Below, piece after piece: positions 1-45,345 of a stretch of DNA of 45,345 nt. The notes beneath the pieces were generated by a model. That model saw nothing but the letters and a program-made list of their open reading frames with translations, had not been told where the DNA came from and ran no database searches. The DNA is from Marine Group I thaumarchaeote (GTDB taxonomy: Archaea; Thermoproteota; Nitrososphaeria; Nitrososphaerales; Nitrosopumilaceae). Both the position numbers and the translations under genes were made by a program. Position 1 is the first letter of the stretch. Each line of letters opens with the position of its first letter. Where the stretch lies: positions 20,971 through 66,315 of the forward strand of contig JACATG010000007.1 in assembly GCA_013390905.1 (NCBI GenBank). Reading direction: 5' to 3'.

Positions 1-205
1 TGATTTGTTAAAAAGTGGAGAGATTGAGCAGAAAATCGACATACTTAACTTAACTGAAAATAAAAAATATATTTCACTTTCTGCAAAAACAGGAAATAAT
101 GTTAGCCAACTTAAAGAATTAATTAGAGACATTATGAAAAGTCAGAATTCACCTAAATTTGAGAAAAATCTTTTGGAAGGAGTTGAAAAAGCATTTGGTA
201 ATTGA
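1..205 (+). CDS. Small GTP-binding protein, C-terminal end (5' truncated)
   Basis: The open frame runs in from the left edge and stops at 203-205. It encodes about 67 residues with the motif SLSAKTGNN, which matches the G5 loop (SAK) of Ras/Era-like GTPases. The leading Asp-Leu-Leu could be the tail of an NKxD G4 motif. The stop codon lies 6 nt inside the next gene (TTG at 195), so the two are translationally linked. The subfamily cannot be told from this fragment. Confidence 0.7.
175..182 (+). promoter_or_regulatory. Ribosome binding site deciding the trm56 start
   Basis: The purine run GGAAGGAG lies 12 nt before the TTG at 195. It supports that start over the longer frame opening at TTG 159, which would add 12 non-conserved residues. 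Confidence 0.55.
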
Positions 206-728
206 GGTAGTTAGAATAGGACAACGTCTTGTAAGAGATGATAGAGTTACAACACATGTTGCACTAGTTTCAAGGGCATTTGGAGCAAAGAGGATTTTCA
301 TGACTGAAGTCAATCCTGAAATCAAAGAATCTCTAGAAAAGATCAATAAAACTTGGGGAGGGAATTTTGTGGTTGAATTTATTGATAAATGGAAATCTAT
401 TGTAAAAAAGAAAAAGGATGAAAACTTTCGAGTTATACATCTTACAATGTATGGAGAAAGCATTAATGATGTACAGGAGAAACTTCGTAAAGAAGAAAAT
501 CTGTTAGTTGTTGTAGGCGCTGAAAAAGTACCAAGGGAAATTTATGAATTAGCAGACTATAATGTAGGGGTTGGAAGTCAACCACACTCAGAGATTAGTG
601 CATTAGCAATACTTTTAGATCGTATTCAAAATGGTAAACAATTTGAGAAGATGTTTCCAGATGCAATTAGGAAGATAATACCCACAAAAAAGGGCAAAAA
701 TGTGCAAGTAAACGAAACAAGAGATTAA
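195..728 (+). CDS. trm56: tRNA (cytidine(56)-2'-O)-methyltransferase Trm56
   Basis: The product of about 177 residues is a SPOUT-class methyltransferase that methylates the ribose of C56 in the T-loop of archaeal tRNA using S-adenosylmethionine. The family signature is clear: an N-terminal [18 protein letters not shown] segment and a C-terminal [19 protein letters not shown] plus [13 protein letters not shown] segment that forms the knot and cofactor site. TTG at 195 gives the usual family N-terminus ([11 protein letters not shown]). It overlaps the end of the GTPase gene and is followed 26 nt later by tfe, suggesting one transcript. The TTG start is inferred from the Shine-Dalgarno sequence and family length. 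Confidence 0.93.
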
Positions 729-754
729 TAGTAGAAAATTCGGAGTGATTAGAG

Positions 755-1270
755 TTGATAGACAAATACGAGGATCCTTTTGTTAGAATTGCTTCGATGA
801 TTGGAGGAGATGAATATCTCAAAGTAGCTAGGTCTCTACTAAAAGCTGAAGATGCAACCGACGAAGAAATTGCAAGTTCTACAGGTCTTAGAATCAATAT
901 GGTGAGAAAAGTATTGTATGATTTATTTGGAAAATCTCTCATTACTGGAATCAGAGTAAAAGATGAAAGAAAAGGTTGGTTTGTCTATAGATGGAGAACT
1001 AGAAGGGAAGAAGTTGAACATTTTATTGAAAATCAAAAAAAGAAAATTACAGAAAGATTGCAACAAAGATTAGATTATGAAAATGCTTCTGACTTTTATC
1101 ATTGTGGTAATGAAGATTGTCCAAGAGTGACCTTTGAGTCAGCACTTGATGATATGTTCAAATGCCCAACATGTGGAAGTGTTCTAAATCTAAAAAAGAA
1201 TGATAAATCCAAAAAAGCATATTCAAGGAAAATTGATGAATTGAAAAAGGATATGCAACAAATATTCTAA
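755..1270 (+). CDS. tfe: Transcription initiation factor E, alpha subunit (TFE)
   Basis: The 171-residue protein is archaeal TFE-alpha, which helps RNA polymerase open promoter DNA with TBP and TFB. Residues 1-90 form the winged-helix domain (helix segment ATDEEIASSTGLRINMVRKV). Residues 91-110 are a charged helical linker. C117, C122, C137 and C140 make the zinc ribbon. The TTG start at 755 has GGAGTGA at 742-748. It sits between trm56 and an aldehyde dehydrogenase on the same strand. Length and domain order are normal for the family. Confidence 0.95.
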   Translation: MIDKYEDPFVRIASMIGGDEYLKVARSLLKAEDATDEEIASSTGLRINMVRKVLYDLFGKSLITGIRVKDERKGWFVYRWRTRREEVEHFIENQKKKITERLQQRLDYENASDFYHCGNEDCPRVTFESALDDMFKCPTCGSVLNLKKNDKSKKAYSRKIDELKKDMQQIF

Positions 1271-1322
1271 TTAGAACTAGAAATAAGACTAGATTAAATT
1301 AGGAGAAATTGGTGAAATATCC

Positions 1323-2714
1323 TTGACTCAAATCACTACAGTAAATCCAGCTACTGGTGAAGAAATTACAACATTTTCTTCAATGGATAAAAACCAAGTG
1401 TTTGATTTAGTGAAAAAAGCCAGAAGAGCATTTCCAGAATGGAAAAAAGATTATGAAAAACGTAGAAGTTACATTTACAATTTAGTAGAATACCTAAAGA
1501 AAAACAAAACAAAACTTGCAAAAGTTGCAACAATGGAAATGGGTAAACCCATCAAAGAATCAATTGGAGAAGTTGAAAAATGTGCTTGGGCATTAGAATT
1601 TTATGCTGATCATGGTGATAGTTTCCTTGCTGATGAAGTATTAAACACGGATGCAAGAAAGAGTTTTCTAATTTTTGAACCATTAGGGGTAATTGGTTCT
1701 ATCATGCCTTGGAATTTTCCTTATTGGCAGACATTAAGATTTGCAGCTCCATGTTTAATGGGAGGAAATGTAATTGTGATGAAACCATCCAGTATTACCC
1801 TACAATCAGGAATTGAGATTGAAAAAGCATTTACTGAATCAGGTGTGCCAGATGGAATTTTTCAGACAGTAATAGGAAGTGTAGATGTTGCAAACCACCT
1901 AATTGACTCTGATATCGATGCTGTAACCTTTACTGGAAGTACAAGTGCAGGAGCAAAAGTAGGTGAAAGAGCTGCAATGCATTTGAAAAAATGTGTTTTA
2001 GAATTAGGTGGAAGTGATCCTTTCATAGTATTAGATGACGCAATTATTGAAAAAGCAGCAGAGGGAGCAGTAAAGGGTAGATTCATCAATTGTGGTCAAA
2101 GTTGTATAGCTTCAAAGAGATTCTTTGTTGGAAAAAATGTTGCAAAAGAATTCATTGAATTATTTATTAAAAAAGCGTCTCAACTTAAAATTGGAGATCC
2201 AACATCTATGGAAACAGATATTGGGCCAATTTCAAGTAAAGAAGGTTTAGAAACAATTTCAGGAATTGTAGAAAATGCAAAAAAAAAAGGAGCTGAAATC
2301 CTTTTGGGAGGTTCTAAGATTGATGGTAAAGGATTCTTCTACCAACCAACAATTCTTACAAATATTAAACCAGATATGAGAATTGCACAACAAGAAACAT
2401 TTGGGCCAGTAGCTCCAATTACAATCGTAGAGAATGAAAGTGAGGCAATAAAATTAGCCAATGATATTGAATTTGGTTTAGGTGCAAGTATTTGGACAAA
2501 AGATCTTGCAAAAGCAGACAAAATGTCTAGACGAATTGAATCAGGAATTGTCAGTGTCAACAATGTAGTAATTTCAGATCCAAGAATTCCATTTGGAGGA
2601 ATAAAACATAGTGGGTTTGGAAGAGAATTATCAAGATATGGAATGTTAGAATTTGTAAACATAAAATCAGTCAGATTTTATGACAATCTTACTCATCATC
2701 ACTACGTAGAGTAG
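1323..2714 (+). CDS. Aldehyde dehydrogenase, succinate-semialdehyde dehydrogenase-like
   Basis: The 463-residue NAD(P)-dependent aldehyde dehydrogenase is full length. Visible catalytic features are N131 (PWNFPYW), K154 (VMKPSS), the cofactor loop FTGSTSAG around 203-210, E227 (LELGGSDPF) and the nucleophile C261 (GQSCIASKR). The closest groups are succinate-semialdehyde and related dehydrogenases. In Nitrosopumilus an enzyme of this kind has been proposed for the succinyl-CoA/succinic-semialdehyde step of the 3-hydroxypropionate/4-hydroxybutyrate cycle; that role is recalled, not shown by this sequence. The TTG start has GGTGA at 1311-1315. The C-terminus is His-rich (HHHY). Substrate is uncertain, family is sure. 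Confidence 0.92.
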   Translation: MTQITTVNPATGEEITTFSSMDKNQVFDLVKKARRAFPEWKKDYEKRRSYIYNLVEYLKKNKTKLAKVATMEMGKPIKESIGEVEKCAWALEFYADHGDSFLADEVLNTDARKSFLIFEPLGVIGSIMPWNFPYWQTLRFAAPCLMGGNVIVMKPSSITLQSGIEIEKAFTESGVPDGIFQTVIGSVDVANHLIDSDIDAVTFTGSTSAGAKVGERAAMHLKKCVLELGGSDPFIVLDDAIIEKAAEGAVKGRFINCGQSCIASKRFFVGKNVAKEFIELFIKKASQLKIGDPTSMETDIGPISSKEGLETISGIVENAKKKGAEILLGGSKIDGKGFFYQPTILTNIKPDMRIAQQETFGPVAPITIVENESEAIKLANDIEFGLGASIWTKDLAKADKMSRRIESGIVSVNNVVISDPRIPFGGIKHSGFGRELSRYGMLEFVNIKSVRFYDNLTHHHYVE

Positions 2715-2750
2715 ATTTTTCATAAGTGAGAATTGTATAATTCATTTTAA

Positions 2751-2766
2751 GAAAAATAATTAAAAG
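2751..2766 (-). terminator. T-rich putative terminator between convergent genes
   Basis: Read on the minus strand this is CCTTTTAATTATTTTTC, just downstream of the small basic protein gene. Archaeal termination needs only T-runs. The rest of 2715-2802 shows no gene. Confidence 0.4.
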
Positions 2767-2802
2767 GTGAAAGTAGTTACATTTCTTCGTAAACCAGTGA
2801 GT

Positions 2803-3021
2803 TTAACGATTAGCAAGGCTTTTGGATTTTACAAATTTCCAAATTCTTTTGGTCATTTCACTTGGTGCAATTGGTTTATTTCCAAAGACTTGTTCTACAG
2901 TTTCTTTACGACCTGCAAAATTGATTGCATATCCACCAAATGGTAGTTTTTTTGTTTTTGATTTAGTAACCTTCTTTTTTGTAGTTTTTCTTTTTACTGT
3001 AGCTTTCTTTTTTACTGCCAA
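2803..3021 (-). CDS. Small lysine-rich protein with SWIB-like C-terminus
   Basis: The 72-residue product has a strongly basic N-terminal tail (about residues 3-26, repeated Lys/Thr) resembling a histone or nucleic-acid binding tail. A compact C-terminal half carries IAPSEMTKRIWKFVKSKSL. That segment recalls the helix of SWIB/MDM2 domains (xKRIWxYIKxxxL), but the domain is too short to be certain. The start is TTG at 3021. A TATA-like TTATATA lies at about 3048-3054 on the minus strand, about 28 nt upstream, consistent with a leaderless message. It stands apart from the riboflavin genes upstream. A chromatin or nucleic-acid role is a guess. Confidence 0.7.
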   Translation of the reverse strand: MAVKKKATVKRKTTKKKVTKSKTKKLPFGGYAINFAGRKETVEQVFGNKPIAPSEMTKRIWKFVKSKSLANR

Positions 3022-3056
3022 TTTCTTGTAATTTTATTTTAAATTAGGTATATAAC

Positions 3057-3713
3057 TTACACCTTAACATAATACAAAACAATATGATTTTTGAGCCTCT
3101 TGATTGACTTAAGGTGGAGATTAGGTGAGTTTGAAATTTTTTTAAAACCTTTTCCCTGAACAAAAGAAATCGCATCATTTCCTCCAATTAAAAATGGAGA
3201 TAAAGTAATAATCAATTCATCGAAAAGATTATGTTTAATAAATTCCCAATTAACAGTTCCGCCACCTTCAACAAGTATTGTATTAATTTTTTTGTTGTAA
3301 AGTTTTTTCAGCAATAATTTAATATTCACAGAATTTTTGCCAGCAGTAATTATTTCCACAGGAAATTTGCATAGTTTATCATAGTTTGATTTACTGATTG
3401 TTTTTGATACAGCTATGATCGTTGGAATCTTATCACTTGTTTGTAAAATTTTTGATTTTTTAGATATAGTACCTTTAGAATCTAAAATTATTCTAATTGG
3501 ATTTTTTCCTCTAGCGTATCGTACAGTTAACAAAGGATTATCAAGTAAAACTGTATTTTTTCCAACAAGAATTGCATCTACTTTAGATCTTAGTTTATGA
3601 AGTCTTACTTTATCTTGCTTTGAAGATAGATTTGAATCACCTGTTCTAGTAGCAATCTTTCCATCAACTGATGTTGCTGCACTGAGAATTATATAAGGTT
3701 TAGATTTTTCCAT
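3057..3713 (-). CDS. arfC: 2,5-diamino-6-ribosylamino-pyrimidinone 5'-phosphate reductase (RibD C-terminal family)
   Basis: The product of about 218 residues is a stand-alone RibD C-terminal/RIB7-type reductase. It uses NAD(P)H to reduce the ribose of the diaminopyrimidinone phosphate to a ribityl chain, the archaeal/fungal order of riboflavin synthesis. Family features are SAATSVDGKIAT near the N-terminus, VGKNTVLLDNPLLTVR, and ILVEGGGTVNWEF for cofactor binding. I chose ATG 3713 because GGAGGT lies at 3723-3728; the longer TTG 3731 frame would lack a site. It overlaps the amidohydrolase gene by 14 bp and is last in the ribB-ribH-arfA-amidohydrolase-arfC run. No deaminase domain is fused, so deamination must come from another protein. 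Confidence 0.92.
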   Translation of the reverse strand: MEKSKPYIILSAATSVDGKIATRTGDSNLSSKQDKVRLHKLRSKVDAILVGKNTVLLDNPLLTVRYARGKNPIRIILDSKGTISKKSKILQTSDKIPTIIAVSKTISKSNYDKLCKFPVEIITAGKNSVNIKLLLKKLYNKKINTILVEGGGTVNWEFIKHNLFDELIITLSPFLIGGNDAISFVQGKGFKKISNSPNLHLKSIKRLKNHIVLYYVKV

Positions 3714-4890
3714 GTACGATTTTACCTCCAATCATTACTGCTTTAATGACAGATTCTGATGCTCGATGAACAATTGATGCATGTGGGTTATGCATTGGTT
3801 CTAAATCTAGTGCATGCTTGTCAAGAAAAATACAATCAGCAATTTTTCCAATTTCAATCACTCCAATATCTTTTTTCAAAATTTTTCCTCCATTAACTGT
3901 AGCCATTTTAAGAATTTCTTTTGGATCAATTCTTTTTTTGTGAATCCCCATAGTCACTTTCCAAAGAAAATCCATTTCTCTAAACATATCAGGAGAATTT
4001 ATCATTACATTATCTGTACCTAAAGCTAATGTACATCCTGCCTTTTGCATCAATTCTATGTCTGGAATTCCCTCAGCTAGAGACGAGTTAGCTCTTGGGC
4101 AGATTACAATTCCTCTAGTTTTCTTTGCCACAGCACTAAGATCACTTTTTGAAGCAAAAGTCATATGAACCAAAAAATGAGGTTTTAGAGATAAAGCCCT
4201 AACTGTTTCAGATTTTCCGGTAATTTTCTTTGATGTAGAAACACTTTGTTTTGTTTCAGAAGAATGTATAGCTCTAAGTTTTGTTGTTTTTGAATAATAA
4301 CTTAGCACTGATGTACTATTTTCATTGGCACCACTTACACCAATTCCATCACATTTTTTGAGGAGCTCAGTAAGATCTTCAATTTTTTCTCTAGGAAAAG
4401 GCATGTTTTTTCTGATTTCGGTGGATTTTTGATAAAATTCCACTCTACCTAGAATAATTGAACGTAAAGGAACATCAGATAATACTTTTTTGAGTAAAGT
4501 AACACCATCTAATCCACCTTCTCTAAAATCAACAAATGTTGTGATTCCTTTTCTCAACATTGAATGACATGTGTTTTTCATAAAATTAGCTAGATTTTCT
4601 GGTGAAGTATTTTTTAGAATTTTAGATTTAGCTCCAAATACAGGATGAATTCTCTTATCAACAGAACTGTTTAAGGTAACATCTTTTCCAATAGAATCAC
4701 CTATGTGTGTATGAGCATTGATGAACCCTGGGATTAATAGAAGACCTTCGCAATCTATAGATTCTTCTTTAACACTCGGTCTAATTTTTGGTTGAATTTT
4801 TTTGAATATTTTATTCTGAATTTTGATATCAGTATTTGAAACAAAATCTAATTCTTGACCTGATAAAATACTTAAATTTTTAATTAACAT
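3700..4890 (-). CDS. Metal-dependent amidohydrolase/aminohydrolase within the riboflavin operon
   Basis: The 396-residue protein belongs to the amidohydrolase superfamily, near the chlorohydrolase/guanine deaminase/SAH deaminase branch. Metal and catalytic residues are visible: H60 and H62 in NAHTHIGD, H209 and E212 (HSSE), H242 (LVHMTFAS) and D293 (LGTDNVM). The HxxE motif is typical of deaminases in this superfamily. It overlaps arfA by 7 bp upstream and arfC by 14 bp downstream, so it is embedded in the riboflavin operon. A pathway role, such as the pyrimidine deaminase for which I know no settled archaeal enzyme, is an inference from position and fold. An unrelated purine or pterin aminohydrolase role is possible. 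Confidence 0.88.
   Translation of the reverse strand: MLIKNLSILSGQELDFVSNTDIKIQNKIFKKIQPKIRPSVKEESIDCEGLLLIPGFINAHTHIGDSIGKDVTLNSSVDKRIHPVFGAKSKILKNTSPENLANFMKNTCHSMLRKGITTFVDFREGGLDGVTLLKKVLSDVPLRSIILGRVEFYQKSTEIRKNMPFPREKIEDLTELLKKCDGIGVSGANENSTSVLSYYSKTTKLRAIHSSETKQSVSTSKKITGKSETVRALSLKPHFLVHMTFASKSDLSAVAKKTRGIVICPRANSSLAEGIPDIELMQKAGCTLALGTDNVMINSPDMFREMDFLWKVTMGIHKKRIDPKEILKMATVNGGKILKKDIGVIEIGKIADCIFLDKHALDLEPMHNPHASIVHRASESVIKAVMIGGKIVHGKI
3723..3728 (-). promoter_or_regulatory. Ribosome binding site for arfC
   Basis: GGAGGT on the minus strand ends 9 nt before ATG 3713, inside the upstream coding sequence. It decides the start of arfC. Confidence 0.6.
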
Positions 4891-5636
4891 GACAATTCAT
4901 AAACTTCAGGTTTTTCTTTACCTGAATCTCGAATTTTTCGTATAGTATCAAGAGATTGTGTGGCTAGTTTTACTGCTTCTCTAGAAGTGTATCCATTACC
5001 AATTCCACAATTCAAAGAAATTTTGTCATCACTTTTAATCATGTCAATGAAATTCTGTACAGAATTTTTTGCATCATCACTTGCAATTACCATGAAGTTA
5101 TCACCACCCATAAAAAAAGTAAGAGAGTTTTTTTCCAGAAAAAATTTTGACATCTTCGAATATAGCTCAAAAATTATTGATGAAATTTCATAAGGAGAAT
5201 TAATTTGTCTTCTTGAAGTAAGATCATCTACATCTAAATGCATAATTGTAACTTTTGAGTCAGATTTACCATTAACAAAACCAAAAATATTATGTTCTTT
5301 GTTTAATATGGTTTCATTTTTCTTTCCTTCATGTGCCTTTAAGTTTGCTTCAAATGGAGATTCACCATAACCAATTGAAATAGTTAAACGTATATCAAAT
5401 AATTTTTCTAATGCTTTTTGGATTTGAATATGATCATCTAACTCAAGTCCGTTTGAAACTACAAAAAATTCATCTGCTCTATTAGGAAAAACCAGACAAT
5501 TTTTTTCGGAAAATAGTTTCTGTACTTCTTTGTAAAGTGATGCTTGAAGTATTTGTAGTTCATGTTCTCTATCACTTCCTAGTGTCAATGTCCAAGGACC
5601 ATATCCACTAATTTTCAAGATGCTAAGTTGAATCAT
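4884..5636 (-). CDS. arfA: GTP cyclohydrolase III
   Basis: The 250-residue protein is archaeal GTP cyclohydrolase III, which opens GTP to the formamidopyrimidine FAPy, the first step of archaeal riboflavin (and F420 deazaflavin) synthesis. Signatures are GDREHELQILQASLY (about 22-36), NRADEFFVVSNG, and the second palm-like half with LDVDDLTSRRQ and FFMGGDNFMV, which echoes the GGDEF/cyclase fold. The ATG overlaps the stop of ribH by 4 bp and the 3' end overlaps the amidohydrolase by 7 bp. Length and motifs are normal. Confidence 0.94.
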   Translation of the reverse strand: MIQLSILKISGYGPWTLTLGSDREHELQILQASLYKEVQKLFSEKNCLVFPNRADEFFVVSNGLELDDHIQIQKALEKLFDIRLTISIGYGESPFEANLKAHEGKKNETILNKEHNIFGFVNGKSDSKVTIMHLDVDDLTSRRQINSPYEISSIIFELYSKMSKFFLEKNSLTFFMGGDNFMVIASDDAKNSVQNFIDMIKSDDKISLNCGIGNGYTSREAVKLATQSLDTIRKIRDSGKEKPEVYELSC

Positions 5637-6049
5637 TTTTGAATCCTCTGTAGTTCTTCAGAGATTTTTACAACCGCTTCAACTGCACGTTCAGCAACAG
5701 GTCTTATTCTAGCATAAGCATGTCTTTTCTGCATTCCAGGACCAGATATTCCGAAAGAAACAGGTTTTTGGTATTTTATGGATAAATCAATAAGTGATTT
5801 TGCAGTAGAATGAGAGATCACCTCATCATGTTTTGTTTGGCCCTTAATTATCGCGCCTAAAGTGACTATACCATCAACATTTTTTTTCTTCAATAATGCA
5901 TCCACAATAATAGGCATATCAAAGGCACCAGGAACTTTACATGTATAAATAATTTTTAATTTCATCAAGTTTGCTTTTTCTTGAGCTACAGAAAGCATCC
6001 TAGATGTCACTTCTTTATTGAATTCCGAAACCACTATAGCAATATTCAA
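5633..6049 (-). CDS. ribH: 6,7-dimethyl-8-ribityllumazine synthase
   Basis: The 138-residue protein condenses the ribitylaminopyrimidinedione with 3,4-dihydroxybutanone phosphate to give lumazine. Family motifs are IAIVVSEFNKEVT at the N-terminus, VPGAFDMP for substrate binding, LGAIIKGQTKHDEV with the catalytic His, and FGISGPGM. The start is TTG 6049, only 2 nt after the ribB stop, so translation is probably coupled. It is short, as in archaeal family members. Confidence 0.95.
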   Translation of the reverse strand: MNIAIVVSEFNKEVTSRMLSVAQEKANLMKLKIIYTCKVPGAFDMPIIVDALLKKKNVDGIVTLGAIIKGQTKHDEVISHSTAKSLIDLSIKYQKPVSFGISGPGMQKRHAYARIRPVAERAVEAVVKISEELQRIQK

Positions 6050-6051
6050 AA

Positions 6052-6717
6052 CTAATGCACCTTGGCGTATTCTAAAAGTTCTTTCCCATCAATTAATGGG
6101 AATCCATTTTGCTTTGCAAATTTTTCTGCCTTATCTACAGATAATGCAGCATATGTTTCAGCATCCATCATTTCACAAATTGCAGTAACTGGAATCAATC
6201 CTGCAATTTGAGCTAAATAAACAGACATTTCAGTATGTCCTTGACGTGCAGCTAACATTCCTTTAGATGCTATCAATAAAGGAACATGACCTGGAGTTTT
6301 AAAAGATGAAGCAAATTTTTTCTGTTTATTTTCAACATTAAAAATATTTGCCATTTCGTTAATTGTCAATGCTCTGTCTTTGTCAGTAATTCCAGTATAA
6401 GTTCGATAATGATTTACAGACAATGAAAAAGTTGGATAATCACCGTAAGGTGCTAGACCCATAATCATCTCCTTGTTTGAAATTGGAGAATCAGCAAGAA
6501 TTTCATGCATGTATCTTAATTCAAGTGATGTTGCAAAATTATGATCTATTGCAATACATAACAATCCACCAGCATGCTGACGCATTCTTGCAACATGTTC
6601 TGGTGTAACAAACTCTGCAGCTACAACCATATCAATTTCATTTTCTCGTCCAGCTGAATCAAACAACAGAATAAATTCCCCACGTTTTAGAGATTCTAAT
6701 CCAGATTCAAGTGACAT
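6052..6717 (-). CDS. ribB: 3,4-dihydroxy-2-butanone 4-phosphate synthase
   Basis: The product of about 221 residues turns ribulose 5-phosphate into dihydroxybutanone phosphate and formate. Diagnostic motifs are DSAGRENEIDMV (Mg-binding Glu), RQHAGGLLCIAI, RTYTGITDKDRALTI and ARQGHTEMSVYLAQIAG. ATG 6717 is preferred over TTG 6723 because a TATA box at 6740-6748 lies about 25 nt upstream, giving a leaderless message. It opens the ribB-ribH-arfA-amidohydrolase-arfC operon. It is not fused to GTP cyclohydrolase II. Confidence 0.95.
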   Translation of the reverse strand: MSLESGLESLKRGEFILLFDSAGRENEIDMVVAAEFVTPEHVARMRQHAGGLLCIAIDHNFATSLELRYMHEILADSPISNKEMIMGLAPYGDYPTFSLSVNHYRTYTGITDKDRALTINEMANIFNVENKQKKFASSFKTPGHVPLLIASKGMLAARQGHTEMSVYLAQIAGLIPVTAICEMMDAETYAALSVDKAEKFAKQNGFPLIDGKELLEYAKVH

Positions 6718-6739
6718 ATACAAAAATTATTACAAACTA

Positions 6740-6748
6740 ATTATAAAG
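6740..6748 (-). promoter_or_regulatory. TATA box of the ribB operon
   Basis: CTTTATAAT on the minus strand lies about 25 nt before ATG 6717, the distance expected for a leaderless archaeal promoter. Confidence 0.5.
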
Positions 6749-6795
6749 TTTACTAAAAAAGTAGTAATTACCACTAAAATTGTAGATAATTGGCT

Positions 6796-7380
6796 TTATT
6801 TTAGAATATATTTTCCAAGAATATCAGTTTCAATATTAACTTTATCACCTACTTTTTTTGTGCGAAAATTTGTAACTTCAATGGTATGAGGAATTATTGA
6901 CACTGATGCAAGAGTATTTTTAATATCAACAACAGTAAAACTGATTCCATCGATAGCAATAGAACCTTTTTTCACTACATAATTTGATAGTTTTTTTGGA
7001 ACTTCAAACCAGACTTGTACCTCTTTAGGTTTCTTCAGAATTTTTTTAATAGTTCCCACACCATCGACATGACCTAAAACAAAATGTCCTTCTAATCTAT
7101 CACCAACTTTTAAACTTCGTTCAATATTTATAATTCCACCAACTTTTAGGTTTCCTAGATCAGTTTTTTTTGTTGTTTCTTCAATCATTTCAAAAATACA
7201 ACTAGATTTTGATAGTTTTGTTGCAGTAAGACAAACACCATTAAGAGCAACACTTTGCCCAATTTTTAGTCCCTTAGCATGTTTCCCTAGATTTACAGTC
7301 ATTTGGATAGCACTTCTATTTTTTGTATTTTTAGAAATCTTTTCCACTATACCAGTTCCTTCTACGATTCCAGTAAACAT
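6796..7380 (-). CDS. ribE: Riboflavin synthase, bacterial-type (two lumazine-binding domains)
   Basis: The 194-residue enzyme dismutates two lumazines to riboflavin. It starts with the hallmark MFTGIVEGTG and has the internal duplication typical of the bacterial/eukaryotic alpha chain: VALNGVCLTA in the first barrel and IAIDGISFTVV in the second, plus GHFVLGHVDGVG. Many archaea instead use the unrelated, lumazine synthase-like RibC. ATG 7380 is chosen over TTG 7383. A TATA box at 7402-7409 suggests its own leaderless transcript, separated from ribB by 78 nt. Confidence 0.95.
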   Translation of the reverse strand: MFTGIVEGTGIVEKISKNTKNRSAIQMTVNLGKHAKGLKIGQSVALNGVCLTATKLSKSSCIFEMIEETTKKTDLGNLKVGGIINIERSLKVGDRLEGHFVLGHVDGVGTIKKILKKPKEVQVWFEVPKKLSNYVVKKGSIAIDGISFTVVDIKNTLASVSIIPHTIEVTNFRTKKVGDKVNIETDILGKYILK

Positions 7381-7401
7381 CAAAAACTGATATGAATTAT
7401 G

Positions 7402-7409
7402 TGTATAAA
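7402..7409 (-). promoter_or_regulatory. TATA box of ribE
   Basis: TTTATACA on the minus strand sits about 25 nt before ATG 7380, consistent with a leaderless transcript. Confidence 0.5.
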
Positions 7410-7435
7410 ATTATTTTGATCGATATCAAAAGGAA

Positions 7436-8140
7436 TTATTTAGAATCATACTTTTCATATTCATCTTCACAAAATTGATGAAAAACAGAGCATTTGTTTT
7501 CTTTGGCATCTGTCTTGATTTTTTCCATTTCTTTGTTAAGTACACCTTGCGCAGCTAAAAATGCATCATCTTTCATACCTAATTTTTCAAATAATTGTGA
7601 TTTTACAATAGATGCTTCTTTTAGACTTGAATCAATTGTTTGAGCTTTATCATAAAATTCTATTGCATCTTTGTAGTTACCCAAATGACTAAGGGAAATA
7701 GCTTTATTCATTAAAGCAGTAACATCATCTAGATCTATTTCAAGAGATTTTTCATAATATTCAAGTGCTTCTTGATGTCGATTTAGTTCATTTAGAGATA
7801 GTCCCATACTGTTTAAAGCCCAGACATCTTTAGAATTTGTAGAAAGAATTTGTTTGCACAGTTTTAGAACTTGTTCATATTGTTTCAAATTTTCTAGAGC
7901 ATAGATCTTATTTTTTAGTGCATAAGTATCTGAATTTTTTATTTCTAGAACTTTGTCACAATAAATAATAGATTCTTCATATTTTTTCAAATATATCAAA
8001 GACAGAGAAATATTCTGGAGTGCAACCATATCATTAGGAATTTTTTCAAGCAAATTTTTGCAATAATTATACATATCATCATATTTTTTAGAATTAAACA
8101 TACTAGTAATTACATTTGTAGGATCAAGAAGATCAATCAT
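7436..8140 (-). CDS. Tetratricopeptide repeat protein
   Basis: The 234-residue protein consists of about five TPR units spanning residues 10-190. Examples are YKKYEESIIYCDKVLEI-like and LNRHQEALEYYEKSLEID segments with the W/L-G-Y-A-P spacing of 34 residues. The C-terminus ends in a Cys-containing charged tail (CSVFHQFCEDEYEKYDSK). No signal peptide or membrane segment is visible, so it is probably a cytosolic scaffold. Its ATG lies 2 nt after the CitE-like gene's stop, so it is likely third in an MDR-CitE-TPR operon. Partner unknown. Confidence 0.88.
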   Translation of the reverse strand: MIDLLDPTNVITSMFNSKKYDDMYNYCKNLLEKIPNDMVALQNISLSLIYLKKYEESIIYCDKVLEIKNSDTYALKNKIYALENLKQYEQVLKLCKQILSTNSKDVWALNSMGLSLNELNRHQEALEYYEKSLEIDLDDVTALMNKAISLSHLGNYKDAIEFYDKAQTIDSSLKEASIVKSQLFEKLGMKDDAFLAAQGVLNKEMEKIKTDAKENKCSVFHQFCEDEYEKYDSK

Positions 8141-8142
8141 GA

Positions 8143-8997
8143 TTATTTTACAAGTTCAAGAAGTGCTTTTGCTTGTTTGAAATGTACTTCATCTATCATT
8201 TTTCCATCAATTGTTGTAGCACCTTTTCCTTTCTTTGTTGATTCAAAAAAGACTTTGCAGACTTTCTTGGCCCACAAAATTTCACTTTTGTTTGGATAGA
8301 ACAATTTGTGTACAACATGAATTTGATCTGGGTGTATGATACTTTTTCCAGAATACCCAAGGCTTTTGCCAATTTTGCAATCTTTTTCTAATCCTTTAGA
8401 GTCTTTAAGATCCTGCCAAATTGCATCTATTGCCACAACTCCAGCTGCATGTGCATCAACAGGAATTTTTGCTCTTGAATACTTGGCTCCTTCTGGTTCT
8501 TTTGTATATTCAATTCCTAGATCATTTAGCAGATCAAAAATACCAAAGACTACTGCAGAAACTCTTTTTCCAAAAGATGCAATGCTGAATACGTTAACCA
8601 CTCCCTCTGCAGATTCAATAGAGGGAATTATTTGAATTGGTTTAAGTTTTCGTGTCTTTTCTAATCCAGATAAGATTTTTTCAATTTTTTCCAGATCTTT
8701 TACATTGTTTACTTTTGGAATAACTATTCCATCAATACCTTTTTGAACTACTTCTTTAAGATCAAAAGGAATTTCTCCAGATGTTGGAGAATTAGTACGA
8801 ACAAAAATTGAAGATATGTATGATTTGCGAGATTTTAATGCAGATTTGATTAGTTTCCTTGCATTTGCCTTTTCATTGTTTGGAACAGAATCTTCTAGAT
8901 CAAAACAAATAATGTCAGCTTGAAGTTTTTTTGCTTTTTCGAGAAATCTTGAATTATTTCCCGGAACAAAAATTAGGCTACGGAAAAGTAGTGTCAT
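8143..8997 (-). CDS. HpcH/HpaI aldolase/citrate lyase family protein (CitE-like)
   Basis: The 284-residue TIM-barrel lyase carries the family motifs RSLIFVPGNNSRF, DIICFDLEDSVP (Mg-binding acidic residues), VRTNSP, IVIPKVNNVKDL, IIPSIESAEGV and GKSIIHPDQI. Relatives cleave or form malyl-CoA, citramalyl-CoA or citryl-type thioesters. No citrate lyase alpha or gamma gene is nearby, so a CoA-ester lyase is more likely than true citrate lyase. The stop of the MDR gene is 7 nt upstream and the TPR gene 2 nt downstream. The substrate cannot be fixed from sequence. Confidence 0.88.
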   Translation of the reverse strand: MTLLFRSLIFVPGNNSRFLEKAKKLQADIICFDLEDSVPNNEKANARKLIKSALKSRKSYISSIFVRTNSPTSGEIPFDLKEVVQKGIDGIVIPKVNNVKDLEKIEKILSGLEKTRKLKPIQIIPSIESAEGVVNVFSIASFGKRVSAVVFGIFDLLNDLGIEYTKEPEGAKYSRAKIPVDAHAAGVVAIDAIWQDLKDSKGLEKDCKIGKSLGYSGKSIIHPDQIHVVHKLFYPNKSEILWAKKVCKVFFESTKKGKGATTIDGKMIDEVHFKQAKALLELVK

Positions 8998-9004
8998 TAA
9001 ATGA

Positions 9005-10081
9005 CTAAACGCCCTCTGGCTTCAATAAGACTTTGCCAAAGAGGCTTCCAGTTAACATCTTTGTGTGGGCCTCTGCTGCTTGTTCAAAGGTATAGGTTGA
9101 ATCAATTGTTGCTTTGATTTTACCTTGACCCATCCAGTAAAGACCTTGTTCAAGTTCAGCTTTTGTTCCTTGTGTTGAACCTAAAATATTAGTTCCTTTA
9201 AAGAAGACATGTCTTAGATCAGTTTGGGCATTGTATCCAGTTGTTGCACCACATGAAACAAGAGTTGCACCATATTTGAGTAAGGTTAGTTGTTTGTTCC
9301 AGTGTGTCTCACCAATGTGATCAAAGGAGATATCAATTCCTGGTGCTTCGCCTTTCTTCTTTGCTATCTCTTTTGTAATTGCTCTGACTTCTTTATGCCA
9401 GTCTTCTTTTCTATGGTCTACTGCATAATCTGCTCCAAGTGCGAGACATTTGTCTAGTTTATTTGGACTTGCTGTTGCAATAACATCACAATTGTATAGT
9501 TTTGCAATTTGAATACCAAAGCTACCTACTCCAGAACCACCACCCATGATCAAGACAGTTTGTCCTGGTGTAATTTTGGCTCTTCCAACTAACATATGCC
9601 ATGATGTCAGTAAAGTCATAGATGCAGCGGCTGCTTGATCATATGATAGTCCTTCTGGAATTTTTGCTACATTAACTTCTGGTAGATGGGTAATTTCAGA
9701 AAATGCTCCCCAATTTGGGCCAGTCTGGAATCCCCAAATAGTTCTCTTAAGACAATCAAATTCTCTGCCATCAGTACATGCTTTACAAACTCTGCATGAC
9801 ATGTTAGAATGAGAAACTACTTTGTCTCCAACTTTAATATTTTTAACATCATCACCTACTGCTATTACATCTCCTGCTGCATCAGATCCTGATACGTGTG
9901 GTAATGGAACAGGGACTGGATCTCCTCTCATTCCCCAAATATCATTATAATTTATAGAAGCAGATTTTACTGTGAAAACTACTTCATCTGCTTTTGGTTT
10001 TGGGTCATCTATGTCCTGTACTTTGAGGATTTTAGAAAAATTATCATCTTGTGCGTATTCAGTGTATACAACTGCTTTCAT
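9005..10081 (-). CDS. Zinc-type MDR alcohol dehydrogenase/enoyl-CoA reductase-like
   Basis: The 358-residue medium-chain dehydrogenase/reductase has a GroES-like N-domain and a Rossmann domain with MGGGSGVGSFGIQIAK at about 184-199. C96, C99, C102 and C110 form the structural zinc lobe. The motif NYNDIWGMRG resembles the quinone reductase and crotonyl/acryloyl-CoA reductase branch rather than classical alcohol dehydrogenases. Context with a CitE-like lyase points to CoA-ester chemistry. An acryloyl-CoA reductase role in the 3-hydroxypropionate/4-hydroxybutyrate cycle is possible but unproven. A TATA-like AAAATATAAT lies about 25-30 nt before ATG 10081. Confidence 0.88.
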   Translation of the reverse strand: MKAVVYTEYAQDDNFSKILKVQDIDDPKPKADEVVFTVKSASINYNDIWGMRGDPVPVPLPHVSGSDAAGDVIAVGDDVKNIKVGDKVVSHSNMSCRVCKACTDGREFDCLKRTIWGFQTGPNWGAFSEITHLPEVNVAKIPEGLSYDQAAAASMTLLTSWHMLVGRAKITPGQTVLIMGGGSGVGSFGIQIAKLYNCDVIATASPNKLDKCLALGADYAVDHRKEDWHKEVRAITKEIAKKKGEAPGIDISFDHIGETHWNKQLTLLKYGATLVSCGATTGYNAQTDLRHVFFKGTNILGSTQGTKAELEQGLYWMGQGKIKATIDSTYTFEQAAEAHTKMLTGSLFGKVLLKPEGV

Positions 10082-10122
10082 GACTAACCCAATTTTAGAC
10101 CCATAATTATATTTTATCTGGA

Positions 10123-10470
10123 TTAGATTCGATTTATCTTAAAATCACGTTTTGGTTGCTGGATAGAGAGTAATATTTGCTTTAGTTGATCATCAGTTAT
10201 CTGACTAGGGATTTTTCTTTGAGTTGCCATTCCAATGAGATATTGTTCTACAAGGTTAGACAATTCTGGTTTTACCATTTTGATATTATTTAATCTCATT
10301 CTAGCTTCTGATGTAAGAATCTGTTTTAGAATTTGTTCTTTTTGCGCTGAAATTTCTGCCTCACTATGTGAATGTTCATGAGGTTCTGAACCATCATGGG
10401 AATGAGGTTCTGTTCCATCATTATGGGAATGTCCATGATATTCTGGTTCATCCGGATTTGGAAAACTCAT
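10123..10470 (-). CDS. PDCD5-family DNA-binding protein with His-rich N-terminal extension
   Basis: The 115-residue product has the conserved PDCD5/TFAR19 three-helix domain from about residue 42 to the end (TSEARMRLNNIKMVKPEL, LIGMATQRKIPSQITDDQL). Archaeal members bind double-stranded DNA. Residues 1-40 are a separate acidic, His-rich tail with eight His (12, 14, 16, 23, 25, 31, 33, 35) in HxH clusters, which could bind nickel, zinc or copper. ATG 10470 lies 7 nt after the S19e stop, so it is co-transcribed with rps19e. Confidence 0.9.
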   Translation of the reverse strand: MSFPNPDEPEYHGHSHNDGTEPHSHDGSEPHEHSHSEAEISAQKEQILKQILTSEARMRLNNIKMVKPELSNLVEQYLIGMATQRKIPSQITDDQLKQILLSIQQPKRDFKINRI

Positions 10471-10477
10471 TTTAAAT

Positions 10478-10930
10478 CTAAGTATATATTTTCAATTGAG
10501 GATTTTCTACAATTAGTTCTTTAAGAATTTCTGTTGCTAGTCTGTCGAGTTTTTGCATTCCTTGTTTGGAAATAACACGGCCTTTCTTCTCAACTTTTTC
10601 TACATAACCAAGTTTTTCTAATCCGTGAATGGCATTACGTATAATTGCACCACTAGCATCTTTGTGGTGTGCAGCTCCATATCCAGATGGTCTACCACCA
10701 CCATATTCATTTCTTAGTTCATTAATTCCAATAGGACCATTAAGGTAAATTTTTCTCATCAATGATGCACATCTAGTATGCCACCATTCCCTGTCTTGTG
10801 GTGGTTTATCAGCATGAGCTCCAGTTTTGACAAATGGAATCCATGAAGGTGCAGGAATATCTTCATTCTTTAGAATAGCTGCAAGTCTTCCTATCAACAC
10901 ATCTGCTGGTACATCGTATATCTTTGCCAT
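10478..10930 (-). CDS. rps19e: 30S ribosomal protein S19e
   Basis: The 150-residue protein is an archaeal/eukaryotic-specific small subunit protein. Conserved segments include YDVPADVLIGRLA, WIPFVKTGAHAD, DREWWHTRCASLMRKIY and the winged-helix portion with GGGRPSGYGAAHHKDASGAI. The length is normal. It is followed by the PDCD5-like gene and preceded by RNase P component 4. Confidence 0.97.
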   Translation of the reverse strand: MAKIYDVPADVLIGRLAAILKNEDIPAPSWIPFVKTGAHADKPPQDREWWHTRCASLMRKIYLNGPIGINELRNEYGGGRPSGYGAAHHKDASGAIIRNAIHGLEKLGYVEKVEKKGRVISKQGMQKLDRLATEILKELIVENPQLKIYT

Positions 10931-10961
10931 AAAGTGAAAAAATTGAGAATCGTCTTATAAA

Positions 10962-11264
10962 TCATTGAGGTATTATTTTACGGTAAGTATGCCCACACAA
11001 GTAACAAGAAATTCTGATCGACTTTACAGTTGCTCTTCCAAGACGAATTCTAGAATTAATTCCAGGTGCAATAAAGGACTTGCATTTTTTGCAAAAAACC
11101 ATCCTCAAATCATAAGGCATTCGAATTTTATGTCTACTGCTAATTCGACGAGCGAGTAAAGCTTGGCGCTGAGAAAGTTCAGGATTTGTTTTGGCGTTAG
11201 TAATTGCATTTTCAATAAGAATTTGCATTCTCTCCATTGCAATTTTTCTAACTGAAGGTTTCAC
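10962..11264 (-). CDS. rnp4: Ribonuclease P protein component 4 (Rpp21/Rpr2 family)
   Basis: The product of about 100 residues is the zinc-ribbon protein subunit of archaeal RNase P, which trims tRNA 5' leaders. An N-terminal helical part (MERMQILIENAI) is followed by RRISSRHKIRMP and a zinc ribbon with C58, C61, C87 and C90. The frame is open up to 11345, but that would run into the tRNA gene, so I prefer the GTG at 11264; ATG 11237 is also possible. The gene lies directly downstream of tRNA-Gly on the same strand. Confidence 0.9.
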   Translation of the reverse strand: MKPSVRKIAMERMQILIENAITNAKTNPELSQRQALLARRISSRHKIRMPYDLRMVFCKKCKSFIAPGINSRIRLGRATVKSIRISCYLCGHTYRKIIPQ

Positions 11265-11308
11265 AATAATTTCTGAAAGTACACCTAAAAATTGGTTCTC
11301 ATTATTAT

Positions 11309-11315
11309 AAAAAAA
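11309..11315 (-). terminator. T-run terminator after tRNA-Gly
   Basis: Seven consecutive T on the minus strand follow the tRNA 3' end immediately. The next bases (TTTATAATAAT at about 11300-11311) could also serve as the TATA box of rnp4. Confidence 0.5.
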
Positions 11316-11389
11316 TGCAGTCAGCGGGATTCGAACCCGCGTCACAGGGTTGGAAACCCCGAATACTAACCAGGCTATACTATGACTGC
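11316..11389 (-). tRNA. tRNA-Gly (anticodon UCC)
   Basis: The minus strand folds into a complete cloverleaf. The acceptor pairs GCAGTCA with TGACTGC over all 7 bp. The D-stem is GTAT/GTAT with G-U pairs. The anticodon stem CGGGG/CCCTG has loop TTTCCAA, giving anticodon TCC. The T-arm GCGGG-TTCGAAT-CCCGC is perfect. The discriminator is A, no intron is present and CCA is not encoded. It reads GGA glycine codons. It lies 22 nt downstream of nep1 and upstream of rnp4. Confidence 0.95.
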
Positions 11390-11411
11390 AACAGAATGCA
11401 AATTTTAGTTC

Positions 11412-12080
11412 CTACATAAAAATGGTTTTTTCGTACTCATAAAGCATCCTAGCAACTACAACATGACCTTCAAACGATTCATTACCGACAGAATATAAAG
11501 TACTTATTTTGTTTTCAATTGAATCAGAAAAATTTCCTTTTTGGAATCCTCCAATCACAATACATGTATCATCTGATATTTCTGCAGCAATTTTTTCATA
11601 TGAGTTTGGTGTACCTTTAGTTGAAAATCCAATTACTTTTGATGGATTAATCTCATCTAACAACTCTGAAAATGTTTTTTCTTTAATCTCAAGTAATACA
11701 TCATTATTTATTGTAATTTTTTTTTCTTGATACAATTTTTCAATTAGACCTTCAAATCTATGATATGATTTAGGCACATGAACATTTTGACCAAAGTATA
11801 TCACCTTATCATCAGTCGTATGAACAAAAAATTTCATTTTGTTTTGGAGATATAATGGAATTGTAGTAGATTCAAGGATTGAAAAGTGCACTAGATCTGG
11901 TCGTCCTCTTTTCATTTCATTTTTGATTCCTTTCATAGCTGCGAAATGCCAAGAATTATCTAGTAAGATTTCTGATGTACGTTTTCCAAGTTTTCTTGCA
12001 TGTGAGATAACTGATGGATGATATTTTAATTCGGATGGAACAAGTTCTAATGCTGATTCAGATAAAATTAAGGAAATCAT
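11412..12080 (-). CDS. nep1: 16S rRNA pseudouridine N1-methyltransferase Nep1 (Emg1)
   Basis: The 222-residue SPOUT methyltransferase modifies a hypermodified pseudouridine in helix 35 of small-subunit rRNA and helps ribosome assembly. Recognisable segments are ESALELVPSELKYHPSV, LLDNSWHFAAM, RGRPDLVHFSILE, VHTTDDKVIYFGQNVHVP, and the knot with IGFSTKGTP, CIVIGGFQKGNFS. ATG 12080 lies 1 nt after the stop of the TIM-barrel protein gene. Ribosome and tRNA genes follow downstream. Confidence 0.95.
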   Translation of the reverse strand: MISLILSESALELVPSELKYHPSVISHARKLGKRTSEILLDNSWHFAAMKGIKNEMKRGRPDLVHFSILESTTIPLYLQNKMKFFVHTTDDKVIYFGQNVHVPKSYHRFEGLIEKLYQEKKITINNDVLLEIKEKTFSELLDEINPSKVIGFSTKGTPNSYEKIAAEISDDTCIVIGGFQKGNFSDSIENKISTLYSVGNESFEGHVVVARMLYEYEKTIFM

Positions 12081-12081
12081 T

Positions 12082-13200
12082 TTAATTGATCATTTCAATT
12101 TGTTTTTTAAATTCATTCCAGCTTGATTTTGAAATTCCATCATCATTGATCAAACCAGCACTACAGATGTAGTTGCTTAATCGTTCAATTACATGTTCAT
12201 TGCTTCCAAAACCAGAACCTCCAACAGTTAGGATGTCACCACCAATTTCCTGTTCATCAATTACACATGTTCCTTCAGGCTTGTCATACTGTCTATACCA
12301 AGTAAAAAATTCCAATTCAGATTCATTTTCAGTGTAAAATTCAAAGGATTTTTCTAAAAACTTTGTTTGTGTGGAATCGCTTCCCCCAACAAAATTGGAG
12401 GTACTCCAGCTAATCTCAAAAATTCCAACTTTTTTATCGCCTACCAGATCAAATATTTGTTGTAGATCTTGTTTTGCTTGTTGTGGAGTTTTAACAATGT
12501 CATTTAGGACATCAACTGGCGAATAAGAAAATGCTACAAAATCACCAATAGCTAAATCAGATACAATATGTTGCAAGTTTTTATTTAAAACATTATGTAA
12601 TGCAAACGCATTTCCTATTTTTACATCTGGATGTTTCTCTTTAATTTTATCATATACTCCATTGAACAGTTCTATATAGACAGGAATATTTTGTTCGTTA
12701 AATCTAAATTGAGACTCTGTTTCTCCTGAAAGAATTAGGATATCTATAATATCATATCTTGATAATATTGCATCAAGGACACTAACAACTCTATCTTCTC
12801 CTAAGGAATTAAGAGGTGGCTTGCCAATCCAACTTGGAAAAGGTCCAAGTGTTTCTCCATTAATTATAGAAAAGTAAAGTGTGACTTTGAGATTATTTTT
12901 TTTGTTAAAGCTCATCAATGTATCTGATTGTTGCCAATCATACTCTTCTCGTACAGGTTCAACTAGATTCCAAAAAAGATAGACATTACTTCTTCCAATT
13001 CCAGTACTTGAGGCTTTAGAGTAAATCTGATCTAATTCTTGTAGTGTTACAGATTGATTTGGAGAATTAATTACAAGGCCAATTTTTGCATTAGGTTCTA
13101 GAGTAGTAATAATTTCTGAATTTGGTAAGGTCGAAATTGCAGCTGCCACACCAATAATTACTGCAATGCCTATAATCACACCTAGAATCTTCTTGTCCAT
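12082..13200 (-). CDS. Membrane-anchored TIM-barrel (glycoside hydrolase-like) protein
   Basis: The 372-residue protein has an N-terminal hydrophobic segment (residues 5-23) that acts as signal or anchor, so the rest is outside the cell. The body looks like a clan GH-A barrel: strand GRSNVYLFWNLVEP followed by YDW, strand LKVTLYFSI, a strand ending in LSGETESQ with E160, and a late strand VGIFEISWS with E262. The spacing fits the acid/base and nucleophile glutamates on strands 4 and 7, though the usual Asn before the first Glu is Gly here. No specific family is recognised. It is directly upstream of nep1 (1 nt gap). Activity is unproven. Confidence 0.75.
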   Translation of the reverse strand: MDKKILGVIIGIAVIIGVAAAISTLPNSEIITTLEPNAKIGLVINSPNQSVTLQELDQIYSKASSTGIGRSNVYLFWNLVEPVREEYDWQQSDTLMSFNKKNNLKVTLYFSIINGETLGPFPSWIGKPPLNSLGEDRVVSVLDAILSRYDIIDILILSGETESQFRFNEQNIPVYIELFNGVYDKIKEKHPDVKIGNAFALHNVLNKNLQHIVSDLAIGDFVAFSYSPVDVLNDIVKTPQQAKQDLQQIFDLVGDKKVGIFEISWSTSNFVGGSDSTQTKFLEKSFEFYTENESELEFFTWYRQYDKPEGTCVIDEQEIGGDILTVGGSGFGSNEHVIERLSNYICSAGLINDDGISKSSWNEFKKQIEMIN

Positions 13201-13246
13201 ATAGATTAGTAAAGAAAAGAAAGTAAAAAAGTTGTTATTCTATTAT

Positions 13247-15898
13247 TTATCCAGAAGTACAACCGCTGTACCCACATTCAATGCACATACTGCAACCTTC
13301 TACAAAGACAAGGTTGTTTTTGCATGTTGGACATAAACGATCTTCTGAAATCTCTTCGTGTATTAGAGATTCAGCTTTAATTTCTTCGTCATGAACCTTA
13401 ATTGCAAGTGCAGCATTGACTTGAGCTTTAATGTATGGGTTTGTGATATTTGCTGCTACAAAACTAGTAACATATTCAGTTGGTGTAACCTCAAATATCT
13501 TTTGTGCATTTTCACTTGTCATGTGAAGTACCTGCTTGTGTCTAGAACCATCACGATAAACCGTAATTCCTTTTAGTCCTAATTCATGTGCTAACAGGTA
13601 AGCAGATTTTACATCTTCTACAGTTGCATCATATGGCATGTTGATTGTTTTTGCAATTGCATTTCCAATCCAATCTTGCCATACTGCCTGAGCCATAAGA
13701 TGATCAGCCCAGTGGATATCCATTGCCGTTACAAAGACATCTTGCATCCATTGTGGAATTTCATCAAGTCCTTTCAGTGAACCATAGTTATCTGCAATCT
13801 TTGCAAGAAGTTCATCGCTGTAAAGGCCATTTTCTTTCAAAACTTCTTCGACAATCTTGTTTGTATAGAAGAATCTTCCAACAGTAACTCTCTTTTCAAA
13901 CACAAGAGCAAATGCAGGTTCCATTCCGTTTGAACAATCTGCAATCATAGATAGTGTACCAGTTGGGGCAACTGTGGAAACCAAGACATTTCTAATACCG
14001 TACTTTTTGATTTTCTCAATTAGTGCATCCCATTCGTAGGAATGAGATTCTTTTGGTTTTTCATAGTATCCTGATACTGGAATTTTTCCTTCAGGATATT
14101 CTGTCTTAGAACAAAGTGGGAACCCACCACGAGATTTAGCAAGGGCAACACTTTCTTCCATTGAATAGTATGTTAGAGCTTCAGATAGTTTTGCTTGTAG
14201 ATCATATCCCTCTTTGGAGTTATATGGAATTCTTAGTTTGTATAAGAGATCAGCAACTCCCATCACTCCAAGTCCAATTCTTCTAGACTCTTTTGATGCT
14301 ATAGTGATTTCTTTAACTGGATAGTTATTTACATCGATAATATTATCTAGGAATTTTGTTGTCTTTCTGATTATTTCTTCATATCTTTGCCAATCAAATT
14401 CATAAGTTTCATCTGCTTGTTTCTTTACAAGATTTACCAAGTTGATAGAACCAAGGTTACATGATTCGTATGGATAGAGACTTTGTTCACCACATGGGTT
14501 TGTTGCTCTTATTGGTGCTTGTCTGGCCTTAGCAAATACGTTGTATTTGTTAATTTGATCAAAGAAGATCAATCCAGGTTCTCCACTTTTCCATGCAGAT
14601 AGCGCAATCAGATCAATTAGTTGATGTGCGCTAATTTCTTTAACTGGTTTGTTGTCACGTGGACTACGTAATACATAGTTGCCATCTTTAGTGTTAACAA
14701 GTGCATGCCAAAAGTCTTCCCAGATACCAACACTAACGTTAAAGTTTTCTAAAACACCTGGTTCTGTTTTGTTTGTGATAAATTTTTCAACATCAGGATG
14801 CCATGCTTCAATAATTCCCATGTTTGCACCACGTCTTTTTCCCCCTTGTTTGACAACTTCAGTGACAGTATTGATAATATTCATAAAGGATACTGGACCG
14901 GATGCAACACCAGATGTTGATGCTACAATATCGCCTTCCTCACGAAGATCAGAGTAGTTGATTCCAACGCCACCACCTGACTTGAAGATTAGCGCCGCAT
15001 CAGAGGTTGATTTCATGATTTGTTCCATGTCATCCTCCATACTAAGCACAAAGCATGCTGAGAGTTGTCCTAATCTCCCACCCGCATTCATCATTGTTGG
15101 TGAATTTGGTAGAAAGTCTTGTGAGGTCATAAGCTCAAGGTTTTCGGTTATTCTATCTGCATAACTGTCAAGCTTCTTTGTTGCTAGTAATGTCAAAAGT
15201 TCTTTGAAGTTAATTTTCATCTGACCTTTGTTTGCAAGTGTTACATAGTGATTGATTAAGGATCTAAAATGCCATTTGTTTAGATAATAATCTCCTACTC
15301 TGAATTTATAGTCAAAGGCATCTAGTTTTTCAAGATAGGATTTTGCTTCATCTATATCTTGGTTAGTATTTCCTGCTTTGTCAAATATTTGTGAATCATA
15401 TAGAATATCACCAATTACGACTAGAATTGCAACTCTTTCAAACATTTGAGTTGGAGATTCAATGATCTCATTTTTTCCATTTCTGAAGAGATATCTTGAC
15501 GCTAGGACTCTCAGACAATTCAAATCAAACTTTTTGGAAACAGGATCAAGAGACTTTAGATTCAAGATTTTCATTTTTTCATCTCTTAGTTTTCTTCGCT
15601 CGTGTCTGTAAACGATGTATGCTTTTGCTATATCACTATTACCGCTATCGATTAAAGTTGACTCTACAATATCTTGAATATCTTCAACAGTAGGTGCTCT
15701 AGAACTCGTAAATCCTTGTTCTACTAGTTTGTTAACTACACTATCTGTAAGTTGATCAGCTAGACCACGATCGGCTTTAGAGGTGGCTGTCAATGCCTTG
15801 AATATAGCATTTGAGATTTTATCTTTATTAAAGACCGTTACCGTGCCACTACGCTTACGGATCTCATTGATAGTACTTTCTAGTTGTGAATTGTCCAA
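13247..15898 (-). CDS. nrdJ: Adenosylcobalamin-dependent (class II) ribonucleotide reductase
   Basis: The 883-residue enzyme reduces ribonucleotides to deoxyribonucleotides with a B12-generated thiyl radical. An N-terminal ATP-cone (about 18-105, VTVFNKDKISNAIFKAL) provides allosteric control. In the catalytic domain C282 (SACFVL) and C480 (YESCNLGS) are the redox pair, C469 the radical cysteine, with N467 and E471 in NPCGEQ. VAPTGTLSMIADCSNG is also present. The C-terminus is a Cys-rich tail (CPTCKNN...CSMCIECGYSGC). TTG 15898 has GGAG about 10 nt upstream. The NrdD-like chimera lies upstream on the same strand. Confidence 0.96.
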   Translation of the reverse strand: MDNSQLESTINEIRKRSGTVTVFNKDKISNAIFKALTATSKADRGLADQLTDSVVNKLVEQGFTSSRAPTVEDIQDIVESTLIDSGNSDIAKAYIVYRHERRKLRDEKMKILNLKSLDPVSKKFDLNCLRVLASRYLFRNGKNEIIESPTQMFERVAILVVIGDILYDSQIFDKAGNTNQDIDEAKSYLEKLDAFDYKFRVGDYYLNKWHFRSLINHYVTLANKGQMKINFKELLTLLATKKLDSYADRITENLELMTSQDFLPNSPTMMNAGGRLGQLSACFVLSMEDDMEQIMKSTSDAALIFKSGGGVGINYSDLREEGDIVASTSGVASGPVSFMNIINTVTEVVKQGGKRRGANMGIIEAWHPDVEKFITNKTEPGVLENFNVSVGIWEDFWHALVNTKDGNYVLRSPRDNKPVKEISAHQLIDLIALSAWKSGEPGLIFFDQINKYNVFAKARQAPIRATNPCGEQSLYPYESCNLGSINLVNLVKKQADETYEFDWQRYEEIIRKTTKFLDNIIDVNNYPVKEITIASKESRRIGLGVMGVADLLYKLRIPYNSKEGYDLQAKLSEALTYYSMEESVALAKSRGGFPLCSKTEYPEGKIPVSGYYEKPKESHSYEWDALIEKIKKYGIRNVLVSTVAPTGTLSMIADCSNGMEPAFALVFEKRVTVGRFFYTNKIVEEVLKENGLYSDELLAKIADNYGSLKGLDEIPQWMQDVFVTAMDIHWADHLMAQAVWQDWIGNAIAKTINMPYDATVEDVKSAYLLAHELGLKGITVYRDGSRHKQVLHMTSENAQKIFEVTPTEYVTSFVAANITNPYIKAQVNAALAIKVHDEEIKAESLIHEEISEDRLCPTCKNNLVFVEGCSMCIECGYSGCTSG

Positions 15899-16102
15899 TT
15901 ATAATCTCCAATAAAGATTAAGATAGATACCGGTATAAATGATTCTGCAACTTTTTCTTAAAGCTCGGTTCAATAATATTGACACCATTATTATGAAGTT
16001 CATACTAGCATAATTTTGATGGTAAACAATGATGATCGCTACATTGGAAACTAGTCAGAAAGTTTTAAAAAATAATCAGAACTAGTTTTTCGTTTACGAA
16101 TT
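15899..16102. other. Gap upstream of nrdJ: promoter and inverted repeat
   Basis: The 204-nt gap has no gene. A TATA-like TTTATACC (minus) lies near 15932-15939 before nrdJ, overlapping the small palindrome ATACCGGTAT. The inverted arms AAACTAGT (16048-16055) and ACTAGTTT (16081-16088) flank an A-rich stretch that reads as TTATTTTTTAAAA on the minus strand, a plausible terminator for the upstream gene. Confidence 0.4.
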
Positions 16103-18268
16103 TCAGATAACATATGGTGACTTACACTTTGGACACTTGTCTTCAAATGGTTCATCTTTGAAACCACACTCACCACAAATTGAAATTTTCATAACAGGTT
16201 TGAAAGAAGGTGTAAGGGTAGATAGTTTCTCAATTGATTTTTTAATTTCTTCAACCTTTGAATTTTTATCAATTTTCAATGTTACAAGTAATCCTCCGTT
16301 AAGTAATTTGGAGAATTTGTTACATTCAGAGATAGGCTCGCTTTTATTGGTATAATCACCAACTTCAGAAGCATTAATCACAACTCCCTCAGAATACGAG
16401 TCACCATCCATTGAATTAAGGGCAGAATTCTTGCCATATTTCTCACCATCTAGAGTAGCAAAACGATGTGAACCTTCAGTTTCAGTCATACAAATAGCCA
16501 CAGAATCACCTAATTCTTTGCCTTTTTTGGCTGCAACGTCAACTGCAGTTTCAATGACTTTGTGAAGAATTCCACGTCCTTCTTTGTTATTATGGAATCC
16601 AAGAATGTTAAAGACTGCTTCTTTAAGTCCTACCAAATTTACAACAAGAGAGACAGAACTTCTTTGCATGTATTGGGTGTTCTTTGCAAGAATTGGGTTA
16701 AGTCCTCTTCTAGTAAGATCTGAAATGTCTTTTTTTCTTAGTGCCATTGAAGATAGTGTAGGTTTCATTAATAATGCAAGTCTTGCTCTAAAGTAGGTTT
16801 CATCTTTATTTGATTCAAAAGCAAGTCTTGGAAGGTTTATAGAAACAGATTGTAGTATTATTGAAAGTGTGCCTACATTCTTTGTAGATCCATTTGTTAC
16901 ACCGTAACTTGATATTTGGCCTTGAGCAAACATTACTTTTCCGCCAAGTAAAATTATTTCAGATACTGATTGCGAGACATCAGTTATCTTTCCTTTATCA
17001 TGATCTATTATCAAACCAATTTTTGGGATTGGTGTTATCTTTGTATAATTTTTGTATGCGTTAATAATTGAATCAATTATTTTTGTATCAGAACCTAATT
17101 GTAATCGAATTGAGACAATAGTACCTGTTTTGTTGTATTTGGAAGTTGTAGATGCAGTTGCAAATGCATTAGTTAGTTTTTGTTCAAGTTCTGGAAGAGA
17201 CTTTGAATGTTTTGAAAACAATTGAACTAATCCATCAAGTACGATTTCTTGTGAAGCTTCTTTTGAAAGAAGAGAGATTATGATAGATAATGAACTTGAA
17301 ATCTCATCAAGTTGTTTTGATGCTGGGATTCGTGATACATCAAGATATTTTCCACCAAGAATAATTCCATCTTCAATCAATTCTTTAACATTAACAAATA
17401 TTGTATCAGGAATCATTGACCAGACTCCAGGGTTGGTAATGTGTAAATCTCCAGAAAGATGAGAATCTGCAACATCTTTTGGCAAGAGATTAGTAAGTAA
17501 GTGTTCAGCAAATATTGTCTGTCCAGTGTTAAACAGAAGACCTTCAGCACCGTTATTCACATTATTCAAGTTGGAAATCATCTCCTGAACGTCATAAACA
17601 GGTAGGCCTAGGCGTGCAAGTTTATTTCGATATTCCTCATGACCGTGCTCTAAGAGAACAGAATTTACCAGTTCTCTGATTAGTGAGCCTGTTAGATAGG
17701 TAGTTTGGTATTTGTAAATTCTATTTTCAACTTCTTCAGTAATTTTTTGTGCTAGTTCTAATGGAAGACTTCCTTCACGAACTAATGATTGAATAATTTT
17801 ATGAGAATTAAATTCCTCAATGGATGCATGTGATGTTCTAACATACATTTTTCCACTTTCAATGATTGATCTTTCTTCAATTTGTCTTGCCAAGCTCAAA
17901 ACTAGTTTTCCAAGATTTGTAATAGTATAACGTCTTTCAGATTTATTAAGTGCAACAAGAGATTGTCTTAGTAGTTTTCTCAAGTGGTATGCAAATTTGC
18001 CACTTTCTTTTTTTGACTTGAATCCAGCTAGGGATTTTAATTCAGAATAAGTCAGGGGGCCCTTGGAATTTAGGATTCTGAGAATATCAATTCTATTTGG
18101 ACTTGCCATAACAGAGAAGATCATTCTGACACGTTTTGACGTAGATTGTAAGATTCCACTTCTCTGTAGTTCTGGTGTCTCTTCATCACTCAATTCCATC
18201 TCTTCATCACTCAATTCCATCTCTTCTTTACTCAATTCCATCCCTTCTTTACTCAATTCCATGAACAT
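16103..18268 (-). CDS. Chimeric winged-helix / ATP-cone / NrdD-like protein, no glycyl-radical motif
   Basis: The 721-residue protein joins four parts. Residues 3-30 are four heptapeptides MELS(K/D)E(E/G). Residues 45-125 are an ArsR-like winged helix (ASPNRIDILRIL). Residues 140-228 are an ATP-cone. Residues 240-690 resemble class III ribonucleotide reductase (HLSGDLHITNPGVW). A zinc ribbon with C698, C701, C712 and C715 follows and the protein ends at 721. NrdD proteins continue after this ribbon into an RVxGY glycyl-radical loop; here it is missing, and no Cys sits in the usual catalytic region. This suggests a nucleotide-sensing regulator rather than an enzyme. It lies upstream of nrdJ on the same strand. 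The function is inferred. Confidence 0.82.
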   Translation of the reverse strand: MFMELSKEGMELSKEEMELSDEEMELSDEETPELQRSGILQSTSKRVRMIFSVMASPNRIDILRILNSKGPLTYSELKSLAGFKSKKESGKFAYHLRKLLRQSLVALNKSERRYTITNLGKLVLSLARQIEERSIIESGKMYVRTSHASIEEFNSHKIIQSLVREGSLPLELAQKITEEVENRIYKYQTTYLTGSLIRELVNSVLLEHGHEEYRNKLARLGLPVYDVQEMISNLNNVNNGAEGLLFNTGQTIFAEHLLTNLLPKDVADSHLSGDLHITNPGVWSMIPDTIFVNVKELIEDGIILGGKYLDVSRIPASKQLDEISSSLSIIISLLSKEASQEIVLDGLVQLFSKHSKSLPELEQKLTNAFATASTTSKYNKTGTIVSIRLQLGSDTKIIDSIINAYKNYTKITPIPKIGLIIDHDKGKITDVSQSVSEIILLGGKVMFAQGQISSYGVTNGSTKNVGTLSIILQSVSINLPRLAFESNKDETYFRARLALLMKPTLSSMALRKKDISDLTRRGLNPILAKNTQYMQRSSVSLVVNLVGLKEAVFNILGFHNNKEGRGILHKVIETAVDVAAKKGKELGDSVAICMTETEGSHRFATLDGEKYGKNSALNSMDGDSYSEGVVINASEVGDYTNKSEPISECNKFSKLLNGGLLVTLKIDKNSKVEEIKKSIEKLSTLTPSFKPVMKISICGECGFKDEPFEDKCPKCKSPYVI
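18179..18262 (-). repeat. Four 21-bp tandem repeats at the start of the NrdD-like chimera
   Basis: Four in-frame 21-bp units encode MELS(K/D)E(E/G), each opening with ATG GAA TTG AGT. Every unit therefore offers an in-frame start codon with a purine-rich GAAGAG just before it. Confidence 0.9.
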
Positions 18269-18413
18269 TTTTAATTTAAGGAGTAAATAAGACTTATGAC
18301 TGTATGAACTTGGGTAGTTTTAGATCAGATCTGTTGTTGACAGACAAAGATTTCTAACATAAACGATCTAATTTTTTAAAAAATGTAAAAATGATCTTTT
18401 TGGATCAGTTTTC

Positions 18414-18566
18414 TTAAACATCAAGTGAAAACTCTGATGTAGAAAGTTTCTGACCACATGACGGACACTTACCATTATAAGGTTTCATTACATCTTTAAG
18501 TGATTTTAGCATCTTCATGTTTGTAATCTTTTCTCCGCATTTACCACATGTAACTTCTACTGACAT
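18414..18566 (-). CDS. Small zinc-ribbon protein (50 aa)
   Basis: An ATG-initiated frame of 50 residues carries two CxxC knuckles, CGKCG at residues 7-11 and CPSCGQK at 34-40, with a Lys-rich helix between (NMKMLKSLKDVMKPY). This is a typical single zinc ribbon, probably nucleic-acid or protein binding. It lies alone between the NrdD-like gene (145 nt away) and the DUF35 gene (70 nt away). The specific role is unknown. Confidence 0.8.
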   Translation of the reverse strand: MSVEVTCGKCGEKITNMKMLKSLKDVMKPYNGKCPSCGQKLSTSEFSLDV

Positions 18567-18636
18567 GAAAGTAATTACATATATAAAATTATTAAGAACA
18601 GATTTTGATTTTTTTTAATAATTCAAACAAATTATT

Positions 18637-19002
18637 TTACTGCTTTTCAATGACGATTCCACGATCATCAAAACCAGTTATTTTTGCTCTTGTTCCAACC
18701 GGTAGATCTGCAGGTGTGGTAATTCCGCCCATAAATCCAGATATTCTCAAATGTGTGTTATCTAGTTGAAGTATAACAAAGGCGTATGGTGTATATTTTT
18801 CAAAGCCAGCAGGAGCGACAGTAATTATGGTAAAAGTAGCAACTGAGCCTGTACCTTCTAAAATAACATCCTCAAATCCCTTACTACCGCATTTCAGGCA
18901 ATAATAGGCTGTAGACAGGTGAAGATGACCACAGTCAGTACATTTGTGAGTTAGGAGTTTGCCTTGTTTAGCATGTTCAATAAGTTGCTTCTCAACAGAC
19001 AT
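18637..19002 (-). CDS. DUF35 OB-fold zinc-ribbon protein, thiolase partner
   Basis: The 121-residue protein has an N-terminal rubredoxin-like ribbon (C21, C24, C35, C38) and a C-terminal OB-fold (GTGSVATFTII, PYAFVILQLDN, VGTRAKITGF). This DUF35 architecture accompanies thiolases and HMG-CoA synthases in archaea and channels acyl-CoA between them. ATG 19002 is chosen because it begins MSVEKQLIEHAKQGKL after the thiolase stop, with a 1-nt gap. A longer frame to 19053 exists but would overlap the thiolase. Confidence 0.92.
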   Translation of the reverse strand: MSVEKQLIEHAKQGKLLTHKCTDCGHLHLSTAYYCLKCGSKGFEDVILEGTGSVATFTIITVAPAGFEKYTPYAFVILQLDNTHLRISGFMGGITTPADLPVGTRAKITGFDDRGIVIEKQ

Positions 19003-19003
19003 T

Positions 19004-20167
19004 TTACACACTCTGGAATATATGAATAGCACAACTTGCACCAGTTGCACCAAAGTTATGAGTTAAGCCAATTTTTGCATCTTTAACAGTTCTTTCACCA
19101 GCATTTCCAGTAAGTTGATCAAATACTTCTACTATTTGTCCAACTCCAGTAGCACCAATTGGATGTCCTTTTGATTTAAGACCACCTGATGGATTAATTG
19201 AAATATCAGAATTTAATCTTGTTCTACCTTCACGAACAGCTTCAACACCTTTTCCTTTTTCAAAGAATCCCAAGTCTTCAGTATCAATTATTTCTGCAAT
19301 TGTAAAGCAATCGTGTACTTCTGCAAAGTCTACATCTTTTGGAGTGATACCAGCCATCTTGTATGCAGCTTCAGCTGCAATTTTTGTACTCGGAATTGTT
19401 GTTAGGTGTTCACGTCCTTGTAATGCAGCAGCTGAACCACCTCTACCAGAACCAATTACTTCAATGTAATCACCACCATTCTCTTTTGCAAACTTTTCAG
19501 AACAAAGAATTACAGAGCTTGCACCATCAGAGAACGGACAACAATCATAAAGTTTTAGAGGACTTGCAACTACTGGAGAATTCATTACATCATCAATTGT
19601 AATTTTTTTCTGTATGTGAGCTTTTGGATTAAGTAAACCATTTTCATGATTCTTTACTGCAACTCTTGCAAAGTCTTCCTCAGTTGCATCAAACTCAGTC
19701 AAGTATGCTCTTGCCATAGATGCAAACAATCCTGGAAATGATGCACCAGCTTGACCCTCATAGAAAAAGTCTGAACAATATGCAAAGTAAGTTGTTGTCC
19801 ATTCAGTACCTGTATGAGTTACTTTTTCAACACCAGTTACAACAAGACAATCATAAAATCCCGCTGCAACATTTACATAAGCCTCCCTAAAAGATACAGA
19901 ACCACTTCCACATGCAGACTCTATTGTCAATGATGGTTTATCTGGAATTCCTAATCTGCTCATTAAGACAGGGCCAAGATGTACTTGCTTGTCTGCAACA
20001 CCAAAGACGTTTGAAATGTATGATGCTTTGATATCTTTTGGATTAATTCCTGCACTTTCTATGGCTGAAACTGATGCCTGAGTAGTAATATCTGCGATAC
20101 TATCAGGCAATTTACCATATTTTGTGCTACCAGCACCAAGAACACAAACCTTTTCCACTAATGTCAC
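19004..20167 (-). CDS. Acetyl-CoA acetyltransferase (SCP-x type thiolase)
   Basis: The 387-residue thiolase has the nucleophile C86 (IESACGSGSVSF), VEKVTHTGTEWTT in the loop domain, EVHDCFTIAEI, and the His motif GGLKSKGHPIGATG. The archaeal form acts with a DUF35 protein, which is encoded next to it. Likely roles are acetoacetyl-CoA cleavage at the end of the 3-hydroxypropionate/4-hydroxybutyrate cycle or its synthesis for isoprenoid lipids. The start is GTG 20167; GTG 20158 is an alternative. It is divergent from the topoisomerase zinc-finger gene. Confidence 0.93.
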   Translation of the reverse strand: MTLVEKVCVLGAGSTKYGKLPDSIADITTQASVSAIESAGINPKDIKASYISNVFGVADKQVHLGPVLMSRLGIPDKPSLTIESACGSGSVSFREAYVNVAAGFYDCLVVTGVEKVTHTGTEWTTTYFAYCSDFFYEGQAGASFPGLFASMARAYLTEFDATEEDFARVAVKNHENGLLNPKAHIQKKITIDDVMNSPVVASPLKLYDCCPFSDGASSVILCSEKFAKENGGDYIEVIGSGRGGSAAALQGREHLTTIPSTKIAAEAAYKMAGITPKDVDFAEVHDCFTIAEIIDTEDLGFFEKGKGVEAVREGRTRLNSDISINPSGGLKSKGHPIGATGVGQIVEVFDQLTGNAGERTVKDAKIGLTHNFGATGASCAIHIFQSV

Positions 20168-20179
20168 TGACCTAATTCC

Positions 20180-20188
20180 CTATAAAAA
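20180..20188 (+). promoter_or_regulatory. TATA box for the topoisomerase-type zinc-finger gene
   Basis: CTATAAAAA lies about 25-30 nt before ATG 20212, consistent with a leaderless transcript divergent from the thiolase. Confidence 0.5.
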
Positions 20189-20211
20189 TTGTTTTAGTAA
20201 GTTCATCATAG

Positions 20212-20679
20212 ATGCCATCAATGAAAACAAGCCTTCAAACTATTCAGATTAAAAAAATCATAACAAGACATGTAGTTAAAACTACAAAGTCAAAAACTAA
20301 CGTCTTCAAAAAAGAGATTATTCAATATTTGGATAGTAATGGATATTTATCTTGGTCTGCAAAAGAGAAAAAATACATAATTCTTGGGACAAATTCTCCA
20401 AAAAAAGGACTAGTGCAATGCCCTCAGTGTAAACTTGGGGAGTTAATGGTTATTAGATCACGAACAACAAGAAAGAGATTCATGGGCTGTTCTAACTATT
20501 ATGGTGGATGCAAAGCCTCATCGCCATTATTACAAAAAGCAAAGCTTAGAGCAACAAAAAAACCTTGTGAGGTATGCAAATGGCCAATGATAATTTTTCG
20601 TTATTCGCGAAACCAAAAATGGACCAAACAATGTTCAAACTTTAATTGTAAAAGCAGAAAACCTAAGCCTTCAAAGTAG
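20212..20679 (+). CDS. Stand-alone topoisomerase-type C4 zinc-finger protein
   Basis: The 155-residue protein is basic throughout. It has two C4 zinc fingers of the kind found at the C-terminus of topoisomerase I: C70, C73, C93, C100 (CPQCKLGELMV...RKRFMGCSNYYGGC) and C119, C122, C141, C146. Residues 1-60 may be a small helical DNA-binding part. No topoisomerase catalytic domain is present. ATG 20212 suits the TATA box; ATG 20221 is an in-frame alternative. It ends inside the convergent nitrilase gene (17-bp overlap). Role probably DNA or RNA binding. Confidence 0.85.
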   Translation: MPSMKTSLQTIQIKKIITRHVVKTTKSKTNVFKKEIIQYLDSNGYLSWSAKEKKYIILGTNSPKKGLVQCPQCKLGELMVIRSRTTRKRFMGCSNYYGGCKASSPLLQKAKLRATKKPCEVCKWPMIIFRYSRNQKWTKQCSNFNCKSRKPKPSK

Positions 20680-21469
20680 GATAGATATCTGTTCTTCTAT
20701 TTTTTAGTAAGGGTAAAATTTTTCGTGTTTGTTTTACTTTGTTTAAGTCTATGTTAACAAAGCCTATACCTTGCTTCTTTTTCATGTCAAGCAAAATTTT
20801 TCCATATGGATCAACCACTAAACTTCTTCCACAGTAAATATTTCCAACTTGATCAGGTGCAATTACATAACATCCATTTTCAATTGCTCGTGTTTTGTTT
20901 ATTGTAACCCAATGTTCTTCTTTCATGTTGCCTTTAACCCAAGCAGATGGTATAACTAAAACTTCAGCGCCTGCAGTAGCAAGTGATCTTGCCATTTCTG
21001 GAAATCTTAAATCATAACAGATCATCATACCAATTTTCCCAATAGATGTCTTCACAGGCTTTGTAATATTAGAGCCTGAAATCATTTTATTTGATTCCTT
21101 AAATCCCAATGCGTCATAAAGATGAATTTTCCTATAAGTTGAAAGTACTTTACCGGATTTGCTAATTAAAAAAGAAGTGTCATATACATGATCTTTTTTT
21201 CTACTCTTTTCATAAAATGAACCTACAACTTGAATTTGATTTTCTTTTACTGCTTTTGCAATTGTTGTGACAAAATTTCCATTAATTGTTTCAGCCAGGT
21301 TCGCAAGTTGTTTTGGAGTTTGGGAAGAACTTGTATAAAACATCATAAATTCTGGAAATGCGCATAGTGCTGCATTTTTTGAAGCCGCTTTTGAAATATA
21401 TGAAATAATTTTTGTAAGATTATCTTCTTTGTTAGTTGATGCTTTGAATTGAACAACTGCAGCTTTCAT
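20663..21469 (-). CDS. Carbon-nitrogen hydrolase (nitrilase/omega-amidase family)
   Basis: The 268-residue enzyme has the catalytic triad of the nitrilase superfamily: E40 (FPEFMMF), K114 (YRKIHLYD) and C151 (MICYDLRFPE). The order and length match Nit1/Nit2-like and omega-amidase proteins that cleave amides such as deaminated glutathione or alpha-ketoglutaramate. Nothing in the neighbourhood fixes the substrate. The 3' end overlaps the convergent zinc-finger gene by 17 bp. Confidence 0.92.
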   Translation of the reverse strand: MKAAVVQFKASTNKEDNLTKIISYISKAASKNAALCAFPEFMMFYTSSSQTPKQLANLAETINGNFVTTIAKAVKENQIQVVGSFYEKSRKKDHVYDTSFLISKSGKVLSTYRKIHLYDALGFKESNKMISGSNITKPVKTSIGKIGMMICYDLRFPEMARSLATAGAEVLVIPSAWVKGNMKEEHWVTINKTRAIENGCYVIAPDQVGNIYCGRSLVVDPYGKILLDMKKKQGIGFVNIDLNKVKQTRKILPLLKNRRTDIYPTLKA

Positions 21470-21530
21470 GTGATTGATTAACCAAATGACAATAAAAGGA
21501 TAAACTCTGGTCTATTCTTTTTAAAAATTA

Positions 21531-21707
21531 TTAAAGTTGGTTTCCTGCCATAAACCAATTTTCTTTAGGATTTTCTTCAAAAACAACAATTACATGATTT
21601 TCTTTTGTTTTTAGAATCTCTACTGCTGATTTTGTGATTGCTTTTGCAAATTCATCTTTTTGTTCCTGTGTTCTACCAGGATACATTGACACTGTAATCA
21701 ATGGCAT
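21531..21707 (-). CDS. 4-oxalocrotonate tautomerase family protein (58 aa)
   Basis: The ATG is followed by Pro (MPLITVSMYPGRTQEQKDEF), giving the N-terminal catalytic proline of the tautomerase superfamily after Met removal. The C-terminal segment NHVIVVFEENPKENWFMAG matches the second strand and the tail of 4-OT. At 58 residues it is of normal subunit size; such proteins form hexamers. It lies between the rhomboid and nitrilase genes on the same strand. The substrate is unknown. Confidence 0.85.
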   Translation of the reverse strand: MPLITVSMYPGRTQEQKDEFAKAITKSAVEILKTKENHVIVVFEENPKENWFMAGNQL

Positions 21708-21740
21708 AATAATTTCAAACAGATTCAGTGATTTATGTTT

Positions 21741-22517
21741 TCAATAATCTGGTCTGTAACCATATCTTGTGCCATACATGAAATCAGTACTGTGTGTTTT
21801 TTTGTAAATGTAACCAGTTGCTAAACCAATCACAAATCCACCAATGTGAGCAAGATAGGCAACTCCTCCACCTGCAATACCAAATCCTCCTATGAAAAAG
21901 GGAAGTAAGTTCTGAAAGATTAACCAAAATGGTAAGAACCATCGTGCTTGAATGTGCATCATTCTCCAAAAGAATCCCATCATCAAGAAAGTTTGAATTC
22001 TTGCTTTTGGGAAAATTACAAGATAAGCACCTAACACTCCAGAAATTGCACCAGATGCACCTACAGCAGGAATAATGCTACTTGTATCACCAAAGATGTG
22101 AATTAATCCCGAAGTTACTCCCCACATTAGATAAATTCCAAGAAACTTTGCTTTTCCAAACTTTTGTTCAATATTGTCACCAAAGATCCACAAAAACCAC
22201 ATGTTACCAGCAAAGTGAAGCAGACCACCATGCATGAAGGTTGAACTAATCAAAGAGATGTATGGAGTACTAGGACATAAAATTCTAACAGGTCCCGCAC
22301 CAAAGTCTATTGTAGAAAAAGTTGCACCAGTCACACAATTTGGAACTGCACCCCAATCGTAAAACATTGTAAATGCATTCTGATTTGTAAAATCAAAAAA
22401 CTGTCCAGTAATTGCTACTTCAAGAAAAAATACAACTGCATTGACAATAATTAATGATATAGTTACTATTGGTTTGAAACCAGGAGGATGTGGATTTTCA
22501 TCACGTAATGGAAACAT
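21741..22517 (-). CDS. Rhomboid family intramembrane serine protease
   Basis: The 258-residue membrane protein has six or more hydrophobic segments. Active-site features are S155 in GASGAISG and H224 in YLAHIGGFVIG, with MHGGLLHFAGNM (H96, N105) lining the oxyanion site. A long loop with C61 and C81 lies after the first segment, outside the membrane, and may be disulfide-linked. It probably cleaves other membrane proteins. The tautomerase gene follows on the same strand after 33 nt. Confidence 0.93.
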   Translation of the reverse strand: MFPLRDENPHPPGFKPIVTISLIIVNAVVFFLEVAITGQFFDFTNQNAFTMFYDWGAVPNCVTGATFSTIDFGAGPVRILCPSTPYISLISSTFMHGGLLHFAGNMWFLWIFGDNIEQKFGKAKFLGIYLMWGVTSGLIHIFGDTSSIIPAVGASGAISGVLGAYLVIFPKARIQTFLMMGFFWRMMHIQARWFLPFWLIFQNLLPFFIGGFGIAGGGVAYLAHIGGFVIGLATGYIYKKTHSTDFMYGTRYGYRPDY

Positions 22518-22562
22518 TAGTTGTTTAGATTTGATGAAAATTGTATAATAACATTCTTCAAG

Positions 22563-22769
22563 TTATGTCCACTTGTTGGGATCTTTTTTACGGATTTGCT
22601 TTCCATCAATTGTAATTAGATCTTTTTCTTCAAAGACAGTATGCCATTTCCCATTACTTGGAAAAATTTTATTCATTTCATGAACTTTTTTATTAGTAGG
22701 TGCTTTGTTCATCAAAGCCCCCCATCTCATGTTTGGGATTTTTGGCATAAAATCATTGATGTCTTTCAT
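22563..22769 (-). CDS. Hypothetical small protein (68 aa)
   Basis: An ATG-initiated 68-residue frame without membrane segment or Cys. It contains many aromatic and charged residues (PNMRWGALMNKAP, GKWHTVFEEKDLITIDGK). I do not recognise the family. Coding is supported by composition like its neighbours and placement between two genes of the same strand. Confidence 0.65.
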   Translation of the reverse strand: MKDINDFMPKIPNMRWGALMNKAPTNKKVHEMNKIFPSNGKWHTVFEEKDLITIDGKQIRKKDPNKWT

Positions 22770-22802
22770 TATACTATCACTTCACAAAATTTATTTAAAA
22801 AC

Positions 22803-24515
22803 CTATGATTGGATCCTCATAATTCCTTCTTTGATCAAGAATTGAATTCCTTGAACAAAGGAATCATCATCAATTGAACCATCAGCCCACCAGCCTGCAT
22901 TATTTTTTATCCATGATGGAATTTCATTAGAGTCAGAACCGAAACCTTGTGTAGTTGGTGGAATTTTTAGAATGTCTTCTTTAATTAAAAATTGAATTCC
23001 TTGAACAAAGGAATCGTCATCAATTGAACCATCAGCCCACCAGCCTGCATTATTTTTTATCCATGATGGAATTTGTGTTTTCTCAGACACAGGAGGTGTA
23101 ATAGTACTTGGTGATCCTGGACCTATTTCAATAATAGCTGAACCAATTCCAGCATATTTTGGATCATAATCTAATCCAGTTCCTAAAACTCTAACATCAA
23201 TTCTAATTTTTCCTTGAGAAGGAACAAAAATTCTTTGAACATCAATTCCTTCATTAGAAAGAATTCCCAAAATTATAGGATCATTACCAACATTACTATC
23301 TATTTCCTGATTAAGTTCATCAAAAACAACATAAGCATATCGAATATCTTTGATTAGTTGTCTATTTTCATCAAAGAATGTAAATTCAAATGGAATTTCT
23401 TGATTAGCACCATTTTTTTCATCCCATGAAATATTTACAGTTGTAGGAACTTGTTCGTTTGTAGTATCAACAAGATAAAATTCAGTTGAACTTTTTGACA
23501 CTTCGCTCTGTGGAACTAGTTTAAAGTCCATTTTTGTGTTATCATAGTTATCTGGCCCCAATGTTTCATTAATTCTTTGTAATTCATTTTTTGTAATCAG
23601 AAAATGAACAATGTTGATATCATCATATGAATAAGGATCATTAAGTAATGCCCTCTGATCAATTTCTATACCATTAACATATCCTTTGAATTGTTTTCCT
23701 TCTGCATAAGGTGTAAATGATTTTGGAACTTTGATTTCTTCATGTACTACTTGTACCAAATCAACATACTCAGGATTCCAATCAAATGGCATATCAAATG
23801 AAATTGAATTATCTGATTGATCAAATTTGAAGTTATCAACGTCATCATAGTATGTTTTTATAACAACTGGAACTTCTTCTGCATTCGCAGTCTTGAACAA
23901 AAAGTTTTGGTCCTGTGCAACGCTAACAAATGTCTCATAACTTAGTAATGTAGCAAGTAGAGTTCTTGGACTAGTAGCAGCCTCAATGTCAACTCTAATC
24001 TTGTACAAGCCACCTTTCACAAATATTGGGCCAGTAATTGTTGGTCTTGCACAGATATCTAAATTATCATCAGTACAAGCTTGTCCTTGGACAAATAGTG
24101 CACCAGGTGCACTAGCATGTTCAGAGCCACCATAAATTGTACAGTCCACAAGTTTAAATTCGTCACATCCAAATTTTGGTTTGATTTTAATATCTAATGT
24201 TCCATCTATATCATAAAACAAATTTCTAGCTAAAAGTTCACCATCTTGCCAAACTTCTACTCTGAATGTTACTTTGTCAAGATTCTTGTCAGTTAATGTA
24301 TCAAAGAAACGTATTTGCATATTTACAGAAATGACTTCACCCACTGTAAGATCATATGGAGTCAATTGTGTACGTACAGTTACTTCCATATCACCAAATG
24401 TCAGAGGTGGTGCTTGATCTCCTCCTAATCCATGTCCATATGCATCTGGAATAATAGCAGAAACTGTAAAAATGCCAATAACTAAAATGAATAACACTAA
24501 CTTTGGATGCAACAA
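22803..24515 (-). CDS. Large secreted protein with two C-terminal GWW repeats
   Basis: The 570-residue protein starts with a signal peptide ([19 protein letters not shown]) followed by [11 protein letters not shown]. The middle is beta-rich with several Cys near 117-150. The C-terminus has two nearly identical repeats of about 37 residues ([17 protein letters not shown]...), a module I recall as common in secreted proteins of these archaea. It is a paralogue of the protein at 33985-35358: both share YGHGLG after the signal and a MPFDW...GY.NG core. TTG 24515 lies about 20 nt after a TTTAAATATGG element, so it is likely leaderless. The function is unknown. Confidence 0.82.
22840..22924 (-). 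repeat. 85-bp direct repeat, copy 1
   Basis: This copy matches 22990-23074 with one mismatch. It encodes part of the last GWW repeat of the secreted protein. Confidence 0.9.
22990..23074 (-). repeat. 85-bp direct repeat, copy 2
   Basis: This copy matches 22840-22924 with a single base difference, pointing to recent duplication or conversion within the gene. Confidence 0.9.
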
Positions 24516-24624
24516 AAAAACTATATTAATTCCATATTTAAAGCTGGTACAGAAATTCTACATGTGACAATTTTTTTGAGAAAAATGAAGTACAATTTTT
24601 ATTTATCATACTAAAACATTAATT
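24516..24624. promoter_or_regulatory. Divergent promoter region between two secreted protein genes
   Basis: The 109-nt gap holds TTTAAATATGG on the minus strand (about 24531-24541), 20-25 nt before TTG 24515, and TTTTTATTTATC on the plus strand (24596-24607), about 25 nt before ATG 24625. Confidence 0.45.
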
Positions 24625-25434
24625 ATGAAATTTCTATTTGTACTGTTATTTGTTCCCCTTTTAATAATTCCAGCTTTTGCTGAATCTCAAATTTTACCAA
24701 CTGAGAAAGGTACACTAGATGTTAAATTAACATATGAACCAATTGAACCAAATATTCAGACCAAAATAAGTATTGATTTTATCAATCCCTTTACACAGAA
24801 GATACAAATTCATATTGACTATACAGTTGCAGTTTCAAAAGATGGTGAAACTGTTTTTGGGCCAACTCAACTCATTCATACATCTGAAGGTTCTGTAAAA
24901 ATTCCAATTGATTTCAATCTTGGTGAAGGAGTATATTCCATGGACGTTGAAGTGGAGGGAATTTTATTCAATCCAATTCCACCAGAAACAGTTTCTTTTG
25001 ATATTATAGTGGGTGAGGCTCATGCTCAACTTATTACAACACCTGAGAATGGAGAAAATGGCGGATGTCTAATTGCTACTGCCACTTATGGTAGTGAGAT
25101 GGCATTAGAAGTTCAACAGCTTAGAGAACTCAGAGATAATACTATTTTATCAACAGAATCTGGAACTGCATTTATGACTGGATTCAATCAATTCTATTAT
25201 TCATTTTCACCAACAATTGCTGATCTAGAAAGAGAGAATCCTGTTTTCAAGGAAGTTGTGAAATTAACCCTAACTCCAATGATATCATCATTATCTTTAC
25301 TGAATTATGTAGATATTGATTCAGAGGAAGAGATGCTTGGATATGGAATCTCTCTAATTCTACTAAACATCGGAATGTATGTTGGAGTTCCGGTATTTGG
25401 AATTCTAAAGTTGTACCAGTTTAGGAAAAACTAA
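24625..25434 (+). CDS. Secreted protein with CFI-box-like C-terminal domain
   Basis: The 269-residue protein has a signal peptide (residues 1-19, ending PAFA). Residues 20-130 are a beta-sandwich-like domain. The C-terminal part begins GGCLIATATYGSEMALEVQQLRELRD (147-171), which resembles the CFI-box C-terminal domain of bacteria (CFIATAAYGS...LRxFRD). It ends with a hydrophobic segment (240-262) and a basic tail, indicating membrane anchoring. The last 120 residues are almost the same as those of the next gene. ATG 24625 suits a leaderless start. The function is unknown. Confidence 0.8.
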   Translation: MKFLFVLLFVPLLIIPAFAESQILPTEKGTLDVKLTYEPIEPNIQTKISIDFINPFTQKIQIHIDYTVAVSKDGETVFGPTQLIHTSEGSVKIPIDFNLGEGVYSMDVEVEGILFNPIPPETVSFDIIVGEAHAQLITTPENGENGGCLIATATYGSEMALEVQQLRELRDNTILSTESGTAFMTGFNQFYYSFSPTIADLERENPVFKEVVKLTLTPMISSLSLLNYVDIDSEEEMLGYGISLILLNIGMYVGVPVFGILKLYQFRKN

Positions 25435-25437
25435 TTC
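25060..25437 (+). repeat. Duplicated CFI-box-like domain, copy 1
   Basis: The last ~375 bp of this gene match 26037-26414 closely, including long identical stretches (for example the 47 bp from AGAGATAATACTATTTTATC onward). Confidence 0.85.
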
Positions 25438-25490
25438 TGTTTCTGGAAATTCCAGTGAAGTTTTTATGTATGCGTACAAGTAATTTGTCT

Positions 25491-26411
25491 ATGAAGACTA
25501 TAGCAATTTGCTCTTTCTTCGTACTATTTGCTATCGTAGCTGGAATAGGTGCAACAACACCAGCTGCTTTTGCACAAGCAGAAGTCACAATTACTCCAGA
25601 CCCAGGTTCTGGAGAACCTACTGATGATTGTATAGATGTCGAATACGGATGCTACATCCCAGGAACTGCAACAGTAGATGTTGGCGGAAAGGTAATATTT
25701 TCTAACACTGACTCTGCAGCTCATACATTTACTTCAGGAGCTATAACAGATGATATTGTAGGACTCGTATTTGGTGAGAGAATGATTAAGTCAGGTGATT
25801 CATTTGAATGGACTCCAGATACTGTAGGTGAGTTTCCATACTTTTGTATGATTCATCCTTGGATGGATGGTTGGATCATAGTACAAGAAGCAGGAACTGC
25901 TGAAGAGACTGTGGAAGAAGTAATGGAAGAGACTGTGGAAGAAGTAATGGAAGAGACTGTGGAAGAAGTAATGGAAGAGACTGTGGAAGAAGAAACTATG
26001 ATGGAAGAGACTGAAGTTATAGATGAAACAGAAGGTGGTGGATGTCTAATTGCTACTGCAACATTTGGTTCAGAACTAGCACCACAAGTACAACAACTAA
26101 GAGAGCTTAGAGATAATACTATTTTATCAACAGAATCTGGAACTGCATTTATGACGACCTTTAACCAATTCTATTATTCGTTTTCACCAATAATTGCTGA
26201 TCTAGAACGTGAACACCCTGTTTTCAAAGAAGTTATGAAAATAACACTAACTCCAATGATATCGTCATTATCTTTACTGAATCATGTCGATATTGATTCA
26301 GAGGAAGAGATGCTTGGGTATGGAATCTCTCTAATTATACTAAACATTGGAATGTATGTTGGAATTCCTGTATTTGGAATTCTAAAGTTATACCAGTTTA
26401 AGAAAAACTAA
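25491..26411 (+). CDS. Secreted cupredoxin fused to a CFI-box-like domain
   Basis: The product of about 306 residues has a signal peptide (1-29, ending AAFA), then a plastocyanin-like domain (30-133) with type 1 copper ligands H78, C119, H122 and M125 (FPYFCMIHPWM) and an extra Cys pair C47/C54. An acidic linker follows, with three repeats of TVEEVMEE. The C-terminal CFI-box-like domain (GGGCLIATATFGSELAPQVQ) ends in a hydrophobic anchor. ATG 25491 is preferred to GTG 25455 because TTTTTATG lies about 28 nt upstream. The cupredoxin probably carries electrons or copper outside the membrane. Confidence 0.88.
   Translation: MKTIAICSFFVLFAIVAGIGATTPAAFAQAEVTITPDPGSGEPTDDCIDVEYGCYIPGTATVDVGGKVIFSNTDSAAHTFTSGAITDDIVGLVFGERMIKSGDSFEWTPDTVGEFPYFCMIHPWMDGWIIVQEAGTAEETVEEVMEETVEEVMEETVEEVMEETVEEETMMEETEVIDETEGGGCLIATATFGSELAPQVQQLRELRDNTILSTESGTAFMTTFNQFYYSFSPIIADLEREHPVFKEVMKITLTPMISSLSLLNHVDIDSEEEMLGYGISLIILNIGMYVGIPVFGILKLYQFKKN
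25908..25979 (+). repeat. Three 24-bp tandem repeats in the cupredoxin linker
   Basis: Perfect units encode TVEEVMEE three times, with a degenerate fourth from 25980. They are in frame and code for an acidic spacer. Confidence 0.9.
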
Positions 26412-26414
26412 TCC
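26037..26414 (+). repeat. Duplicated CFI-box-like domain, copy 2
   Basis: The counterpart of 25060-25437. Differences are mostly silent or conservative. Confidence 0.85.
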
Positions 26415-26445
26415 TATTTATGGATCACAACCCCAATTTGGATTA

Positions 26446-27561
26446 ATGAAGACTAAAGCAATAAGCTCAATTTTTGTACTATTTGCTATCGCAGCAGGTA
26501 TGGCCTCAATGGCACCAGCCGCTTTTGCAGACGAGTCACAAGGAAACCCCCACAATATTGAAACAGCAGATACTATGTTGGCTGTTCCAGGTTGTTCGGA
26601 TGAAGAAATAGGTTGTTACACTCCAAATACTATGACAGTTGATGTTGGTCATACTGTAACAATGACAAATGCAGATGTAAGTGCACATACATTCACATCA
26701 GGAACTGTAGAGAATAATGTTGGTACTCCAGACGACATATTTGATTCGGGGTATCTAATGAATCAAGGTGATTCTTTTGATTATCTTGCAGATACTGCAG
26801 GTGAATTTCCTTACTATTGCATGCTACATACATGGATGGTAGGGACGCTCGTAGTACAAGAAGCAGCAGCTGAAGAAGCAGCCGCAGCAGAACTAGCAGC
26901 TGAAGAAGCAGCCGCAGCAGAACTAGCAGCTGAAGAAGCAGCCGCAGCAGAACTAGCAGCTGAAGAAGCAGCCGCAGCAGAACTAGCAGCAGCTGAAGAA
27001 GCAGCCGCAGCAGAACTAGCAGCTGAAGAAGCAGCCGCAGCAGAACTAGCAGCAGCTGAAGAAGCAGCCGCAGCAGAACTAGCAGCAGCTGAAGAAGCAG
27101 CCGCAGCAGAACTAGCAGCAGCTGAAGAAGCAGCCGCAGCAGAACTAGCAGCAGCTGAAGAAGCAGCAGATGTAGAGTTGATAGTAGAAATTTCAGAGTC
27201 AACAGTAATGGGTGGAACTCAAATCGAACTTGATTTCAATGTATTACACGTTAACTATGATTTGACTGCAACTCAAAATGGTGAAGTAGTTTTTGAAGAA
27301 ACTGGTCTACACTCTATGGAAAACATTGCAACTCATCAAATAGATGCAGTTGGTTCTCCTGACAACCCAATAGATGTTAAAGTAGTTTCTTTAGGAATTG
27401 GTGCACCAGGTAATAGTGATAATTGGACTGGACCAGTAGGTCAAGTTACAGAAATACAAGTAGTTCCAGAATTTGGTACAATTGCCATGATGGTACTAGC
27501 TGTAGCAATCATCAGCATCGTAGCAGTAACTGCAAAATCTAGAGTCATTCCAAGATTTTAG
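26446..27561 (+). CDS. Secreted cupredoxin with Ala/Glu repeat and PEFG sorting tail
   Basis: The 371-residue protein has a signal peptide (1-28), a plastocyanin-like domain with H81, C125, H128 and M131 (FPYYCMLHTWM) and Cys pair C50/C57. A repeat of AEEAAAAELA (nine units plus a partial, about residues 142-241) follows, then a second beta domain, then VVPEFGTIAMMVLAVAIISI with a basic end (RVIPRF). The last part is a PEFG-CTERM signal, thought to be cut by an archaeosortase. CCTATTTATGG about 27 nt before ATG 26446 suggests a leaderless promoter. It is a sister of the preceding cupredoxin with a different anchor. Confidence 0.9.
   Translation: MKTKAISSIFVLFAIAAGMASMAPAAFADESQGNPHNIETADTMLAVPGCSDEEIGCYTPNTMTVDVGHTVTMTNADVSAHTFTSGTVENNVGTPDDIFDSGYLMNQGDSFDYLADTAGEFPYYCMLHTWMVGTLVVQEAAAEEAAAAELAAEEAAAAELAAEEAAAAELAAEEAAAAELAAAEEAAAAELAAEEAAAAELAAAEEAAAAELAAAEEAAAAELAAAEEAAAAELAAAEEAADVELIVEISESTVMGGTQIELDFNVLHVNYDLTATQNGEVVFEETGLHSMENIATHQIDAVGSPDNPIDVKVVSLGIGAPGNSDNWTGPVGQVTEIQVVPEFGTIAMMVLAVAIISIVAVTAKSRVIPRF
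26869..27168 (+). repeat. 30-bp tandem repeat encoding AEEAAAAELA
   Basis: Nine essentially identical 30-bp units and a partial tenth, some separated by an extra GCA codon. All stay in frame and encode a helical Ala/Glu rod. Confidence 0.95.
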
Positions 27562-27573
27562 GAATCCTCTTTT

Positions 27574-28200
27574 CTATTTTCTTTTTATTAAAGCAATTAT
27601 CGCTAAGATAATTGCAGCAGCAGCAATTGATAATCCAAATATTGCAAAGTCATATGCTGCACCACCATTAGAAGTGCTAGTTTCACCGGATTTTAATTTG
27701 GAAACATCTTGTTGAAGAGAGGAAATTGCATTTTTTAAAGCAGAGACATCTGCAGAACCTTTACTACTTGTAGGAGGAAAATCAAGAACAGATGTACTTT
27801 CTACATCTTCGATTGGAATTTGTACATCAATTGGAGTTCCATGAATATTGCCTTTCAGATCAAGAAAATAACTACCAGTTTTAGTTGGAATTATAGGTGA
27901 AAAATAGTACCCAGGTCTTGGATCGGAATTAATATCAATTTTTTTGGTAGTACCACCATACATAGCTGTGGCCTCCAAATTTTTGAAGACACTAGTGACT
28001 CCTGTGTATGTGCCTTCAGTTTCTCCAGATTCAGTAATTTTTAAGATAATGTCATTTCTAATTCCTACAACAGGAGGCTCAATTCCCCAACCTATTTCAA
28101 TTTCATATTGATCAACTTCCACAGTAGTATGTGCAAAAGAGGGTACAATCATTCCAATTGAAAATAATAATACAATAAATCCAAAAATTATTATCTTCAC
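27574..28200 (-). CDS. Membrane-anchored secreted protein, N-terminal His after cleavage
   Basis: The 208-residue protein has a signal peptide (1-23, ending SFA), so the mature chain may begin with His (HTTVEVDQYEIEIGW). A beta-rich domain follows, then a coiled segment (about 150-172, VSALKNAISSLQQDVSKLK) and a C-terminal transmembrane helix (about 184-205) with Lys-Arg-Lys. It is divergent from the CopC-CopD gene and next to the cupredoxins, so a copper-related extracellular role is likely. I do not recognise the family. Confidence 0.75.
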   Translation of the reverse strand: MKIIIFGFIVLLFSIGMIVPSFAHTTVEVDQYEIEIGWGIEPPVVGIRNDIILKITESGETEGTYTGVTSVFKNLEATAMYGGTTKKIDINSDPRPGYYFSPIIPTKTGSYFLDLKGNIHGTPIDVQIPIEDVESTSVLDFPPTSSKGSADVSALKNAISSLQQDVSKLKSGETSTSNGGAAYDFAIFGLSIAAAAIILAIIALIKRK

Positions 28201-28301
28201 GGCTATTATTTGATATTAGATATTATTATCTTTACTTGAACTGGTATAAATTCCGAACACATGAAAACTGTTTAAATTATCAATAATGACCTGAAGATTA
28301 A

Positions 28302-31082
28302 ATGATGAAATTTCTGATTATTTTATTAATTATATCATCAATATCTATTCCGTTTGCGGCTGCACATCCATTTACAGAAGAAACCATTCCTAGTTTAACA
28401 TCAAGTTCACCAACTGGTGTTACAGAAGTTATTGTTTATTTTTCAGAACCAGTTGAGATTAATTTTAGTATACTCAAAGTACTTGACAGTAATGGAAGCC
28501 AGATTGATAACAAAGATACAAGTTACTATGAAGGAGAAGAGTCTCTTGTTGTTACAACTTCTCCATTAGAAGATGGAGTTTACACAGTTTCAACTAAAGT
28601 TCTATCAAAAATAGATGGGCATTTGGTTCCTGATGCTTTTTTGTTTACAATAGGTAATGTTGTAGTTGATCCTGCTTTGTTAGGACAAAGAGGACCATCA
28701 GAGATAGTATTTTTGCCTGAAGCAGGAGCTAGATTTCCTGGACTTGTAGGCCAAACAATTGTTTTGGGAGCTGTAATTGCATCTCTAATCATTTGGGGAA
28801 CACAAAACAAACAACTAATCAGAGAGGAATTAGACAAGATAGAATCCTTCCATCATGGAAAATTCATGTCAATTACAGGAATTGGACTTGTTTTAATTTT
28901 TGTTTCAAACATTTTGATGATTACAGTCCAGACTATCAGATTAGAAACTTCACCCATAGATGCAATTCAAACCAGTTTTGGCACTACATGGATAGTCAGA
29001 ATGAGTATTACAGTAATTTTACTAGGAATTTGGTTTTGGTTGTATAGAAAGAAAGTACTATCAAAGAAAAATCAGATACCAATGCTTGTGGTTATGCTTG
29101 CACTAATTGTGACTTCAAGCTTAATTGGACATGGTGCAGCTAGTGGAGAAACATCAGCACTTGTTTTAGATTATATTCATAATTTGGTTGCAGCAGTATG
29201 GATAGGCGGAATATTCTATTTTATTTTCATATTATTACCAACAATCTCGCAATTAAAAGAACCAAAACGAGAAAAGATGAGTCTGGTACTGATTCCAAGA
29301 TTCTCAATTGTATTTATCATTGCAGTGGGAATTGTAATTATTACAGGACCAACTCTTATGTGGTTCTTAGAGAGTGATGTAGGATTAATTACTGAATCAA
29401 TTTATGGTCAATTAATTATTCTAAAAATTTCAATTGCTGCAATAATGATCGGGTTGGGAGGATTTGCTCAGTTCAAACTACAAAAGAATGCAGAAAAAAA
29501 TCTTCAATCTGGAAAAATTACTGTCCACAAAAAGCTAAGGAGATCACTCAAAGTTGATGCAGGATTAGGAATTTTACTATTAGGAGTAGTTGCATTGCTA
29601 ACAAATGGAACTCTGCCAGCAGGAGAAATACAAAAAGTTGATGCGCAAGAGATTATCTATGGTTTTAAGATTACAGAATTTACTGAAAACACAAAATTCG
29701 ATATTGAAATTTCACCATTTTCAAGTGGGGTAAATACAATTATAATTAAAGTGAGTGACTTGGATAACAAACCACTGTATGATTCTGATCAGATCAAAGT
29801 AAAAGTATCAAATCCATCAAAGAACATTTCAACAATCGAAATTCCAATGGAAATTATTAAAGAAAATAAAGATAGTCCAACAGAATTTCAAGGAGAATTA
29901 ACATTTGGATTTTCTGGAGAATGGCAAGTAGAAATTGAAGCTCAAAGAACTGAAAATGCCAATGAATCAAAGATAATGTATTTGCTTGTAAAACCAAGGC
30001 TAACTAACATCCAAACTCAAATTATTGAATATGAGTTGCCAGAAGATGCAAAGCCTCTTTTCCCATTATATGATGGAAAAAATTCTATTTGGATAAGTGA
30101 TTCATCAGCTCCTCGTTTATGGCAATTTTCACTTGACACACAGGAATTTTCCTCATATTCATTTAATGGGCTTACTACAACATTTCTTACACAAGATAAC
30201 AAAGGAAGAATTTGGTTTACAGATACTCCTAGAAATCAGATAGGATTCTTTGATCCTGAAAATAAACAGATTACAACAAAAACAATTCCTAAACTAGATC
30301 CGGTAATCTCAGAGAATACTCCAATATTCATTCAAGCAGATTTTGATGGAAACATTTGGATTACAATTGTAAACAAAGATAGGATTCTAAAATATTTACC
30401 AGAACTTGATGTTTTTGAAGAGATTGTAATGCCAGATAAACAATCACTACCATTTGCTTTAGCAGTTGATGAAGAGGGAATGATTTGGTATTCTACAACT
30501 GGTGCAGGTAAGATAGGATTCATTGATCCAAAAGATAACAAAATAACTCAAATCTCAAGTGAACCATTACAGGCTCCAGAAGCCTTGATTTTTGATGATG
30601 ATGGAAATCTGTGGATTGCAGAGCATACAGGCTTGGCCATAACCAAATTCAACCCAGTTTTAGAAACATTTGAAAGAATTTCAGTTCCTGATAAAGATGC
30701 ATTACCATTTGGAATGACATTTGACAAGTATGGAAACATTTGGTTTGCACAGCATACAATAGATAAAATTGGAGTTTATGATCCAGATAATAACAATTTG
30801 ATTGAGATTCCAGTTCCAACTGAAACATCATTCATTCAATTTATGACATCAGATGGAAATGATAATGTATGGTTTGTCGAGCAACAAGCAAACAAGATTG
30901 GAACAGTAAAGATTACAGAAATTCCAGTAATTACTTCACAAATACAAACAACAAATGACTTTGAATTAAAGTATACAGAGATTGCATCACCACTAATTGC
31001 ATTAGGAATTATTGCAACATCATTGTTTTATGTAAAAAGTATACAAGATAAAAGAAGATTAAATTCTTTGATTAATTCTTAG
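28302..31082 (+). CDS. CopC-CopD-type copper protein fused to a beta-propeller
   Basis: The 926-residue protein has three parts. A signal peptide (1-21) leaves a mature N-terminus at H22; with D105 and H107 (KIDGHLVPDAF) this gives the CopC Cu(II) site. Residues 145-440 form about eight membrane helices of the CopD family, with conserved HGAASG and VAAVWIGG motifs. After a beta linker, residues 560-880 hold repeats such as IWFAQHTIDKIGVYDP, typical of Vgb/SMP-30-like propellers, and a final membrane helix follows. It is likely to handle copper at the cell surface. TTTAAATT about 30 nt before the ATG suggests a leaderless start. The end overlaps znuB by 11 bp. Confidence 0.88.
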   Translation: MMKFLIILLIISSISIPFAAAHPFTEETIPSLTSSSPTGVTEVIVYFSEPVEINFSILKVLDSNGSQIDNKDTSYYEGEESLVVTTSPLEDGVYTVSTKVLSKIDGHLVPDAFLFTIGNVVVDPALLGQRGPSEIVFLPEAGARFPGLVGQTIVLGAVIASLIIWGTQNKQLIREELDKIESFHHGKFMSITGIGLVLIFVSNILMITVQTIRLETSPIDAIQTSFGTTWIVRMSITVILLGIWFWLYRKKVLSKKNQIPMLVVMLALIVTSSLIGHGAASGETSALVLDYIHNLVAAVWIGGIFYFIFILLPTISQLKEPKREKMSLVLIPRFSIVFIIAVGIVIITGPTLMWFLESDVGLITESIYGQLIILKISIAAIMIGLGGFAQFKLQKNAEKNLQSGKITVHKKLRRSLKVDAGLGILLLGVVALLTNGTLPAGEIQKVDAQEIIYGFKITEFTENTKFDIEISPFSSGVNTIIIKVSDLDNKPLYDSDQIKVKVSNPSKNISTIEIPMEIIKENKDSPTEFQGELTFGFSGEWQVEIEAQRTENANESKIMYLLVKPRLTNIQTQIIEYELPEDAKPLFPLYDGKNSIWISDSSAPRLWQFSLDTQEFSSYSFNGLTTTFLTQDNKGRIWFTDTPRNQIGFFDPENKQITTKTIPKLDPVISENTPIFIQADFDGNIWITIVNKDRILKYLPELDVFEEIVMPDKQSLPFALAVDEEGMIWYSTTGAGKIGFIDPKDNKITQISSEPLQAPEALIFDDDGNLWIAEHTGLAITKFNPVLETFERISVPDKDALPFGMTFDKYGNIWFAQHTIDKIGVYDPDNNNLIEIPVPTETSFIQFMTSDGNDNVWFVEQQANKIGTVKITEIPVITSQIQTTNDFELKYTEIASPLIALGIIATSLFYVKSIQDKRRLNSLINS

Positions 31083-31890
31083 ATAATAGTCCAGCAGATT
31101 TTATTACCATGGTTCCCGCAAGAAGGCCAATTGACAACAAAACAATAGTTCCTGCAGGAGTAATATCAAATACATATGAGATTAGAATACCTACTACTAC
31201 AGAGAAAACAGAAAAACTCATTGAAATTATAGCCGTTTGTTTGAAGCCTTTGCCATACATAATTGCAGTCACATTAGGAATTACAAACAAAGCTGAAATT
31301 AGCAAAACACCTACAAGTTGGATTGATGTGACTACAGTTATTCCTGCCATAAACACTATCAAATAGTTTATTTTTTCTACAGGAATTCCACTAACTTTTG
31401 CCTGTTCTTCATTAAATGTTGAATAAAGAATTTGTCGATATAGTAATAAAATTACAATTAGGATTGCTCCAGTTAATGACAAGATTAGAACAGTATCATC
31501 TACGCTAACAAGAAGAATACTTCCAAAGAGAAAACTAAAGATATCAATTGTAAAACCCCCTGAGAATCCAATAATTACGAGCCCAACTGCTATTCCTGAT
31601 GATAAAAGTACTGCAATTGATGCATCACTAGATATGTTGTATTTGTCTTTGATTCTTGTTATTATTAGTGCACTTACTATTGAAACACCATAAGCTGTCC
31701 ATAATGGATAGACACCTGCTAACAAACCTAATGCAATTCCACCAAATGATGAATGTGCAATTGCATCACCAAATAATGAATAACGTCTTAAAACCAGGAA
31801 TAATCCAACAACTGAACAAAGAATTGCTATTGCAATTCCAGAAATTAATGCTCTATGCATAAAACTGTAAGTTAGAATTTCTAGAGACAT
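31072..31890 (-). CDS. znuB: Metal ABC transporter permease (ZnuB/ABC-3 family)
   Basis: The 272-residue protein has about eight hydrophobic helices and the ABC-3 family pattern (FMHRALISGIAIAILCSVVGLFLVLRR..., LFGDAIAHSSFGGIALG, LLISALFVIPNVTA). It imports zinc or a similar divalent cation with the ATPase 2 nt upstream and the binding protein before that. Its 3' end overlaps copC-copD by 11 bp in the opposite direction. Confidence 0.93.
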   Translation of the reverse strand: MSLEILTYSFMHRALISGIAIAILCSVVGLFLVLRRYSLFGDAIAHSSFGGIALGLLAGVYPLWTAYGVSIVSALIITRIKDKYNISSDASIAVLLSSGIAVGLVIIGFSGGFTIDIFSFLFGSILLVSVDDTVLILSLTGAILIVILLLYRQILYSTFNEEQAKVSGIPVEKINYLIVFMAGITVVTSIQLVGVLLISALFVIPNVTAIMYGKGFKQTAIISMSFSVFSVVVGILISYVFDITPAGTIVLLSIGLLAGTMVIKSAGLLSKN

Positions 31891-31892
31891 GA

Positions 31893-32615
31893 TTAATGAT
31901 GATGCATATGTTCTTGCATCGAAGCCTCTGAATATTGTTTAATCAGTTTATCATCAGAAAAGAATTTTTCAGACTCGCCATGAAAAAATAATGTTCTATT
32001 TAGACACGCTACATGATTTGCTAGTTGATTAACTGCATCCAAATCATGAGAAGACCAGATAATAGTAATTTTTTGTTTAGAATTTAATTCGCGGAGAATA
32101 CTGTAGAACAATTCTATGCTTTGTTGATCAATTCCTGTTACAGGTTCATCTAGAATCAGAATTTTTGGGTTATTTACCAAAGCCTTTGCAATAAAGACTC
32201 GTTGTTGCTGTCCGCCAGATAATTCACCAATTCTTCTGTTGCTTAGTTCATGTATCCATAATTGTTGTAAAATTTCATCAATTCTATTTTCATCAGATTC
32301 ATTTCTCAAACCCATCCTTACAACATCATTAACTGTAACTGGAAAATTTTTTTCGAAGATTGGTTTTTGTGGTACATATCCAATTTCTTTAAGATAATTT
32401 TTTGATTTTCTAATATCCTTACCAAAAAATTTGATAGTTCCTTTGTATTTTGTGTTAAGTCCTAGCATTGAATCAAAAAGAGTGGATTTTCCTGCACCAT
32501 TAGGCCCAATTATGCCTAGAAAATCTCCCTGATTGATTACAAAACTCACGTCATCAAGGGCTTTAACGTCTGGATATTGAACCGTAAGATTATTAATTTC
32601 AACTACTTTCAACAT
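31893..32615 (-). CDS. znuC: Metal ABC transporter ATP-binding protein (ZnuC-like)
   Basis: The 240-residue ATPase has Walker A GPNGAGKST (about 37-45), the signature LSGGQQQRVFIAKAL, Walker B ILILDEPVTGID and the switch His (WSSHDLD). The C-terminus is His-rich (EHMHHH), possibly a metal-sensing tail. ATG 32615 overlaps the end of the binding-protein gene by 7 bp, so the znuA-znuC-znuB order is a tight operon. Confidence 0.94.
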   Translation of the reverse strand: MLKVVEINNLTVQYPDVKALDDVSFVINQGDFLGIIGPNGAGKSTLFDSMLGLNTKYKGTIKFFGKDIRKSKNYLKEIGYVPQKPIFEKNFPVTVNDVVRMGLRNESDENRIDEILQQLWIHELSNRRIGELSGGQQQRVFIAKALVNNPKILILDEPVTGIDQQSIELFYSILRELNSKQKITIIWSSHDLDAVNQLANHVACLNRTLFFHGESEKFFSDDKLIKQYSEASMQEHMHHH

Positions 32616-33526
32616 AATGCTTCTCTTAGATTGTTAAGATTTTCAGTCATTTTAGAAATGTAAGTTCCATCAGTAAAAACTTCTATTGGAGATAAAATCA
32701 GAACTTTACCATCTATTTCATTTGCAATTATTTCAGATGTTTTAGTATTAACATTCTCTTCACTAAAAATAACTTTAATGTTTAATTTTTTGGCTGTAGA
32801 GATTACATTTTCTAATGTTTTTGCTGTGGCTTCTCCATGTGGATTGTTTGATAAAATAATTGTATGTTGATTTAGATTATATTCATCTGCAAAATATGAA
32901 AATGCGTCATGAAAAGCTACAAAATCTTGATTGCAATCAGATAATTCATTGCGAATTTTTAAATCAAGAAATTCTAATTCTTCAATGTATTTTGCTGCGT
33001 TTAATTGATAATATTGTTGATTTTTAGGATCTGAATCAGAAAAAGCATTTGCAATATTTTGTACTTGTATTTGTGCATAAACAGGATTTAACCAAATGTG
33101 TGGATCTCCAGAAGAATTAATTTGTTCTTGACCAAGATTCTTATCTAAAATTCCATTACTGGTATCAACTATCACTCCATGGTAATTAGTTTCTTCTAGA
33201 TTATCAATCCAATTTTCAAAACCTATTCCATTGATAATAATTAGATCAGATTTTTGCATTCTTTGCACATCTTTAATGGTTGGCCCCCAATCATGAGGTG
33301 CAACCCCAACTGGAACAAGTAAAGTAACATCAACTTTTTCTTGTCCAACATTTTGTGAAAATTCGTGAAGAGGATAAAATGATGAGATGACTTGTAGTTT
33401 TGAGTTATCAGTTGTTGTAAATTGTTGATTTGAGTTAGTTCCATAAACAACAATGATGCTTAATGGAATTATTACTGCAATTGCAATTATTGCAAACTTA
33501 ATTTGTGTATTCACGCAGCAACTCAA
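32609..33526 (-). CDS. znuA: Metal ABC transporter substrate-binding protein (ZnuA-like)
   Basis: The 305-residue protein has a membrane-spanning N-terminal segment (about 11-29). Cluster A-1 ligands H78 (VAPHDW), H143 (DPHIWLNP) and H206 (AFHDAFSY) are present with an acidic fourth position near PIEVFTDGT. The His-rich loop typical of many ZnuA proteins is absent. The start is TTG 33526 with a TATA element at 33546-33553 about 22 nt away; GTG 33514 is a possible alternative. It is divergent from the NikR-like gene and probably controlled by it. Metal is likely zinc, but manganese, cobalt or nickel cannot be excluded. Confidence 0.9.
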   Translation of the reverse strand: MSCCVNTQIKFAIIAIAVIIPLSIIVVYGTNSNQQFTTTDNSKLQVISSFYPLHEFSQNVGQEKVDVTLLVPVGVAPHDWGPTIKDVQRMQKSDLIIINGIGFENWIDNLEETNYHGVIVDTSNGILDKNLGQEQINSSGDPHIWLNPVYAQIQVQNIANAFSDSDPKNQQYYQLNAAKYIEELEFLDLKIRNELSDCNQDFVAFHDAFSYFADEYNLNQHTIILSNNPHGEATAKTLENVISTAKKLNIKVIFSEENVNTKTSEIIANEIDGKVLILSPIEVFTDGTYISKMTENLNNLREALC

Positions 33527-33528
33527 TA

Positions 33529-33547
33529 TAGATTATTAATAAATCTA
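33529..33547. promoter_or_regulatory. Inverted repeat next to the znuA start
   Basis: TAGATT-ATTAATA-AATCTA is a perfect 6-bp inverted repeat with a 7-bp spacer. It lies directly before the start of znuA, where a bound repressor would block transcription. Confidence 0.45.
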
Positions 33548-33550
33548 TAA

Positions 33551-33598
33551 AATGTTAATAATATTAATTGCTAAACTTATAAGATAATTAATAACATT
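33551..33598. promoter_or_regulatory. Inverted repeat flanking the TATA box of the NikR-like gene
   Basis: The arms AATGTTAATAAT (33551-33562) and ATTAATAACATT (33587-33598) are inverted with 11 of 12 matches and a 24-bp spacer. The spacer contains CTTATAAG (33576-33583), the likely TATA box, about 25 nt before ATG 33605. This resembles an operator, probably autoregulatory. Confidence 0.5.
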
Positions 33599-33604
33599 AG
33601 GCAT

Positions 33605-33988
33605 ATGCCGATAGTTTCAATCTCCTTAAACGATGAAATTCTCTCAGAATTAGACAAATTACAATCATCCATGGGATTTTCAGGTAGATCTGAAGCCATC
33701 AGAGCGGGGATTAGAGCATTTGTTTCTGAGGAAAAACAAAAGTCAGATTTGGCTGGAAATATTCATGCTATTCTTTTGGTTGTACACAATAATGAATATG
33801 ATCACGTTGTTTCAGGAATTACTCATAACTTTGAGGATCTAATTATAACACATCTTCATAGTAAGATTGAGAAAGAAAAATGTATGGAGCTCTTTGTTAT
33901 GAATGGTAATGCAGAAAAAGTCACTACAATGACAAAAGATTTTCAAACAAACAGAAACATGGATACTGTAAAGCTTGTTGCACTTTAG
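33605..33988 (+). CDS. NikR-like ribbon-helix-helix metal regulator
   Basis: The 127-residue protein has an N-terminal ribbon-helix-helix (MPIVSISLNDEILSELDKLQ, SGRSEAIRAGIRAFV) and a C-terminal ACT-like metal domain. By an ungapped offset of two from E. coli NikR (H76, H87, H89, C95) the ligands are H74, H85, K87 and C93, so one His appears replaced by Lys, while H83 is an extra nearby His. It is divergent from a Znu-type importer and flanked by inverted repeats, so it probably represses that importer. Metal specificity is uncertain. Its stop overlaps the next, convergent gene by 4 bp. Confidence 0.88.
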   Translation: MPIVSISLNDEILSELDKLQSSMGFSGRSEAIRAGIRAFVSEEKQKSDLAGNIHAILLVVHNNEYDHVVSGITHNFEDLIITHLHSKIEKEKCMELFVMNGNAEKVTTMTKDFQTNRNMDTVKLVAL

Positions 33989-35358
33989 ATATTAAATCTA
34001 AATGAATTTCTTCTAGTAACAAAAATCATTCCAATTATTGAAGTTACTAAAATAAACAATGTGGTGATTCCAAATTCTGGTACAACAACAATTCTAAACT
34101 CAGTTTCTTGTCCAGTATTTCGAATGTTTTCAAATTTTATTATCATAGGACCTGTCTGATCTTCGGCAAATGTGAATTTTTCAAAGTCACCACCAATTTG
34201 TGCGGTTCCTGATGTGCGATGAATTTCCTTTCCATTTTGAATAATTACAAAGGTATAGTCGGAGTTTCTTAATGGTTCACTAGTTTGCCCATCTCTAATA
34301 GTAAAAACAAAGTTTGTGTTGATTCCCGGTTCTATTATTACAGGATCCCATGAGAGATTTAATTTAAAATCCTCACTTTTTGTATATGCAACTAAAGGTA
34401 ACTCAATGTTTTCACTAGTAGATAGTGTAAATACAATATTGTCAGGTAATGGTTTATCTAATTTTTTCATTTCATTTTTCAAAAATCTTAGATGATCTTG
34501 CAACAAAACAAAGTGTATTCTTCTTTCATCTTCTCCGGTATAATCATCAATTATTACTGAAGCTTTGAATAGCTCAACTCCATTTGCATAACCTGAGTAA
34601 CTAGGAGTCAAAAATTCAGTAAAATCTCTTGGAAAATGGACTTCTAAATGGACCACAGGCACATGAGACATTTGTTTTTCTTTCCAGTCAAATGGCATCT
34701 CAAATGTTACTTGATTAACCTCAGGATCATACTCAAAATTAGAAATTTTATCAAAATATGACTGTACACTAAATTTCACATCATGGTTTTCTGCATCTTT
34801 TTGAATGTAAGAGATAGTCTCAATAATACTCAAATCAGCATTATAGATACCAGAGTCTTCTATGATGTTAGTTGGCTCATCAATGGTTCTTACTTCAATC
34901 TCAAAATTATACAAACCACCTGAATTAAACAATGGTCCTGTAATTTCTATAGGATTGGATTCAGTTCCATGCCATGCCCCAAGCAAAGAGTCTTGTTCAC
35001 CATGAATTGTAATTTCTCCTTCTTGTGTTGGTGTTACCTTAATTGACAAAATACCATCTTCTGCAAAGAAATAATTTCTAAAAATTAGCTCATTTTCATG
35101 AAACAAACCAATTAGAAATGTGACATTTTTTGCATTTTCTCTTGTTTCCTTTTCAATTGCAGTAATTGTAATTTGCTCTTGGTTATTTTCAAGATACATT
35201 GGCATCTCAACTGAGATTGAGATTTCTTTTCCTTGGATATCGATTGAAGAAATGGTATCAATTCCTAATCCATGTCCATAAACACTACTTGCAGGAAACA
35301 ACAAACATGCAACCATTACAAATATTCCAAATTTTGTTAATGACAACATTATTTTCAT
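33985..35358 (-). CDS. Secreted protein with PEFG sorting tail, paralogue of the 22803-24515 product
   Basis: The 457-residue protein begins with a signal peptide (ending SSVYG) followed by GHGLGID. The centre shares MPFDWKEKQ...VPVVHLEVHFP and GYANGVEL with its paralogue. The end is VVPEFGITTLFILVTSIIGM and a basic tail, a PEFG-CTERM sorting signal. It lacks the GWW repeats of the paralogue, so the two use different C-termini. ATG 35358 is used; ATG 35349 is possible. The function is unknown. Confidence 0.82.
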   Translation of the reverse strand: MKIMLSLTKFGIFVMVACLLFPASSVYGHGLGIDTISSIDIQGKEISISVEMPMYLENNQEQITITAIEKETRENAKNVTFLIGLFHENELIFRNYFFAEDGILSIKVTPTQEGEITIHGEQDSLLGAWHGTESNPIEITGPLFNSGGLYNFEIEVRTIDEPTNIIEDSGIYNADLSIIETISYIQKDAENHDVKFSVQSYFDKISNFEYDPEVNQVTFEMPFDWKEKQMSHVPVVHLEVHFPRDFTEFLTPSYSGYANGVELFKASVIIDDYTGEDERRIHFVLLQDHLRFLKNEMKKLDKPLPDNIVFTLSTSENIELPLVAYTKSEDFKLNLSWDPVIIEPGINTNFVFTIRDGQTSEPLRNSDYTFVIIQNGKEIHRTSGTAQIGGDFEKFTFAEDQTGPMIIKFENIRNTGQETEFRIVVVPEFGITTLFILVTSIIGMIFVTRRNSFRFNI

Positions 35359-35368
35359 TTCATCAGGG

Positions 35369-36082
35369 TTATTTTACTGTCAGTAATTCTTCAACTTTTT
35401 GAATCAAATCATCCATTATTGTTGCTTCCAAAATTGGTTGGAGATCATTTGGATCATTTGCGCCAAGTGCAGACAGTGAATAAATGTAATCAATTGTAGG
35501 CGTATCAGTAGTAAGATAGTATTGCTCTAAAACGTGTTCTAATGTATGTGATTCAACAACTTGAGGCAATGCTTGTGTAACAGTTTTCTTTTTCCATAAT
35601 TCAACTAGTTTTTCCCACTGGCCTAGTGAAATATTCTCATCAATTTCTGGAATCATTTCAACTTCAGCTTGAATGTACATTTTTGCTTCAGTTCCAACTT
35701 TCTCATGTATTTCAGATATTTCCTGATGTCCCTCTACTGAAAGTGGATCATAGTTTGTAGGTTGAGGAATTGGTGGCGGAATAATTTTTTTAATTTTAAA
35801 CGAGTTTCTACCTATGGTCTCAATATGTAGTTGTAATCCATCAATCTCTATGTCTTCACATTTGGTGATCTTTGCAATTGTTCCAACTAATTTAGGGGAA
35901 TTCCAACCATTTACAGAATTTTTTTCATCAATCAAACATACACCAAACTGACCGTTACCTAACATGCAATCATCAACTAATTGCTTGTAACGAGGTTCAA
36001 AGATTCGAAGTGGAAGTTCTTGTCTAGGAAATAAAACCAGATCTAAGGGAAATATGGGAATTACTTTTGTTTGTGTCAACAA
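35369..36082 (-). CDS. LON substrate-binding (N-terminal) domain protein
   Basis: The 237-residue protein begins VIPIFPLDLVLFPRQELPLRIFEPRY, the classic Lon N-domain/PUA-like signature also seen in cereblon and in stand-alone bacterial proteins. The second half is helical. No ATPase or protease domain is attached. The start is TTG 36082 (or the following TTG). It may bind proteins for degradation or a small ligand; the partner is unknown. Confidence 0.88.
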   Translation of the reverse strand: MLTQTKVIPIFPLDLVLFPRQELPLRIFEPRYKQLVDDCMLGNGQFGVCLIDEKNSVNGWNSPKLVGTIAKITKCEDIEIDGLQLHIETIGRNSFKIKKIIPPPIPQPTNYDPLSVEGHQEISEIHEKVGTEAKMYIQAEVEMIPEIDENISLGQWEKLVELWKKKTVTQALPQVVESHTLEHVLEQYYLTTDTPTIDYIYSLSALGANDPNDLQPILEATIMDDLIQKVEELLTVK

Positions 36083-36131
36083 GTCATGTTGGAATGCCTC
36101 TAGATATATGGAATGCGGATTCTAAAGTAAA

Positions 36132-37061
36132 TTAAAATCCGTGCTCGTTTAGTATCAGGCCTAATAGAGCTGCGCGTACGTGCTTTCCATATTCAGCTTG
36201 CTCAAAGTATTTTGCATGTTTTGTATTATCAACATCAGTTGAGATTTCATCTATTCTTGGGAGAGGATGTAAAATTATAGAATCATCTTTCATCTGTTTT
36301 AGTAAATCTAATCCCACAACATAGCTTCCTTTGACTTTTAGATATTCCTCTTCATCAGGGAATCTCTCCTTTTGGATTCTTGTCACATAAAGAACATCAA
36401 ATTCATCAATATGTTCGTCAATGTTTGTAGATTCAGTAAAGTCCAATTTCTTTTTTATTTCGTAAATTGAATCAGATCTCACTCTAAGGGATTCTGGAGA
36501 AATTAAACGAACATCAACATCATAGTTTCCAAGTCCATGCAACAAAGAATAAACAGTTCGTCCATACTTTAGATCGCCAACAATTCCAATTTTAAGGCCA
36601 TCAATCTTTTTCTTTTCTTTTTTGATTGTGTACAAATCTTGAATTGCTTGTGTAGGATGTTCTTCTGTTCCACTTCCAGCATTGATAACAGGTTTTTCTG
36701 AAATTTCAGCTGCAAATCTGCTTGAACCATCCAAAGTATGTCGTAAAACAAGAACATCAGAATAAATTGACATTATTCGTACAGTGTCAGCAAGACTCTC
36801 ACCTTTTTGTGCAGAAGAAGAAGTGATATCAGAGATTCCTAACGAATTACCACCAACTGATGCAATAGCAGAATCAAAACTAAGACGAGTTCTAGTACTT
36901 GGCTCATAAAATAAGTAAGCTAGAGTCTTTCCTTTACAAATTTCCCTTCGCTCTGCGGGATTTAGTTTTATAATCTTATCTGTTGAGACAAAAATTTTCT
37001 CTAATTTTTCTTTATCAAAGTCCTTAATTGAGATGATATCTTTTTGATAGAACTCATTCAT
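36132..37061 (-). CDS. pyrB: Aspartate carbamoyltransferase, catalytic subunit
   Basis: The 309-residue enzyme joins carbamoyl phosphate and aspartate in pyrimidine synthesis. Key motifs are YEPSTRTRLSFDSA (carbamoyl phosphate), LRHTLDGSS, GSGTEEHPTQA, IVGDLKYGRTVYSL and LHPLPRIDEI. The length is normal. It is divergent from pyrI rather than in one operon with it. A TATA-like TTTGTATA lies about 30 nt before ATG 37061. Confidence 0.97.
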   Translation of the reverse strand: MNEFYQKDIISIKDFDKEKLEKIFVSTDKIIKLNPAERREICKGKTLAYLFYEPSTRTRLSFDSAIASVGGNSLGISDITSSSAQKGESLADTVRIMSIYSDVLVLRHTLDGSSRFAAEISEKPVINAGSGTEEHPTQAIQDLYTIKKEKKKIDGLKIGIVGDLKYGRTVYSLLHGLGNYDVDVRLISPESLRVRSDSIYEIKKKLDFTESTNIDEHIDEFDVLYVTRIQKERFPDEEEYLKVKGSYVVGLDLLKQMKDDSIILHPLPRIDEISTDVDNTKHAKYFEQAEYGKHVRAALLGLILNEHGF

Positions 37062-37065
37062 TCTT

Positions 37066-37096
37066 TCAATATTATATACCAGTGACTATACAAAGT
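37066..37096. promoter_or_regulatory. Overlapping divergent promoters of pyrB and pyrI
   Basis: TTATATACC at 37071-37079 (plus) fits pyrI (ATG 37103). TTTGTATAGTC at about 37086-37096 (minus) fits pyrB (ATG 37061). The two cores overlap back to back in about 30 bp, so transcription factor binding may be mutually exclusive. Confidence 0.5.
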
Positions 37097-37102
37097 ATTC
37101 TG

Positions 37103-37564
37103 ATGGAACAGTCCGAACTTATGGTTCGACGGATCAAGGAAGGTACTGTAATTGACCATATTGATGAAGGTAAGGGTCTTCAGGTTCTTAACGCATTAGG
37201 AATTGACGGTAAAGATGGAAGTCTGATTACCATAGCCTTGAATGTTCCAAGTGGTAAATTTAAGAAAAAAGATATCATTAAAGTAGAAAACAAGTTTCTA
37301 AAAGATGACGATACAAACAAACTTGCAGTCATTGTGCCAAATGCAACAATTAACATCATCAAAAACTACAAGCTTGTTGAAAAGAGAAGGGTTTCTCTTC
37401 CAAATGAGGTTGATAGAATATTTCGTTGTTCAAATCCAGAATGTATCACAAATAGTACGGAGCACATCGAATCAATAATGGATGTTATTGACAAGGAAGG
37501 AAGGGTTCTCAGGTGTAGATATTGCTCAAGAGTATTAGATGTAAATCAGTTAAGATATAATTAA
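37103..37564 (+). CDS. pyrI: Aspartate carbamoyltransferase, regulatory subunit
   Basis: The product of about 153 residues binds nucleotide effectors and links catalytic trimers. The allosteric domain is recognisable (MVRRIKEGTVIDHIDEGKGL, NVPSGKFKKKDIIKVEN) and the zinc domain has the four Cys in FRCSNPECITN and LRCRYCSRVL. ATG 37103 fits a leaderless start from the TATA at 37071; GTG 37082 is an upstream alternative. Confidence 0.96.
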   Translation: MEQSELMVRRIKEGTVIDHIDEGKGLQVLNALGIDGKDGSLITIALNVPSGKFKKKDIIKVENKFLKDDDTNKLAVIVPNATINIIKNYKLVEKRRVSLPNEVDRIFRCSNPECITNSTEHIESIMDVIDKEGRVLRCRYCSRVLDVNQLRYN

Positions 37565-37587
37565 ATTTAAAAAAGATTTTGTTTGGC
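37565..37587. terminator. A/T-rich intergenic terminator between pyrI and atpK
   Basis: The 23-nt gap between convergent genes has TTTTTT on the minus strand and TTTTG runs on the plus strand, enough for termination in both directions. Confidence 0.4.
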
Positions 37588-37899
37588 TTATTGTCCTAAG
37601 ATGATAAACATCATAACTATACCATAGATAGCAATTGATTCTACCATACCTACAAAGATGAATACTTTAGACTGTAGTGCTGGATTTTCACTTATTACTG
37701 CAAGACCTGCTGCACCTACTTGACCTAAACCAACACCAGCACCGCCTGCTGCAACACCAAATGCTATACCAGCACCAATAAATTTGGAACCATCACTCAT
37801 ACCACCAGTTCCTTCTTCTTGAGCATATGCTACATCCGTGAGTCCTGCTGCAACTAATGCAATTGATGCTACTAATAAAAATAAAACAATATGTTTCAT
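37588..37899 (-). CDS. atpK: A-type ATP synthase proteolipid (c/K) subunit
   Basis: The 103-residue protein has a cleavable signal-like helix (1-26, ending VAYAQ), then two membrane helices with the Gly-rich first (IGAGIAFGVAAGGAGVGLGQ) and the ion-binding Glu in the second (VGMVESIAIYGIV). It forms the rotor ring. GAGG lies about 10 nt before ATG 37899. A TTTAAATATGG element upstream (37921-37931) suggests its own promoter in addition to read-through. Confidence 0.95.
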   Translation of the reverse strand: MKHIVLFLLVASIALVAAGLTDVAYAQEEGTGGMSDGSKFIGAGIAFGVAAGGAGVGLGQVGAAGLAVISENPALQSKVFIFVGMVESIAIYGIVMMFIILGQ

Positions 37900-37950
37900 C
37901 TGTGTAAATTCCTCATAATTCCATATTTAAATCATGATGACATTAGAACA

Positions 37951-38082
37951 TTAAATTTGATCAAGTGTTTTCTTTTTAAATGATGTAAGATTATTTTTAA
38001 TAGATTTTACAAAATTTTCGTGATCGTGATCTAGTGTTTTTTTAGAATTTTCAAGTAACTTTTTAATTTCCTCTTTTACCAT
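37951..38082 (-). CDS. 43-residue charged helical peptide in the ATP synthase operon
   Basis: An ATG frame begins 7 bp inside the end of atpD, with AGGAAA just upstream. It encodes MVKEEIKKLLENSKKTLDHD and a further 23 Lys-rich residues, predicted as helical or coiled coil without a membrane segment. Stop overlap and ribosome site argue for real translation. Position next to D and K subunits suggests a stalk or assembly peptide, possibly a reduced H-type subunit, but there is no clear homology. Function unknown. Confidence 0.65.
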   Translation of the reverse strand: MVKEEIKKLLENSKKTLDHDHENFVKSIKNNLTSFKKKTLDQI

Positions 38083-38714
38083 GATTTCCTACTTTGAATC
38101 TTAGCTTTGACTTTTTTTAACTTTGCGAATTCTTCTCTTTCTTTTTCTTCAATAGCAGCAGCAATAAATCGAACGTTTTGTTGATATTGTGGAATGATGA
38201 CGTTTTCTAAAGCATTAAGCAACTTTTGTGTTTTTTCAAGTGCTTTTGCAAGGCTAAATATTGAGTTTTCATATTCTGCTGCTTTGCAAATTTGTGGAAG
38301 GAGTTCTTTGATCTGTTTTGCTGCTCTATCAATTGAAGAATTTGTGTCTGCAAATCCATAAGGCATTGATTTTGTGTCTTTTTCAGTTACTGTAAGTGCA
38401 GGAATTGTTACATCAACTACTCTTCTTACATGAACGTCTACTTGCATTACAGCTGGTGTGGATTCAGCAACAGAGTCAACCGTTCCTGTTCCTAATGAAA
38501 GATATGCTTCATTGACAGATTTATAAATATCTTGTAGTGGATCCCAAATACCACCTCTTGTTTTAGAAGCCTTTTCAATCATCTCTTCAATATTTTTTAA
38601 GATAACTTTACGTTTATCATCTAAAATTTTTTGAACCATTGTAGCAACTTGAGTAGATTTTTTGTATTTGAGAAGTTCAATTTTTGTAGCAGTTACATTT
38701 TGTCCAAATGACAT
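38076..38714 (-). CDS. atpD: A-type ATP synthase subunit D (central stalk)
   Basis: The 212-residue subunit is a long helical hairpin of the rotor shaft. Family features are TATKIELLKYKKSTQVATMVQ-like N-terminus and a C-terminal helix (NALENVIIPQYQQNVRFIAAAI...EREEFAKLKKVKAK). It lies 4 nt after atpB and overlaps the 43-residue peptide gene by 7 bp. Confidence 0.95.
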   Translation of the reverse strand: MSFGQNVTATKIELLKYKKSTQVATMVQKILDDKRKVILKNIEEMIEKASKTRGGIWDPLQDIYKSVNEAYLSLGTGTVDSVAESTPAVMQVDVHVRRVVDVTIPALTVTEKDTKSMPYGFADTNSSIDRAAKQIKELLPQICKAAEYENSIFSLAKALEKTQKLLNALENVIIPQYQQNVRFIAAAIEEKEREEFAKLKKVKAKIQSRKSW

Positions 38715-38718
38715 TTTG

Positions 38719-40104
38719 TTATTCTTCCTTGTAATATTGGTCTATGTACTTATCTTTAATTTTAGTAATCTCGTTCTTTGGTAATTTAGAAACAATTTTC
38801 CATAAAATTCCAAGTGTTTCTTCAATAGTTCTGTTCTCATCAATTGCTTGTGTAAGGAATTCTTTTTCAAATACATCACCAACATCCATGTATTTCAAGT
38901 CAATTTCAGTTAGTCCTGATTTACCAACAATACCTGCTAGTGCTCTTACTTCTTGTGCTCTAGAATATGCATCATAAACTTGGTTAGCAACTTCGCTATG
39001 ATCTGCCCTGGTACTTCCTTCACCAATTCCATCTTTCATCAATCTACTAAGACTCATCAAAATATTGATTGGTGGGTAAATTCCTTGTCTGAACAAATCT
39101 CTGCCAATTACTATTTGTCCCTCTGTAATGTAACCAGTTAGGTCAGGAATTGGGTGAGTAATATCATCAGATGGCATTGATAAAATTGGAACTTGGGTAA
39201 CACTTCCTTTTCTTCCCCGTAGTTTACCTGCTCTTTCATAGATTGTTGAAAGATCAGTGTAAAGATAACCAGGATAACCTTTTCTTCCAGGAACCTCTTC
39301 TCGTGCTGCAGATATTTCTCTTAATGCTTCACAATAATTTGTCATATCTGTCATGATAACTAGAACGTGCATTCCCAAGTCAAATGCCAAATATTCAGCG
39401 ACTGTTAAAGCTACACGTGGAGTAATGATTCTTTCAATTGCAGGATCATCTGCTGTATTCAGAAATAGAACACTTCTCTTTAGTGCACCAGATTCTTCAA
39501 GACTTCGTCTGAAATATTCTGCTTCACTATATTGTACACCGATTGCTGCAAAGACCACAGCAAAGTCATCTTGTTTTCCAACAACACTCGCTTGTCTTGC
39601 AATTTGCGCTGCCAAAAGATTGTGAGACATGCCAGAACCTGAAAAGATTGGAAGTTTTTGTCCTCTAACTAGAGTCATCAATCCATCAATTACAGATATG
39701 CCAGTTTGAATGAAGTCTTTTGGATATTCACGTTGTTCTGGATTCATTGGTTCACCATTAATGTCAACAAATTTATCGGCAATTGGATCTGGTAGTCCAT
39801 CTTTTGGTCTTCCTAATCCATCAAATACTCTACCAAGTACCGCTTTTGATACTGGCATTTCCATGACTTTACCTAAAAATTTTGCTTTTGTTCCAGCTAT
39901 AGATAATCCAGTGGTGCCCTCAAAAACCTGAACAATTGCTTTACCGTTTCCTACTTCGAGAACTTTACCAAGTCTTTTTTCTCCTTGACTAGTTTCAATT
40001 TCAACAAGTTCATCAAATGCTGCATTGTCAACATCATCTACAACTACTAGTGGACCTTTGATTTCAGCAATCTTACTGTATTGAACTCCACCTTCTAATG
40101 TCAA
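38719..40104 (-). CDS. atpB: A-type ATP synthase subunit B
   Basis: The 461-residue subunit is the non-catalytic partner of A in the headpiece. It starts [21 protein letters not shown]. The P-loop position is degenerate ([20 protein letters not shown]), as expected for B, and [17 protein letters not shown] and [21 protein letters not shown] are conserved. It overlaps atpA by 4 bp. Confidence 0.97.
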
Positions 40105-41879
40105 TTTGTAACTTTTACTCCTACAATTTTTTTGAATTGTTCTTGCATATCATTATCAATTTGATCAAGTTTTGGAATTTCATTATCTTTAACATCCATT
40201 CTTGCTTTAAGTACAGAACCAATAATTGGCATTGCACGAATATCAGATATTGTTGCACCTTCTTTAATTGCTTGTTGACCTCTATTGTAAAAGTCAACTA
40301 ATAGTTTCATTAGTTTAAATTGTTTTTCTGGACTACAAAAAGTGTCAACATCATCAAATGAGTTTTGTTGTAAAAAACCAATCTTTATCATTCTTGCAAC
40401 TTCAAGAATTAGTTTTTCTTCATCAGGTAATGCTTCTGGACCTAAAAGCCTTACAATTTCTTTAAGTGTATCTTCTCTTTGTAAAATTCCATATGCTTCA
40501 CTTCTTACACTTAACCAATCTTTCCTGACATTTGCTTCCCACCATTTTGCAATGTCAGCAAGATAACCAGAATAGCTATTCATCCAGTTGATTGATGGAT
40601 AATGTCTAGAGTATGCAAGTTTTGCATCCAAAGCCCAGAAAGTCTTGATAAATCTCATTGTGTGAGTTGTAACCGGTTCTGTAAAGTCACCACCTGATGG
40701 AGATACAGCACCAATTAAAGTGACTGAACCATCACGGTCTGGACTACCAATTGTTCTAACACGGCCTGCTCTTTCATAAAATTCTGCTAATCTTGATGCA
40801 AGATATGATGGATAGCCTTCTTCTGCTGGCATCTCTTCTAACCTACCACTCATTTCTCTGAGTGCTTCTGCCCATCTACTTGTAGAGTCTGCTACAAGTA
40901 CAACATCCATACCCATATCTCTATAATATTCTGCAATTGTTACACCAGTGTAGATACTTGCCTCTCTTGCTGCCACTGGCATGTTACTAGTATTTGCAAC
41001 AAGGACAGTTCTGTCCATAAGTGGTTTTCCACTACGTGGATCTTTGAGGAGTGGAAATTCAACTAGTACTTCAGTCATCTCGTTTCCTCTTTCACCACAG
41101 CCGATGTAAACAACAACTTGAGCATCAGCCCATTTTGCAATTTGGTGTAATGTAACTGTCTTTCCTGTTCCAAATGCTCCAGGAATTGAAGCAGTTCCTC
41201 CTTTTGCAATTGGGAAAAATGTATCTATAACACGTTGTCCAGTAATAAGTGGAACAATTGGATCATAACGACTTTTGATTGGTCTTGGTTTTCTTACAGG
41301 CCATCTATGATACATCTTAAGTGAAGTGGTTTGTCCATCTTTCTCAGTTGTAGCTATTTCAGTTTCTAAATTATAATCTCCTTCAGATACAATGTTTGAA
41401 ATTTTTCTACTTGGATGATCTGGTGGAATCATAATAGAGTGATCAATGAGATCTGTTTCTTTTACAGTTCCAAGTATATCTCCTCCAGTAACTTCGTCAC
41501 CAACACTGACAGTTGGTACAAAATGATATTTTTTTGTCATATCAACTGGAGTGGTTGTAATACCTCTTCCAATGAATGAACCAGAGGCTTTTGATAATTC
41601 TCTTAGAGGTCTTTGAATTCCATCATAAAGTTGTCCAATAATACCTGGACCTAATAAAACACTAAGTGGATTTCCAGTACCAATAACAGGTTCGCCTGGT
41701 TTTAATCCACTTGTTGACTCGTAAACCTGAATAAATGCCACATCACCAGTTAATCGAATTACTTCACCAATTAATTTTGCATTTCCAACAGTTACAGTTT
41801 CATACATCTTTGCTTCAGACATGCCATCAGCTCTAACTGCTGGACCGCTTACCCAAACAATTCTTCCCTGAGCTGCCAT
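40101..41879 (-). CDS. atpA: A-type ATP synthase subunit A (catalytic)
   Basis: The product of about 592 residues is the catalytic subunit. Walker A is GAFGTGKT and further motifs are [33 protein letters not shown] and [19 protein letters not shown]. The family's non-homologous insert lies between the N-barrel and the ATP domain. ATG 41879 ([13 protein letters not shown]) has GGAGTGGG upstream; the frame continues to 41909 but would overlap atpE. It overlaps atpB by 4 bp. No intein is present. Confidence 0.97.
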
Positions 41880-41880
41880 T

Positions 41881-42498
41881 CTAATTTCCCACTCCGAATG
41901 TGGATGCAATTTCTTTCCTTATTAAAGGCTTAAAGCGTTCAATTCTTGCATCGATAGTATTATCAAATGTCATTGTACCATCCTTGGATTTTATTATAAC
42001 TCCACCAAGACAATCAATTGTTTCAGAGGACAATTTTGCACCAGAGTATTTTGATAGTATTGATTTTACTACATCTTTATCTTTAGTATTTGTAAAAACA
42101 GTAACTTCAGTTGTACCTAAAATTTTAGTTGCTTCATCTAACAAAGTCTTAATTAGATTTGAGTAATCTCCACTTCGATCAGTATTTGCTATTTGATCTA
42201 ACGCTTTTGAAAAGACTTTGTCAACTCCTTCTTCCAATAACAAGAGTTTTTTGTTTCTAACATCTAGATCGGAACTACCAATAATCTGTTTTTCGATTTT
42301 GTCTGCTTCTTTATTTCCATCTGAAATAATTTTATCATATTCCTGTTCTAGTTTAGGAAGTGAGTCATCTAGTGTTTGTTTAGAATCTGAACCTGAGTTT
42401 TTAAGATCTAATAGAATTTCTTTCTCAGTTTTCTTAAGGATTTTGTCAATAGCTTGTTCTAATGACGAATTAGATGCCAATATAACGTGATCATTCAA
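41881..42498 (-). CDS. atpE: A-type ATP synthase subunit E (peripheral stalk)
   Basis: The 205-residue subunit has a long charged N-terminal helix (about 10-110) and an alpha/beta C-domain ([40 protein letters not shown]). These are typical of the E stalk. The start is TTG 42498. It opens the E-A-B-D-peptide-K run and is divergent from atpI. Subunits C and F are not seen in this window. Confidence 0.92.
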
Positions 42499-42603
42499 TA
42501 ATAGATTTTAATGTTTGGAGGGAATTTGAATAATTCAAAAAAAATCATATTTTCAATTTGGACTTAGAAAGACAATTATAATGTAATAATTGTCGTTGGA
42601 AGT
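42499..42603. promoter_or_regulatory. Divergent promoter region of the ATP synthase genes
   Basis: The 105-nt gap contains AATTATAATG (plus, about 42574-42583) 20-28 nt before GTG 42604, and AATAGATTTTAATG (minus orientation reads CATTAAAATCTATT) before TTG 42498. It probably drives both E-A-B-D-K and I. Confidence 0.4.
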
Positions 42604-44706
42604 GTGACTGTTGCTGAACTTTTGATGGGTAGTGTTATACTTCCAAGAGTTGAATCTCCAAAAGCAATATCACGTCTAACCGAGTTTGAATGGTTTCATA
42701 AAATAGAGATGGAAAATGAAACAGTTACTCCTGAAATTGATGATCTTCTTTTACGGGCTCAAAAAACACATCAATTTATTGAAGATGTGATTAAGGGATT
42801 GAATATTCCTTTGCGAGTTGGCATCATGGAGATTCTTTTCAAAGGTACTGTGATTAAAAAGAGAAATTATGATATTGATGAGATTGAAGATATGATTGCA
42901 GATCTGGAGAAAACCCCAGATAGTATTACCAAAGCAGCCAAAGTATTAGAAGAAAATTCAAAAATCAATCACTCTTTAGAAGAATTCAAATCATTAAAAG
43001 AAACATTACAAGTTGCCAACAAGCTAAAAGTTGATCTAAGTGGTTTTGGATCCATGAAGTATTTTTATACAAATCTATTTGTGATTAATTCCTCGGATTA
43101 TGGAGAGATTGAACGATCATTAGAAGGCATACCAATTTTCAAATATGATTTAGAGTCTAAGGAAAAATCAGCTATTATAATAATTTCTGATATTGATGAC
43201 TCTGATAAGATTCTTAGAGTTATGAGAGCCCTTAATTCTAATCCATTTAGCATACCAAAAGATTTTCCTCAAGTTCCAAGTGAAGCATATTCTTTAGCAG
43301 AAGCAAAGATAAAGGAATTAACAGGAAAACAAAAATCAATTTCAAAAGAATTAGCGTCTATTACAAAAAAAATTCGTCGTGAAATTCTAACAATGCATGA
43401 AAATGCATTCGTAGCAAAAGAAGTTCTTGAAACATTACGTAAACCAGGAGGTACTAAAAATTTTGCAGTCATTCAGGGATATATTCCCAAGAAAATGGAA
43501 AAAAAGTTCAAACAAGCAACAAGTCAATGGACAACAATAACTGAAGAGATCAGAGATGAAGAGATGCTTTCAGATTTTCCTGTTTTGTTGGACAACCCAA
43601 AATGGGTTAGAACATATGAAGTAATTACTAACAGTCAAGGAATTCCCAAGCGAGGAGAGTTTGATCCCACATGGATGATAGCACTCATGTGGCCTGTATT
43701 TTATGGATTAATGTTTGCAGATTTAGGCCATGGGTTATTGTTAATGTGTTTAGGACTCTTGTTCAAATTCAAAGGACAAGGAAATCTGTCAAGGTGGGGA
43801 ATGTTACTTGCAATGTCGGGAGGAGCAGGTGCGCTTGCAGGAATATTTCAGGGAGAGGCATTTGGTTTTCATATAGAACACCTAGCAGGTATGGAAGTAT
43901 TGTTACATGAAGGTGGACCACTTCATTCAATTTCGTGGTTGATAGGTGTTATCAGTGTAGCAGAATTAACATTTGATCAGGTAATCATGATTCTAAAAGT
44001 GTCATTGTTCTTAGGAGTTATTCATTTATCATGGGCTTTCCTTTTACGAATTCATAACTTTGCAAAAAAGAAAAATAAAGATGCATTGATCTTTGAAGCT
44101 ATTCCCAATTTGTTCATGTGGTTAGGAGTTTTTGGAGTGATGATGGGAGCAATAGGTTCTGGATATGATGTAATGAATATGTATTCAAGGATTCACACAG
44201 AAGCTGTCCCTTGGGTTTCGATACTTGTTGGAGAATGGGCAGTTGTATGGATAGTTGTTAGAGTTTCAATTATTATCATACTTGTATGTGTTGTAATGAT
44301 GATAATTGGCGGCATAAAACATAACAAAAAACATCCAGAGGATGGTGGAGATATGGTAAGTGTCATGATGGAGGTTTTGCTTGGAAAAACCATTGAATGT
44401 CTGGCGCACTCGATTAGTTATGCACGATTAGGAATCATGCTTCTAGTACATGCGGCTCTTTTGCTTACAGTTAATCAGGCCTTTGAAAACTTGGGAGGAA
44501 TTAGTAGTCCAATGGCTCTTGTGCTTATCATAGGAGGACAAATAGGAATCATGATGATTGAAGGTTTGATTGTTTACATACAGTCTCTAAGGCTTCACCT
44601 CTATGAGTTCTTTACAAAATGGTATGATGGTGGTTCACAACCATTCAAACAATTAGTTCCAGAAAGGGTTTACAATACGTATTCTTGGAAGAATAAGAAA
44701 AAATAG
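42604..44706 (+). CDS. atpI: A-type ATP synthase subunit I (a), membrane stator
   Basis: The 700-residue subunit has a cytoplasmic N-half (about 1-350) and eight or so membrane helices in the C-half, starting with PTWMIALMWPVFYGLMFADLG. The last part SISYARLGIMLLVHAALL contains the conserved Arg of the ion path, and RLHLYEFFTKWY closes the domain. It couples ion flow to the K ring. GTG 42604 is the likely start. Confidence 0.95.
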   Translation: MTVAELLMGSVILPRVESPKAISRLTEFEWFHKIEMENETVTPEIDDLLLRAQKTHQFIEDVIKGLNIPLRVGIMEILFKGTVIKKRNYDIDEIEDMIADLEKTPDSITKAAKVLEENSKINHSLEEFKSLKETLQVANKLKVDLSGFGSMKYFYTNLFVINSSDYGEIERSLEGIPIFKYDLESKEKSAIIIISDIDDSDKILRVMRALNSNPFSIPKDFPQVPSEAYSLAEAKIKELTGKQKSISKELASITKKIRREILTMHENAFVAKEVLETLRKPGGTKNFAVIQGYIPKKMEKKFKQATSQWTTITEEIRDEEMLSDFPVLLDNPKWVRTYEVITNSQGIPKRGEFDPTWMIALMWPVFYGLMFADLGHGLLLMCLGLLFKFKGQGNLSRWGMLLAMSGGAGALAGIFQGEAFGFHIEHLAGMEVLLHEGGPLHSISWLIGVISVAELTFDQVIMILKVSLFLGVIHLSWAFLLRIHNFAKKKNKDALIFEAIPNLFMWLGVFGVMMGAIGSGYDVMNMYSRIHTEAVPWVSILVGEWAVVWIVVRVSIIIILVCVVMMIIGGIKHNKKHPEDGGDMVSVMMEVLLGKTIECLAHSISYARLGIMLLVHAALLLTVNQAFENLGGISSPMALVLIIGGQIGIMMIEGLIVYIQSLRLHLYEFFTKWYDGGSQPFKQLVPERVYNTYSWKNKKK

Positions 44707-44726
44707 AAGTATGAGATAGAAAAGTA

Positions 44727-44813
44727 ATGTCAAAAGAATTCATAATCACTTTAATTCCTGCACTCGTTATGCTTGGATTTGCCATTTTTGGCGTTATGGT
44801 AGTTAGTTCATAG
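44727..44813 (+). CDS. 28-residue single-pass membrane microprotein
   Basis: An ATG frame 20 nt after atpI encodes MSKEFIITLIPALVMLGFAI plus eight more residues. It is a single hydrophobic helix with a short charged N-terminus. The codon composition is ordinary and the upstream GAGATAGAAAAG is purine-rich. It may be an accessory to the ATP synthase membrane part, but short length keeps coding status uncertain. Confidence 0.5.
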   Translation: MSKEFIITLIPALVMLGFAIFGVMVVSS

Positions 44814-45169
44814 TTTGTTGTAAACTTAGTTAACACTTTTGCAGTATTAGTTATGAAATCTATGCGTTACAACATAGCTAAATACCAGACTTCCGTTAAG
44901 TAACATGAAAGTATCATGAAATATGCAGTATCATATGAGGATATGAAAGAATATCGCTCGTTTTTAGTCATCACTCGCCTTGTTTTCCGTTCCCTCCAAC
45001 AAGCTGAGGAGGAAAGCGAAAAACAATGCTCGTTTGTGCAGACTGTCCAGTAGAAAAATAAGTAAAAAGGCACAAATCTGCTCTATTACGCATATACTGT
45101 ATACAAAATACTAGGTTAAACATACAGAAGTGAAATTATTTTGTAAAGCTTAAGATCTATTTTTTGTAA
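44814..45169. other. Gene-free region with a G+C-rich, possibly structured RNA segment
   Basis: The 356-nt region between convergent genes has no convincing gene. About 44955-45055 is near 48% G+C by hand count, visibly richer than its surroundings. It holds inverted repeats: CTTGTT/AACAAG, CCTCC/GGAGG and, further out, GCACAAA/TTTGTGC. A TATA-like AGTATATG on the minus strand near 45091-45098 could start a minus transcript. The orientation is not clear. The 68-residue minus frame across it looks like chance. Confidence 0.45.
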
Positions 45170-45345
45170 TTATTTTTCCACAGGTAAATCTAACTTATTT
45201 CCCCATTCTCCCCAAGAACCTAGATAAACACGGACATTCGTAAAACCAAGTTTCTTTAATGCAAAAAACGTGTTAGCAGCGCGATAGGCGCCTTGACAGT
45301 AAGTCACAATCTCAGTGTCTTTTGGGATTTGGTAAAGTTTGGATA
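45170..45345 (-). CDS. Rhodanese/thiosulfate sulfurtransferase, C-terminal end (5' truncated)
   Basis: The frame entering from the right edge encodes about 57 residues and stops at 45170-45172. It contains the active-site loop IVTYCQGAYRAAN with the nucleophilic Cys, then FALKKLGFTNVRVYLGSWGEW, the usual C-terminal rhodanese sequence. This half resembles the second domain of two-domain SseA-type enzymes. It transfers sulfur to cyanide or another acceptor. Confidence 0.88.
   Translation of the reverse strand, partial: SKLYQIPKDTEIVTYCQGAYRAANTFFALKKLGFTNVRVYLGSWGEWGNKLDLPVEK

Follow-up and report, generated by a model that had tools for sequence, protein, structure and literature searches.

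A winged-helix protein with an ATP-cone and a catalytically dead NrdD-like body beside nrdJ in ammonia-oxidising archaea: a putative nucleotide-sensing regulator

The stretch of DNA analysed here (the window, 45,345 nucleotides) comes from a Marine Group I thaumarchaeote whose Nitrosopumilus-like genome totals 1.23 Mb over 20 contigs. Its list of open reading frames holds an intact frame for a 721-residue protein (Table 1), and since orthologues of similar length occur in every ammonia-oxidising archaeon (AOA) sampled, this ORF is not a frameshift artefact. Most orthologues start at about residue 24 of the window ORF, and the true start of the gene may lie near 18199, behind a series of 7-residue repeats. 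These repeats form an N-terminal MELSKEE-like run (18131-18268, minus strand), where orthologue lengths vary. A gap of 204 bp separates the gene from nrdJ, which lies on the same strand. Just upstream of the gene, a zinc-ribbon protein of about 50 residues (CxxC...CxxC; 18414-18566, minus strand) is encoded, and it is present in most Nitrosopumilaceae promoter alignments.

Table 1. Positions of the features discussed, numbered in the window unless a locus or contig is named.
Feature	Position	Strand	Remarks
nrdJ, class II (B12) ribonucleotide reductase with own ATP-cone	13247..15898	-	directly downstream
nrdJ upstream region	15899..16102	.	GATC-rich in relatives, one GATC here (16034)
TATA-like box of nrdJ (ATCATTTATACC)	15932..15945	-	
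Palindrome TATGAANTTCATA	15992..16004	.	exact copy once in genome
wHTH + ATP-cone + catalytically dead NrdD-like protein	16103..18268	-	721 aa, possible start near 18199
NrdD-like body, residues 237-721	16106..17560	-	fold residues present, active site gone
C-terminal zinc ribbon C698/C701/C712/C715	16124..16177	-	no glycyl-radical loop behind
ATP-cone, residues 141-226	17591..17848	-	Pfam and alignment to NrdR
Winged-helix domain, residues 41-134 (DUF7347 / HTH_20)	17867..18148	-	Pfam
Putative regulator's promoter region	18269..18413	.	five GATC: 18323, 18328, 18365, 18393, 18403
Conserved core promoter GTCATAAGTCTTATTTAC	18283..18300	-	single exact copy in genome
Eight GATC sites between rfcS and gins23-mcm	L281:2518-2710; source genome C11:34017-34209		

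Three units are joined in this protein. In Pfam, residues 50-124 match the winged-helix profiles (wHTH) DUF7347 (40.6 bits, cut-off 27.6) and HTH_20 (32.5 bits, cut-off 27), residues 141-213 match the ATP-cone (31.6 bits, cut-off 25.8), and residues 472-717 match NRDD at 95 bits, above the curated cut-off. The NCBIfam NrdD models match the protein far under their cut-offs, and for this reason it is not called NrdD. A profile search against the PDB recovered the class III barrel with its zinc ribbon at 1e-35, and the structure model matches T4 NrdD (1h7b) with a Z of 28.8 and an rmsd of 3.0 over 438 residues, a match that is not wholly independent because viral NrdDs were in the alignment behind this second model. 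Its mean pLDDT is 70.8, mostly near 90 in the body and below 50 in the winged helix, the identity of which rests on the sequence profiles. A first model, for which close homologues alone were used, had a poor mean pLDDT of 49.9 and was rejected. Sequence and fold together show that the body descends from a reductase of the NrdD type.

The active site of this body has been lost. By the catalytic positions given for class III reductases (PMC11226230), T289 stands where the first active-site cysteine is expected (C79 in T4, C171 in P. copri), and I457 replaces the radical finger-tip cysteine (C290 in T4, C416 in P. copri) in a finger loop without any cysteine. The R-x-x-G-[YF] glycyl-radical motif is missing, the protein ending at residue 721, six residues after C715, the last zinc-ribbon cysteine, and the HxHD substrate-phosphate motif reads HITN, with N279 for Asp. 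Retained are the zinc-ribbon cysteines and the fold residues NLPR 478-481, G547, E550, D607, Y625 and GG658-659.

The same losses run through the family, which was aligned with true NrdDs (15 viral ones and archaeal neighbours) in a first set of 147 members vs 17 and in a wider, more divergent set of 105 vs 23. The first cysteine is present in every true NrdD (17/17 and 23/23) and in no family member (0/147 and 0/105), while the finger-tip cysteine is found in 15/17 true NrdDs vs 2/147 members of the first alignment; many anaerobic relatives carry a cysteine elsewhere in the finger loop, which is short in AOA members. Glycine in the glycyl column is found in 17/17 vs 0/147 sequences of the first alignment and in 23/23 vs 13/105 of the wider set, there usually as [FY]GK or [FY]GR, and the Asp of HxHD, present in all 17 true NrdDs, is Asn in 131 of the 147 family members. 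None of the 105 aligned members holds all three catalytic and radical residues. Since these residues are essential by what is generally known of class III reductases (PMC11226230), catalysis by the known class III mechanism is excluded for every family member seen. An early idea, that the anaerobic relatives are active fused enzymes, was ruled out, as the first cysteine is missing there too.

The ATP-cone agrees with NrdR at some of the nucleotide-binding positions and not at others. E151, F153 and K157 match E56, F58 and K62 of NrdR by spacing and are invariant or nearly so (nucleotide-binding residues from PMC9110341), and the phosphate-binding pair of NrdR, K50/R51, is replaced by T145/S146, beside an invariant R144; the ligand may therefore not be simply ATP/dATP. 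Adenine binding is plausible and the phosphate preference may differ, both possibilities being inferred from the sequence alone.

A protein search gave matches in 219 of 299 genomes of Thermoproteota, a count that takes in weak matches to true NrdDs, and full-length members with identical domain order occur in anaerobic lineages. The body tree places the family on one side of a branch and the true NrdDs on the other (support 99/97). A viral relative of the family was searched for and not found. Over 94 residues, identity of the winged helix is 99-100% in most Nitrosopumilaceae, 93-95% in the family f3, which we take from kinship to be Nitrososphaeraceae, and 77-78% in f2, likewise taken to be Nitrosocaldaceae; the body parts of the same genomes are 14-79% identical, the body drifting while the winged helix stays. 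Synonymous codon changes are as frequent in the winged helix as in the body, therefore constraint acts on the protein, and conservation of the region at the DNA level is excluded. Four shorter relatives (L126, L127, L128, L129; 545-636 aa) have bodies decayed further, and in one genome (G006) a long copy (L145) occurs together with a short one (L128). Contigs in bins labelled Phycisphaerales and Proteobacteria (L007, L041) carry this archaeal gene at about 90% identity, probably through mis-binning.

In 116 of 123 AOA loci the next gene downstream, with the same orientation, is nrdJ. Of the seven loci that remain, five end before nrdJ, one (L037) has a broken frame that nrdJ follows, and one (L119, genus g7) is without nrdJ. 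Among 82 other loci, class III nrdD takes the place of nrdJ in 8, all anaerobic relatives, and nrdJ is found in 1; a glutaredoxin gene sometimes lies between the two genes in these non-AOA loci. The pyrB gene (aspartate carbamoyltransferase) comes after the reductase gene in several anaerobic and aerobic lineages (L131, L134, L213, L240, L255, L114-L118), and in about 33 further loci it abuts the gene under study directly, in convergent orientation. The simplest account, which is inferred, is an ancestral order regulator-reductase-pyrB in which the reductase was later exchanged or lost. NrdR (TIGR00244) has no match in the source genome or among the protein's own family matches, and a true NrdR above cut-off is present in 7 of 151 Thermoproteota genomes. 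The source genome has no other NRDD protein, and its two ATP-cones are those of NrdJ and of the 721-residue protein.

Most of what a first-pass annotation, made without database searches, had claimed for this ORF is borne out. The union of winged helix, ATP-cone and NrdD-like body is confirmed by Pfam, the NrdD fold by the model, the stop just after the zinc ribbon by the residue count and the adjacency to class II nrdJ by the gene order. The absence of radical and catalytic cysteine motifs also held for the window protein, and the loss now extends to the family; neither an intact radical loop nor a cysteine elsewhere in the finger loop, which would have counted against the reading, was found in this protein. 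The ORF had been taken as a local chimera, and this part failed, the family being found across Thermoproteota.

The same annotation had proposed the nrdJ upstream region and the gene's own promoter as targets, and both share an unusual enrichment in GATC, with no binding data to go with it. A shared-word search found A/T-flanked GATC as the words common to the two promoters. GATC occurs at 21.7 per kb in the own promoter and 14.4 in that of nrdJ, compared with 3.7 in ORFs and 2.1 in the remaining intergenic DNA, over which the two promoters are thus enriched 7-10 times; the median of neither promoter is matched by any of 116 control regions, and other four-letter palindromes of equal composition show no similar enrichment at these promoters. 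The sites of the own promoter are spaced with a period of about 10.2-10.5 bp (cos 0.42 vs a null of -0.01+-0.08), a phasing that survives thinning to 23 dissimilar sequences; at nrdJ, strict thinning leaves only a weak effect (p about 0.06). In the source genome the own-promoter spacings are 5, 37, 28 and 10. Enrichment and phasing were found by exploration and the p-values are descriptive. Genome-wide, clusters of three GATC are no rarity within coding sequence (49, against 82 for CTAG as control), and the signal is therefore the intergenic density and not the number of clusters. No GATC arrays are present at the own, nrdJ or rfcS/gins23-mcm promoters in Nitrososphaeraceae and Nitrosocaldaceae.

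Three other elements were considered as sites and not retained. The TATGAANTTCATA palindrome, conserved in many but not all relatives, was not assigned to the protein, being replaced in several lineages where the winged helix is invariant. GCGATCATCGT, conserved in relatives, is merely an instance of the GATC site, and GTCATAAGTCTTATTTAC, in the core of the own promoter, is unique in the genome and resembles a core promoter.

A third GATC-rich promoter lies between the divergent rfcS and gins23-mcm genes. In a 386-kb scan, which took in the window and 340 kb from contig C11 and covered roughly 31% of the genome, it ranks first of 194 intergenic regions for GATC clustering, with eight sites in 193 bp (Poisson 10^-6.2), and the own promoter ranks third. 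Because a genome-wide pattern search had already turned up this cluster when contig C11 was picked, the rank serves to check how rare such a cluster is and does not count as an independent discovery. No 10.5-bp phasing is seen among the gins sites. An element AGGATCAATTGATCTNAC ... GAATTGATCGATCC at this promoter is kept in most Nitrosopumilaceae genera, even where GINS is only 40-50% identical, and GATCAATTGATC ... TTGATCGATC at the same divergent promoter is strongly conserved across Nitrosopumilaceae.

Presence of the gins element follows identity of the winged helix loosely. In 27 genomes, the four with winged-helix identity below 95% (86, 84, 63 and 56) all lack the element, and at least four GATC are found at the gins promoter in 20 of the 23 others (identity of 95% or more), the exceptions without the element being G302 (100%) and G287 and G300 (96-98%). 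The Spearman correlation is 0.48, and 0.49 at the genus level (p 0.07). Genera of low and high winged-helix identity differ in gins GATC (p 0.01), and overall divergence, taken as GINS identity, does not explain the covariation; the genera in this test are not independent. In genus g7 (L119, L386, L387) the winged helix has diverged and nrdJ is missing from the 1.5-2 kb downstream of the gene, L119 is also without the zinc ribbon, and the gins-mcm promoter of this genus has no GATC element, a GTAC-containing word occurring instead in its own and gins promoters.

Computation shows the architecture, the loss of catalytic residues, the conservation pattern, the gene order and the GATC enrichment and phasing. 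That the 721-residue protein regulates the adjacent reductase gene is likely, its DNA binding being inferred. On balance we favour, by a modest margin, a nucleotide-sensing transcription factor that arose from a retired NrdD and works like NrdR, because ancestry, active-site loss, winged-helix constraint and linkage to two reductase classes agree; DNA binding, ligand, GATC as the site and the sign of regulation are inferred. Counting against it are the absence of GATC arrays in Nitrosocaldaceae and, despite a 93-95% identical winged helix, in Nitrososphaeraceae, the single GATC upstream of nrdJ and the own-promoter spacings in the source genome, the weak phasing at nrdJ and its absence at gins, the loose covariation with its exceptions, the replaced K50/R51 pair and the low confidence of the modelled winged helix. 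The first-pass annotation had likewise suggested a reductase turned nucleotide-sensing transcription factor, and every computable part of that suggestion is supported, with DNA binding, ATP/dATP binding and the sign of regulation remaining inferences.

In this view, the protein would be a one-component transcription factor with an archaeal class III reductase as its ancestor. The winged helix would bind DNA, while the ATP-cone, alone or with the dimeric NrdD-like body, would read the nucleotide pool, and the ligand would change oligomerisation and hence operator binding, as in NrdR. The protein's likeliest targets would be its own promoter and the neighbouring reductase gene, which is nrdJ here and nrdD in the anaerobic relatives. 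The predicted operators in Nitrosopumilaceae are clusters of GATC-cored sites, and the putative target set would include the divergent rfcS / gins23-mcm promoter, tying dNTP supply to replication-fork genes. That the GATC clusters, those of the replication genes included, are its operators remains tentative and falls somewhat short of an even bet, without binding data. The same reserve applies to the full history, with DNA and nucleotide binding inferred, in which, early in Thermoproteota, a reductase gave up its chemistry, became a nucleotide-sensing regulator, stayed while the neighbouring reductase changed class, and in marine AOA came to control, by way of GATC operator clusters, an S-phase-like set made up of nrdJ, its own gene, rfcS and gins23-mcm.

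The rival that survives best, and remains possible, accepts a transcription factor of the reductase gene and assigns the GATC arrays to another regulator, the replication promoter not being a target. It is favoured by Nitrososphaeraceae, which have a near-identical winged helix without GATC arrays, by the genomes with 96-100% identity and no gins element, and by the TATGAANTTCATA palindrome as an alternative nrdJ site. Against it, the densest and best-phased array is in the own promoter, and g7 combines a diverged winged helix, no nrdJ neighbour, zinc-ribbon loss (G078) and no GATC at gins. Less probable is a regulator at the protein level, an inactive partner binding NrdJ or NrdD with the winged helix as a protein-protein module: the gene does adjoin nrdJ or nrdD, and reductase dimers and ATP-cone oligomers are known modes of control (PMC11226230), but this NrdD-like protein occurs in a genome that encodes no NrdD for it to partner, none of its other parts comes close to the winged helix in conservation, and an unusual motif is common to the promoters. 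An enzyme of different chemistry on the NrdD barrel is very unlikely; the fold and the core residues NLPR, G547, E550, D607 and Y625 are retained, yet the cysteines, the glycyl site and HxHD are gone, the body drifts fast and the AOA finger loop is short. A decaying relic without function, to which the missing catalytic residues might point, is all but excluded, since the frame is intact in nearly all genomes and the selection pattern of the winged helix, nearly invariant as protein with normal synonymous change, contradicts it.

If the transcription-factor reading is true, a dead reductase reused as the sensor of its own pathway would clearly exemplify the evolution of an enzyme into a regulator on the scale of a phylum, with a possible link from dNTP supply to the replicative helicase in archaea that are among the most abundant in the ocean. 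The shared GATC sites offer a short and direct list of DNA probes. No description of this family, nor any account of how archaea without NrdR fit reductase expression to nucleotide pools, was found in the literature searched, most subscription journals lying outside the search, and to our knowledge no protein joining a winged helix, an ATP-cone and a reductase body has been described.

The N-terminal domain resembles the ArsR-like winged-helix proteins of archaea (HTH_20 / DUF7347), but here it is joined to an ATP-cone and a reductase body. Like NrdD, the protein has an ATP-cone, the barrel fold, the NLPR motif and a C-terminal zinc ribbon; unlike NrdD, it is without both catalytic cysteines, the glycyl radical and HxHD, and has a winged helix added. 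The closest functional parallel would be NrdR, the operator boxes of which are reportedly spaced by helix phase (title of PMC12051234). Both join an ATP-cone to a DNA-binding domain, both genes often lie beside reductase genes, and autoregulation is probable. In contrast to the zinc ribbon and ATP-cone of NrdR, the protein described here has an ArsR-like winged helix as its putative DNA-binding part and a whole dead NrdD body, has no TIGR00244 match, and occurs in archaea without NrdR.
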